Assembly: GCA_949296375.1 (NCBI GenBank)
Contig: CASFQX010000110.1
Coordinates: 1 to 38,422, forward strand
Reading direction: 5' to 3'
Source: an uncultured Olsenella sp.
GTDB taxonomy: Bacteria > Actinomycetota > Coriobacteriia > Coriobacteriales > Atopobiaceae
Length of the DNA stretch: 38,422 nucleotides
Part shown: positions 1 to 38,422 of the stretch, piece after piece
Numbering within the stretch: the stretch's first letter is position 1
How the letters are laid out: every line of letters starts with the position of its first letter
The notes under the pieces: model-generated
Database searches by the model: none
Told to the model about the DNA's origin: nothing
The model's input: only the letters and a program-made list of their open reading frames with translations
Position numbers and translations under genes: made by a program

Positions 1-130
1 CCGCCGCGAGTTCTTGCCGAGCGTCCTTCTCGGCAAGCTGTCTGAGCGCCGGACATCGGCAGCGTCGGACGGGGGCGGACGACCTGTGAATGTCTCGCGC
101 TTACCGGCGAATTTGCGCCGTTCGTGGTAA
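1..130 (+). other. Probable 3' end of an upstream gene with a hairpin
   Basis: One plus-strand frame is open from the window edge to a TAA at 128-130, but the other two frames also stop nearby (TGA at 43-45 and at 87-89), so I cannot tell which one is the end of the upstream gene. A perfect inverted repeat lies at 13-21 and 29-37 (CTTGCCGAG / CTCGGCAAG, 7-base loop). No T tract follows it, so it is not a classical terminator. No recognisable domain is left. Confidence 0.3.
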
Positions 131-164
131 GATTTCCACGCAAATCGAATAGCGAGGAGATGAG

Positions 165-1496
165 ATGCCCAAACCCGTTGTCGCCGTGGTCGGCCGCCCT
201 AACGTCGGCAAGTCCACGCTCGTGAACCGCATCGCGGTGTCACGCGACGCCATCGTCCACGAGTCCCGCGGTGTCACGAGAGACCGCTCCTACCACGAGG
301 CCGACTGGAACGGCCGTGACTTCGTCCTCATCGACACGGGCGGCATCGAGTCCGTCAAGTCCAAGGACGTCTTTGCCCCGCGCATCCGCGAGCAGGCGCT
401 CCTCGCCTGTGACGAGGCCGACGTCATCGTCTTTGTGGTGGACGGCGCGACCGGCGTGACAGATGAGGACGAGGAGGTCGCGCGCATCGTGCGCCGCTCC
501 GAGAAGCCCGTCTTCCTCGTCGTCAACAAGAAGGACAACCCCGACACCGAGCAGGACGGCCTCTGGGACTTCTACGCCCTCGGCGTGGGCGAGCCCCTGC
601 CGCTCTCCGCTGCGCACGGCTACGGAACCGGCGACCTTCTCGACGACATCGTCGCCGCCTTCCCGGAGCCCACCGAGGAGGACGAGGCAGACGAGATGCT
701 CTCCCTCGCCATCGTCGGCAGACCCAACGTGGGCAAGTCCAGCCTCGGAAACCGCCTTGCCAACAAGAAGCGCTCCATCGTCTCGGACGTCGCAGGGACC
801 ACGCGTGACGCCATCGATACCGTGATCGAGTGGAAGGGCATGCCCATCAAGCTCGTCGACACCGCCGGCATGCGCAAGAAGTCCCAGGTTCACGAGGACG
901 TGGAGTACTACAGTCTCGTCCGCGGCCTGCAGGCCATCGACCGCGCGGACGTCTGCCTGCTCGTGGTTGACGCCACCGTGGGCGTGACCGAGCAGGACCA
1001 AAAGGTCGCCGGCATGGCGATCGACCGCGGGTGCGGCCTCGTGCTCGTACTCAACAAGTGGGATCTCATCGAGACCGAGCAGCAGCGCGACGAGATCGTC
1101 GCATCCATCGACAAGCGCCTCGCCTTCGCGCCGTGGATCCCCACGGTTAACGTCTCGGCCCTCACCGGTCGCGCCACGGACAAGGTGCTCGGCCTCGCCG
1201 TGAAGGCCGCCGATGCCCACGCCTCGCAGCTCAAGACCTCGCAGCTCAACGATTTTCTCGCCGAGATCCGCGAGAGCGGTCACACGAGAAGCGAGAAGGG
1301 CCGCCGCCTCAAGATCAACTACGCGACGCAGACCGGCTCCAAGCCGCCCGTCATCTCCTTCTTCTGCAACGCGCCCGACCTCGTTGACGACAACTTCGAG
1401 CGCTTCGTCGAGAACCGCCTGCGCCAGCGCTTCGATCTGGTGGGCACGCCGGTGCGCCTGAGGTTCCGCCGCAAGAACGAGGGGAGCGAGCGCTGA
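165..1496 (+). CDS. der: GTPase Der (EngA), ribosome assembly
   Basis: Der is a GTPase with two consecutive G domains that acts in maturation of the 50S ribosomal subunit in the cytoplasm. Both G domains are complete. The first P-loop GRPNVGKST is at residues 10-18 with a DTGG switch motif and NKKD. The second P-loop GRPNVGKSS begins near residue 185, with DTAGM and NKWD near 297-300. The last about 100 residues match the KH-like C-terminal domain. At 443 aa the length is usual for the family. The ATG at 165 has a GAGGAG ribosome site at 154-159. It is the first gene of a plus-strand run reaching the ABC-F gene, and its TGA shares one base with the plsY ATG. Confidence 0.97.
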   Translation: MPKPVVAVVGRPNVGKSTLVNRIAVSRDAIVHESRGVTRDRSYHEADWNGRDFVLIDTGGIESVKSKDVFAPRIREQALLACDEADVIVFVVDGATGVTDEDEEVARIVRRSEKPVFLVVNKKDNPDTEQDGLWDFYALGVGEPLPLSAAHGYGTGDLLDDIVAAFPEPTEEDEADEMLSLAIVGRPNVGKSSLGNRLANKKRSIVSDVAGTTRDAIDTVIEWKGMPIKLVDTAGMRKKSQVHEDVEYYSLVRGLQAIDRADVCLLVVDATVGVTEQDQKVAGMAIDRGCGLVLVLNKWDLIETEQQRDEIVASIDKRLAFAPWIPTVNVSALTGRATDKVLGLAVKAADAHASQLKTSQLNDFLAEIRESGHTRSEKGRRLKINYATQTGSKPPVISFFCNAPDLVDDNFERFVENRLRQRFDLVGTPVRLRFRRKNEGSER

Positions 1497-2182
1497 TGAA
1501 CGAGCTTGCCCTCTGGACCGGCGTCTTCATGCTCGGCGCCTACCTCGTCTGCGGCATTCCCTTTGGCCTCATTCTCGCCATCGCTATGGGTCACGTCGAC
1601 GTCCGCACCGTGGGCTCCGGCAACATCGGGACCACCAACGTGGCCCGCTCCGTGGGAAAGGGCGCCGGTGCCGCGACGCTCCTGCTCGACCTGAGCAAAG
1701 GCCTCGTCTGGATGCTCGTCTCCCGCTGGGCAATCGCCGCGCTCGCCCTCGGCGGCGACATCTCCGCCTTGGATCACACCACCGCCTTTGGCACCAGCCT
1801 CACCCTCGTGTTTCTCGCCTGCATCTGCGGGCACGTCTTCTCCCCATACCTGCGCTTCCACGGCGGCAAGGGCATCGCGGTGGGCTTTGGGGCAGCCCTT
1901 GGGCTCTATTGGCCCATCGGGGTCGGCGTCCTCGCCATCTTCCTCGCGCTGGCGATCCCCACGCGCTACGTCTCGCTCGGATCGGTCTTCGCCGCCGCCT
2001 CGCTGCCCCTGTGGTGCGCCGTCTTCGGCTTTCCCGCAGTCGCCATAGCCCCCGTTGCCGTGGCCGCGGTTATCGTTGTCTGGTCTCATCGAGAGAACGT
2101 TCGCCGCCTCATCAATCACGAGGAGAGGCGGTTCTCCTTCCACAAGTCCGAGAAGAACCCGAGTGAAAAGGAGGCCCGCTGA
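1496..2182 (+). CDS. plsY: Acyl-phosphate:glycerol-3-phosphate acyltransferase PlsY
   Basis: PlsY is an integral membrane enzyme that moves an acyl group from acyl-phosphate to glycerol-3-phosphate, the first step of phosphatidic acid synthesis. The protein is hydrophobic, with several membrane segments. It carries the family glycine-rich motif GSGNIGTTNVAR near residues 38-50 and the HGGKGIAVGFG motif near 120-130. It ends in a charged tail of about 30 residues (rich in Arg, Glu and Lys) that probably faces the cytoplasm and is longer than in many PlsY proteins. Start and stop each share one base with the neighbours (TGATG at both joins), which suggests coupled translation with der and rpe. 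A strong AAAAGGAGG inside its 3' end serves the next gene. Confidence 0.96.
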   Translation: MNELALWTGVFMLGAYLVCGIPFGLILAIAMGHVDVRTVGSGNIGTTNVARSVGKGAGAATLLLDLSKGLVWMLVSRWAIAALALGGDISALDHTTAFGTSLTLVFLACICGHVFSPYLRFHGGKGIAVGFGAALGLYWPIGVGVLAIFLALAIPTRYVSLGSVFAAASLPLWCAVFGFPAVAIAPVAVAAVIVVWSHRENVRRLINHEERRFSFHKSEKNPSEKEAR

Positions 2183-2859
2183 TGCAGCGCCCCGCAGTCA
2201 TCGCCCCATCCCTGCTCGCCGCCGACTACCTGCGGCTTGGAGAGGAGCTCAAGGAGGTTGAGACGGCCGACCTCGTTCACCTCGACGTCATGGACGGCCA
2301 CTTCGTGCCCAACCTCAGCTTTGGCCTCGACACGCTGAGGGCGGTCAAGGGTGCGACCAGCCTCCCCGTTGATGTGCACCTCATGATCTCCAACCCCGAC
2401 GATATGGTCGAGAAGTACCTCGACGCCGGGGCTGACATCGTCTCGTTCCACTACGAGGCCACGGCGCACGCGCACCGGCTCGTCTCGCTCATCCACGACC
2501 GTGGCGCCAAGGCCTCGATCGCGCTCAATCCGGCGACGCCGGTCTGCCTTCTCGAGCCCATCATCGACGAGCTCGACATGGTACTCGTCATGACGGTCAA
2601 CCCCGGCTTTGGCGGGCAGTCCTTCATCGAGTCCTCCGTCCGCAAGCTGCGCCGTCTCCGCCGTCTCTGCGACGAGCACGGCGTCAACCCTCACGTTGAG
2701 GTTGACGGCGGCATCCACACTCGCAACGCCCAGGAGGTTGCCGCGGCAGGTGCCAACGTGCTTGTTGCGGGTTCGTCTGTCTTCGGCGCCGCCGATCGAT
2801 CCGCCGCCATCCGCGCCATCCGCGAGGCTGCCGAGACCGGACGCAGGAAGATCGCGTAG
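2182..2859 (+). CDS. rpe: Ribulose-phosphate 3-epimerase
   Basis: This enzyme interconverts ribulose-5-phosphate and xylulose-5-phosphate in the pentose phosphate pathway. It is a complete TIM-barrel protein of 225 aa, the usual length. Visible active-site elements are the start motif IAPSLLAADY, the metal and acid/base cluster HLDVMDGHFVPN (His33, Asp35), DVHLM (His66), the phosphate-side loop NPGFGGQ (140-146) and the second catalytic Asp175 in EVDGG. The ATG at 2182 shares a base with the plsY stop and follows AAAAGGAGG at 2166-2174. The desulfurase gene starts 3 bases after its stop. Confidence 0.97.
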   Translation: MQRPAVIAPSLLAADYLRLGEELKEVETADLVHLDVMDGHFVPNLSFGLDTLRAVKGATSLPVDVHLMISNPDDMVEKYLDAGADIVSFHYEATAHAHRLVSLIHDRGAKASIALNPATPVCLLEPIIDELDMVLVMTVNPGFGGQSFIESSVRKLRRLRRLCDEHGVNPHVEVDGGIHTRNAQEVAAAGANVLVAGSSVFGAADRSAAIRAIREAAETGRRKIA

Positions 2860-2862
2860 ACG

Positions 2863-4038
2863 ATGGCGCCAGAAACGGTATATCTCGACTACGCCGCCTC
2901 GGCTCCGCTGAGGGTCGAGGCGCTCGCCGCGCAGCGCGCCTATGACGAGGCCCCCTACGCCGGGGCCAACCCCAATTCGCTGCACACCTTGGGGCGAGAG
3001 GCGGCTCGCGCCCTCGACGGGGCACGCCGCGACCTCGTCCGAGCGCTCGGCGGAGGCTTCAGACCCTCTGACGTCGTCTTCACCTCAGGAGGGACGGAGT
3101 CCAACAACCTCGCCCTTCTCGGCCTAGCCGAGGCCACGCGGGCGCGGGCCTCGCGCCGGAACAGGGTGATCGTCTCGACAATCGAGCACGACTCCGTGCT
3201 CGACGTTCGCGGCGCGCTACGTGAGCGTGGCTTTGAGGTCGAGCTCGCGCCTGCTGGACGCGACGGAATCGTGCGCGCGGACGCCCTCTCGGGGCTTCTC
3301 GACGAGAGAACCGCCCTCGTGTCCGTCATGTACGCGAACAACGAGACCGGTGTCATTCAGCCCGTGGGCAAGCTCGCGCGGCTCGCGCACGCCGCAGGCG
3401 CCGTCTTCCACACAGATGCCGTCCAGGCCTTCGGTCATGTACCGCTCGAGCTCTCCGATGTGGACGCCGTGAGCGTTGCCGCGCACAAGCTCGGCGGGCC
3501 CGTCGGTGTGGGCGCGCTTGTCGTGAGGGGTCGCACCCCGCTGCGTCCGCTCTCGTTTGGCGGTGGCCAGGAGGGCGGCAGACGTGCTGGCACCCAGGAC
3601 GTGCGCGGCGCACTCGCGTTCGCCGCGGTCTCTCGGGCCTGCGCTGCGCGCCTGAGCGAGGATCGCGCCTTCGTCTCAGCTCGTGCCGAGGCTCTTTACG
3701 AGCGGCTCTGCGCGCCCGGGACCGGCATCGTACCCACGACGAGCGAGGCGGTCGACGCAGGCCGCCTGCCGGGCATCGTGAGCATCCTCGTTCCCGAGGT
3801 GGACTCCGAGACGCTCATCCTCGCGCTCGACCAAGAAGGCTTCGAGGTCTCCGCGGCGTCAGCCTGCTCCTCGGGCTCCCTCGATGCGAGCCACGTCCTT
3901 CTCGCAATGGGAGTTCCCCGAAACGAGGCGCTGGGTTCGCTGCGCATCTCGTTTGACGAGCGCGTGGGCGAGGACGCGCTTCATCGTTTCTCTGACACAC
4001 TCGTTCGAATCGTCGCCGAGCGCTCTCGGCACCGCTAG
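2863..4038 (+). CDS. Cysteine desulfurase (NifS/IscS family)
   Basis: A PLP enzyme that takes sulfur from L-cysteine as a persulfide for Fe-S clusters and tRNA thiolation. It has the class V aminotransferase fold: YLDYAASAPLR at the N-terminus, TSGGTESNN, the EHDS histidine motif, NNETG, the cofactor-ring Asp in HTDAVQAFG, and Schiff-base Lys209 in AAHKLGGPVG. The catalytic cysteine is Cys335 in ASACSSGSLD, in a loop of the NifS/IscS (group I) kind. Length 391 aa is normal. No iscU, scaffold gene or thiI is adjacent in this window, so the sulfur acceptor cannot be told from context. It lies 3 bases after rpe and 12 before the zinc-ribbon gene. Confidence 0.92.
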   Translation: MAPETVYLDYAASAPLRVEALAAQRAYDEAPYAGANPNSLHTLGREAARALDGARRDLVRALGGGFRPSDVVFTSGGTESNNLALLGLAEATRARASRRNRVIVSTIEHDSVLDVRGALRERGFEVELAPAGRDGIVRADALSGLLDERTALVSVMYANNETGVIQPVGKLARLAHAAGAVFHTDAVQAFGHVPLELSDVDAVSVAAHKLGGPVGVGALVVRGRTPLRPLSFGGGQEGGRRAGTQDVRGALAFAAVSRACAARLSEDRAFVSARAEALYERLCAPGTGIVPTTSEAVDAGRLPGIVSILVPEVDSETLILALDQEGFEVSAASACSSGSLDASHVLLAMGVPRNEALGSLRISFDERVGEDALHRFSDTLVRIVAERSRHR

Positions 4039-4050
4039 GAAGGGGAAAGC

Positions 4051-4773
4051 ATGACCCAGGTAGACGCGCTCTTCAGGCTTCAGGAGCTCGACCTCGGGCT
4101 CCTCAAGCGCGCCTCGGTGCTCGCCGCCATGCCGCAGCAGGCCCGCCTCAAGACCATCGACCTCGCCGCGAAGAAGGTTGCCTCCGAGCTCAAGGGCATC
4201 GTCGGCCAGCGCAAGGACGCCGAGACCGAGGTTGCCGACGCCGAGGCGGCGCTCTCGCACTATCATGAGAAGACCGCCGAGGTCCGCTCCGCCGCCGAGG
4301 GCGGGGAGCACACGCACCGTGAGGTTCGCAGCCTCGAGCAGCAGCTCACCTCCCTGGCAAAGCACATCGAGAAGGCCGAGTACTCCCTGGTGCCGTTGCG
4401 CGAGAAGCTCGAGAAGCTGCAGCTCGCCGAGCGAAACGCCCGCCTCATGCAGGAGCGCCTGCAGGGGGAGCGCGCCGCAACGGACGCCTCGCTCAAGGAG
4501 GAGAGCGCCTCGCTGCGGGCTGAGATCGTCGAGCTCTCGCGCGAGCGCGAGCAGGTTGCGAATCGCCTTGGGGCAGACCTGCTTGAGCGCTACGAGGTTG
4601 CTCGCAAGCGCTTCAAGGGCCTCGCCGTCGAGCGCCTTCACGGCAACGTCCCCTCCGTCTGCCGAGTGAAGCTCCAGCCGAGCCTCTTCCACGACCTCTC
4701 TCAGGGCGACGAGATCACCGAGTGCCCGTACTGTCACCGCATTCTCGTCACCTCCGAGGAGGGTCAGGAGTGA
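4051..4773 (+). CDS. Coiled-coil protein with degenerate C-terminal zinc ribbon (DUF164/CT398-like)
   Basis: A 240-residue cytoplasmic protein: a long, strongly charged coiled coil (about residues 20-185, rich in Glu, Arg, Ala and Leu) followed by a small zinc-ribbon-like end. This is the architecture of the C4-type zinc ribbon family (DUF164); the exact role is not established. The family normally has two CxxC pairs. Here the second is intact (Cys225-Pro-Tyr-Cys228), but the first has only Cys204, with Pro201 where the partner cysteine should be, so metal binding may be altered or lost. It sits between the desulfurase and coaBC. Its TGA overlaps the GTG start of coaBC. Confidence 0.85.
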   Translation: MTQVDALFRLQELDLGLLKRASVLAAMPQQARLKTIDLAAKKVASELKGIVGQRKDAETEVADAEAALSHYHEKTAEVRSAAEGGEHTHREVRSLEQQLTSLAKHIEKAEYSLVPLREKLEKLQLAERNARLMQERLQGERAATDASLKEESASLRAEIVELSREREQVANRLGADLLERYEVARKRFKGLAVERLHGNVPSVCRVKLQPSLFHDLSQGDEITECPYCHRILVTSEEGQE

Positions 4774-5963
4774 GTGCCGAGAAAAGCCATGTGCTTCTCG
4801 CCGTCTGTGGCGGAATCGCAGCGTACAAGGCATGCGAGGTGCTGCGGGGCCTCCAGAAGGCGGGCTGCGAGGTCCGCGTGACCATGACTGGGGACGCGGA
4901 GCGTTTCGTGGGCGCAACGACTTTCGAGGCGCTCTCCGGTGCTCCCGTAGCCACGTCGCTCTACGACTACCCTGGATCCGCAATCCCGCACATCGAACTT
5001 GCCGAGTGGGCGGACGCCGCCGTGGTGGTGCCCGCCACCGCCAACGTCGTGGCCAAGATGGCCTGCGGCATTGCCGACGACTGCCTCACGACAACGCTTC
5101 TGGCGTGCGCGTGTCCCGTGCTCGTGGCGCCGGGGATGAACGTGCACATGTGGCAGAGCCTCGCCACGCAGGCCAACGTTGCCGCGCTGCGCGAGCGGGG
5201 CGTGAGCTTTGTGGGGCCTGACAGCGGTCGCCTTGCCTGCGGGGACGTGGGCGAGGGCAAGCTCGCGGGGGTGGACGAGATCGTGTTTGCCGCGCTGGCG
5301 CTTTTGGGGCCGCGCGACCTTGATGGCCTGAGCGTGCTCGTGAACGCCGGCCCCACGCACGAGGCCATCGATCCCGTACGCTACATCGCCAACCGGTCCA
5401 CGGGCAAGATGGGCTATGCCATTGCCGAGGCCGCGGCGCGACGTGGGGCCGAGGTGACGCTCGTCTCCGGACCCACCGCGCTGCCCACGCCTGCCGGCGT
5501 GAGGCGTGTGGACGTTGAGAGCGCCGCCCAGATGCACGATGCGATGCTCGCGGAGTTTGATGACGCCGACGTTGCCATCTGCAGCGCCGCCGTTGCCGAC
5601 TACACCCCCGCGGCGCCCGCGGACCACAAGCTCAAGAAGTCGCGCGAGCACCTGGACGCGATCGCGCTCACTGAGACTGCTGACATCCTGGCTGACCTCT
5701 GCGCGAAAAAGGGCCCGCGCGTCGTCGTCGGCTTTGCCGCCGAGACGGACGATCTTCTCGCCCACGCGCAGGATAAGCTCGAACACAAGGGCGCCGACCT
5801 CATCGTGGCCAACGACGTGAGCCGCCCCGAGTCAACCTTTGGAGCCGACACCAACCGCGTGGCGTTCGTGACCGCTGGCGGCGTGGAGCAGCTTGAGACC
5901 ATGCCGCTGCACGGTGTGGCTGACGCGATTCTTGAAGCCGTACTGAGGATGGTCGCGCGATGA
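4770..5963 (+). CDS. coaBC: Bifunctional phosphopantothenoylcysteine decarboxylase/synthetase CoaBC
   Basis: CoaBC makes 4'-phosphopantetheine in coenzyme A synthesis: the N-terminal CoaC half is an FMN-dependent decarboxylase and the C-terminal CoaB half ligates cysteine to 4'-phosphopantothenate. The CoaC half shows CGGIAAYKA, the PHI histidine, PATAN, APGMN and the flexible flap SGRLACGDVGEG with its active cysteine. The CoaB half begins near VNAGPTHEAIDPVRYIAN and includes STGKMGYA, the DHKLKKS lysine motif and NDVS. I start it at GTG 4770, giving 397 aa, because this overlaps the previous stop as GTGA and follows GAGGAGG at about 4756-4762. The upstream ATG at 4722 would add 16 unrelated residues. 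Confidence 0.95.
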   Translation: MSAEKSHVLLAVCGGIAAYKACEVLRGLQKAGCEVRVTMTGDAERFVGATTFEALSGAPVATSLYDYPGSAIPHIELAEWADAAVVVPATANVVAKMACGIADDCLTTTLLACACPVLVAPGMNVHMWQSLATQANVAALRERGVSFVGPDSGRLACGDVGEGKLAGVDEIVFAALALLGPRDLDGLSVLVNAGPTHEAIDPVRYIANRSTGKMGYAIAEAAARRGAEVTLVSGPTALPTPAGVRRVDVESAAQMHDAMLAEFDDADVAICSAAVADYTPAAPADHKLKKSREHLDAIALTETADILADLCAKKGPRVVVGFAAETDDLLAHAQDKLEHKGADLIVANDVSRPESTFGADTNRVAFVTAGGVEQLETMPLHGVADAILEAVLRMVAR

Positions 5964-6814
5964 GCGGGCTGCTTATTGGCTGCCACCTTTCCACCGCGAG
6001 TGGCTATGCGGCCATGGCGTCAGACGCCGTCTCCATCGATGCCACCACGTTCGCGTTCTTCACGCGCAACCCGCGCGGCGGCAACGCGCGCGAGCTGGAC
6101 CAGAAGGACCTCGCCGCGTTTCTCGACACGCTCGAGAAGCACGAGATCGGCCCGCTGGTGGCGCACGCGCCCTACACGTACAACCTCTGCTCCGCCAAAC
6201 CGGAGACCGTGGAGTTTGCCCGGCGCGCGATGCGCGAGGACCTGGAGCGCCTGGAACGCATGCCCGGCCATCTCTACAACTTCCATCCTGGTGCGCACGT
6301 CAAACAGGGTGTAGACGAGGGGATCAGACTCATCCGCGAGGGCCTGAACGAGGTCCTGGAACCCGGGCAGAATACGACGGTGCTGCTGGAGACCATGGCC
6401 GGCAAGGGCACCGAGGTCGGGCGAACCTTCGAAGAGCTCGCGCGCATCATCGACGGAGTGGACCACGACGAGCTTCTCGGCGTGTGTCTGGACACTTGCC
6501 ACGTGGCGGACGCAGGCTATGACATCATGGGCGACCTCGACGGCGTGCTCGATGAGTTCGACCGTGTGATCGGGCTTGACCGCCTGCGCGCCCTGCACCT
6601 CAACGACTCCAAGAACCCGCTCGGCTCTCACAAGGACCGTCACGAGAAGATCGGTGCGGGCACGCTCGGCCTCGGGACCTTCCGCGCCGTGGTCACCAAC
6701 CCGCGCCTCTCGGGCCTGCCCATGGTCCTCGAGACCCCGCAGACCGGCCTCGACGGCTGGGCGACCGAGATCACGCTGCTGAGATCGCTCGCCGCAGAGG
6801 GGGCTTCTTCGTAA
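5960..6814 (+). CDS. nfo: Endonuclease IV (AP endonuclease Nfo)
   Basis: Nfo cuts the DNA backbone 5' of abasic sites in base excision repair, using three zinc ions in a TIM barrel. The expected metal-binding landmarks are present: HAPY, NFHPGAH, LLETMAGKGTEVG, CLDTCHVADAGYD, HLNDSKNPLGSHKDRH (the most characteristic signature) and the final LETP. Length 284 aa is normal. It overlaps coaBC by four bases (ATGA) and shares one base with the ABC-F gene (TAATG), so the three are probably translated as a coupled set. No SOS box is visible in front, which is expected for an internal operon gene. Confidence 0.96.
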   Translation: MSGLLIGCHLSTASGYAAMASDAVSIDATTFAFFTRNPRGGNARELDQKDLAAFLDTLEKHEIGPLVAHAPYTYNLCSAKPETVEFARRAMREDLERLERMPGHLYNFHPGAHVKQGVDEGIRLIREGLNEVLEPGQNTTVLLETMAGKGTEVGRTFEELARIIDGVDHDELLGVCLDTCHVADAGYDIMGDLDGVLDEFDRVIGLDRLRALHLNDSKNPLGSHKDRHEKIGAGTLGLGTFRAVVTNPRLSGLPMVLETPQTGLDGWATEITLLRSLAAEGASS

Positions 6815-8634
6815 TGGGTATCCTCATCGGTCTTGAGCACGTGGGGCACGAATGGCCCGGCAAGAGCGTGTTGGAGGACCAGACCATTGGCATCAACGAG
6901 GGCGAGCGCATCGGTATCGTTGGCCGCAACGGGGACGGCAAGTCCACGCTGCTAGAGATAGTTGGTCACGTGCTGGAGCCGGACGCGGGCACGGTGACGT
7001 GGCGACGCAACATCTCCGTGGGCTATCTCGGACAGGCGGACCAGCTTGCGGACGACGACCCCGTGCGTCGCGCGATCTTTGGCGACGTTCCCGAGTACAC
7101 CTGGGCCTCGGACGCCCGCATCCGCGCAATTCTTGACGAGCTCGTGGGCGATCTCGACCTAGATGGCATAGTAGGCGAGCTCTCTGGCGGGCAGCGCCGT
7201 CGCGTGGACCTCTGCCGCGTGCTCTGTCACACCTGGGACGTCATCCTCATGGACGAGCCCACCAACCACCTTGACCTCGCCGCCATCGAGTGTCTGGCGG
7301 GCCACCTCAAGCGCCGCTGGCCGGCGGGGGAGGGCGCGCTTCTCGTGGTCACACACGATCGCTGGTTCCTCGATGAGGTTTGCGAGCACATGTGGGAGGT
7401 CCACGACCGCCGAATCGAACCTTTCGAGGGCGGCTACTCCGCCTACATCCAACAGCGCGTCGAGCGCGAGCGCCAGGCTGCCGTCATGGAGGAGCGCCGT
7501 CAGAACACGCTGCGCAAGGAGCTCAACTGGCTCGCGCACGGCGCCAAGGCGCGCACGAGCAAGCCGAAGTTCCGCATTGAGGCGGCGCGGGCCCTCATCG
7601 CCAACGACCCACCGCTCAGAAACCCGCTCGAGCTCAAGCGCCTTGCCGTGAGCCGTCTGGGCAAGCAGGTCATCGAGATGAAGGACGTGAGCTTTACCTA
7701 TCCCGGCGGGCCGCACGTAATCGACGGGGTGGACTGGCTCATCGGCCCCGGCGACCGCTATGGCATCCTCGGCGCCAACGGCGCGGGCAAGTCCACGCTG
7801 CTCGCGCTCATGACGGGTGCGCTTGCGCCAACGTCCGGCACCGTGAAGATTGGCTTCTCGGTGCGCTTTGGCTTCATGAGCCAGCACTTGGATGCGCTTG
7901 CCGAGAAGGACGACTGGCGCGTGCTCGAGGTTCTCGGCCGCTACAAGCGGAGCTACCTCGTGGGCGGCAAGATGCAGAGCCCCACGCAACTCATCGAGCG
8001 CCTGGGCTTTGATCAGCGAGAGCTTACGAACTTCATCAAGGATCTCTCTGGCGGGCAGCGACGCCGCCTCGCGCTTCTCTGCGTCATCCTTGAGGAGCCC
8101 AACGTGCTCGTGCTCGACGAGCCGGGCAACGATCTTGACACGGACATGCTCGCCGTGATGGAGGACCTGCTCGACAGCTGGCCGGGGACGCTTCTTGTGG
8201 TGAGCCACGACCGCTATCTCATGGAGCGCGTGACCGACGATCAGTTTGCCCTGATTGACGGCCACGTCCGCCACGTGCCCGGCGGCGTTGACGAATACCT
8301 GCGCCTTCTCGGCGAGAGGGACGCGGGCGAGAAGAACACCGGCCCGGCGGCCGCCGCGGGGGAGCCGCGGGCGGACGGTCCTTCTCGCCCGGCTGCAGCG
8401 GGCCTTTCCAACCAGGAGCGTCGCGAGCTCAAGAAGCGCTTCGACGCGGTGAGCCGCAAGCTCGAGAAGACGGCGGGGGAGCCGGAGCGGCTGCGTGCGG
8501 AGATGGCCGCCGTGGACGCGAGCGACTATACCGCCCTCATGGCTGCGCAGGAGGCGCTCGACGCGTGCCTTGCCGAGCGCGAAGCCCTTGAGGACGAGTG
8601 GCTCGAGCTCTCGGACCGTCTGGACCTAGACTGA
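6814..8634 (+). CDS. ABC-F ATPase, Uup-like
   Basis: A soluble twin-ABC protein of 606 aa without membrane segments, as in the ABC-F translation factors. NBD1 has Walker A GRNGDGKST, signature LSGGQRRR and Walker B MDEPTNHLDL. NBD2 has GANGAGKST, LSGGQRRRLAL and VLDEPGNDLDTD, where the usual EPTN is EPGN. The linker between domains contains the basic helix typical of ribosome-contacting ABC-F proteins (WLAHGAKARTSKPK). The last about 75 residues form a charged coiled coil, the extension seen in Uup; an Ala/Pro/Gly-rich stretch precedes it. These traits favour Uup over EttA. Members bind the ribosomal E site; Uup has been linked to genome stability. It ends the plus-strand run. Confidence 0.88.
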   Translation: MGILIGLEHVGHEWPGKSVLEDQTIGINEGERIGIVGRNGDGKSTLLEIVGHVLEPDAGTVTWRRNISVGYLGQADQLADDDPVRRAIFGDVPEYTWASDARIRAILDELVGDLDLDGIVGELSGGQRRRVDLCRVLCHTWDVILMDEPTNHLDLAAIECLAGHLKRRWPAGEGALLVVTHDRWFLDEVCEHMWEVHDRRIEPFEGGYSAYIQQRVERERQAAVMEERRQNTLRKELNWLAHGAKARTSKPKFRIEAARALIANDPPLRNPLELKRLAVSRLGKQVIEMKDVSFTYPGGPHVIDGVDWLIGPGDRYGILGANGAGKSTLLALMTGALAPTSGTVKIGFSVRFGFMSQHLDALAEKDDWRVLEVLGRYKRSYLVGGKMQSPTQLIERLGFDQRELTNFIKDLSGGQRRRLALLCVILEEPNVLVLDEPGNDLDTDMLAVMEDLLDSWPGTLLVVSHDRYLMERVTDDQFALIDGHVRHVPGGVDEYLRLLGERDAGEKNTGPAAAAGEPRADGPSRPAAAGLSNQERRELKKRFDAVSRKLEKTAGEPERLRAEMAAVDASDYTALMAAQEALDACLAEREALEDEWLELSDRLDLD

Positions 8635-8720
8635 GGATTCTCTATCCCCACAAAAGTCAGGCGAGTATTATGACAAGCTGGGAAAACCCAGAAGCTCACA
8701 GAACTTTTGCGGCCGCAAAT
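8635..8720. other. Intergenic region between convergent genes
   Basis: The ABC-F gene and the flavodoxin gene end towards each other here. A small hairpin CTGGG-AAAA-CCCAG lies at 8678-8691. A perfect 14-bp palindrome TTTGCGGCCGCAAA lies at 8706-8719, directly next to the flavodoxin stop. Neither has a good T tract, so a bidirectional terminator is possible but not shown. Confidence 0.35.
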
Positions 8721-9194
8721 CTATAGCGAAGCGCGAAGGGCAACCTCGAAGGCGTCAAGGTCGGCTGCGTCGGGGTGACCGAGCGCGCGGTCGAAGTTCT
8801 CAATCATGGGCTCAAAGCGCGCCGGGTCCTGGCTGGACATCTTCACGTAGCGCTCGCGCACGGCGGGAGGCATCTGACCCTGGCACATGAAGCGCCCGAT
8901 CACATTGGCGCCCTCGGGCAGCGCCGCGGCAAAGCGATCGAGAACGCGGTCGTAGTACGTCTGGCTGCCGCCAAACCCGCAGGTGCCGAAGAGGAATACC
9001 GTCTTACCTGCAAGCTGGGGGAGCGCGTCTGCAATAGCTGGGTCCATGCCGCCCTTGTCGGTCCAAGATCCCACGAGCACCAGATCGGCGTTATCGGCCG
9101 AGCACTCGTTCTCCTCTCCCAGAACCTCTCGCGCACGCTGAGCGAGCTTTTTCGTGTTGCCGGTCTTTGAGCTGCAGATGACGGCGTATGACAT
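8721..9194 (-). CDS. Flavodoxin family protein (BilS-like)
   Basis: A small cytoplasmic FMN-binding electron carrier of 157 aa. The phosphate-binding loop SSKTGNTKKLA is at residues 8-18, followed by LVGSWTDKGG and FGTCGFGG, the two segments that hold the isoalloxazine ring in this fold, then MCQGQMPP. The WTDKG and CQG features recall the flavodoxin family seen beside bilirubin reductase genes (BilS) in gut anaerobes, but no bilR is visible here and the partner is unknown. A perfect AAGGAGG lies four bases before the ATG. The alkyltransferase gene lies 46 bases upstream on the same strand, so they may share a transcript. Confidence 0.8.
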   Translation of the reverse strand: MSYAVICSSKTGNTKKLAQRAREVLGEENECSADNADLVLVGSWTDKGGMDPAIADALPQLAGKTVFLFGTCGFGGSQTYYDRVLDRFAAALPEGANVIGRFMCQGQMPPAVRERYVKMSSQDPARFEPMIENFDRALGHPDAADLDAFEVALRASL

Positions 9195-9240
9195 GGGGCC
9201 TCCTTGATTGACTGGCGCTCTTGTACCCGTTTCCGCCCGT

Positions 9241-9555
9241 CTACGCCTCCCAGGAAAAATTCTTCATATCCACGCTTCCGGTGGACAAGAAGCCCACGCC
9301 CTCCGCCTCGAGCATGCGGCGCTGCTCACCAGGACCGCCAAAGGCAAAGCCAGGTGCCAGTGAGCCATCCGCGAATACCACGCGATGACATGGTACGCCG
9401 CCGGCAACTCCAGGGCTTCCGTGCATGGCGTATCCCACCTGCCGTGCGCAGCGAGGCGCGCCCATGAGGCGTGCCACCTGACCGTAGCTGGCAACGCGAC
9501 CCTCGGGAATCTGCCTCACCACATCCCAGGCGCGCTCGAAGAATCCCTCGTTCAT
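9241..9555 (-). CDS. MGMT family DNA alkyltransferase, single-domain form
   Basis: A 104-aa protein that consists only of the DNA-binding and active-site domain of O6-alkylguanine-DNA alkyltransferases. It has the helix-turn-helix SYGQVARLMG, the arginine finger in CARQVGYAM and the active site GVPCHRVV. The reactive cysteine is kept, so it is not an alkyltransferase-like (ATL) protein, which would have Trp there. The N-terminal RNase H-like domain of Ogt/AdaB is missing, as in many small homologues. I start at the ATG at 9555, preceded by GGAG. An in-frame start at 9666 would add 37 residues encoded by an inverted-repeat element, and I reject it. Confidence 0.85.
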   Translation of the reverse strand: MNEGFFERAWDVVRQIPEGRVASYGQVARLMGAPRCARQVGYAMHGSPGVAGGVPCHRVVFADGSLAPGFAFGGPGEQRRMLEAEGVGFLSTGSVDMKNFSWEA

Positions 9556-9866
9556 GTGTGATGCTCCATCCTCGCTCGAAGCGCTTGAGGCAGTATTTTG
9601 GCCCTCCGGTGTCAGTTTGAGGCCCGTTTGTGTGGCAATTCTCTTCCCAATTTGTCGTTTCGTCAAAACATGGCCGCATCATCCCAGATAACGATTTCTA
9701 TTGATTCGATCGCTTATGCGATTTTTGCGCCCGCTCACACAAACGAGGCAAAAACTGACACCGGAGGGCCAAAATACTGCCTCTGAGGCTCCCGGGAGCT
9801 CAAAATCACCCTTTGCATCAGCCCAACGTGGTAGAGTCGTCGCCAACGCAACCTGGAGGGAGCCTC
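9556..9866. other. Divergent intergenic region carrying an inverted-repeat element
   Basis: About 310 bases without a supported gene, between the divergent starts of the alkyltransferase (-) and the isochorismatase-like gene (+). Most of it is the 9587-9783 element described separately. The remaining 83 bases on the right hold the ribosome site of the isochorismatase gene; I see no convincing -35/-10 pair there. Confidence 0.6.
9587..9783. mobile_element. MITE-like element with about 48-bp terminal inverted repeats
   Basis: The ends 9587-9634 and 9736-9783 are inverted copies: the outer 32 bases are identical when one arm is reverse-complemented, then 4 mismatches fall in 7 bases, then 9 identical bases. 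The core arm reads TTTTGGCCCTCCGGTGTCAG. The 101-base middle is more AT-rich and has no gene. Both arms have a TA close to the end (9593-9594 and the matching site near 9776-9777), which would suit an IS630/Tc1-type TA target if the true element is slightly shorter; no other clear target duplication is seen. No transposase is in the window, so if mobile it is non-autonomous. A long hairpin RNA or double-sided regulatory element is the alternative. Confidence 0.65.
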
Positions 9867-10424
9867 ATGAAGACCGATCTTTCAGCCGCCGCACTGCTTG
9901 TCATCGATGCCATCGAGGCAGTGGGCGACGACTCGCTCTACGACCCCGACGCCGCGACCGCCGCCTACCGCGCCGCCGTCGCGCGCTCCGTGGCCGCCTG
10001 CCACGCCGCCGGCATCCCGGTGATCTACTGCAACGACGCGCACGTTCGCGGCATGGACCGCGAGCTCGACCTCTGGGGCGATCACGGCATCGCCGGCGAG
10101 ACGCGCATCTTCCCGGAGATCGAGGTGGGGGAGGGAGACATCATCATCCCCAAGCGCCGCTACTCCGGCTTCTTCCAGACCGACCTCGACCTCACCCTGC
10201 GCGAGCTGGGCGTAACGACTGTCATCGCCGTGGGCGCAGACACCAACATCTGCGTGCTCCACACCCTGGCCGACGCCTACTTCAACAACTACGCCTCCGT
10301 CGTGGTGACCGACGCCACGATGACCTTCCTCTGCGGCACGCAGGAGGGCGCGCTCGAGCACTGCGAGAAGTGCTACGGCTCCAAACTCGTGACCGTGGCG
10401 GAGCTCGAGGACGCCCTGGCGTAA
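9867..10424 (+). CDS. Isochorismatase-family cysteine hydrolase
   Basis: A 185-aa cytoplasmic hydrolase of the nicotinamidase/isochorismatase superfamily. The catalytic triad Asp-Lys-Cys is visible: Asp14 in VIDAIEAV, Lys96 in IIPKRRYSGFFQT and Cys129 in GADTNICVLHT, with the family cis-peptide region just before the cysteine. The substrate cannot be told; amides such as nicotinamide or ureido acids are possible, and the nearby flavodoxin and alkyltransferase do not help. The ATG at 9867 has GGAGGGAG a few bases upstream. An upstream in-frame start at 9813 lacks a ribosome site and adds 18 unrelated residues. Confidence 0.88.
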   Translation: MKTDLSAAALLVIDAIEAVGDDSLYDPDAATAAYRAAVARSVAACHAAGIPVIYCNDAHVRGMDRELDLWGDHGIAGETRIFPEIEVGEGDIIIPKRRYSGFFQTDLDLTLRELGVTTVIAVGADTNICVLHTLADAYFNNYASVVVTDATMTFLCGTQEGALEHCEKCYGSKLVTVAELEDALA

Positions 10425-10546
10425 CCCATTCCGCGGTTTGGGTTCATCATCTCCGCTCAGTAAGGGCGCCGCGAATGTGCAACCTGCGCATTTTGCGTCA
10501 CGCCGAGCACCCCGTCTCCCTTTGTGAACCCAAACCTTTTTTTGGG
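10423..10546. terminator. Overlapping inverted repeats between convergent genes
   Basis: A hairpin AACCCA/TGGGTT (10423-10428 and 10439-10444) starts in the isochorismatase stop codon. A 12-bp perfect inverted repeat joins 10435-10446 with 10525-10536 and is followed by seven T residues at 10537-10543. CCCAAA/TTTGGG (10529-10534 and 10541-10546) forms a hairpin that could serve the LysR gene on the minus strand. These pairings exclude each other. The site probably ends transcription from both sides, but no single classical terminator is clear. Confidence 0.45.
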
Positions 10547-10553
10547 CGGAGCG

Positions 10554-11429
10554 TCACGCGCCCCAGCGCGCACGAATCTCGCCGAGAAACGCCTCGGCGG
10601 CGGGGGAGAAGGACTGATAGCGCTTCCACGCTATGAAAACATCCGCCGAGATGACGGGCTCGAGGGGTCGGAACGCCAGTCCCGACCCCTCGCTCGTGTC
10701 AACGATGCCCTCGAGGCTAATCACCACGCCGATTCCACGCCGGGCAAAGAGCGCCGCATTGTAGAGCAGGTTGTAGGTCGCCACGACGTCCAGGTCCTCG
10801 AGGTCACGGTGGAACCACGCGCCCATCTCTCGACTGGCCTGCTCGGAGAGGATGAGCGAGCGATTGGCAAGCTCCGATGGGGTCACGCGTTCAAGCTCCG
10901 CGAGCGGATCGTCCTCACGCATGAAGGCTCCCCAACGGTCGCAGGCAGGTAGCTGGAGAAACTCGTAGCGCGACAGATCCGCGTGGCCGATGAAGACACC
11001 AAAGTCGACGCGCCCGCTGTCGAGCCGCTCGCTCACGCTCTCCGCGTTGCCGCTGAACAACGAGAAGCGCACGAGCGGGTATGTCTCCACGAACCCGGCA
11101 ATGACGTCCGCGAGAAGTCCCATGGCTGGTGTCTCGCCGCCACCGATGCGCACCTCCCCGGCAAGGGTGTCGGCCGTGAGGCGGAACTCGTCCTCGGTGC
11201 GGCCGACCAGGTCAACGATTTCCTCGGCGCGTCGTCGCAGGCGCATGCCGGGTTCGGTGAGCGTGACGCGCCGGCTGCCCCGGTCGAAGAGGCGAACGCC
11301 CAAATCGCGCTCGAGCTCTTGCATCTGTCGTGAGAGCGACGGCTGCGAGACATGCAGCGCGGCAGCGGCACCAGAAATCGTGCCCTCTCGCGCGACCATG
11401 AGGAAGTACCTGAGATGGCGCAGCTCCAC
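10554..11429 (-). CDS. LysR-family transcriptional regulator
   Basis: A 291-aa regulator with the N-terminal winged helix-turn-helix of the family (residues 1-60; GTISGAAAALHVSQPSLSRQ is the recognition region) and an effector-binding domain from about residue 90 to the end. The domain has GEVRIGGGETPAMGLL at its start and RRGIGVVISLEG near 240, as usual for LysR proteins. The effector cannot be predicted. It starts at a GTG and is divergent from the 81-aa/hydrolase/DUF3737 operon, with 110 bases between them. By the usual LysR arrangement it probably controls that operon and itself through the dyad at 11468-11497. Confidence 0.92.
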   Translation of the reverse strand: MELRHLRYFLMVAREGTISGAAAALHVSQPSLSRQMQELERDLGVRLFDRGSRRVTLTEPGMRLRRRAEEIVDLVGRTEDEFRLTADTLAGEVRIGGGETPAMGLLADVIAGFVETYPLVRFSLFSGNAESVSERLDSGRVDFGVFIGHADLSRYEFLQLPACDRWGAFMREDDPLAELERVTPSELANRSLILSEQASREMGAWFHRDLEDLDVVATYNLLYNAALFARRGIGVVISLEGIVDTSEGSGLAFRPLEPVISADVFIAWKRYQSFSPAAEAFLGEIRARWGA

Positions 11430-11467
11430 GTCCCTCTCGCCTCCTTATATTCAAAATCTGCATGGAA

Positions 11468-11497
11468 CATCATGCGATATGGGAATTATACATGATG
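11468..11497. promoter_or_regulatory. Candidate LysR operator dyad
   Basis: CATCATG (11468-11474) and CATGATG (11491-11497) are perfect inverted copies 16 bases apart. Inside them, and almost on the same axis, lies ATA-N7-TAT (11477-11489), which also meets the T-N11-A rule of LysR boxes. It sits midway between the divergent starts of the LysR gene and the 81-aa gene. Confidence 0.55.
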
Positions 11498-11539
11498 ACG
11501 TTGCGTCGCTAAACTGAGGACGAGAGAGGAGGCCAACCG

Positions 11540-11785
11540 ATGGGAGACCTGACGACCGACATCGAGCACTGCCTCGCGGACTGCGCCTGCGACGACGCGA
11601 CCGCAAGCCGCGCTCGGAACTGCTGCGAGGAAGGCCGCGTGCGCGAGACGAAACGCGCCCTTCTGCGCGAGCGGGCACGCCTGGTCAACGAGATGCATGT
11701 GCGACAACATGGCATCGACGCCATCGATTACCTGCTCAATCGTATTTCCACTGAGATGCAGCCGCAACGGAGGGAGCAATCATGA
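11540..11785 (+). CDS. Small Cys-rich hypothetical protein (81 aa)
   Basis: I do not recognise this protein. The first 30 residues hold five cysteines and a histidine (His10, Cys11, Cys15, Cys17, Cys28, Cys29). The rest (about 33-72) is a charged amphipathic helix ending in DAIDYLLNRI, which faintly resembles the C-terminal dimer helix of MerR-type regulators. No signal peptide or membrane segment is seen. It is likely real: the ATG has GAGAGGAGG seven bases upstream, and its TGA overlaps the next ATG (ATGA), implying coupling to the hydrolase. The cysteines suggest metal or redox binding, which is inference. It is the first gene of the operon divergent from LysR. Confidence 0.7.
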   Translation: MGDLTTDIEHCLADCACDDATASRARNCCEEGRVRETKRALLRERARLVNEMHVRQHGIDAIDYLLNRISTEMQPQRREQS

Positions 11786-12771
11786 GCGAGATGGACCTTC
11801 ACCTGAGCGATGAGTGGGACAAGACGTTCCCCAAGTCCGACCATGTCGACCATGAGAAGGTGACATTCCACAACCGCTACGGGATCGCGCTGGCGGCCGA
11901 CCTCTATCGTCCCCGATCCGTCGAGCCGGGGGCTCGCCTCGCCGCGATCGCCGTCTGCGGGCCGTTCGGTGCGGTCAAGGAGCAGTGCGCGGGCCTCTAC
12001 GCGCAGACGCTGGCCGAGCGCGGCTTCCTGACGGTCGCCTTCGATCCGTCGTATACCGGCGAGTCCGGCGGTGAGCCCCGCTACATGGCGAGCCCCGACG
12101 TGAACACGGAGGACTTCCTCGCTGCCGTTGACTTCCTCTCGTGTCGCGACGACGTGGACGCCGAACGAGTGGGCATCGTCGGCATCTGCGGCTGGGGCGG
12201 GCTCGCGCTCAACGCCGCCGCGCTCGACCCGCGCATCAAGGCGACGGTGGCGTCCACGATGTACGACATGGCGCGCATCTCGGCCAAGGGTTACTTTGAC
12301 GCCAACGACAGCACCGAAGAGCGACAGGCCCAGCGCCGGGCCCTCGCCGAGCAGCGCACTCGCGACTACGCGGCGGGCGCCTACGAGCGCGCCGGCGGCG
12401 TCGTCGACCCGCTCCCCGAGGACGCCCCGTCCTTCGTGCGCGACTACTACGACTATTACAAGACGCCGCGCGGCTATCACCCCCGCTCGCTCAACTCAAA
12501 CGAGGGCTGGAACGTCATCGGAACCCAGAGCTTCCTCAACCAGCCCATCCTCGCCTACGCAGATGAGATCGAGAGCGCCGTGATGGTGCTCCACGGAGAC
12601 GCCGCACACTCCTGTTACATGGGCAAGGACGCCTTCTCTCTACTCAAGGGCGACAACAAGGAGCTCGTGCTCGTGCCGGGCGCCGTGCACACCGACCTCT
12701 ACGACGGCGGTGGGAAGAACGCCATCCCCTGGGACAGGCTCCAGGGGTTCTTCGAAAAGTACCTGCGATAA
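11782..12771 (+). CDS. Alpha/beta hydrolase (dienelactone-hydrolase-like, YcjY group)
   Basis: A 329-aa cytoplasmic alpha/beta hydrolase. Landmarks are CGPFGAVKEQ (oxyanion region), FDPSYTGESGGEPR, VDFLSCRDDVDAERVG, the nucleophile elbow VGICGWGGLALNAA, an acid-side loop VMVLHGDAAHS and the C-terminal catalytic histidine in GAVHTDLYD. The elbow carries a cysteine where serine hydrolases have serine, as in dienelactone-hydrolase relatives. Residues about 160-240 form an insertion rich in Tyr, Arg and Glu that may be the substrate lid. The substrate is unknown. The ATG overlaps the stop of the Cys-rich gene, and the DUF3737 gene follows 12 bases after its stop. Confidence 0.85.
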   Translation: MSEMDLHLSDEWDKTFPKSDHVDHEKVTFHNRYGIALAADLYRPRSVEPGARLAAIAVCGPFGAVKEQCAGLYAQTLAERGFLTVAFDPSYTGESGGEPRYMASPDVNTEDFLAAVDFLSCRDDVDAERVGIVGICGWGGLALNAAALDPRIKATVASTMYDMARISAKGYFDANDSTEERQAQRRALAEQRTRDYAAGAYERAGGVVDPLPEDAPSFVRDYYDYYKTPRGYHPRSLNSNEGWNVIGTQSFLNQPILAYADEIESAVMVLHGDAAHSCYMGKDAFSLLKGDNKELVLVPGAVHTDLYDGGGKNAIPWDRLQGFFEKYLR

Positions 12772-12783
12772 AGGATGGGTCCT

Positions 12784-13662
12784 ATGAGCGAGAAGATCGT
12801 CGAGAGCATGACGTTTGACGAGGAGCGCGCCCTCTACGGCCAGAGGGATCTCGTCGTGCGCAACTGTCGCTTCGACGGGCCGGCTGACGGCGAGAGCGCC
12901 TTCAAGGAGTGCGACAACGTCACCGTGGACGGCGCGTTCATGAACCTGCGCTACCCGTTCTGGCACGACCGGGGGCTATGCCTGCATGACGTGGAGATGA
13001 CCGAGCTCTGCCGCGCCGCGCTCTGGTACAGCAGCGACGTGACCGTTGAAGGATGCCGGCTCCACGGGATCAAGGCGCTGCGCGAGTGCACGCGCGTCCA
13101 CATGCGTGACTGCGACATCGCCTCCCCGGAGTTCGGCTGGTCCACGCACGGCATCGAGATGGAGGACTGCACGGCCCAGAGCGAATACTTCATGATGCGC
13201 TCGACCGGGCTGCGCCTCCGCAACGTTAGCTTCCAGGGAAAGTACTCGTTCCAGTACATAGAGGATGCCGTATTCGATAATTGCGACTTCGACACTAAGG
13301 ACGCCTTCTGGCATGCGAGGAACGTCGTGGTGCGCAACTCGCGCGTAAAGGGAGAGTACCTCGGTTGGTACAGTCAGAACGTGACCTTTGAGAACTGCCT
13401 CATCGTGGGCACGCAGCCCCTCTGCTACTGCGAGGGCCTCAAGCTCGTTAACTGCCGGATGGATGATTGTGACCTCGCCTTCGAGCGCAGCCATGTCCAG
13501 GCGACGCTCTCGGCGCCGATCATCAGCGTCAAGAACCCCCTCGAGGGCAGTCGCATCACGCTGCCGGCCGTCGGCGAGGTCATCCGCGACATCGAGGGCG
13601 CCACGGGCACGGTAGAGATTACCTGCGAGAAGGGAAGCGGGCTCGTCCGCGCCTGCGCATGA
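12784..13662 (+). CDS. DUF3737 family right-handed beta-helix protein
   Basis: A 292-aa protein built almost wholly from repeated short beta-strand turns such as DVTVEGCRL, RVHMRDCDI, IEMEDCTAQ, LRLRNVSF, AVFDNCDF, VVVRNSRV and NVTFENCLI, about 20 residues apart. This is the pattern of a right-handed parallel beta-helix and fits the DUF3737 family. The fold occurs in carbohydrate-active and other ligand-binding proteins, but no function is known to me. There is no signal peptide, so it is probably cytoplasmic. The ATG at 12784 is favoured over 12775 because AAAGGA sits seven bases before it. It follows the hydrolase closely and is probably cotranscribed. Confidence 0.85.
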   Translation: MSEKIVESMTFDEERALYGQRDLVVRNCRFDGPADGESAFKECDNVTVDGAFMNLRYPFWHDRGLCLHDVEMTELCRAALWYSSDVTVEGCRLHGIKALRECTRVHMRDCDIASPEFGWSTHGIEMEDCTAQSEYFMMRSTGLRLRNVSFQGKYSFQYIEDAVFDNCDFDTKDAFWHARNVVVRNSRVKGEYLGWYSQNVTFENCLIVGTQPLCYCEGLKLVNCRMDDCDLAFERSHVQATLSAPIISVKNPLEGSRITLPAVGEVIRDIEGATGTVEITCEKGSGLVRACA

Positions 13663-13684
13663 GGCAGGCATATCCAAAATCCTC

Positions 13685-13713
13685 TTGCCCTCTTCAAAGA
13701 AGGGTGCTATAGT
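13685..13713 (+). promoter_or_regulatory. Promoter of tRNA-Pro
   Basis: TTGCCC at 13685-13690 and TATAGT at 13708-13713 are exactly 17 bases apart, with TG two bases before the -10 (TGC-TATAGT). The tRNA starts 14 bases after the -10 box. This is one of the best promoters in the window. Confidence 0.8.
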
Positions 13714-13726
13714 TCTTCTTCGCAAA

Positions 13727-13803
<77 letters not shown>

Positions 13804-13811
13804 GCATTTTC

Positions 13812-13841
13812 GAGGCTAGGGAGCTATCCCTGGCCTCTTTT
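13812..13841 (+). terminator. Rho-independent terminator after tRNA-Pro
   Basis: GAGGCTAGGG (13812-13821) pairs with CCCTGGCCTC (13828-13837) over ten base pairs, with one T-G wobble and a six-base loop, and is followed by TTTT. It lies nine bases after the tRNA CCA end. Confidence 0.88.
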
Positions 13842-13897
13842 CGTTTCAGACAGGCAAACGTCTCGCGGAACACGTCATCCGCATACCGCGCCGAGCC

Positions 13898-13903
13898 TAT
13901 GAT
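13898..13903 (+). promoter_or_regulatory. Possible -10 box for serC
   Basis: TATGAT matches five of six bases of the -10 consensus and lies 36 bases before the serC ATG, after the tRNA terminator. No good -35 is visible at 16-18 bases upstream, so this is tentative. Confidence 0.35.
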
Positions 13904-13938
13904 GGTCCCCACGGCAAGACCAACCATTGGAGGATCAC

Positions 13939-15021
13939 ATGGCACGCGTATACAACTTCTCCGCCGGTCCCGCCGTGCTGCCCGAGGACGTCCTCAAGCA
14001 GTGCGCGGACGAGATGCTCGACTACGCCGGCTGCGGCATGAGCGTCATGGAGATGAGCCACCGATCTTCCGTCTTCCAGAAGATCCTTGACGACGCCGAG
14101 TCCACCCTGCGCCGCCTCATGGGCATTCCCGAGAACTACAAGGTCATCTTCGTCCAGGGTGGCGACTCGCTGCTCTTCTCCACGGTCTTCATGAACCTCG
14201 CCACCAACGGCAAGGCAGACTACGTGATTACCGGCAACTGGGCCAAGAAGGCCTTCCAGGAGGCGCAGATCCTCGGTGACGCTGTGGCCGTTGCCTCCTC
14301 GGCGGACAAGAACTTCTCCTACATCCCCGACTGCTCCGACCTGCCCATCCGCGAGGACGCGAGCTACCTCTACATCTGCGAGAACAACACGATCTACGGC
14401 ACCAAGTTCCCCGAGCTCCCCAACACAAAGGGTCACGTGCTCGTTGCCGACCAGAGCTCGATGTTTCTCTCCGAGCCCGTTGACGTCTCCCGCTACGGCC
14501 TCATCCACGCCGGCGTGCAGAAGAACGTGGGCCCAGCAGGTGTGCAGATCGTGATCGTGCGCGAGGACCTCGTGCCGGATGACCTCCCCGGAGTCCCCAC
14601 GATGCTTCGCCTCAAGACGCAGATCGACGCGGGATCGCTCTACAACACGCCCAACTGCTGGGGCATCTACGTCTGCGGCAAGGTCTTCCAGTGGATCGAG
14701 AAGAACGGCGGACTCCAGGCGATGGGGGAGCGCAATGCCGAGAAGGCGGCCGCGCTCTACGACTTCCTCGACGAGTCCGACCTGTTTTCGTCCACGGTCA
14801 ATCCGTCCTGCCGCTCCCTCATGAACGTGCCGTTCGTGACGGGCGACAAGGACCTCGACGCCGCATTCGTCAAGGAGGCTGCCGAGCACGGCCTCGTCAA
14901 CCTCAAGGGTCACCGCTCCGTGGGCGGCATGCGCGCCTCAATCTACAACGCCATGCCGCGCGAGGGCGTTGAGGCGCTCGTTAGCTTCATGAAGGACTTC
15001 GAGCTCGCGCACCGCGCGTAG
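13939..15021 (+). CDS. serC: Phosphoserine aminotransferase
   Basis: SerC moves an amino group from glutamate to 3-phosphohydroxypyruvate to give phosphoserine, the second step of serine synthesis. It has NFSAGPAVLPEDVL at the N-terminus, MSHRSSVF, FVQGGDSLLFS (most relatives have Ala where Asp stands), and the PLP-lysine motif HAGVQKNVGPAG with Lys195, then the C-terminal GHRSVGGMRASIYNAMP. Length 360 aa is normal. I use the ATG at 13939, preceded by GGAGG five bases upstream; a TTG at 13927 would overlap that ribosome site. serA, the first enzyme of the same pathway, follows after 8 bases. No serB is in the window. Confidence 0.97.
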   Translation: MARVYNFSAGPAVLPEDVLKQCADEMLDYAGCGMSVMEMSHRSSVFQKILDDAESTLRRLMGIPENYKVIFVQGGDSLLFSTVFMNLATNGKADYVITGNWAKKAFQEAQILGDAVAVASSADKNFSYIPDCSDLPIREDASYLYICENNTIYGTKFPELPNTKGHVLVADQSSMFLSEPVDVSRYGLIHAGVQKNVGPAGVQIVIVREDLVPDDLPGVPTMLRLKTQIDAGSLYNTPNCWGIYVCGKVFQWIEKNGGLQAMGERNAEKAAALYDFLDESDLFSSTVNPSCRSLMNVPFVTGDKDLDAAFVKEAAEHGLVNLKGHRSVGGMRASIYNAMPREGVEALVSFMKDFELAHRA

Positions 15022-15029
15022 GAGGGGCC

Positions 15030-16205
15030 ATGTACTCGATTCACTGCATGAACAACATCTCCACGGTGGGCACCGACGCCCTCGAGCAGGCGGGCTACGC
15101 CTTCGTGGACGACCCCGCCAAAGCGGACGCCTGGCTCGTCCGCAGTGCAAACCTCCACGAGATCGAGGCCCCCGCCTCGCTGCTCGCCGTGGCTCGCGCC
15201 GGTGCGGGCGTCAACAACATCCCCGTCGAGCGCTACGCGCAGAGCGGCATAGTCGTCTTCAACACGCCCGGCGCCAACGCAAACGCTGTGAAGGAGCTCG
15301 TCATCTGCGGCATGCTGCTCGCCTGCAGAGACGTCATCGGCGGCGCCGAGTGGGTTCACGAGGCGAGCGACGACCCGCAGATCGCCAAGCGTGCCGAGAA
15401 GGCCAAGAAGCGCTTCGCAGGCTGCGAGCTCGCCGGCAAGCGCGTGGGCGTCATCGGCCTCGGCGCGATCGGCGCGCAGGTGGCCGACGTCCTCATCGCC
15501 CTCGGCGCCGAGGTCATGGGCTATGACCCGTACCTCTCGATCAACGCCGCATGGGGCCTTGACCGCAGGATCGAGCACGCGACCGACCTCGACCAGCTCC
15601 TCTCGTCCTGCGATTTCGTGACCCTGCACGTCCCCGCGACGGACTCCACGAAGGGCATGATCTCTGCCGACGCCATCTCCAAGATGAAGACGGGGGCGGT
15701 GCTCCTCAACTTCGCGCGTGACGCCCTCGTTGACGAGCAGGCCCTCGCCGAGGCCCTCGACGACGGAAAGATCGCCCGCTACGTCACGGACTTCGCCAAT
15801 CCCGCGAGCGCGAACATGAAGAACGCCATCGTCCTGCCTCACCTTGGCGCCTCGACGGGCGAGGCCGAGGACAACTGCGCCGTCATGGCGGCAAACCAGC
15901 TTCGCGACTATCTGGAGAACGGCAACATCACCAACTCCGTTAACTACGGTCGCGTGGACCTCGGCCCCCTCACCGGGGGATCGCGCATCGCGATCTTCCA
16001 CGAGAACGCGCAGGGCGTCATCGGACGCCTCTCGCAGCTCGTGGCGGATGCCGGGCTCAACATCGAGAACATGAGCAACGTGAGCCGCGGGTCCAACGCC
16101 TACACCCTCATCGAGGTCAGCGGAGCGGTTTCCGAGGACGTCGTGAGCCAGCTCAGCTCCATCGAGTTCGTGAGAAGGGTCCGGGCCATCGCTCCCAACC
16201 CCTAG
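15030..16205 (+). CDS. serA: D-3-phosphoglycerate dehydrogenase, short ACT-domain type
   Basis: SerA oxidises 3-phosphoglycerate to 3-phosphohydroxypyruvate with NAD+, the first step of serine synthesis. Of 391 aa, residues 1-95 and 285-315 form the substrate domain, about 96-284 the Rossmann domain with VIGLGAIGAQV, and about 320-391 a single ACT domain (IAIFHENAQGVIGRL), probably the serine-feedback site. The catalytic arginine is in LNFARDALVDE and the histidine in LPHLGAST. The segment where many relatives keep a glutamate (DVFxxEP) reads VTDFANPAS here. GGAGGGG lies just before the ATG. It is paired with serC. Confidence 0.94.
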   Translation: MYSIHCMNNISTVGTDALEQAGYAFVDDPAKADAWLVRSANLHEIEAPASLLAVARAGAGVNNIPVERYAQSGIVVFNTPGANANAVKELVICGMLLACRDVIGGAEWVHEASDDPQIAKRAEKAKKRFAGCELAGKRVGVIGLGAIGAQVADVLIALGAEVMGYDPYLSINAAWGLDRRIEHATDLDQLLSSCDFVTLHVPATDSTKGMISADAISKMKTGAVLLNFARDALVDEQALAEALDDGKIARYVTDFANPASANMKNAIVLPHLGASTGEAEDNCAVMAANQLRDYLENGNITNSVNYGRVDLGPLTGGSRIAIFHENAQGVIGRLSQLVADAGLNIENMSNVSRGSNAYTLIEVSGAVSEDVVSQLSSIEFVRRVRAIAPNP

Positions 16206-16220
16206 CCCACGGAGGCGAGC

Positions 16221-17618
16221 GTGACAGGAAACCGCAACCACTACGACCTCTTTGCCCACGAAGAGGACTACCCGGAGCTGGACGTCGAGGGCGCCGTCGC
16301 GCGCCTCTCCTCGGCGCTGGCGCTGCGCACGGTCTATGCGACTCCGGAGACGACTGACTTCGGCCCGTTTGACGAGCTCTACGAGCTCGTGCGCACCTCA
16401 TATCCAAGACTCTCTGAGCACGCGACCTTCGAGCGCTTTGGTCACTCGATCCTGGTAACCGTCCCCGGGAGCCAACCAGAGCTCCCGTGCGCGCTTCTCC
16501 TCGCGCACCAGGACGTCGTCGACGTCGTGCCGGGAACGGAGGGGGAGTGGCTGCATGATTCCTTTGGCGGCCACGTGGATGAAACGTGGATCTGGGGCAG
16601 GGGCGCCCTTGACATCAAAGAAATGCTTATGGGCGAGCTGGAGGCGGTGGACCTCCTGCTCGGGCTCCACGGAATGCCGAGAAGGACCATCGTGCTCGCC
16701 TTCGGCGAGGACGAGGAGGTCAACAGCCACGGCGCAACGGCGCTTGCGGGCGAGCTCGAACGCCGCGGCGTCCGGGCCGCGTTCTCGCTCGACGAGGGCG
16801 TGAGTACATTTTCTGACGCCGCTGCCTATGGCGCCCCCGGGGTAACCATTTCGGACGCCGGGATGTCACAAAAGGGTTACCTCGACCTCAGGTTAACCGT
16901 AAGGGGCTCCGGCGGGCACTCCTCGAACCCCTTTGGCGGCACCTCGCTCGAGCGCCTGTGTTCAACGGTCGCGCGACTGCGGGAGGCTCTGTGGTCTCCC
17001 GTCCTCACTCCAGTGGTCTCCAGAACCTTCGAGCTGCTCTCGAGCCATATCACGCTCGAGCCCTACAAGAGCCTCGTGGGGGACGTTGCGGCAAACGTCG
17101 GAGCCATCGCCGACGCAGCCGCGAGTTCGCGCTCGCTCTTCCCGCTCGTGACAACGACGATGGCGGTCGACCAGATCTTCGGGAGCTCGCCCGCCCCCAA
17201 CGTCATGCCCGCCGACGCGAGCGCGACGATCAACTTCCGACTCCTGCCCGGGGTCACCGACACCGACCTCCTCGAATGGGCGAGGACCGCCGCTGGCGAA
17301 GAGGTCGAGCTCGAGGTCTTGCACTACACGCCCGCTGGTCGTCTCGACGAGGCGAGCGGCTTTGGTTATGACGAGCTCGTCGAGGTCATGGGCATCTACC
17401 ATCCCGGGTCCCTCGTCGTCCCCTCGATCGTGTGCGGCGGGACAGACTCGGTGCGCTACGAGGCCGTCTGCGACAAGCTCCTCAGGATGACACCCTTCCG
17501 ACCAGAACCGCAGGAGCTCGCACGCGGGCTGCACGGCGTTAACGAGAGGATCTCCAGACGGGTCTACGCCCAGGGAATTCGAGTCATGACGGCCCTGCTG
17601 GAGAGGTGCGTCCTCTAG
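16221..17618 (+). CDS. M20 family peptidase (carboxypeptidase/PM20D1-like)
   Basis: A 465-aa metallopeptidase-family protein of the M20 group, whose members cleave dipeptides, C-terminal residues or N-acyl amino acids with two zinc ions. Visible are AHQDVVDVVP (His and Asp), GRGALDIKEM (bridging Asp), FGEDEEVNSHGA (catalytic Glu-Glu) and SLDEGV (Asp), with the dimerisation domain in the middle (RGSGGHSSNPFGG). The last metal site, usually a histidine in GGTDSRHx, reads GGTDSVRYEA here, so one zinc ligand seems to be absent. It starts at GTG 16221 with GGAGG five bases upstream. It follows serA by 15 bases and probably shares its transcript; the link to serine synthesis is unclear. Confidence 0.85.
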   Translation: MTGNRNHYDLFAHEEDYPELDVEGAVARLSSALALRTVYATPETTDFGPFDELYELVRTSYPRLSEHATFERFGHSILVTVPGSQPELPCALLLAHQDVVDVVPGTEGEWLHDSFGGHVDETWIWGRGALDIKEMLMGELEAVDLLLGLHGMPRRTIVLAFGEDEEVNSHGATALAGELERRGVRAAFSLDEGVSTFSDAAAYGAPGVTISDAGMSQKGYLDLRLTVRGSGGHSSNPFGGTSLERLCSTVARLREALWSPVLTPVVSRTFELLSSHITLEPYKSLVGDVAANVGAIADAAASSRSLFPLVTTTMAVDQIFGSSPAPNVMPADASATINFRLLPGVTDTDLLEWARTAAGEEVELEVLHYTPAGRLDEASGFGYDELVEVMGIYHPGSLVVPSIVCGGTDSVRYEAVCDKLLRMTPFRPEPQELARGLHGVNERISRRVYAQGIRVMTALLERCVL

Positions 17619-17698
17619 AGACCTTACCCTTTCCGTATCAAGTTGCGCTAGGATGGGTAACCTGAGTAAGTGGCTATTCAACCTGAGAGGCTTCGTTC

Positions 17699-18430
17699 GT
17701 GTCAGAGAGAACCCAGAGAACCAAGGAGCGCGTCAAGACACTCGCCGACACCGATGCCGCGATCGCGCAGGCTGAGGGCACGACCGAGATGCCCGTGGGA
17801 ACCTCGGAGAACCCCTCGTCGGAAGTCTTCACCGTCGCCAACGTCATCACGTTCTGCAGGCTCGCCCTGACCATTGCCTTTCTCTTGCTCTTTGCCGGGG
17901 GCATACACCGCACCGCCGCACTCGTCTGCTACGTGATTGCCGCCACCACCGACTTCCTCGACGGGCAGATCGCGCGTCGCACGCAGACCGTGAGCTGGCT
18001 CGGCAAGATCATGGACCCGATCATGGACCGCATCCTGCTGTTCACGGGTGTCCTCGGCCTGCTCATCGTCGGCGACCTCCCGCTCTGGGTCCCGGTCTTC
18101 GTCATCGGCCGCGACGTCTACCTCGCCCTCGGCGGACTCATCCTCCAGCACTTTCGTCGTCGCCCGATCGATGTCACCTACATCGGCAAGACCGCCACGG
18201 CGCTTCTCATGTTTGGCTTCTGCGATCTCCTGCTCGGGCTGCCCGTGATCGAGGGCCTGGGCATCGTTGACCTAGCCTGGCTCCCGGGCCTGAACTCCCA
18301 GCCCGCTGCGCTCGGGATCTTCTTCGTCTACCTCGGCGTCGTGTGCTCCTTTGCCACGGCCGTGGTCTATACGGCAGAGGGCGTAGACATCATTCGAAAG
18401 AGCCGATCGAGGGCGGGCGCAGAGCAGTGA
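17699..18430 (+). CDS. CDP-alcohol phosphatidyltransferase (PgsA-like)
   Basis: A membrane enzyme of phospholipid synthesis that joins CDP-diacylglycerol to an alcohol. The full catalytic signature D-x2-DG-x2-AR-x8-G-x3-D-x3-D is present, from DFLDGQIARR to GKIMDPIMDR at about residues 82-106. Several membrane segments follow. The first about 40 residues are polar and unrelated to the core. Relatives include phosphatidylglycerophosphate synthase, which I think likely, but cardiolipin or inositol-phosphate enzymes share the motif, so the alcohol is not certain. It starts at GTG 17699 with GAGAGG eight bases upstream. The next gene overlaps its stop as GTGA. Confidence 0.85.
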   Translation: MSERTQRTKERVKTLADTDAAIAQAEGTTEMPVGTSENPSSEVFTVANVITFCRLALTIAFLLLFAGGIHRTAALVCYVIAATTDFLDGQIARRTQTVSWLGKIMDPIMDRILLFTGVLGLLIVGDLPLWVPVFVIGRDVYLALGGLILQHFRRRPIDVTYIGKTATALLMFGFCDLLLGLPVIEGLGIVDLAWLPGLNSQPAALGIFFVYLGVVCSFATAVVYTAEGVDIIRKSRSRAGAEQ

Positions 18431-19269
18431 GCGAGCGGAAGCCGGGCATCCTCCACGGCGAGCACCTACTTCTTGGCGCGAACTTCTCTCCCTCCGAGCG
18501 GACCGGCATCCTCGGGGTGAGTGAATACGCCTCCGAGGGGGCCCTCAGCACGCGCGAGGCGCTTCTCGCCGACCTCACCGGCTGCGAGTATCTCCTGATC
18601 AGCGGTGATGGCGGCTTCGACCTCGCCTCGATCGCACTCGGCGGCAAAATCCTGGAGGTTGGCGAGGCCAACTTCGAGGTGGTGCTAACGGGTGACGGCT
18701 CCCTTCTGGGTGCGCCCCTTGCCCTGCGAACCGGAGATCACGAGGTCGTCGTGATAGATGCCACGCAGACCCGCGAGGCGGTTGCCGCGTGGATCGAGTT
18801 TCTTGCCCAGGCGAGAGACGCCCAGGGGTCCGAGGCTTTCCCTGAAGTTCAGGTTGAGGATGCCAGCGACATGCTCGTTCCTCTGCTGCTGGGGGGAGAC
18901 CTTGCCGAGGAGGTCCTTCTCGACTATCTCCATGACGGCGAGCGCCCTCCGGAGCCCGGGGCCGTGAGGCAGCTTCGCCTCGACGCCATCTCCTGTGTTG
19001 TCTGCCACGTCTCGTCGCCCGCGGGAACGCCCGCGTACCTTCTGCTGGTGCCCCCGGCATCCGCTCGCGTACTATGGAGGAGCCTGCTCTCCTTTACCGA
19101 GGTGAGCCCCATTGGTCACCGCGCCCTGCGCTCGCTCCTCTCTAGGGAGCTACCCTGGGCGTCTGAGCTCGACGGTTCCGGCCCTGTCCGCGTCTCTCGC
19201 GAGGCGCTCGAAGGCTGGGGTATCCTGCGCGGGGGAGCGGGCTTTGTGGGAGCACGATCGCTCGTCTGA
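18427..19269 (+). CDS. GcvT/YgfZ-like folate-binding-fold protein
   Basis: A 280-aa cytoplasmic protein that resembles the aminomethyltransferase GcvT and its relative YgfZ. Features are GDGGFDLASIALGGKILEVG early, GDGSLLGAPLALR, VVVIDATQT, AAWIEFLAQA and LLGGDLAEEVL. YgfZ-like proteins bind folate and help Fe-S enzyme repair; GcvT acts in glycine cleavage. No gcvH, gcvP or the YgfZ motif with its cysteine is seen, so I leave the function open. I start at GTG 18427, which overlaps the previous stop as GTGA. An upstream in-frame start at 18343 would lie deep inside the phosphatidyltransferase gene. Confidence 0.55.
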   Translation: MSERKPGILHGEHLLLGANFSPSERTGILGVSEYASEGALSTREALLADLTGCEYLLISGDGGFDLASIALGGKILEVGEANFEVVLTGDGSLLGAPLALRTGDHEVVVIDATQTREAVAAWIEFLAQARDAQGSEAFPEVQVEDASDMLVPLLLGGDLAEEVLLDYLHDGERPPEPGAVRQLRLDAISCVVCHVSSPAGTPAYLLLVPPASARVLWRSLLSFTEVSPIGHRALRSLLSRELPWASELDGSGPVRVSREALEGWGILRGGAGFVGARSLV

Positions 19270-19299
19270 TCGGCCTGCACGGACTCAGGAGGAGAAACG

Positions 19300-19680
19300 A
19301 TGAAGTACTCCATCAACGCGCGACGCGCCCCCGAGGCAATCGGCCCCTATTCCCAGGGCACGACCGCCGGCAGGCTCGTGTTTGCCTCCGGACAGCTCCC
19401 AATCTCTGACGAGGACAGCACTCGCCTTGTGGAGGGGGGCATTCGCGAGCAGACCGAGCGTGTGATAGACATCATCGAAGCGTTGCTCGAGGAGGTCGGC
19501 TGCTCGCTCGCAGACGTCGCGCAGACAACCGTTTACCTCGCCTCCCTCGCTGACATGGACGCCATGAACGAGGTGTACGCTCGCCGGTTCACCACGCCCG
19601 CGCCCGCCCGTGCCGTCGTGGGCGTGAACGAGCTTCCGCTTGGCGCCCTTATCGAGATGGACTGTGTCGCTTGCCGCTAA
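19300..19680 (+). CDS. ridA: RidA family reactive enamine/imine deaminase
   Basis: RidA hydrolyses reactive 2-aminoacrylate and similar enamines formed by PLP enzymes, such as serine/threonine dehydratase, and so protects PLP enzymes. At 126 aa it is the normal length. It has AIGPYSQGTTAG near the N-terminus, FASGQLPI, the NEVYARRF region and the key arginine in APARAVVGVNELPLGA, followed by IEMDCVACR. CAGGAGG lies a few bases before the ATG. It lies 30 bases after the GcvT-like gene and 41 before the FHA gene. The serine genes are about 2 kb upstream, but a link is only suggestive. Confidence 0.93.
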   Translation: MKYSINARRAPEAIGPYSQGTTAGRLVFASGQLPISDEDSTRLVEGGIREQTERVIDIIEALLEEVGCSLADVAQTTVYLASLADMDAMNEVYARRFTTPAPARAVVGVNELPLGALIEMDCVACR

Positions 19681-19721
19681 TGCGCGGTATCATGTAATGC
19701 ATAAGCGACGAGGGGAGAGAC

Positions 19722-20156
19722 ATGCCCGAGACTTCGAACATCGGATCTGGATCCGGCGCGACCGAGATCTTTAGAATGCCCGCCGCGGACTCCACGGTCC
19801 CCGACCTCATGGGCGCGCACAAGCCGGCAAACCCGACGCTCACCATCGTAAAGGGCCCTCAGATCGGCCAGGTTTTTGAACTCGACTCGCCCCAGATCAC
19901 GCTTGGGCGAGATCCGCGCAGCAGCGTGTTTCTCAACGACATGACGGTCTCCCGCAACCACGCGCGCCTCGACATCTCCAACATCGCGTCCGGCTATGCC
20001 GTCGTCGAGGACCTTGGCTCGCTCAACGGCACCTGGGTCGACGGGGCCATTGCGTCGCGCGCCACGGTCAAGGACGGGTCGACCATCCAAATCGGCACCT
20101 TTCGCATGGTGTTCCACACCAACGCCACTCCAAGGCGAATCGACACCGAGGCGTAG
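19722..20156 (+). CDS. garA: FHA-domain protein, GarA/OdhI-like
   Basis: A 144-aa cytoplasmic protein with an N-terminal tail and one FHA domain (about 45-135). Phosphothreonine-binding residues are in place: GRDP with Arg63, TVSRNHA with Ser77, and SLNGTWV with Asn102. The tail carries ATEIFR (13-18), which matches the phospho-site region of mycobacterial GarA and corynebacterial OdhI (TTSVFR) with one threonine, Thr14, kept. Known GarA/OdhI inhibits 2-oxoglutarate dehydrogenase and acts on glutamate enzymes; the tail phosphorylation switches it off by binding its own FHA domain. The next gene is an FtsR-type MerR, as in those organisms, which supports orthology. The targets here are unknown. 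Confidence 0.85.
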   Translation: MPETSNIGSGSGATEIFRMPAADSTVPDLMGAHKPANPTLTIVKGPQIGQVFELDSPQITLGRDPRSSVFLNDMTVSRNHARLDISNIASGYAVVEDLGSLNGTWVDGAIASRATVKDGSTIQIGTFRMVFHTNATPRRIDTEA

Positions 20157-20161
20157 CCGCC

Positions 20162-20944
20162 ATGACCGACGCCGGATATCTGACAATCGGCAAGGTAGTC
20201 AAGAAGCTGCAGCAGGAGTATCCGGACCTCTCGATATCCAAGGTCCGCTACCTCCAGGACGAGGGCCTGCTCAACCCCTCGCGCACGCCGAGCGGCTATC
20301 GTCTCTACTCTCAGAGGGACATTCGTCGCCTCGAGACGATTCTCTACCTTCAGAAGACGCGCTTCCTTCCGCTCTCGGTCATTCGGGAGGAGCTCGAGAA
20401 GGCCGACTCTGGGAAGGCGCCCGATCCGGTGGCCAAGGGGCAGGCCGAGCTCGCGGACACCATCACGCTCCCCGTTGACGACGACGAGATCCGCGACAAG
20501 CTCCATCCCATCGACAGGATGCCCGAGCTCGCCGGCGTGAGCGCGAGCTTCGTGAGGCAGCTCTCCGAAGCCGGCGTCATCAAGCTCACGAGGTCACCCC
20601 ACGGCCGAGACCTCGTGGATGGAAAGGACCTCTCGCTCATCAGGGTCTGTGACGAGCTGCGGCACTTTGGCATCGGCCCCAAGAACCTCAGGCAGTACGT
20701 CATCGCCGCCAACCGCGAGTCCTCGATGTTCGAGCAGGCACTCGTCGTATTTGCCAGAAAGGGCGGCGGCGTGGAGATCGAGGACACCGAGGCTGCACGG
20801 GCCCGCTTTGACCAGGCGTTCTCACGTATGCTCGGGCTTACCAACACCGTACGCGACGAGCTCATTGCCCGGCGCGTCACCAAACCGTTCCCCACGCAGG
20901 GGAGCAAGGAATCCCAGGGAACCGAGAGGAGCACTCGCTCATGA
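20162..20944 (+). CDS. ftsR: MerR-family regulator, FtsR (Rv1828)-like
   Basis: A 260-aa regulator. The N-terminal winged helix has LTIGKVVKKLQQEYPDLSIS followed by KVRYLQDEGLLNP and RTPSGYRLYS, the signature of the Rv1828/FtsR group, then RFLPLSVIREEL. A second DNA-binding-like region follows (about 115-180), then a helical end. FtsR activates ftsZ in Corynebacterium, so a cell-division or growth role is likely, but no ftsZ is in this window. It lies 5 bases after the FHA gene and overlaps apt by four bases (ATGA). The ribosome site is weak (GAGGCG). Confidence 0.87.
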   Translation: MTDAGYLTIGKVVKKLQQEYPDLSISKVRYLQDEGLLNPSRTPSGYRLYSQRDIRRLETILYLQKTRFLPLSVIREELEKADSGKAPDPVAKGQAELADTITLPVDDDEIRDKLHPIDRMPELAGVSASFVRQLSEAGVIKLTRSPHGRDLVDGKDLSLIRVCDELRHFGIGPKNLRQYVIAANRESSMFEQALVVFARKGGGVEIEDTEAARARFDQAFSRMLGLTNTVRDELIARRVTKPFPTQGSKESQGTERSTRS

Positions 20945-21474
20945 GCGCGTTCGACTTTGAGAGCCACATCATCGACATCCCCGACTATCCCGAGCCTGGT
21001 GTAGTCTTCAAGGACATCACGCCGCTCTTCGACGATCCCGAGGCGCTCCACGCCGTCATAGACGAGATCGCGGGGCACTTTGAGGGCAGGGGCATCACCA
21101 AGGTCGTGGGCGCCGAGGCGCGCGGCTTTCTCGTTGGGGCGCCCGTGGCGTATCGCCTTGGGTGCGGCTTCGTACCGGCGCGCAAGCCGGGCAAGCTTCC
21201 GCGTGAGGTCTTCTCACAGACTTACTCACTCGAATATGGTACCGACGAGCTGCAGATACACCGCGATGCCCTGAGCGCTGGCGACCGCGTCGTCATTATC
21301 GACGACCTCGTGGCCACCGGCGGCACCGCCGTTGCCGCAGCCAAGCTCGTCGAGCAGGCGGGCGCCGAGGTCGCAGGCTTTGGCTTCATTCTCGAGCTCT
21401 GCTTTCTCAACCCGCGCGAGATCATCGCCAGGGACTTCGACCAGGAGGTCTTCACCCTCGTCAAGGTCAACTAG
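20941..21474 (+). CDS. apt: Adenine phosphoribosyltransferase
   Basis: Apt makes AMP from adenine and PRPP in purine salvage. The 177-aa protein has the usual start IIDIPDYPEPGVVFKDITPL, the EARGF motif, AYRLGCGFVPARKPGKLP, SLEYGTDELQIH and the PRPP-binding loop VVIIDDLVATGGT. The ATG overlaps the ftsR stop as ATGA. Downstream lies a ClC gene. The purine permease at 25715-27028, on the other strand, would provide substrate, but the two are not in one operon. Confidence 0.96.
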   Translation: MSAFDFESHIIDIPDYPEPGVVFKDITPLFDDPEALHAVIDEIAGHFEGRGITKVVGAEARGFLVGAPVAYRLGCGFVPARKPGKLPREVFSQTYSLEYGTDELQIHRDALSAGDRVVIIDDLVATGGTAVAAAKLVEQAGAEVAGFGFILELCFLNPREIIARDFDQEVFTLVKVN

Positions 21475-21479
21475 GCGGC

Positions 21480-23141
21480 ATGCGCGTGTCTCGGGAGGCT
21501 CGCAGGTCCGGATCCGGGCCACGTGACGGCAATCCCGTCGAGAGGCGTCTCTCGCGGCGCTTCCAGGTGAGCCTCGTCTGGGAGGGCGCCCTCGTGGGTC
21601 TTGTCGGCGGGGGAGTTGTCACCCTCTATCGACTCGCCCTCTCGGGAGCCGAACACCTGCTCAGAGACATAACGGGCGCAGCAGCCGGCGATGCCCTTCT
21701 CATGGCTTGCTGGTTCTGCGTGCTCGCCGTGGTACTTCTCGTCGTCTCCGCACTTCTGAGATGGGAGCCGCAATCCTCGGGATCGGGAATCCCGCAGGTT
21801 GACGCCGAGGTGCTGGACCGCCTCGATGCGCCCTGGGCGCGCATCATTCCCGCCAAGTTCGCCGAGGGAACGCTCCTCGCCTTCTCAGGACTCTCACTCG
21901 GACGGGAGGGACCATCTGTCCAGCTGGGCGGAATGTCAGGCAAGGCGGTCTCTCGAGCGCTGGGTCGCAGGAGGGGAGAGGAGCGGCTCCTCGTCACCTG
22001 TGGCGCGGCGGCCGGCATGTCCGCCGCCTTCCATGCCCCGCTCACGGGGGTCCTCTTTGCCCTCGAGGAGATTCACAAGCAGTTCAGCGCCCCGCTCATT
22101 ATCTCAGTAATGTGCTCGGCGGTCGTATCGGACTTCCTCGTATCGCAGGTCGTGGGCATCGACCCCGTCGTGAGTCTCGAGTTTCTGCGCGACCTGCCGC
22201 ACGTTGACTACCTGCTCGTCGTGGTTCTCGGCCTCGCCTGCGGGGTCCTCGGGGCCCTCCACAACCGAGGGATGTTCGCAGTCCAGAGCCTCTATGAACA
22301 CGTGAGGGGGCGCCTCCCGCAGGCACGCCTCGTCATTCCCTTCGCGCTCGCGGGCGTCATGGCCTTTGCCTGGCCGGAGCTCATGTGCGGCGGAGACGCC
22401 ATACTCGAGGTCCTTCTATCCCCAGAGGCCCCCGCGCTCGGGCTTCTAGTGGCACTGCTCCTGGGAAAGTACCTCTTCACCGCAATCTGCTTTGGTTCCG
22501 GGGCTCCGGGAGGGACGCTCTTTCCCCTGGTCGTCATGGGGGGACTCGTTGGGGGCGTCTTCTCGCTCTGTGGAACGGCACTCGGAATTTCAGAACACGC
22601 GTTCTTCCCAAACTTCGTTGCGCTTGGGGTCGCAGGCCTGTTCGCAGGCGTGGTAAGGGCGCCCGTGACGGCCGTGGTGATGGTCTTCGAGCTCACCGGA
22701 TCCCTGGACGCGCTGCTCTCGGTCTCGATCGTCTCGATTCTGGCCTATGTGACCTCAAGCCTCACCAAGACGGACGCCTTCTACGAGCACCTGCTCGCAG
22801 GCCTCATAGGTGTGAGCTCAGACGACTCCTCGGTGACCGGCCTGTCTGGCGAGAAGGACCTCGGGCACGTGCGCGTCGGTGCCGGGAGCCGCATTGAGGG
22901 AATGCTCGTACGAGAGGTTCCGTGGCCCGACGGGGTGCGACTCCTGCTCGTTGAGAGGGCCGGGACAGAACTCGTTCCCACGGGGGAGACGCGTCTGTGC
23001 GCAACTGACGAGCTTCTGTTCATCGTTGGGTCCGAGGCCGTTGGAGACGCGAGGCTCAAGCTTGGCGTCATGTGCGAGGGCCGAGTAACGAGAGCGAACG
23101 AGCGCGGTCCTGAGGCTCGCTCTCGCAAGTCAGGCTCCTAG
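21480..23141 (+). CDS. ClC-family chloride channel/transporter with C-terminal TrkA-C domain
   Basis: A 553-aa membrane protein with about 10 or more hydrophobic segments. It shows the ClC selectivity motifs GSGIPQ, GREGPSVQLG (with the external gating glutamate) and GSGAPGGTLFP. A further family motif is AAGMSAAFHAPLTGVLFALEE. Residues about 460-540 form a soluble RCK/TrkA-C-like domain (EGMLVREVPWPDGVRLLLVE and TDELLFIVGS), a ligand-binding regulatory unit found in some bacterial ClC proteins. A ClC Cl-/H+ exchanger is more likely than a channel. It starts five bases after the apt stop, with a weak ribosome site, and is the last gene of this plus-strand run. Confidence 0.93.
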   Translation: MRVSREARRSGSGPRDGNPVERRLSRRFQVSLVWEGALVGLVGGGVVTLYRLALSGAEHLLRDITGAAAGDALLMACWFCVLAVVLLVVSALLRWEPQSSGSGIPQVDAEVLDRLDAPWARIIPAKFAEGTLLAFSGLSLGREGPSVQLGGMSGKAVSRALGRRRGEERLLVTCGAAAGMSAAFHAPLTGVLFALEEIHKQFSAPLIISVMCSAVVSDFLVSQVVGIDPVVSLEFLRDLPHVDYLLVVVLGLACGVLGALHNRGMFAVQSLYEHVRGRLPQARLVIPFALAGVMAFAWPELMCGGDAILEVLLSPEAPALGLLVALLLGKYLFTAICFGSGAPGGTLFPLVVMGGLVGGVFSLCGTALGISEHAFFPNFVALGVAGLFAGVVRAPVTAVVMVFELTGSLDALLSVSIVSILAYVTSSLTKTDAFYEHLLAGLIGVSSDDSSVTGLSGEKDLGHVRVGAGSRIEGMLVREVPWPDGVRLLLVERAGTELVPTGETRLCATDELLFIVGSEAVGDARLKLGVMCEGRVTRANERGPEARSRKSGS

Positions 23142-23284
23142 GAAGGCCCAGAGGCTCGAAGCTTGGGGAAGTGGCCCAAAATGCATGCAAATCTCCGATA
23201 ATCTCTACTTTACATAAGATATATTATCACGGTTTTATAGGGGAGACGAGAGAGACCTCTGAACGCCGTGGAGACCGGACGACC
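23142..23284. other. AT-rich gap between convergent clc and trxB
   Basis: 143 bases with a distinctly AT-rich centre (about 23190-23245), unlike the surrounding DNA. An inverted repeat GATAAT/ATTATC lies at 23197-23202 and 23223-23228, with TTTACA just before and TTTATA near 23234-23239. I see no clear terminator for either gene and no supported ORF. It could hide a promoter for an unannotated small RNA, or be a decayed sequence. Confidence 0.35.
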
Positions 23285-24232
23285 CTAACCCTCTATCGGA
23301 TGACCGAGAAACGCGGCGGCGCTCGTGGCTGCCACGGCTCCATCCGAGGCGGCCGTCACGATCTGCCTCAGCGGCTTTGCCCGTACGTCGCCGGCAACGA
23401 ACAAGCCCGGCGTCCTCGTGGCCATGCGCTCGTCCGTAATCACGTACCCCGCCTCGTCCGTGTCAACGAGACCCTCAAGGAGGCTCGTCTCCGGGACGCG
23501 ACCCGCAAGGACGAAGACCCCAAAGCTCCCGGAATCATGCGTCTCCTCATAGGTTTCCCCGGTGGCGTTGTCACGGAACACGAGTCGCTGGGGCAAATCG
23601 TCACCATCAAGCTCAACTAGGCTCGTGAGCAGGCGAATCTCGACCTTATCGTTTTTCTGGAGCTCGTTTACAAGCGCGGCCTGTGCTCTCAGGTGATCCT
23701 TGCGCACGACAAGCGTGACCTTGCTGGCGATTCTTGCAAGAAAGAGAGCCTCCTCTGCCGCCGAGTTTCCGCCGCCAATTACGAACACGTGTTTGTTTCT
23801 ATAGAACATGCCGTCGCACGTTGCGCAGTACGAGACACCCCTGCCCGTGAAGCGTTCCTCACCCGCAAAGCCCGCGTGCCGCGGCTGCGCCCCCAGGGCA
23901 GCTACGACGGAGGAGGCCTCAAAGGAGCCCGTGGCGGTTCTGATGGAAAACCTCTGGGATGAGACATCGTGGGAAAGGGCGCTCACCGGGTCCATGATGA
24001 TGCGCGCGCCGAGGCCCTCCGCCTGGGTGCGCATGGCGTCGACAAGACCGTAGCCGTCGGCCCCCGGGACGCCTGGGTAGTTGTCGACCTCGCTCGTGAG
24101 GATCACCTGACCGCCAAGTGCCTCACGCTCAAAGGTCAGGGCATTGAACAGGGCGCGACTCGCATAGATCGCCGCCGAGAGGCCCGCAGGGCCGCCGCCG
24201 ATGATGGCAAGGTCTAGTGCTTCGGTGCTCAT
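23285..24232 (-). CDS. trxB: Thioredoxin reductase
   Basis: A flavoenzyme that passes electrons from NADPH to thioredoxin. The 315-aa protein has the FAD dinucleotide motif GGGPAGLSAAIYASRA, the redox centre SYCATCDGMFY, the NADPH motif IGGGNSAAEEALFLAR and the C-terminal FAD signature LFVAGDVRAKPLRQIVTA. I use the ATG at 24232, with AAGGGG upstream; a start at 24259 would add nine residues. No trxA is adjacent. It lies downstream of the uraA terminator and so has its own promoter, though no convincing -35/-10 pair is visible. Confidence 0.95.
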   Translation of the reverse strand: MSTEALDLAIIGGGPAGLSAAIYASRALFNALTFEREALGGQVILTSEVDNYPGVPGADGYGLVDAMRTQAEGLGARIIMDPVSALSHDVSSQRFSIRTATGSFEASSVVAALGAQPRHAGFAGEERFTGRGVSYCATCDGMFYRNKHVFVIGGGNSAAEEALFLARIASKVTLVVRKDHLRAQAALVNELQKNDKVEIRLLTSLVELDGDDLPQRLVFRDNATGETYEETHDSGSFGVFVLAGRVPETSLLEGLVDTDEAGYVITDERMATRTPGLFVAGDVRAKPLRQIVTAASDGAVAATSAAAFLGHPIEG

Positions 24233-24306
24233 GGTGTCCCCTTTTCGACTTGAACCCATCTGAAGCTACAATACCCAGAATCCGCACTTCCCTATCGATA
24301 AATGAT

Positions 24307-24339
24307 AGAAGGTCGCTCTCAATTTGAGAGCGACCTTCT
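24307..24339 (-). terminator. Strong rho-independent terminator after uraA
   Basis: AGAAGGTCGCTCTC and GAGAGCGACCTTCT form a perfect stem of at least 14 base pairs (arms run to 24322 and from 24324, with the centre as loop). On the minus strand the hairpin begins about 20 bases after the uraA stop and is followed by a T-rich stretch (TTCTATCATTTAT). It separates uraA from trxB. Confidence 0.88.
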
Positions 24340-24360
24340 TATCCAGACGGCAAGCCCTCT

Positions 24361-25641
24361 CTAGGACTCGCTGCCCTCCCCCTCCGCAGCAGGTCGCGGG
24401 AGGATGAGGTTGAGCAAGATGCCAACGAGTGCCGAAGTGGCCATGCCAGGCAGCGTGTAGTCGCCAATGGGGATGGCGATGCCGGAGGTCTCCATGCCAA
24501 CGCCGAGGATGATGACGACGGAGGCGATCATGAGGTTGCGGTTGACGTCAAAGTCAACGCGGTTGGAGACGAGCATGCGCAGACCGTTGGAGGCGATAAG
24601 GCCAAAGAGCAGCAGGCTCACGCCGCCCATCACCGGACTCGGGATGGACTGGATGAGCGCGGCGAGCTTGGGGCAGAATCCGCCGACCACGAGGGCGAAG
24701 GCGGCCGCATACCAGAAGATCTGCGTCGAGTAGACGCGCGTGACGCTCATGACGCCGATGTTCTCGGCATACGTGGTGGTGGGAGGGCCACCAAGGAAAC
24801 CAGAGATCACGGTAGAGATACCGTCACCGGCGAGCGAGCGCGGAAGCATCGGACGATAGTCCTTGCCCACGATCTCGCCGACGGCGAGCAGGTGGCCGAT
24901 GTGCTCGATGACCACGACGACAGCGACGGGGGCGACGAGAGCGATTGCGCCAAGGTCGAAGCGAGGCAGCGAGACGTGCGGCAGACCCACCCAAGCCGCC
25001 TCGGCAACGGGCGCGAAGTCGACGAGCCCAAGCGCGAGAGAGACCAGGTAACCGACAATGATGGCGAGAAGCACGGGAACCGTGCCGACAAGCCCGCCCA
25101 TGCTCGAGAAGACAACGGCGGCGAGAAGCGTCACGGCAGCGACGATGGCGCCCGTGCCGTAGAAGACCTCGACACCGGAGGCGTCAGTCGTCATGAAGGC
25201 CATGTCCGTTGCCGTGGCAGCGAGACCGACGCCGATGACCACCATGACAGAGGCTACGAGTACGGGGGGCAGCAGCCTGTCAAGCCAGCCCGTTCCAACG
25301 AGGCGAATAATGCCAGAGACGGCGAGAAACACCAGGCCGGCAACAACGACACCCGACATCGCGGCGTCAAGGCCCTGTGTTGCCCCGACGGCGAGGATGG
25401 GGCTTATGAAGGCGAAGGAGCTACCAAGGTAGCTGGGGATCTTGTTACTGGTGATGAGCAGATAGCAGATCGTGCCGATGCCCGAGCACATGATCGCGAC
25501 GTTGGGGTTGAGACCGGTGAGCACCGGAACCAGCACGGTAGACCCGAACATCGACATCATGTGCTGGATGCCAAGAGGAATGGCGCGCCCGACCGAGACG
25601 CGGTCGTCTACGCCGATGACCTCACGCTCGTGTGAGCCCAT
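24361..25641 (-). CDS. uraA: Uracil permease (NCS2/NAT family)
   Basis: A proton-linked membrane importer of uracil. The 426-aa protein has about 14 hydrophobic segments and the NAT-family uracil signatures: LGIQHMMSMFGSTVLVP near the N-terminus, VVVIEHIGHLLAVGEI (His and Glu in the substrate site), and FLGGPPTTTYAENIGVMSVT. GGGAG lies a few bases before the ATG. A terminator lies only about 38 bases upstream of its start, so expression may rely on read-through from the purine permease transcript or on a promoter hidden in the gap. The strong terminator at 24307-24339 follows it. Confidence 0.93.
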   Translation of the reverse strand: MGSHEREVIGVDDRVSVGRAIPLGIQHMMSMFGSTVLVPVLTGLNPNVAIMCSGIGTICYLLITSNKIPSYLGSSFAFISPILAVGATQGLDAAMSGVVVAGLVFLAVSGIIRLVGTGWLDRLLPPVLVASVMVVIGVGLAATATDMAFMTTDASGVEVFYGTGAIVAAVTLLAAVVFSSMGGLVGTVPVLLAIIVGYLVSLALGLVDFAPVAEAAWVGLPHVSLPRFDLGAIALVAPVAVVVVIEHIGHLLAVGEIVGKDYRPMLPRSLAGDGISTVISGFLGGPPTTTYAENIGVMSVTRVYSTQIFWYAAAFALVVGGFCPKLAALIQSIPSPVMGGVSLLLFGLIASNGLRMLVSNRVDFDVNRNLMIASVVIILGVGMETSGIAIPIGDYTLPGMATSALVGILLNLILPRPAAEGEGSES

Positions 25642-25674
25642 GGTTCACGCTCCCTTCGTAGGGGCAACAGATAC

Positions 25675-25702
25675 AAAAAGGCCCGGGCAGAACGCCCGGG
25701 CC
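25675..25702 (-). terminator. Terminator between purine permease and uraA
   Basis: GGCCCGGGC (25680-25688) pairs with GCCCGGGCC (25694-25702) around a five-base loop; on the minus strand the stem is followed by TTTTT. It comes 13 bases after the purine permease stop and about 38 bases before the uraA ATG, so it can also act as an attenuator for uraA. Confidence 0.9.
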
Positions 25703-25714
25703 AAAACACTCGCG

Positions 25715-27028
25715 TTAGACGACGAGGAAGTACACGATGAAGGCCAGGAACGCGACCCACATGAGCGGCTTGACCTTCTTAAGCTTTCCGGTGATGGCGG
25801 CAACCAGCACGTAGGCGATGAAGCCAAAGCCGATGCCGTTGGAGATGGAGTACGTGAAGGGGACGCCGGCGATGATGAGGAAGGCGGGCAGGCCCTCGAG
25901 GAGGTCAGTCCAGTCGATGTCCACGACGTCGGTCATCATGAGGAAGCCTACGAAGACGAGGGCGCCGCACGTGGCCGCCGAGCTGACGATGGAGATGAGC
26001 GGCGAGAAGAACGCGGCGATGATGAAGATGATGCCGGTCGTGATCGAGGTGAGGCCGGTGCGGCCACCGTCAGCGGCACCAGAGGCGGACTCGACGAACG
26101 TGGTGAGCGAGGAAGCACCCGTGAGGCCACCAACCGCAGCGGCGGCGGAGTCAACGATGAGAATCTGCTTGATGTCCTCGACGCTGCCGTCCTCGTTCAG
26201 GAACTCACCCTGCTTGGCGACAGCCATGGCCGTGCCCATGGTGTCGAAGAAGTCGGACATCATGAGCGAGAAGGCGAGCACGAGAAGCGTGGGGTTGGTG
26301 ACGGCCTTCGCAATGCCCATAACACCCTGCTCGTCAGTCAGGAAGGGAGCGCCGAAGGAGGAGAAGTCGAGGCCGGAGACGATTGCGGAGGGCATCTGCG
26401 TCACGCCGAGCGGGATGCCCACGATGACGGCGATGATGATGCCGAGCAGCAGCGAACCCTTGACGTTAAGGGCATAGAGGACGATCGTCGCCACCAGCGA
26501 GACGAGACCGACGATGAACGTGGGGCTGAAGACGTCACCGAGAGCGACCATCGTATCCGCGTTGGCCACGATGATGCCGCCGTCCTTGAGGCCGATCATG
26601 GCGATGAAGAGACCGAGACCGACGGAGATGGCGTGGCGCAGCGAAACGGGGATGGCATCCATGATCGCCTCGCGAAGGCCGCAGAGAACGAGCAGAAGGA
26701 TGGCAATGCCCTCGATGAACACCACGGCGCTCGCCGCGTGCCAGTCTCCTCCGGCAACCGAGGCGAGCGTGAAGGCGAAGATCGCGTTGATGCCCATGCC
26801 CGAGGCGCATGCGAGCGGGCGGTTTGCGAAGAGGCCCATGCAGATCGTCATGATGCCGGCGCCGACGCAGGTGGAGGTGACGGCAGCGGCAGGCGCGATT
26901 CCTGCAGCCTCAAGCAGCGGAGGGTTCACTGCGATGATGTACGCCATCGCAAGGAACGTGGTGAGGCCGGCACGAAGCTCCCTACCGGTGCTCGAACCCC
27001 TCTCCTTGACCTTGAAGAACTTTTCCAT
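25715..27028 (-). CDS. Purine (guanine/hypoxanthine/adenine) permease, AzgA/PbuG type
   Basis: A 437-aa membrane transporter of the NCS2 family, AzgA group: FFKVKERGSSTGRELRAGLT at the start, FLAMAYIIAVNPPLLEAAG, GMGINAIFAFT, and FSLMMSDFFDTMGTAMAVA, with about 12-14 membrane segments. Members import adenine, guanine or hypoxanthine, and the exact substrate is not clear. The start is ATG 27028; a TTG just before it is also in frame. AAAGGG lies about ten bases upstream. No purine riboswitch fits in the 69 bases in front. Its product could feed apt. Its own terminator follows, then uraA. Confidence 0.9.
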   Translation of the reverse strand: MEKFFKVKERGSSTGRELRAGLTTFLAMAYIIAVNPPLLEAAGIAPAAAVTSTCVGAGIMTICMGLFANRPLACASGMGINAIFAFTLASVAGGDWHAASAVVFIEGIAILLLVLCGLREAIMDAIPVSLRHAISVGLGLFIAMIGLKDGGIIVANADTMVALGDVFSPTFIVGLVSLVATIVLYALNVKGSLLLGIIIAVIVGIPLGVTQMPSAIVSGLDFSSFGAPFLTDEQGVMGIAKAVTNPTLLVLAFSLMMSDFFDTMGTAMAVAKQGEFLNEDGSVEDIKQILIVDSAAAAVGGLTGASSLTTFVESASGAADGGRTGLTSITTGIIFIIAAFFSPLISIVSSAATCGALVFVGFLMMTDVVDIDWTDLLEGLPAFLIIAGVPFTYSISNGIGFGFIAYVLVAAITGKLKKVKPLMWVAFLAFIVYFLVV

Positions 27029-27097
27029 CAAACAACATCCCTTTCTTTAGCTACGTACACTGCGCTCTATCACTCACGCCCGAGGGCGAAAGGATCT

Positions 27098-27544
27098 CTA
27101 GACCCCGCTCGAGCCAAAGCCGCCGGAGCCACGGTCGGTCTCGTCGAGCTCGTCAACCTCTACGAGCTCGACCACGGGGACCTTCTGGATGACGAGCTGG
27201 GCGATACGCTCGCCGCGCTCGATGTGGATGGGCAGGGCGTCGTCGAGATTGACGGCGCAGACCTTGAGCTCACCGCGGTAGTGCGCGTCGATGAGACCGG
27301 GGGTGTTCGCCATGGAGAGGCCCTCGCGCAGCGCAAGGCCACTACGGGGCTGAACGAAGCCGGCGTACCCCTCGGGAATCGCGACGGCAAGGCCCGTCGA
27401 GACGAGCCTCCTCTCATGTGGGGCAAGGGTGACGTCCTCGTTTGCCCTGAGATCGAGACCCGCGTCGCCGGCATAGGCGTAGCTCGGGAGCTCGACCGTG
27501 GGATCGAGTCGCCTGATGGGGAGCTTGATCTTCTCGTCAGTCAT
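27098..27544 (-). CDS. dut: dUTP diphosphatase (dUTPase)
   Basis: dUTPase hydrolyses dUTP to dUMP, keeping uracil out of DNA and feeding thymidylate synthesis. All five conserved motifs of the trimeric enzyme are seen in order in 148 aa: [40 protein letters not shown] and the C-terminal [10 protein letters not shown] that closes over the substrate. The ATG lies inside the end of nrdR (8-base overlap), with GAGGAG five bases upstream. The gene thus follows nrdR in one transcript, which joins dNTP control and quality. Confidence 0.96.
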
Positions 27545-27986
27545 TGAGACTCCTCAGTTCCTCGCTGAACTCGTCAACATCCTTGAAGTCGCGGTAGACG
27601 GAGGCAAAGCGAACGTACGCAACCTTGTCCACCGACATGAGGCGCTTGAGCACCATGCTGCCGAGGTCCACCGAGGAGACCTCCATCTTCGCCCCGTCAC
27701 GCAGGCTCGTCTCGATGTCGTCAATGAGCGCGCTGAGAGTGGACACCGGAATGTCGCGCTTTACCGTTGCCGTAAGCAGACCGCGCATGAGCTTCTGCCT
27801 GTCGAACGGCTCCTTGTGCCCGTCGCGCTTGATAACGACGATGGGCATCTCCTCGCACCTTTCGTAGGTTGTGAAACGAAATCCGCAGCCAGAGCATTCG
27901 CGGCGACGGCGGATGGCATCGTTGTTCTCCGAGGGTCGAGAGTCAACAACCTTGGACTCCTCGCACCCACACCTGGGACAGCGCAT
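27537..27986 (-). CDS. nrdR: Transcriptional repressor NrdR
   Basis: NrdR represses ribonucleotide reductase genes and senses ATP/dATP through an ATP-cone. The 149-aa protein has the zinc ribbon [17 protein letters not shown] with the second pair in [15 protein letters not shown], followed by an ATP-cone beginning [18 protein letters not shown]. The ATG at 27986 is preceded by GAGGAGG four bases upstream; longer in-frame starts would put 59 unrelated residues before the zinc ribbon. The order LysM gene-nrdR next to lexA matches actinobacterial genomes. No nrd gene or clear NrdR box is in the window. Confidence 0.96.
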
Positions 27987-28078
27987 GTGACCTCCTCTGG
28001 ACAGCAGAGGAAACCGTATCACAAAACGCACAAAAGTGCCTAGACCAACGATACTGGTAACCAAGTGGAAAGCAGCTG

Positions 28079-28513
28079 CTACCCCTCGGAAACCACGGGG
28101 ACGATAAGCCTCTGCCCGGGCTGCAGGCAGGTCTGCTCGAGACCGTTGCGCTCCACGATCCACGCGACGACATCAGAAGTGGAGGCCCCCTCTACCTGAA
28201 TGCCGGACGAGATGGACCAGAGGGACCCGCCGCTCTGGACGACCTCGATGCGCTCGGAGAGGCCGTCAAGCGCCCGCGTTGATGCAGTGTTTGCACGGGC
28301 GTCCCCGAAGGCCGCGGCAACGCAAAGCGAAACCGTGAGAGCCGCAGCCATGCCCATGAACACTAGGATCTGACCCATGGACAGCCTGGCGGACGCAGGT
28401 CTCTCAGCAACCTCGCCTTTCCCACCATCAATGAGAACGAGCCTCGGACCTGAGCCCAACGTAAGAGCGGTGCTACCCTCGATCCGATCAAGCACGCAGC
28501 AGCATGATGACAT
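28079..28513 (-). CDS. LysM-domain membrane protein, likely SOS cell-division inhibitor (YneA/DivS/ChiZ-like)
   Basis: A 144-aa protein with a short cytoplasmic head holding a CCC triplet (residues 4-6), one membrane segment at about residues 46-70 (GQILVFMGMAAALTVSLCVA) and a LysM-like wall-binding domain near 88-140 (SLWSISSGIQ, LQPGQRLIVP). The combination of membrane anchor plus LysM, divergent from lexA, is that of Bacillus YneA and of actinobacterial DivS/ChiZ, which delay septation during DNA damage; by family this is inferred, not shown. The ATG at 28513 has GGGAG upstream. SOS-box-like sites lie in its promoter. nrdR follows 92 bases after its stop. Confidence 0.8.
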   Translation of the reverse strand: MSSCCCVLDRIEGSTALTLGSGPRLVLIDGGKGEVAERPASARLSMGQILVFMGMAAALTVSLCVAAAFGDARANTASTRALDGLSERIEVVQSGGSLWSISSGIQVEGASTSDVVAWIVERNGLEQTCLQPGQRLIVPVVSEG

Positions 28514-28591
28514 ATTCGTTTCTCCCTTCTCGCTCGTAAGTTCGACTCCGTTATACCGGGGCGACCGGACAACAATTGCCTCTTGCAATTA

Positions 28592-28603
28592 GAACATCTG
28601 TAC
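28592..28603. promoter_or_regulatory. LexA-box-like site 1
   Basis: GAACATCTGTAC matches seven of eight bases of GAAC-N4-GTTC, the LexA box of Gram-positive bacteria. It lies just downstream of the -10 of the LysM promoter (minus strand), so LexA here would block that gene. Confidence 0.65.
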
Positions 28604-28606
28604 CCT

Positions 28607-28634
28607 AGTATGATAGTACAGTTGTTCGTGTCAA
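28607..28634 (-). promoter_or_regulatory. Promoter of the LysM gene
   Basis: On the minus strand TTGACA (28634-28629) is a perfect -35. The -10 candidate CATACT (28612-28607) follows at a 16-base spacing. LexA-box-like site 2 sits between the two boxes and site 1 just after them, about 95 bases before the start codon. Confidence 0.65.
28616..28627. promoter_or_regulatory. LexA-box-like site 2
   Basis: GTACAGTTGTTC matches seven of eight bases of GAAC-N4-GTTC. It lies in the spacer of the LysM promoter. With sites 1 and 3 it makes three near-consensus boxes within 66 bases, more than chance would give. Confidence 0.65.
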
Positions 28635-28645
28635 GAAGTATTTGG

Positions 28646-28657
28646 GAACAGGTGTTT
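28646..28657. promoter_or_regulatory. LexA-box-like site 3
   Basis: GAACAGGTGTTT matches seven of eight bases of GAAC-N4-GTTC and overlaps the first two bases of the lexA -35 box. LexA bound here would block lexA, giving autorepression. Confidence 0.7.
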
Positions 28658-28684
28658 GCGTATTGAGCCTCAAGGCCGTATACT
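28656..28684 (+). promoter_or_regulatory. Promoter of lexA
   Basis: TTGCGT (28656-28661) and TATACT (28679-28684) are 17 bases apart. The -10 lies 25 bases before the lexA ATG, leaving a very short leader that contains the ribosome site GGGAGG. Confidence 0.75.
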
Positions 28685-28709
28685 CTAGATACGGAAAAGG
28701 GAGGTAACC

Positions 28710-29354
28710 ATGCCCAGAGGAAAGCTCGGAAAGCGACAGCTCGCCATCTACGACTTCATTCGCTCGTACTCGGAGGAGCATGGCTACCCACCCTCGGTGA
28801 GGGAGATCGGCACTGCCGTGGGCCTCGCCTCCCCTTCGACTGTACACATGCACCTCAAGGTTCTTGAGGAGCAGGGCCTGATCAAGCGCGACTCCAAGAA
28901 GCCGCGCACCATCGAGGTCATGGGCAAGCAGGACGATTCCGCAAACCTCGCCCCCGTTACCGAGGATGTCTCAGCCAACACCATTCGGCTTCCTCTCGTC
29001 GGACGCGTGGCGGCGGGTGTGCCCATCCTCGCCGAGCAGAACGTCGAGGAGACGCTCGCTCTTCCCACCTCGGTCGTGGGAGACGCGAGCTCGTTCGTAC
29101 TGCGCGTACGTGGGGACTCCATGATCAATGCTGGCATCTTCGACGGGGATTACATCGCCGTCAAGGAGCAGCAGGACGCCCATGATGGCGAGATCGTGGT
29201 CGCTCTCATCGACGATTCCGCAACCGTGAAGACCTTCTACCGTGAGAAGGACCGCATCAGGCTCCAGCCCGAGAACGACACCATGGAGCCCATCTATGTT
29301 GAGAACCCCGTCATTCTCGGAAGGGTGACCGCGCTCATCAGGTCGATCTCGTAA
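28710..29354 (+). CDS. lexA: LexA repressor, SOS response
   Basis: LexA represses DNA-damage genes and cleaves itself when RecA filaments form. The 214-aa protein has the winged helix-turn-helix (about 10-65; PPSVREIGTAVGLASPSTVH), the cleavage site Ala102-Gly103 in RVAAGVP, and the catalytic Ser137 (RGDSMINAG) and Lys174 (ATVKTFY). GGGAGG lies a few bases before the ATG. Its promoter overlaps an SOS-box-like site, so it likely represses itself and the divergent LysM gene. The DUF1624 gene shares one base with its stop (TAATG). recA lies near the right end of the window. Confidence 0.96.
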   Translation: MPRGKLGKRQLAIYDFIRSYSEEHGYPPSVREIGTAVGLASPSTVHMHLKVLEEQGLIKRDSKKPRTIEVMGKQDDSANLAPVTEDVSANTIRLPLVGRVAAGVPILAEQNVEETLALPTSVVGDASSFVLRVRGDSMINAGIFDGDYIAVKEQQDAHDGEIVVALIDDSATVKTFYREKDRIRLQPENDTMEPIYVENPVILGRVTALIRSIS

Positions 29355-30133
29355 TGGCCTCACCCGTGTCTTCCGGCGATGACTCATCGAGGCCGCTCGA
29401 GCCCAACGGGAGGCTCGGCGTCTTTGACCTCGTGCGCGGGTTCTCCGTCGTCTCCATGGTCATTTTCCACCTCTGCTACGACCTGAAGTTCATAGCCGGC
29501 TATGACCTCGAGTGGTTTGAGCCTCCCCTTCAGGACGTGTGGAGGTGCAGCATCTCCTGGGTCTTCCTGTTCATCGCCGGGTGCATGTGCACGCTCTCGA
29601 GAAACAACCTGAGACGGGCCCTCGAATACGGTTGCGTGGCCCTTGCCATCTGGGCCGTGACGACCGTCGCCGCAGTCGACACACCGATTTCGTTTGGAAT
29701 CATCTACTGCATGTCTGCGTGCACGCTCGTCGCATGGGCTCTCCAGCGCATCAGGGCGCTTCCGAGAGGTTACGTTGCCGCCGCGCTCCTCTTCGTTGCC
29801 TTTATTTCGCTTCTTGGCCTCGCAGACGGGACAATTGGCGTCGGGCCTTGGACGTTGGGCCTCCCACAGGAGCTGACCATGGTCGAAGGACTCGCGTGGC
29901 TCGGCATTCCATCGGCATCCTTCTCATCCGGAGACTACTATCCCCTTCTCCCCTACCTGCTCATCTATCTCTGCGGAGCTGCAATGGGGACGCGTTGGAA
30001 GGAGCGAGGCTATCCCAGCTGGGCCTATGATGCAAACCTTGCGCCCTTGAACTTCGTGGGAAGACACGCGCTGCTCGTCTACGTCATCCACCAGCCCGTC
30101 ATCCTCGCTGTATGCGCACTGCTGGGCTCCTGA
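29354..30133 (+). CDS. DUF1624 / heparan-alpha-glucosaminide N-acetyltransferase-like membrane protein
   Basis: A 259-aa protein with about seven hydrophobic segments. Near the N-terminus are GVFDLVRGFSVVSMVIFHLC and YDLKFI, with the histidine expected for the DUF1624/HGSNAT superfamily of membrane acyl transferases, and near the C-terminus NFVGRHALLVYVIHQPVIL. The acceptor in bacteria is unknown, perhaps a cell-wall or surface sugar. Its ATG overlaps the lexA stop by one base, so it is probably made from the SOS-controlled lexA transcript. It ends 6 bases before the end of hflX, with no clear terminator between. Confidence 0.8.
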   Translation: MASPVSSGDDSSRPLEPNGRLGVFDLVRGFSVVSMVIFHLCYDLKFIAGYDLEWFEPPLQDVWRCSISWVFLFIAGCMCTLSRNNLRRALEYGCVALAIWAVTTVAAVDTPISFGIIYCMSACTLVAWALQRIRALPRGYVAAALLFVAFISLLGLADGTIGVGPWTLGLPQELTMVEGLAWLGIPSASFSSGDYYPLLPYLLIYLCGAAMGTRWKERGYPSWAYDANLAPLNFVGRHALLVYVIHQPVILAVCALLGS

Positions 30134-30139
30134 GAGAAT

Positions 30140-31450
30140 CTACTCTGACTTCCCGGGCTCATCCTCAGTCACATACGGCTCGAGTGTGGAGGCCATTCGG
30201 GAATCGGCCCTAACGGTGGCGAGAAGCCCCTCCTGCACGTAGCGCTCGCGAAGCACCTGGCATCGCTCGTGAACCATCTTCATGAGCAGGCCCTTCTCGT
30301 ATGGCACAAGCACCGTGAGCGAGACGCTGCCGTCCGAGGCCTCCTTGGCGATGCGATAGAGCAAGCCGCGAACACCCTGTCCGGTGAGAGCGGAGACCGG
30401 CTGTGCGTCTGGGTGCGCCGCAAGAAGTCCACGGAGCTCAGCCTCGTCCACAAGGTCGACCTTGTTCAGCACCTCGACGCAGCGAATCTCTCCCGCGTCT
30501 ATCTCCTCGAGGACGGAGCGAACCGCCCCGATTTCGAGCTCGCGATGAGGGTCGGAGGCGTCGACGACGAGCAGCACGAGGTCGGCGGCACGTACCTCCG
30601 CGAGCGTGGACTTGAAGGACTCGACGAGCATCGTGGGAAGCTTCTGGATGAATCCGACGGTGTCGGTGATCGTGATCTTGCGCCCCTCCTCGAGGTCGAG
30701 AGCGCGTGTCGTGGGATCGAGCGTGGCAAAGAGCTCGTCTTTGGCATAGACGTCCGAACCGGTGAGCTGGTTGAGCAGCGTGGACTTGCCGGCATTGGTA
30801 TAGCCGACGAGTGCCACCCGATAGACGCCTGAGTCCCAGCGGGCCTTGCTCTGCACGCCCCTGCGCTTCTCGAGGCGCTCGAGCTCGCGGCGAAGGGTCG
30901 AGATGCGCGAGCGAACGAGGCGTCGATCCACCTCGAGCTGACTCTCGCCCTGGCCGAAGCGGCTCCCGATCCCGCCGCGCGTCTGCTCCCCGACAAGGTG
31001 GCTCCACATGCCGCGAAGACGAGGGAGCACGTACTGGAGTTGGGCAAGCTGGACCTGAAGACGGCCTTCGTGAGTCTTCGCGTGAACGCCGAAGATGTCG
31101 AGGATGAGTGCCGTGCGGTCGATGATCTTGACGGGCTCTCCCACGAGCTTCTCGAGGTTTGCCTGCTGGGAGGGCGTGAGCTCCTCGTCAAAGATCACGA
31201 CGTCGGCATCGAGTGAGCGGACCATGGAGACGAGCTCCTCGACCTTGCCCTTTCCGATGAACGTCTTGGGGACGGGCGCGTCGAGGCGCTGGGTCATCGT
31301 GAGAACGACCTCGGCGCCATCCGTCTCGGCGAGGCGGGCGAGCTCGGCGAGAGACTCCTCGCAGCTCCACTCCGACCTTCCGAGGTCAACGCCCACGAGG
31401 ATGGCCCTCTCGGGAACCGGTGCAGTCGACAGCGGCTTAAATCGTCCCAT
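30140..31450 (-). CDS. hflX: Ribosome-splitting GTPase HflX
   Basis: HflX binds stalled or idle ribosomes and splits them with GTP, mainly under stress. The 436-aa protein has the N-terminal domain (SQQANLEKLVG, ILDIFGVHAKTHEGRLQV), GIGSRFGQGESQLEVDRR, the G domain with GYTNAGKSTLLN, DTVGFIQKLP and NKVD, and a C-terminal domain. I choose the ATG at 31450, which lies inside the end of miaA (14-base overlap) with a G-rich ribosome site; a TTG at 31480 is less likely. The miaA-hflX neighbourhood is common in bacteria. Confidence 0.95.
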   Translation of the reverse strand: MGRFKPLSTAPVPERAILVGVDLGRSEWSCEESLAELARLAETDGAEVVLTMTQRLDAPVPKTFIGKGKVEELVSMVRSLDADVVIFDEELTPSQQANLEKLVGEPVKIIDRTALILDIFGVHAKTHEGRLQVQLAQLQYVLPRLRGMWSHLVGEQTRGGIGSRFGQGESQLEVDRRLVRSRISTLRRELERLEKRRGVQSKARWDSGVYRVALVGYTNAGKSTLLNQLTGSDVYAKDELFATLDPTTRALDLEEGRKITITDTVGFIQKLPTMLVESFKSTLAEVRAADLVLLVVDASDPHRELEIGAVRSVLEEIDAGEIRCVEVLNKVDLVDEAELRGLLAAHPDAQPVSALTGQGVRGLLYRIAKEASDGSVSLTVLVPYEKGLLMKMVHERCQVLRERYVQEGLLATVRADSRMASTLEPYVTEDEPGKSE

Positions 31451-32387
31451 GCGTCCCGCCCCCCAGTGAAAGCGAGCCAACGATCTGGTCCCGCGCCTCC
31501 TCCAAGCTTGTCTCGTCGAGGTCGATCCATCTCACCCTGCCGTCATGTCTGAACCAGGAGAGCTGACGCTTTGCGTATCGTCTGGACCTCCTCTTTATGA
31601 GCTCGACGGCGTCCTCGAGGTCGCATCGTCCCGCTAGCGCCTCGAGAAGCTCCTTGTACCCGATGGCCTGCCCAGCGGTGGAGTCCGCAGTGAGACCTCG
31701 CCTCGCGAGGTCCCTGACCTCGTCGAGCAGCCCGCTCTGCATCATCTTGTCCACACGAGCGTCGATGCGCTCATACAGGCGCTCGCGTCCCATCGTGAGC
31801 CCCCAGATCAATGCGTCATAGTGTGCGGCCCGTCGGTGGAGCCCCTCGTGGTGCGCCGCATAGGATGCCCCCTCGTCGAGCATCTCGAGGGCACGCACGA
31901 CCCTGCGCACGTTGTTGGGATGAATGATTTCCGCACTCCGAGGGTCGCGATCGGCGAGAAGGGCGTGGAGGCCCTCGGCACCCAACTCGGAGGCGAGCTT
32001 CTCATAGCCAGACCGGCGCTCGTCGCCGCGCTCGCCAGAGGGGAATTCCATCTCGTCGATGACGGCATTGAGATAGAGGCCCGTGCCGCCGCAGAGAACG
32101 GGGACGCGCCCCGAGGCGAGAACCTCGTCGACGCACCGACGCGCGTCATCGCGGAAGAGTCTCACGGAGTAGTCCTCGCACGGGTCGACAACGTCAACCA
32201 TGAGAAGCGGCACGCGACGATCGGGGGCGGGCGTCTTGGCGGTCCCGATGTCCATCCCGCGATATACCTGCATGGCATCGACCGAGATGACCGGGCTTCC
32301 AAGCTCAAGGGCAACGAGGTCGGCAAGGGCGCTCTTGCCCGAGGCCGTGGGCCCCACGATGCAGATCACCTTGGAGTCGCCACTCAC
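31437..32387 (-). CDS. miaA: tRNA dimethylallyltransferase MiaA
   Basis: MiaA adds a dimethylallyl group to A37 of tRNAs that read UNN codons. The 316-aa protein has P-loop GPTASGKSALADLVA at the start, the DAMQVYRGMDIGTAKT motif, CGGTGLYLNA and the tRNA-binding YAKRQLSWFRHD near residue 270. The GTG start at 32387 overlaps the miaB stop as GTGA. MiaB acts on the product of MiaA (ms2i6A), so the pair forms one modification pathway and is likely cotranslated. Confidence 0.96.
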   Translation of the reverse strand: MSGDSKVICIVGPTASGKSALADLVALELGSPVISVDAMQVYRGMDIGTAKTPAPDRRVPLLMVDVVDPCEDYSVRLFRDDARRCVDEVLASGRVPVLCGGTGLYLNAVIDEMEFPSGERGDERRSGYEKLASELGAEGLHALLADRDPRSAEIIHPNNVRRVVRALEMLDEGASYAAHHEGLHRRAAHYDALIWGLTMGRERLYERIDARVDKMMQSGLLDEVRDLARRGLTADSTAGQAIGYKELLEALAGRCDLEDAVELIKRRSRRYAKRQLSWFRHDGRVRWIDLDETSLEEARDQIVGSLSLGGGTHGTI

Positions 32388-33751
32388 CTGGGCTCGCCCT
32401 CAATGGAGCCACGAAGATACCAGGTGCGCGCCTCCTCGACTCGGACGTCGCAGATCGTGCCGACGAGGCTCTCGGGGTCGCGACCCTCCGGCACGGTGAA
32501 GTGGACCGTGCGGTTCTTCTCGCTGTGTCCTACCATGATGTTGGCGTCGCGCTTGGAAGCGCCCTCCACGAGAACGCTCACCAGCTGGCCGAGGTCAGCC
32601 TGGTTGGCCCCGTGCGCCTGCTCGGCAACGAGGTCGGCAAGACGGTCGAAGCGCTCCTGGATAACCTCACGTGGAGTGTCATCGGGCATCTTGGCAGCCG
32701 GGGTGCCCGGCCTCCTGGAGTAGATGAAGGTGAACGCGGAGGAGAATCCTGCCTCGCGCACGAGGGAGAGCGTCTCCTCGAAGTCCTCCTCGGTCTCCCC
32801 TGGGAAGCCCACGATGATGTCGGTCGAGAGGGCAAGCTCGGGAATGGCGGCGCGCAGACGACCGACGAGCTCGAGGTACTCCTCGCGCGTGTACTTGCGA
32901 TTCATGGCCTTGAGCACGCGAGAGGATCCGCTCTGCACGGCGAGGTGGAGATGCGGCATGACGGCGGGAACCTCGGCCATGGCACGGATTACCTCGTCAT
33001 CGAGATCCTTGGGGTTGGAGGAGGTGAAGCGGATACGCTCAATGCCCGTCTCGCCCACCCTGCGCAGCAGCTCGGCAAAGCGCGGCTCGCCGTAGATGTT
33101 GCGACCGTAGGAGTTGACGTTCTGACCTAGGAGCGTGACCTCACGAACCCCTTCGGCGACAAGGGCCTCCACCTCGGAGACAATGCTCTCCATGGTGCGG
33201 CTCTTCTCACGTCCACGCACATGCGGCACGATGCAGTAGGTGCAGAAGTTGTCGCAGCCCGTCATGATGGGCACCCAGGCGTGAAAGCGCTGGGCCCGGT
33301 GGCTAGGGAGGTCGGTAGAGAAGGACCTCCCCTCCTCGACGGTGTCCACCTCGGCGTGAGAGCCGTCACCGGAGAAGGCGTCCGCGAGAAGCGTTGGGAG
33401 GCTCTCGATCGCACTCGTGCCAAAAACAACGTCAGCACAGGCCACGTGCTCGCGAATCTTCTCGCCGTCGCGCTGGGCGATGCAACCGCCGATGGCGACG
33501 ACACGGCGTCCCGAAGGGGGCGTGGGAGCGCTCACCATGGCAGATGCCTGCCCGTAAAGGTGCTGGTCAGCCTTCTCGCGAACGCAGCACGTCATAAAGA
33601 CTACGATGTCTGCCTGATCCGGGTCGTCAACGCAGATGCAACCGCACGAGTCGAGCACGCCGGCAACGCGCTCCGAGTCGTGAAGGTTCATCTGGCAGCC
33701 AAAGGTCTTAACGAAGTAGGTCTTCCCCACCAAAACTCTGGGCTGCTCCAT
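32384..33751 (-). CDS. miaB: tRNA-2-methylthio-N6-dimethylallyladenosine synthase MiaB
   Basis: A radical-SAM methylthiotransferase that adds the 2-methylthio group to i6A37 of tRNA. Of 455 aa, the N-terminal MTTase domain has KTFGCQMNLHDSE, the second cluster cysteine in MTCCVREKA and the third in GGCIAQRDG. The radical-SAM domain has the CxxxCxxC motif in GCDNFCTYCIVP. A TRAM domain ends it. The start overlaps the spoVS stop by one base (TGATG). Together with miaA it forms one modification pathway. Confidence 0.97.
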   Translation of the reverse strand: MEQPRVLVGKTYFVKTFGCQMNLHDSERVAGVLDSCGCICVDDPDQADIVVFMTCCVREKADQHLYGQASAMVSAPTPPSGRRVVAIGGCIAQRDGEKIREHVACADVVFGTSAIESLPTLLADAFSGDGSHAEVDTVEEGRSFSTDLPSHRAQRFHAWVPIMTGCDNFCTYCIVPHVRGREKSRTMESIVSEVEALVAEGVREVTLLGQNVNSYGRNIYGEPRFAELLRRVGETGIERIRFTSSNPKDLDDEVIRAMAEVPAVMPHLHLAVQSGSSRVLKAMNRKYTREEYLELVGRLRAAIPELALSTDIIVGFPGETEEDFEETLSLVREAGFSSAFTFIYSRRPGTPAAKMPDDTPREVIQERFDRLADLVAEQAHGANQADLGQLVSVLVEGASKRDANIMVGHSEKNRTVHFTVPEGRDPESLVGTICDVRVEEARTWYLRGSIEGEPR

Positions 33752-34059
33752 CAGGCATCAACCGCCTCGGAGCCGGCGACGGACGAGGGGGCGACGATGC
33801 GATGGACGTAGACCGCGATGCGGATGGCGGTGCGGCTCTCCCCGCCGATCTCAACGTCGGAGAACGTTGGGGCACACGAGATGTCGACGCCGGTGGGAAT
33901 GAGGAAGCCGCGAGCTATGGCAACCGCCTTGATAGCCTGGTTGACGGCGCCGGCACCAACGCACTGGATGTTGACGGGGGTGCCGTCCTTGACGAGACCC
34001 GCGATGGCCCCGGCGACGGACGCCGGCGAAGACTTGCTTGATACCTTCAGATAGTCCAT
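33751..34059 (-). CDS. spoVS: SpoVS-like protein (Alba superfamily)
   Basis: A 102-aa protein matching stage V sporulation protein S: MDYLKVSSKSSPASVAGAIAG, CVGAGAVNQAIKAVAIARGF and FSDVEIGGESRTAIRIAVY. SpoVS belongs to the Alba fold, whose members bind nucleic acids, and occurs in many non-sporulating bacteria. In Bacillus it affects sporulation and septation and lies near rny. Here it sits between the GHKL ATPase and miaB, keeping that neighbourhood. The last about 12 residues are not part of the core. The ATG has AGGGAG upstream; its transcription start is probably in the 92-base gap behind it. Confidence 0.9.
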   Translation of the reverse strand: MDYLKVSSKSSPASVAGAIAGLVKDGTPVNIQCVGAGAVNQAIKAVAIARGFLIPTGVDISCAPTFSDVEIGGESRTAIRIAVYVHRIVAPSSVAGSEAVDA

Positions 34060-34151
34060 GTAGCTCCCTGTTGTGGCTTCACTCCGATGATGCTTCGAAT
34101 TCTGGTTTGATAGGACAATAGTAGTAGTTAGCTCCGAGGTTGAGAAGCGAG
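34060..34151 (-). promoter_or_regulatory. Gap before spoVS with a possible promoter
   Basis: On the minus strand TTCTCA and TACTAT are 17 bases apart (about 34104-34146), each matching four of six consensus bases. The gap separates spoVS-miaB-miaA-hflX from the upstream GHKL gene and is the only large one in this stretch. Tentative. Confidence 0.35.
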
Positions 34152-35240
34152 CTAGTCCGACGGGGCAAGCTCGAAGGTGACGGTCACGCGCCGTCCGGAG
34201 GCCCTCACCCTGGGCTCACCGGAGAGCGTGAGGTAATACCTCTCAGCGAGCAGCGCAAAATCCCGCTCCATCAGACGCGAGAACTCCTCTAGGTCTGACG
34301 GGGCAACCTTGAGGCCCCTGCGGTCCCGCATCAGGTCGACCTCATGAGACGGGGACTCGGCCCTTCCTCGACCATGCGCCAACCTGGAGAGAACGCTCTC
34401 TTGAGCCGGGATCTCGCCGGACACGATCCTGTGCGCGGTGCGCTCAGACATCTCGAGTCCAACTGAGACGGCCTGCTCACGAAGCTCCCGCGCATCGGCG
34501 GCAGCACGAAGCCGCGCAAGAACGGGAAGGCTCTCGAGAGAATCGAGCAAAAGGAGGTCGGAGCCCTTGACGCTCAGTGAGGCACGGGCACGCGCCGTGG
34601 CAATGATCTCTGCAGGCGACCCAAAGTAGACCTCGCACGTCCCACGCTCCTCCAGGGCAAACTCGCAACAGGTCCGTATGAGGTTATGAGGGCCCCGTAC
34701 GCAGCTCTCCTCACCGTCCTCGTTGACGCCGATCTGCGGCCAGCTGGACTGATCGGCACGCTCGGGCAGGGTCGTGGCGTCACTCACCACGCGAATCGCC
34801 GTACCCTTTCCAGGGGCGGAAGAGACAATGCCAGCGGAGAGGGCGTTCTCGCAAATCGAGAAGAGCGCCATGCCGCGACCGTGAATGCCCCACCGATCCA
34901 TATGGACCGAGTCGAGCTTCGAGGTGACGCGGGCCTCAAGGACGCGCTCGTGCATGTCTTCGGGGATGCCGGTGCCGTCATCGAGAACCACCAGGGTCCT
35001 CAGGTCCCCCTCTCGAGCGGTGGCGACATAGATGTGTCGGGCGCCGGCGTCGCGTGAGTTCCTGAGAAGCTCGATGAGCGCATCCTCGATGCAGCGAACG
35101 TCGTGCGCCGCCTGGCGGCGCTCGGCCTCGGAGATGCGAAGCCTGACAAAGCCCTCGCCGAGGCTCTCCTCAACGCGAAGGGCTTTGTCTCCCCCCATGG
35201 AGGAGACAAAGCCCACAAGGTCTAAGGAACTGGGGGCCAT
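34152..35240 (-). CDS. GHKL-family ATPase of unknown role, MutL-like N-terminal domain
   Basis: I do not know this protein's function. The first about 170 residues are a GHKL ATPase domain: N box IEDALIELLRNSRDAGA (Glu57, Asn61, Asp64), G1 box DDGTGIP (87-93) and G2 box GIHGRGMALFSI (118-129), with a TSK just before (106-108) as in MutL. The remaining about 190 residues do not resemble the MutL C-terminal dimerisation or nuclease domain, nor a sensor kinase output, and have no membrane segment. It is not MutL or Hsp90. It lies 3 bases after rny and so is probably cotranscribed with it; the ribosome site is weak. An RNA or DNA surveillance role is only a guess. Confidence 0.75.
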   Translation of the reverse strand: MAPSSLDLVGFVSSMGGDKALRVEESLGEGFVRLRISEAERRQAAHDVRCIEDALIELLRNSRDAGARHIYVATAREGDLRTLVVLDDGTGIPEDMHERVLEARVTSKLDSVHMDRWGIHGRGMALFSICENALSAGIVSSAPGKGTAIRVVSDATTLPERADQSSWPQIGVNEDGEESCVRGPHNLIRTCCEFALEERGTCEVYFGSPAEIIATARARASLSVKGSDLLLLDSLESLPVLARLRAAADARELREQAVSVGLEMSERTAHRIVSGEIPAQESVLSRLAHGRGRAESPSHEVDLMRDRRGLKVAPSDLEEFSRLMERDFALLAERYYLTLSGEPRVRASGRRVTVTFELAPSD

Positions 35241-35243
35241 GGA

Positions 35244-36806
35244 CTACTTGGCAACGTCGACGGCGCGAGACTCGCGGATGACGACGACGCGAACCTGACC
35301 GGGATACTCCATCTCATCCTCGATCTGCTTGGCGATGTCATGGGCGAGGACGGTTGCCTGGGCGTCGGAGATCTTCTCGGGCTCGACCATGACGTGAAGT
35401 TCGCGACCAGCCTGCATCGCGTAGGTGCGCTCGACGCCCTCGTGTGCGTTGGAGATCTCCTCAAGCTTCTCGAGACGCTTGATGTAGTTCTCCGCAGACT
35501 CGCGACGCGCTCCGGGTCGGGCGGCAGAGATGGCATCGGCAGCCTGGACCAGGACGTCAAGGACGGTGTCCGGGTCAACGTCGGCGTGGTGTGCCTCGAT
35601 GGCATGGACGATCTCGGGACGCTCGCCGTAGCGGCGGGCGAGGTCGGCGCCGATAACGGCGTGCGGGCCCTCGACCTCATGGTCGATAGCCTTGCCGAGG
35701 TCGTGGAGAAGACCGGCACGCTTGGCGGGAGCCTCGTCGAGACCAAGCTCGGAGGCCATGATGCCGCAGAGAGCAGAGACCTGGACGGAGTGCGAGAGCA
35801 CGTTCTGACCAAAGGAGGTGCGGTAGCGCAGGGCACCCAGGGTCTTCACTAGCTCAGGGTGGAGGTCATGGATACCGGCATCGAAAGCGGCCTGCTCGCC
35901 AGCCTCACGGACGCGCTCGGCAACGAGAGCCTCCGCCTTCTTGTAAAGCTCCTCGATGCGAGCGGGATGGATGCGGCCGTCAGCGATGAGGTTCTCGAGG
36001 GCGACGCGGGCGGTCTCGCGGCGCACGGGGTCAAAGCTCGAGAGAACGACCGTCTCGGGCGTGTCATCGATGACGAGAGAGACGCCGGAGACCTGCTCGA
36101 AGGTACGGATGTTACGACCCTCGCGACCGATGATGCGGCCCTTGAGGTCATCCGAGGGGATGTGAACCGAGGTGACCGTGATCTCTCCGGCCTGGTCGGC
36201 GGCGCAGCGCTGGATGGCCGTGGAGACGATTTCACGAGCCATCTTGTCAGCCTGAGCACGGACGCTCTGCTCGGACTCTCGGAGAATCTGAGCCTCCTCG
36301 CGCACGGAGTCGGCGCGGACGCGGGCGAGAAGCTCGTCGTGGGCCTCATCGGAGGAAAGCCCGGCGATGCGCTCGAGCTCGGCGCCCTGGCGCTCGATCA
36401 TCTCATCGAGGTCGCACTTCCTGCGGTCCAGCTGGCCCTGAAGGCTCGAGAGCTGGTGCTCGCGACGATCGAGGGCATCGTTGCGGTGATCGAGGGACTC
36501 CTCGCGCTGCATGATGCGATTCTCGAGGTTCTGGAGCTCTCCCTTGCGCTTCTTCTCCTCTGCCTCGGAGTTCTGCTTGAGCTGAAGAATCTGCTCCTTG
36601 GCCTCGAGGACGGCCTCCTTCTTGGCGTTCTCGGCCTGACGCGCGGCCTCCTGCGTGATGCGATCGGCCTCGCTGCGAGCAGCCGCGAGCTGCGCCTCGG
36701 CGTCACGAAGCTTGGAGCCGCTCTTGCCGGCGAGGAAGAAGTACACGAGGGCTGCGCCCACGACGAGGCACACCGCCCCCACCACGATGGTTATGGGATC
36801 TGTCAT
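35244..36806 (-). CDS. rny: Ribonuclease Y
   Basis: RNase Y is the membrane-anchored endoribonuclease that starts mRNA decay in many Gram-positive bacteria. The 520-aa protein has one N-terminal membrane segment (about 5-26), a long charged coiled coil (30-190), a KH domain with GRIIGREGRNIRTFE, and an HD domain with LLHDLGKAIDHE as the metal site. GAGGAG lies a few bases before the ATG. The leader is long (about 180 bases from the likely promoter) and structured, with a hairpin and T tract at 36938-36969. The GHKL ATPase gene follows after 3 bases. Confidence 0.96.
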   Translation of the reverse strand: MTDPITIVVGAVCLVVGAALVYFFLAGKSGSKLRDAEAQLAAARSEADRITQEAARQAENAKKEAVLEAKEQILQLKQNSEAEEKKRKGELQNLENRIMQREESLDHRNDALDRREHQLSSLQGQLDRRKCDLDEMIERQGAELERIAGLSSDEAHDELLARVRADSVREEAQILRESEQSVRAQADKMAREIVSTAIQRCAADQAGEITVTSVHIPSDDLKGRIIGREGRNIRTFEQVSGVSLVIDDTPETVVLSSFDPVRRETARVALENLIADGRIHPARIEELYKKAEALVAERVREAGEQAAFDAGIHDLHPELVKTLGALRYRTSFGQNVLSHSVQVSALCGIMASELGLDEAPAKRAGLLHDLGKAIDHEVEGPHAVIGADLARRYGERPEIVHAIEAHHADVDPDTVLDVLVQAADAISAARPGARRESAENYIKRLEKLEEISNAHEGVERTYAMQAGRELHVMVEPEKISDAQATVLAHDIAKQIEDEMEYPGQVRVVVIRESRAVDVAK

Positions 36807-36937
36807 GTCTGCTCCTCAAGTTTCAAGTCTGCGTGGGTTCAGGAGACCGTGCGCAAACGCGCGACGGAACCCGCCGTGGAGGTGCAGTCATGACGCCTAT
36901 CCCGCATGTCGCGGGAGTGGCAGCTAACGTGACGTAC

Positions 36938-36969
36938 AGAAAAACAAAATCATCAGCTGGCGTACCAGC
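36938..36969 (-). terminator. Terminator-like hairpin in the rny leader
   Basis: On the minus strand GCTGG-TACG-CCAGC (five GC-rich pairs, UACG loop) is followed by TGATGATTTTGTTTTTCT. The T tract begins six bases after the stem, so it is weaker than a classical terminator. It lies about 130 bases before rny and about 30 after the likely promoter, so it may attenuate rny or end a short RNA. Confidence 0.45.
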
Positions 36970-36996
36970 GAAAGAATGCGCTCCACGAGCAGACCT

Positions 36997-37026
36997 ATCC
37001 TAGCCCCGATGTAAGCGTTCTGTCAA
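36997..37026 (-). promoter_or_regulatory. Likely promoter of rny
   Basis: On the minus strand TTGACA (37026-37021), a perfect -35, lies 18 bases before TAGGAT (37002-36997). It is just after the recX stop and would give a leader of about 180 bases in front of rny. Confidence 0.65.
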
Positions 37027-37056
37027 ATGAGCCGCAGGAAAAACGGCACATGACAT

Positions 37057-37737
37057 CTACAGCAGCTGGTCGGAACCACCGTCGAGAACCTCGCGCGCCA
37101 CCGAGGTGGCAAGACCGAGGGAGTACCCTCTGGAGCAGAGAAACCTAACCATCTTCTGGTAGTCGTTCTTACCCGTGAGGTGGCGGCGCGAGGCGAGGGA
37201 AAGCGCCCGCTCGAGCTCTTCGTCCGCGGTGAGAAACTCGTCCGGCCAACCAGGAACGTCCGCGGCATTGACGCCCCGGCGCGCTAGCTCGCGCTCGATC
37301 CTGACCCTCCCCCATCCGGAAAGGACCTTCGAACGAGCAAACGATGCCCCGAAGCGGGCGTCGTCGACGATTCCGACGTCACGCGCCCGATCGACGATGT
37401 CCTGGGCCACGGTGCGTGAGTACCCGTCATCAACGAGCCGCTCGAAGAGCTCCCGGGAGGAGTAGTCCCTGCGATTGACGAGAGCCTCCATGCGCTCATG
37501 GGCACAGACCCTCGAGAGCTCCCCGAGCCTATGGAGAAGCTCAGCGCGCGAGGAGGGAGCACCGGGCTCCTCAGAGAGCCCCTGAAGCCTCTTGCCAACG
37601 GCAAGGGCGACGCGAAGCTCCTCATCCCCGCCGTCTTCGGACGATACCCTGAGCAACGCCCTGCCACGACGATCGCCCATGCGGCGAGCGCCGCGATCCG
37701 GCAGCTCGACCGACCACGAGAAGAGACGCCCGGTCAC
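37057..37737 (-). CDS. recX: RecX regulatory protein
   Basis: RecX binds RecA filaments and limits their growth. The 226-aa protein has three-helix repeats typical of the family: [39 protein letters not shown] with ELARRGV, and a last repeat with [20 protein letters not shown]. The first about 75 residues before the repeats are less conserved. The GTG start overlaps the recA stop as GTGA, the usual recA-recX arrangement. rny follows after a 250-base leader. Confidence 0.92.
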
Positions 37738-38422
37738 GACTCAGCGTCCTCCGCAACGTCCGCATCCACGGGCTCCCCGACGCGCTCGTCGCCAAGCTCG
37801 AGCCCGGAGGCAACACGAACCTTGTGGTCGATCTCATCGAGAAGCTCCGGGTGCGAGGAGAGGAACTCCTTCGCCGCTTCACGACCCTGGCCAAGGCGCT
37901 CCGTCTCGTACGTGAACCAGGCGCCGGACTTGTTGACGATGTCGAGGGCGACCGCAGTGTCGAGAATCGAGCCCTCCTTGGAGATACCACGCCCGTACAT
38001 GATGTCGAACTCAGCCTGCTTGAAGGGCGGTGCGACCTTGTTCTTGACGACCTTGACGCGCACGCGGTTGCCGATCACGTCGTTATTGGACTTGATGGTG
38101 TCGATCTTGCGGATGTCCATGCGAACGGACGAGAAGAACTTGAGCGCCCTTCCGCCGGGCGTCGTCTCGGGGTTGCCGAACATGACGCCGATCTTCTCGC
38201 GCAGCTGGTTGATGAAGATACAGGTGGTGTTTGACTTGGAGAGCGATCCGGCGAGCTTGCGAAGCGCCTGGCTCATGAGGCGGGCTTGGAGACCAACCGT
38301 GGAGTCTCCGATCTCTCCCTCGATCTCGGCGCGGGGCGTGAGGGCGGCAACGGAGTCAACGACGACGACGTCTATGGCCCCGGAGCGAACGAGCATGTCG
38401 CAGATCTCAAGGGCCTGCTCGC
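37734..38422 (-). CDS. recA: Recombinase RecA (C-terminal part, cut by window edge)
   Basis: RecA forms filaments on single-stranded DNA, drives strand exchange and triggers LexA cleavage. About 229 residues are inside the window; the start lies beyond 38422. The frame is open across the edge and reads [18 protein letters not shown] there. Visible parts are [19 protein letters not shown] (Walker B), [33 protein letters not shown] (with the L2 loop) and [14 protein letters not shown], then a final acidic tail (Asp, Glu and Ala). No intein is seen in this part. The next gene, recX, overlaps its stop by four bases. Confidence 0.97.

Follow-up and report, generated by a model that had tools for sequence, protein, structure and literature searches.

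Dispersed inverted repeats that are tied to a single gene are best described for the REPIN/RAYT systems of bacteria. Two inverted units surround a diverse spacer, the elements lie between genes, and the associated gene is single-copy and vertically inherited (PMC8049555, PMC3116915). The RAYT gene is bracketed by the repeats, evolves faster than its neighbours and controls the repeat number (PMC2817692). A second arrangement is that of the AbiEi proteins, whose promoters have 23-bp inverted repeats to which the proteins bind (PMC7319586). DUF559 and REase_MTES_1575 are Vsr-like PD-(D/E)XK families (PMC3710099).

The window analysed here is a 38,422-nt stretch of DNA from an uncultured Olsenella sp. 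genome (G000). It holds a long inverted repeat between two divergent genes, which the initial annotation described as a MITE-like element. We think it probable that a nuclease-type, Vsr/DUF559-like protein, whose gene lies in the same genome between pyrophosphatase and ABC-F genes, uses this element and its dispersed copies as DNA targets, in an arrangement that would resemble REPIN/RAYT and use an unrelated enzyme. Open-licence literature on DUF559 with inverted repeats, on MTES_1575, and on Thermophilibacter and Collinsella repeats does not describe this arrangement. The central core, the fixed length and the partner gene are additions to the initial annotation.

Anatomy of the element and its family

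An inverted-repeat search reproduced the coordinates and arms of the annotated element, with 48-base arms around a 101-base centre and an outer 32 positions that are identical between the arms (Table 1). The arms are 92% complementary over their length. This is the sole inverted repeat in the 38-kb window that scores at least 17 with a loop of 60-130 nt, and its predicted fold has an energy of -104 kcal/mol compared with -49 ± 4.3 for shuffled sequences (z = -12.7). The centre had been described as coding for nothing visible, and no real gene was found within it. Between the element and the start codons of its neighbours lie 31 bp on the alkyltransferase side (ATG at 9555, minus strand) and 84 bp on the isochorismatase-like side (ATG at 9868). 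Inspection of the element ends for a target-site duplication revealed no direct repeat.

Table 1. Features of the inverted-repeat element and its flanks (window coordinates).
Feature	Position	Strand	Description
Whole element	9587..9783	no strand	197 bp, dyad-symmetric; one of 12 copies in the genome
Left arm	9587..9634	+	48 nt; inverted-repeat search
Block A	9587..9593	+	GAGGCAG (family RRGGCAG); arm comparison, alignment
Variable arm spacer	9594..9609	+	16 nt; differs from copy to copy
Block B	9610..9634	+	family TGTCACTTTnnGCCTCRTYTGWGKG; arm comparison, alignment, substitution counts
Centre	9635..9735	no strand	101 nt; sequence drifts except for the core, length retained
Core	9683..9687	+	CCCAG; exactly on the dyad, middle base 9685
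Right arm	9736..9783	-	inverted copy: block B 9736-9760, spacer 9761-9776, block A 9777-9783
Flanking gene	9241..9555	-	O6-alkylguanine-DNA alkyltransferase-like; context only
Flanking gene	9868..10424	+	isochorismatase-like; context only

BLAST located 10 more copies in G000 (11 with the window element), with similarity confined to the arms. Named records that carry the arm pattern indicate that the genus is Thermophilibacter (Atopobiaceae). A sequence-only model was built from 46 aligned elements, and copies were counted as matches divided by two strands. The model gives about 24 copies in G015, 16 in G026 (T. gallinarum), 15 in G001, 13 in G011, 12 in G000, 11 each in G004 and G006, and 9 in G025. 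Most of the remaining matching genomes have 1-3 copies and eleven have none. A model scan with stricter filters found no family element in the sampled Coriobacteriales outside Thermophilibacter, and a pattern scan found no arm pattern in viral contigs.

Throughout the family the arm consists of a terminal block A, a variable 16-nt spacer and block B (consensus sequences in Table 1); each single arm starts with RRGGCAG and is not a palindrome. The core on the dyad is usually CCCAG, CCGCAG or GCCTG. Extraction permitted lengths of 150-260 bp, and all 60 extracted elements measure either 196-199 bp or 186-187 bp. In the 197-bp class the core lies 48/49 nt from each arm; in the 187-bp class the core-to-arm distance is 37/38 nt on one side. 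The shortened side is the opposite one in four of the 187-bp copies, three of which are in the element alignment. The two length classes differ by one helical turn of DNA.

The initial annotation also considered a long hairpin RNA. If the element were transcribed into an RNA with a 48-bp stem, for regulation or processing, this would account for the strong predicted fold and for arm pairing above that of shuffled and slid controls. However, arm spacer positions are unpaired in about half of the family copies, element length shifts by helical turns, and Rfam scans returned no family, the sole matches being weak ones to generic miRNA hairpins, which score far under the gathering level. Covariation was evaluated as proof of an RNA stem and rejected; the arm correlation is strong overall but weak within one arm type when one copy per locus is used. 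The excess pairing may instead be explained by putative binding blocks shared by the two arms. With centres whose orientation to the flanks differs from species to species, and with an arm spacer that frequently fails to pair, a hairpin RNA is not supported, and we regard this explanation as very doubtful. Two long near-perfect hairpins elsewhere (L032, 356-451 and 4201-4296) are unrelated to the element and give weak miRNA-family scores on both strands.

Age, selection and inversion of the copies

Comparison of intergenic slots between species was used to judge the age of the copies. The same slots are filled in up to six species (six each for the C92 and C55 slots, five for the window slot). 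At the window slot, G001 and G011 have clear relatives of the element with 82-85% identity, and G004 and G006 have strongly diverged elements. Many other species have only a short intergenic stretch, and the window-locus sites lacking an element are too diverged for any target-site duplication to show. Substitutions were counted between G000 and G001 at 11 slots, with block A taken as positions 3-7. Changes were found at 0 of 110 positions in block A, 18 of 506 in block B and 9 of 154 in the core, versus 203 of 929 in the rest of the centre. The difference in rates indicates that the arm blocks and the CCCAG core are under purifying selection in place and that the rest of the centre is not. 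The element had been called recent; the filled slots and selected blocks contradict this.

The centres are inverted relative to the flanks at four slots among close relatives, and the neighbouring genes around the copies are divergent, convergent or tandem. Together, the shared slots, selection, centre inversion and mixed gene orientation point to a function at the DNA level that would be orientation-independent, and away from a promoter, terminator or RNA. The suggestion that the element drives or insulates both of its neighbours cannot describe a general role because gene orientation around the copies is mixed. Centre inversion is what would be expected of a phase-variable switch in which the arms are recombination sites that flip the centre. 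Such a switch is nonetheless highly improbable, given that the apparent crossover positions vary between loci, the flanking genes and their orientations are unrelated, the centres share no promoter, and one orientation is kept at most slots.

The element is, like a MITE, short, non-coding, multi-copy and bounded by inverted repeats. Ordinary MITEs that belong to an unseen DDE transposon and have by now largely lost their mobility would explain the terminal repeats, the dispersed copies and the near-identical centres at two places in one genome (G001 C9 and C14). These two centres (L065 and L070) are 99% identical at different slots, and one arm position is altered on both sides between them, suggesting conversion between copies and between arms. 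The C14 copy was considered as a recent insertion that would prove mobility, and was rejected. Where G001 has the full element, G011 C172 retains a lone 36-bp outer arm (L199, about 291-326), which is a decaying slot. The remnant makes conversion of an old slot as likely as a new insertion in G001 C14. Unlike a MITE, the element is old and sits in fixed, selected slots: several species share filled slots, the arm blocks and core are far more conserved than the centre between orthologous copies, and no DDE transposase was found. No insertion with a target-site duplication was seen among the compared slots. The initial annotation noted that no transposase with such ends lies in the window, and none was found; the genus scan revealed no long element with the family ends, and every strong arm belongs to a short pair. 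What stands of the MITE-like description is a dispersed, non-coding inverted-repeat family, and what does not is its recency, with no parent transposon found. An ordinary MITE is disfavoured and quite unlikely.

Candidate partner gene and its paralogues

The candidate partner is a 356-aa protein whose gene is flanked by those for a Mn-pyrophosphatase and an ABC-F ATPase. Nine genomes (G000, G001, G004, G008, G011, G015, G021, G025 and G026) encode close orthologues, which are 57-83% identical to the G011 protein. All nine loci have the order Mn-pyrophosphatase, partner gene, ABC-F ATPase, and inheritance is therefore vertical. An element adjoins the partner gene in nine of nine species and stands on both sides of it in five (G004, G008, G011, G025 and G026). 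In G011, G025 and G026 one element ends about 82 bp before the gene and the other starts about 4 bp after the stop codon. G004 and G008 have the same type of bracket at somewhat greater distances. G000 also has a contig, C208 (L262), with a partner-gene fragment whose protein is identical to that of G011 and which represents the same locus as contig C165; C208 is probably a contaminating contig (the assembly's listed contamination is 5.15%).

Element number is higher in genomes with an orthologue than in those without (Mann-Whitney p = 9.8e-6, a test that ignores kinship among genomes). The exception is G006, which has about 11 mostly weak elements and no close orthologue. The partner protein diverges faster than its neighbour. 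The pyrophosphatase proteins of G001 and G011 are 98% identical, the partner proteins only 69%; the G000/G001 partner proteins as a pair have 69% identity to that of G011, with pyrophosphatase identities of 94-98%. The arms differ between the same species. Nearly all G000 and G001 arms end in GTTTGTGTG, and the other species mostly have GTCTGAGKG; G025 and G015 arms end mostly in RTCTGAGKG, and those of G011 and G026 are mixed. In G011 both arm types are present, although its protein is C-type. At slot L072/L163 the flanks are 98% identical and both arms differ in exactly the arm-end motif, which means that the motif changes without replacement of the element. By sequence comparison, arm type and partner protein appear to change together.

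Pfam and NCBIfam have no match to the 356-aa orthologue, profile comparison with solved structures brought up nothing relevant, PADLOC returned nothing, and the AlphaFold prediction is of low quality (pLDDT 37). It is a member of a large protein family with several copies per genome across the Coriobacteriales and weak matches across the phylum. Paralogue L285 matches DUF559 at 25.6 bits (cut-off 20.6), and six paralogues match REase_MTES_1575 weakly (best E = 0.0073). These matches fall in the C-terminal part of the paralogues, and it is on them that the putative nuclease character of the partner rests. Catalytic residues predicted for the protein of T. gallinarum DSM 107455 are D239, D257/D259 and H264. 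Vsr acts at CTWGN-type sites, and the core of the present element is CCWG-like. In contrast to the families described in PMC3710099, the putative nucleases of the Coriobacteriales are stand-alone, multi-copy and paired with hairpin elements.

The gene-element association extends to the paralogues. A long inverted repeat with unrelated arms adjoins 20 of 35 distinct paralogue genes (22 of 37 loci, two being duplicates), and shuffled sequences gave none. A 308-kb control sequence contained 25 such repeats outside the masked list; 14 of them are elements of the present family under other locus numbers, and the remaining 11 correspond to 0.04 per 1.1 kb. An SCWG motif lies within 2 nt of the dyad in 14 of 23 paralogue hairpins on an automatic list, compared with 2.0 expected off centre (maximum 7 in 5000 trials). 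On a hand-made list it lies within 6 nt in 16 of 23, versus 4.8 expected. The hairpins are not fully independent because some are related to one another. The hairpin family of paralogue L282 is a second dispersed one, in G009, G016 and G019. Many paralogues (L257-L286, L316-L332) have their own inverted or direct repeat motifs beside the gene, such as GGGAAGTGAGCG in G027 and CTCATTTGTAGGGTA in G009, and some of these are clearly repeated several times.

Comparison with known systems and proposed mechanism

As in REPIN/RAYT, two inverted units surround a diverse spacer, the elements are dispersed between genes, and one vertically inherited gene, faster-evolving than its neighbours, stands between copies of the same repeats; changes in the gene and in the repeats go together, and repeat number tracks the gene. 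The likeness is a functional analogy only. The candidate protein is putatively PD-(D/E)XK (Vsr/DUF559-like) rather than a Y1 HUH transposase (PF01797), the arms are about 48 bp with no REP palindromes carrying GTAG/GGAG-type heads, the element is about 197 bp with fixed helical spacing and a CCWG core on the dyad, and copies number in the tens, not the hundreds. Lacking both a Y1 transposase as the enzyme and REP palindromes as the arms, the system falls outside the REPIN/RAYT class. RAYT-like genes for Y1 transposases (Y1_Tnp, about 250-320 aa) are common in Thermophilibacter, occurring in 28 of 31 genomes, and a classical REPIN/RAYT system acted on by such an enzyme was considered. No Y1 gene adjoins an element in G000, G001, G004, G011 or G026, however, and Y1 presence does not follow that of the elements; in G026, a genome with 16 elements, Y1 is represented by no more than a 128-aa open frame. 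There is very little chance that this explanation is correct.

The main rival explanation sees in the protein a regulator that binds DNA, or a nucleoid architect, and in the elements its operators or looping sites, comparable to the long inverted repeats of AbiEi; there would be no nuclease-driven copying, dispersal would be old, and the sites would be selected for a host function. Fixed helical spacing, orientation independence, strong selection in place and the near absence of new insertions would all fit, and the adjacency of gene and element could also reflect an autoregulated DNA-binding protein. AbiEi is likewise a protein linked to long inverted repeats beside its own gene. On the other side, the elements stand behind the gene as often as before it, dispersed copies lie between genes of every orientation, and a CCWG core on the dyad is absent from the AbiEi sites as described in PMC7319586. 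The present repeats also differ from those sites in that they lie 50-120 nt apart around a central core, are frequently placed after the gene and are scattered through the genome. The partner differs from AbiEi in its putative nuclease-like C-terminal part and in its gene neighbours, a Mn-pyrophosphatase and an ABC-F ATPase, among which no AbiEii (DUF1814) toxin partner was noted. We consider a regulator or architect unlikely, although it is the alternative to be taken most seriously.

The preferred reading, a nuclease-type protein with a dispersed DNA target, leads to a mechanism that we infer as follows. Protein subunits would bind blocks A and B of the two inverted arms, and the DNA between the arms would be looped or wrapped with both arms facing the same way. 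The need for the arms to face the same way would explain why element lengths differ only in steps of about one helical turn. The CCWG-type core on the dyad, or its immediate vicinity, would be the site at which the nuclease domain acts. If an element were cut on rare occasions and then repaired from another copy, a small element population could persist, and an element might sometimes be copied or inverted in the process.

For the order as a whole, the balance tips slightly toward an expanded Vsr/DUF559-like family in the Coriobacteriales in which each protein has its own hairpin, with private arms and a CCWG-type site on the exact dyad. Some of these pairs would have seeded long-lived, genome-wide populations, and they would form a class similar to REPIN/RAYT but of independent origin, derived from a different nuclease fold. 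The family also illustrates how what looks like a MITE can be a DNA element that is long-lived and under selection. The core on the dyad and the one-turn spacing rule provide precise predictions for binding and cleavage. If the proposed mechanism is correct, bacteria possess a second, unrelated kind of enzyme that keeps up populations of dispersed hairpins, and the REPIN/RAYT arrangement would be a recurrent solution rather than a quirk of one transposase family. A common, unannotated protein family of gut Actinobacteria would thereby gain a DNA target and a testable activity.

Follow-up and report, generated by a model that had tools for sequence, protein, structure and literature searches.

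GHKL ATPases power DNA repair, topology, chaperoning and signaling. Among them, the hydrolyzing GHL ATPases MutL, Hsp90 and gyrase share an N-box that we take to follow the pattern E-x3-N-x2-D-A. Prokaryotic MORC and paraMORC proteins are also GHKL ATPases; as described by Iyer et al. (2008, PMC2292703), they have S5 domains, some carry unassigned C-terminal extensions, and their genes are mobile, patchily distributed and found in restriction-modification neighborhoods. On the RNA side, RNase Y of Bacillus subtilis takes its specificity from the partners RicT, RicA and RicF, according to two reports (PMC10470536, PMC13230545). In the literature on RNase Y and GHKL/HATPase proteins, we found no GHKL ATPase tied to an RNA endonuclease.

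The window, that is, the whole stretch of 38,422 nucleotides analyzed here, comes from an uncultured Olsenella sp. and contains the gene of an orphan GHKL ATPase behind rny. The closest named records to this ATPase belong to the Atopobiaceae (82% identity) and to Olsenella/Thermophilibacter. The genes and signals considered are the following:

31437 to 32387, minus strand: putative miaA (open reading frame; syntenic in relatives).
32384 to 33751, minus strand: miaB, 3' of spoVS (TIGR01574).
33751 to 34059, minus strand: spoVS, directly downstream of the ATPase gene with a gap of 92 nt (Pfam PF04232).
34152 to 35240, minus strand: ATPase gene, GHKL, 362 amino acids, ATG start (open reading frame, Pfam, orthologues).
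35244 to 36806, minus strand: rny, encoding RNase Y, 520 amino acids, directly upstream of the ATPase gene (TIGR03319).
36997 to 37026, minus strand: sigma-70-like promoter match upstream of rny, weak (0.8 expected by chance).
37057 to 37737, minus strand: putative recX (open reading frame; syntenic in relatives).

The rny product is identified as RNase Y by TIGR03319 (699.5 bits, cut-off 454), spoVS by the Pfam SpoVS match (E = 2.7e-35), and miaB by TIGR01574 (470.7 bits, cut-off 355.3). The labels miaA, hflX, recX and recA are those that we presume, from the sequences, for other genes of this neighborhood. An initial annotation had placed the ATPase gene 3 bases behind rny and just before spoVS and miaB. 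This is exactly what we find: 3 nt separate the rny stop from the ATPase ATG (TAG-TCC-ATG), and spoVS follows 92 nt further on. When the region 31400-37800 was scanned for sigma-70-like promoters, the match at 36997-37026 was the only one detected, and none lay between rny and the ATPase gene. The two genes are presumably co-transcribed, and the ATPase gene is probably translated behind RNase Y from the same mRNA as rny. The 250-nt leader between recX and rny (window 36807-37056) contains the promoter-like match and two short terminator-like stems; comparison of 30000-38422 with Rfam gave zero matches.

The GHKL ATPase domain is complete and MutL-like, and spans residues ~30-157 of the 362-residue protein. 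Two Pfam families are matched above their cut-offs, HATPase_c_3 (E = 3.3e-10, residues 52-134) and HATPase_c (E = 1.8e-8, residues 51-152), and both are matched in 40/40 order-wide homologues. Alignment locates the motifs of the active site as follows:

35046 to 35072, minus strand: N-box, residues 57-65 (ELLRNSRDA), with catalytic-type Glu57, Asn61 and Asp64.
34962 to 34982, minus strand: G1 box, residues 87-93 (DDGTGIP).
34917 to 34925, minus strand: T-S-K lid motif, residues 106-108, before G2; it lines up with the TSK of MutL.
34872 to 34883, minus strand: G2 box, residues 120-123 (HGRG).
34800 to 34811, minus strand: G3 box, residues 144-147 (GKGT).

Bergerat-type N, G1, G2 and G3 boxes are thus present, and the protein is a member of the GHKL superfamily. 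Conservation was examined in 135 distinct homologues, 131 of them outside the divergent family f40, which is probably Rubrobacteria, and 4 from f40. The N-box has the pattern E57xxxN61xxD64A65 and the G1 box the pattern D87xG89xG91. Outside f40, residues E57, N61, D64, D87, G91, T106, H120, G121, R122, G123 and G146 are invariant (131/131), K108 is kept in 130/131 homologues and A65 in 129/131. The complete GHKL boxes and the MutL-like TSK motif reported by the initial annotation are real; T106-S107-K108 precedes H120-G-R-G123. The f40 copies have Arg at K108 and Pro at G146 (4/4), and one of them has Gln at E57; given these substitutions, ATP handling may differ in f40. These copies (L209-L212) are divergent and encode 307-322 amino acids, and f40 genomes hold MutL (usually two matches) and are devoid of spoVS.

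The ATPase fold is nearest to the ATPases of MutL and topoisomerases (VIA, Z 13.5, rmsd 4.5, 159 aligned, against the MutL structure 9n2k_B). The matches in a viral fold library, to histidine kinases and to topoisomerases, reached E 4.8e-4 at best and add nothing. The N-box aligns with that of MutL in a profile alignment, and the E-x3-N-x2-DAGA, DDGxG and TSK elements of the N-terminal ATPase of MutL/MLH1/PMS2, which has the same fold, line up with their counterparts. The G2 regions of both proteins coincide in position, and read HGRGMAL in the orphan ATPase and FRGEAL in MutL. The term “MutL-like” used in the initial annotation holds for the ATPase domain but not for the C-terminal half: against a MutL profile of 18 sequences, narrow because it was drawn from f40 alone, hhalign gave a probability of 98.2% for the full alignment (ATPase part) and 0.1% for the C-terminal half alone, which is unrelated by profile to the N-terminal 330 residues of MutL. 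The C-terminal dimerization/endonuclease domain of MutL is missing from the orphan ATPase, which ends at 362 residues, and neither Pfam nor NCBIfam matched such a domain in the C-terminal half of 40 members.

Three segments are discerned in the C-terminal half, the first two from models and conservation and the third from models:

34575 to 34769, minus strand: residues 158-222, conserved linker (E160, D163-Q164, P168) and GPxN (183-186), predicted beta-beta-alpha-beta-alpha.
34371 to 34523, minus strand: residues 240-290, predicted helix-turn-helix (HTH)-like helical element with S265, R267 and R271.
34173 to 34301, minus strand: residues 314-356, predicted long helix and beta-hairpin.

AlphaFold2 models built with 52 related sequences had mean pLDDT values of 80.9 and 78.7 and pTM values of 0.71 and 0.51; the ATP lid and the linker at residues 291-307 were the low-confidence parts. 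In the model with mean pLDDT 80.9, beta-beta-alpha-beta-alpha is predicted at residues 169-219. A remote or truncated S5 transducer might be hidden in this predicted segment; an S5-type domain after the ATPase domain found no match in Pfam at E up to 1 nor in Foldseek at E <= 0.001. The helical element follows the pattern A..LGL..S.RT..RI..G. Because R267 and R271 are retained in 135/135 homologues and S265 in 134/135, this element is the best-surviving part of the C-terminal half in the divergent f40 copies. A resemblance of residues 240-290 to a helix-turn-helix is put forward as a suggestion, because the sole HTH family matched was HTH_31, with E 0.021, below the cut-off and in 2/40 members. 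Beyond the ATPase domain, the whole architecture is common to homologues from outside the class, as judged by comparing 6 alignment rows with 20 such homologues.

The initial annotation had also stated that the C-terminal half matches no known output domain. A match to a known family was looked for and did not occur: residues 158-362 gave no usable match in Pfam (E up to 1; 40 homologues at E up to 0.1), in NCBIfam (40 members) or in PHROGs, a profile of the C-terminal half found nothing better than E 0.36 among PDB sequences, and Foldseek returned no PDB structure at E <= 0.001. The weak Pfam matches that appeared (HTH_31, Nif11, bPH_4 in 1/40, and others) were set aside as chance or uninformative. 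Nif11 was seen in 4/40 members (best E 9.4e-5); in one member, residues 239-263 fall on positions 21-45 of 48, below the Pfam cut-off. No weight was given to VIA matches with phage tail proteins (best Z 4.5, rmsd 3.9, 54 aligned) or to weak Fur rows (Z about 2).

When its distribution was surveyed in genomes of its own phylum, the ATPase gene was found in 116/121 genomes of the family, 244/247 of the order and 194/197 of the class, three sets that overlap; a 117th match in the family (G064, E 1.2e-4) reflects weak GHKL similarity and was left out of the count. At E <= 1e-10, 97/246 sampled genomes of the phylum carry it, class members included. The gene is a single-copy core gene of its class. 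Unlike MORC and paraMORC genes, it is widely conserved and lies in a housekeeping block, and no restriction-modification neighborhood was seen in the loci read. Codon comparison with three relatives gave dN/dS values of 0.13-0.18 over the full gene and of 0.12-0.20 when the halves were taken separately, which indicates purifying selection on each half. The ATPase evolves faster than rny, with 82% versus 99% identity to the nearest relative.

The initial annotation had assigned the gene to a rny-spoVS neighborhood. The rny part of this assignment stands. Among the 97 carriers in the phylum sample, 96 possess rny; the one remaining carrier, G593, where no rny was detected, has an incomplete assembly (79%) and a partial ATPase gene. 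Leaving aside 8/97 carriers with no listed rny place, the ATPase gene lies directly downstream of rny, on the same contig and strand, in 89/89 carriers, the opposite of the absent link in related genomes that the initial annotation had contemplated. In these 89 carriers the distance between profile hits has a median of 33 nt and a maximum of 547. A Fisher test accompanied the linkage count (p 2e-17); it ignores phylogeny and is not relied on. The spoVS part is weaker, as spoVS is absent from 28/97 carriers, and 10 genomes have spoVS without the ATPase gene. In loci from outside the class, rny is followed by the ATPase gene in 20/20 cases read, and spoVS stands beside it in 14/20. The genetic link of the ATPase to rny is thus shown across lineages, and is stronger and wider than the initial annotation could know.

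Spacing was also measured from the rny stop to the ATPase start, sought from the end of the rny alignment, in 81 loci that comprised the window (L001) and named relatives, many nearly identical Collinsella among them. The distance was 1-20 nt in 80/81 loci, with a median of 5. In the outlier, L048 (Atopobium deltae), there is no ATG, GTG or TTG near the expected start (around 5887-6043); the ATPase frame continues upstream without interruption as far as the rny stop, and the start codon is ambiguous. On the other side of the gene, the distance to spoVS is about 0.1 kb in most loci and about 0.8-0.9 kb in two (L056, 1886-2815; L125, 2563-3401).

The converse relationship was examined in genomes without one of the two genes. 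Only one of 69 rny-less phylum genomes has the ATPase gene, and it is the incomplete G593. Nine genomes of the family, order or class that do not carry the ATPase gene were tested: the assemblies of 7 contain no rny, in 1 a contig end truncates rny, and 1 represents a true loss. The latter, G185, belongs to the order and is complete (1.45 Mb); it lost the ATPase gene only, and kept rny, spoVS, miaB and miaA. At this locus (L216, 6423-6633), 211 nt now separate rny from spoVS.

The ATPase is not required by RNase Y: 81/177 rny-bearing phylum genomes do without the gene, and in the 20 of these 81 loci that were read no trace of it was detected behind rny (20/20). In the same 20 loci, miaB follows rny within 3.5 kb in 15 and spoVS does so in 4. 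Conserved order is therefore weaker evidence than it seems, as much of the block is syntenic in genomes that do not have the ATPase gene; both this order and the loss in G185 mean that adjacency could partly be inherited. Attachment to rny in the absence of spoVS, and near-absence from rny-less genomes, weigh against inherited order.

The surroundings of the locus may have a further RNA side. In 7/12 loci examined outside the class, spoVS and miaB flank a PHP-family gene, and in three loci without the ATPase gene the end of rny shares 11-17 nt with a PHP gene:

Locus L219, 3490 to 4329: PHP gene overlapping the rny end, ATPase-less lineage.
Locus L224, 2642 to 3478: PHP gene overlapping the rny end, ATPase-less lineage.
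Locus L237, 2420 to 3256: PHP gene overlapping the rny end, ATPase-less lineage.

Seven PHP copies were scanned (4 of the 7 between spoVS and miaB, 2 of the 3 overlapping rny, and 1 from a further ATPase-less locus), and 7/7 were nearest to the models of 3',5'-nucleoside bisphosphate phosphatase and RNase Rnm, below cut-offs. Possibly, the PHP gene that overlaps rny is another rny-coupled RNA gene. RicA and RicF belong to the YlbF family, to which the orphan ATPase, unlike them, has no sequence match. This family was found in 3/246 phylum genomes and in 0/97 carriers. Its absence leaves room for another RNase Y accessory, and shows none; nearly all genomes that have rny and no ATPase gene lack YlbF as well, so its absence in carriers is not specific.

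The reading that we favor, with a probability of roughly 0.4, is that the ATPase may serve RNase Y, or the RNA that this enzyme cuts, as an ATP-gated accessory or regulator. It draws on the linkage to rny, the tight spacing, the persistence of the linkage where spoVS is gone and the absence of rny from the assemblies of most close relatives that lack the ATPase gene, and also on the invariant boxes, purifying selection, the RNA context provided by PHP genes and the absence of Ric/YlbF. It is weakened by the 81 rny genomes without the ATPase gene, the loss in G185, the rny-miaB order where the gene is missing, its faster evolution relative to rny and the lack of specificity of the YlbF absence. 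The initial annotation had proposed that a fixed partnership with RNase Y would suggest a new ATP-driven factor in RNA decay or nucleoid biology; its observation is confirmed, and the interpretation as a whole is partly supported.

Judging from the motifs, catalysis is best read as GHL-type, like that of MutL, Hsp90 and gyrase, and not as that of a histidine kinase. In a tentative scheme, ATP binding would order the lid (TSK...HGRG) and close an N-terminal dimer, and hydrolysis driven by Glu57 would reopen it. The C-terminal half, with its predicted alpha/beta segment, HTH-like element and helix-hairpin tail, would contact nucleic acid and/or RNase Y, and the ATP state would control loading, targeting or release. 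We infer dimerization and hydrolysis, the binding of nucleic acid, a contact with RNase Y and the outcome, namely which RNAs are concerned and whether the effect is activation or restraint. The RicT/RicA/RicF (Y-) complex may be an analogue in role, as an accessory that steers RNase Y. A more specific version, in which a MutL-type ATP clamp would bind RNA and RNase Y through its C-terminal half and select by ATP turnover the transcripts to be cut, and so would take on, in a large branch of the phylum, the role of the Ric/Y-complex in Bacillus, is doubtful.

The strongest rival, unlikely yet still to be taken seriously, is a DNA-side ATPase, either a MutL/MORC-like clamp or an HTH transcription or nucleoid factor, for which adjacency to rny would be inherited order; its partner would be the recA-recX portion of the block, or it would regulate the block itself. 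The syntenic arrangement recA-recX-rny-ATPase-spoVS-miaB-miaA-hflX, much of it kept where the ATPase gene is missing, is compatible with this idea, as are the closeness of the ATPase domain to MutL and topoisomerases in VIA and the predicted HTH-like element, whose invariant arginines fit nucleic-acid binding. SpoVS, in turn, is a protein of the Alba superfamily of DNA/RNA-binding proteins, according to PMC11621453. However, the gene touches rny and not recA in every locus read, and its tightest spacing is with rny; it is retained by genomes without spoVS, and the incomplete assembly is the only one of the 69 rny-less genomes to have it.

Clean loss in G185, together with a C-terminal half whose fold matches no known one, could also be accommodated by a stable, nearly dispensable protein that its place in the operon has preserved and whose function has nothing to do with RNA or DNA, for instance a chaperone-like GHKL protein. 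Retention in 194/197 class genomes and the invariance of the catalytic residues make this quite improbable. Less probable still is a GHKL protein kinase, or a switch of the anti-sigma kind, whose target would be a partner, for example SpoVS or RNase Y: the orphan ATPase shares with histidine kinases the HATPase_c superfamily match (40/40), and their ATPase domains are among the fold matches, but a Pfam search extended to E = 1 matched no DHp/HisKA domain, H-box or response regulator. HATPase_c_2, which we take to be the anti-sigma kinase type, was weak in 1/40 homologues (E 0.092 at best), and the N-box is presumably of the hydrolytic GHL type, with its E, N and D invariant in 131/131 homologues outside f40. 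A displaced or degenerate MutL that replaces missing mismatch repair was rejected as the main reading and is very improbable indeed: MutL above the cut-off is missing from the genome itself and from 225/246 phylum genomes, and homology in the ATPase half is strong, but 21/21 MutL-bearing phylum genomes also carry the ATPase gene, TIGR00585 (MutL), the best NCBIfam match, reaches 41 bits against a cut-off of 180, the C-terminal half is unrelated to MutL by profile, and neither mutS nor mutL lies beside the gene in the window.

Two other proposals were discarded. One was a role in defense, for which PADLOC gave only a MTase_II match with E 0.029; the other was viral origin, as a viral contig scan with 21 pattern stretches found zero relatives.

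The orphan ATPase belongs to a GHKL family for which none of the four libraries scanned has an entry and which is not described in the open-licence literature found on RNase Y, SpoVS, GHKL proteins and Coriobacteriia. This ATPase is conserved throughout a class, and it combines an intact active site with an output half to which the searches assigned no domain. Returning to the favored reading of an RNase Y accessory, should the link with RNase Y be functional, these bacteria would degrade mRNA with an ATP-gated step that is missing from RNase Y models based on Bacillus.
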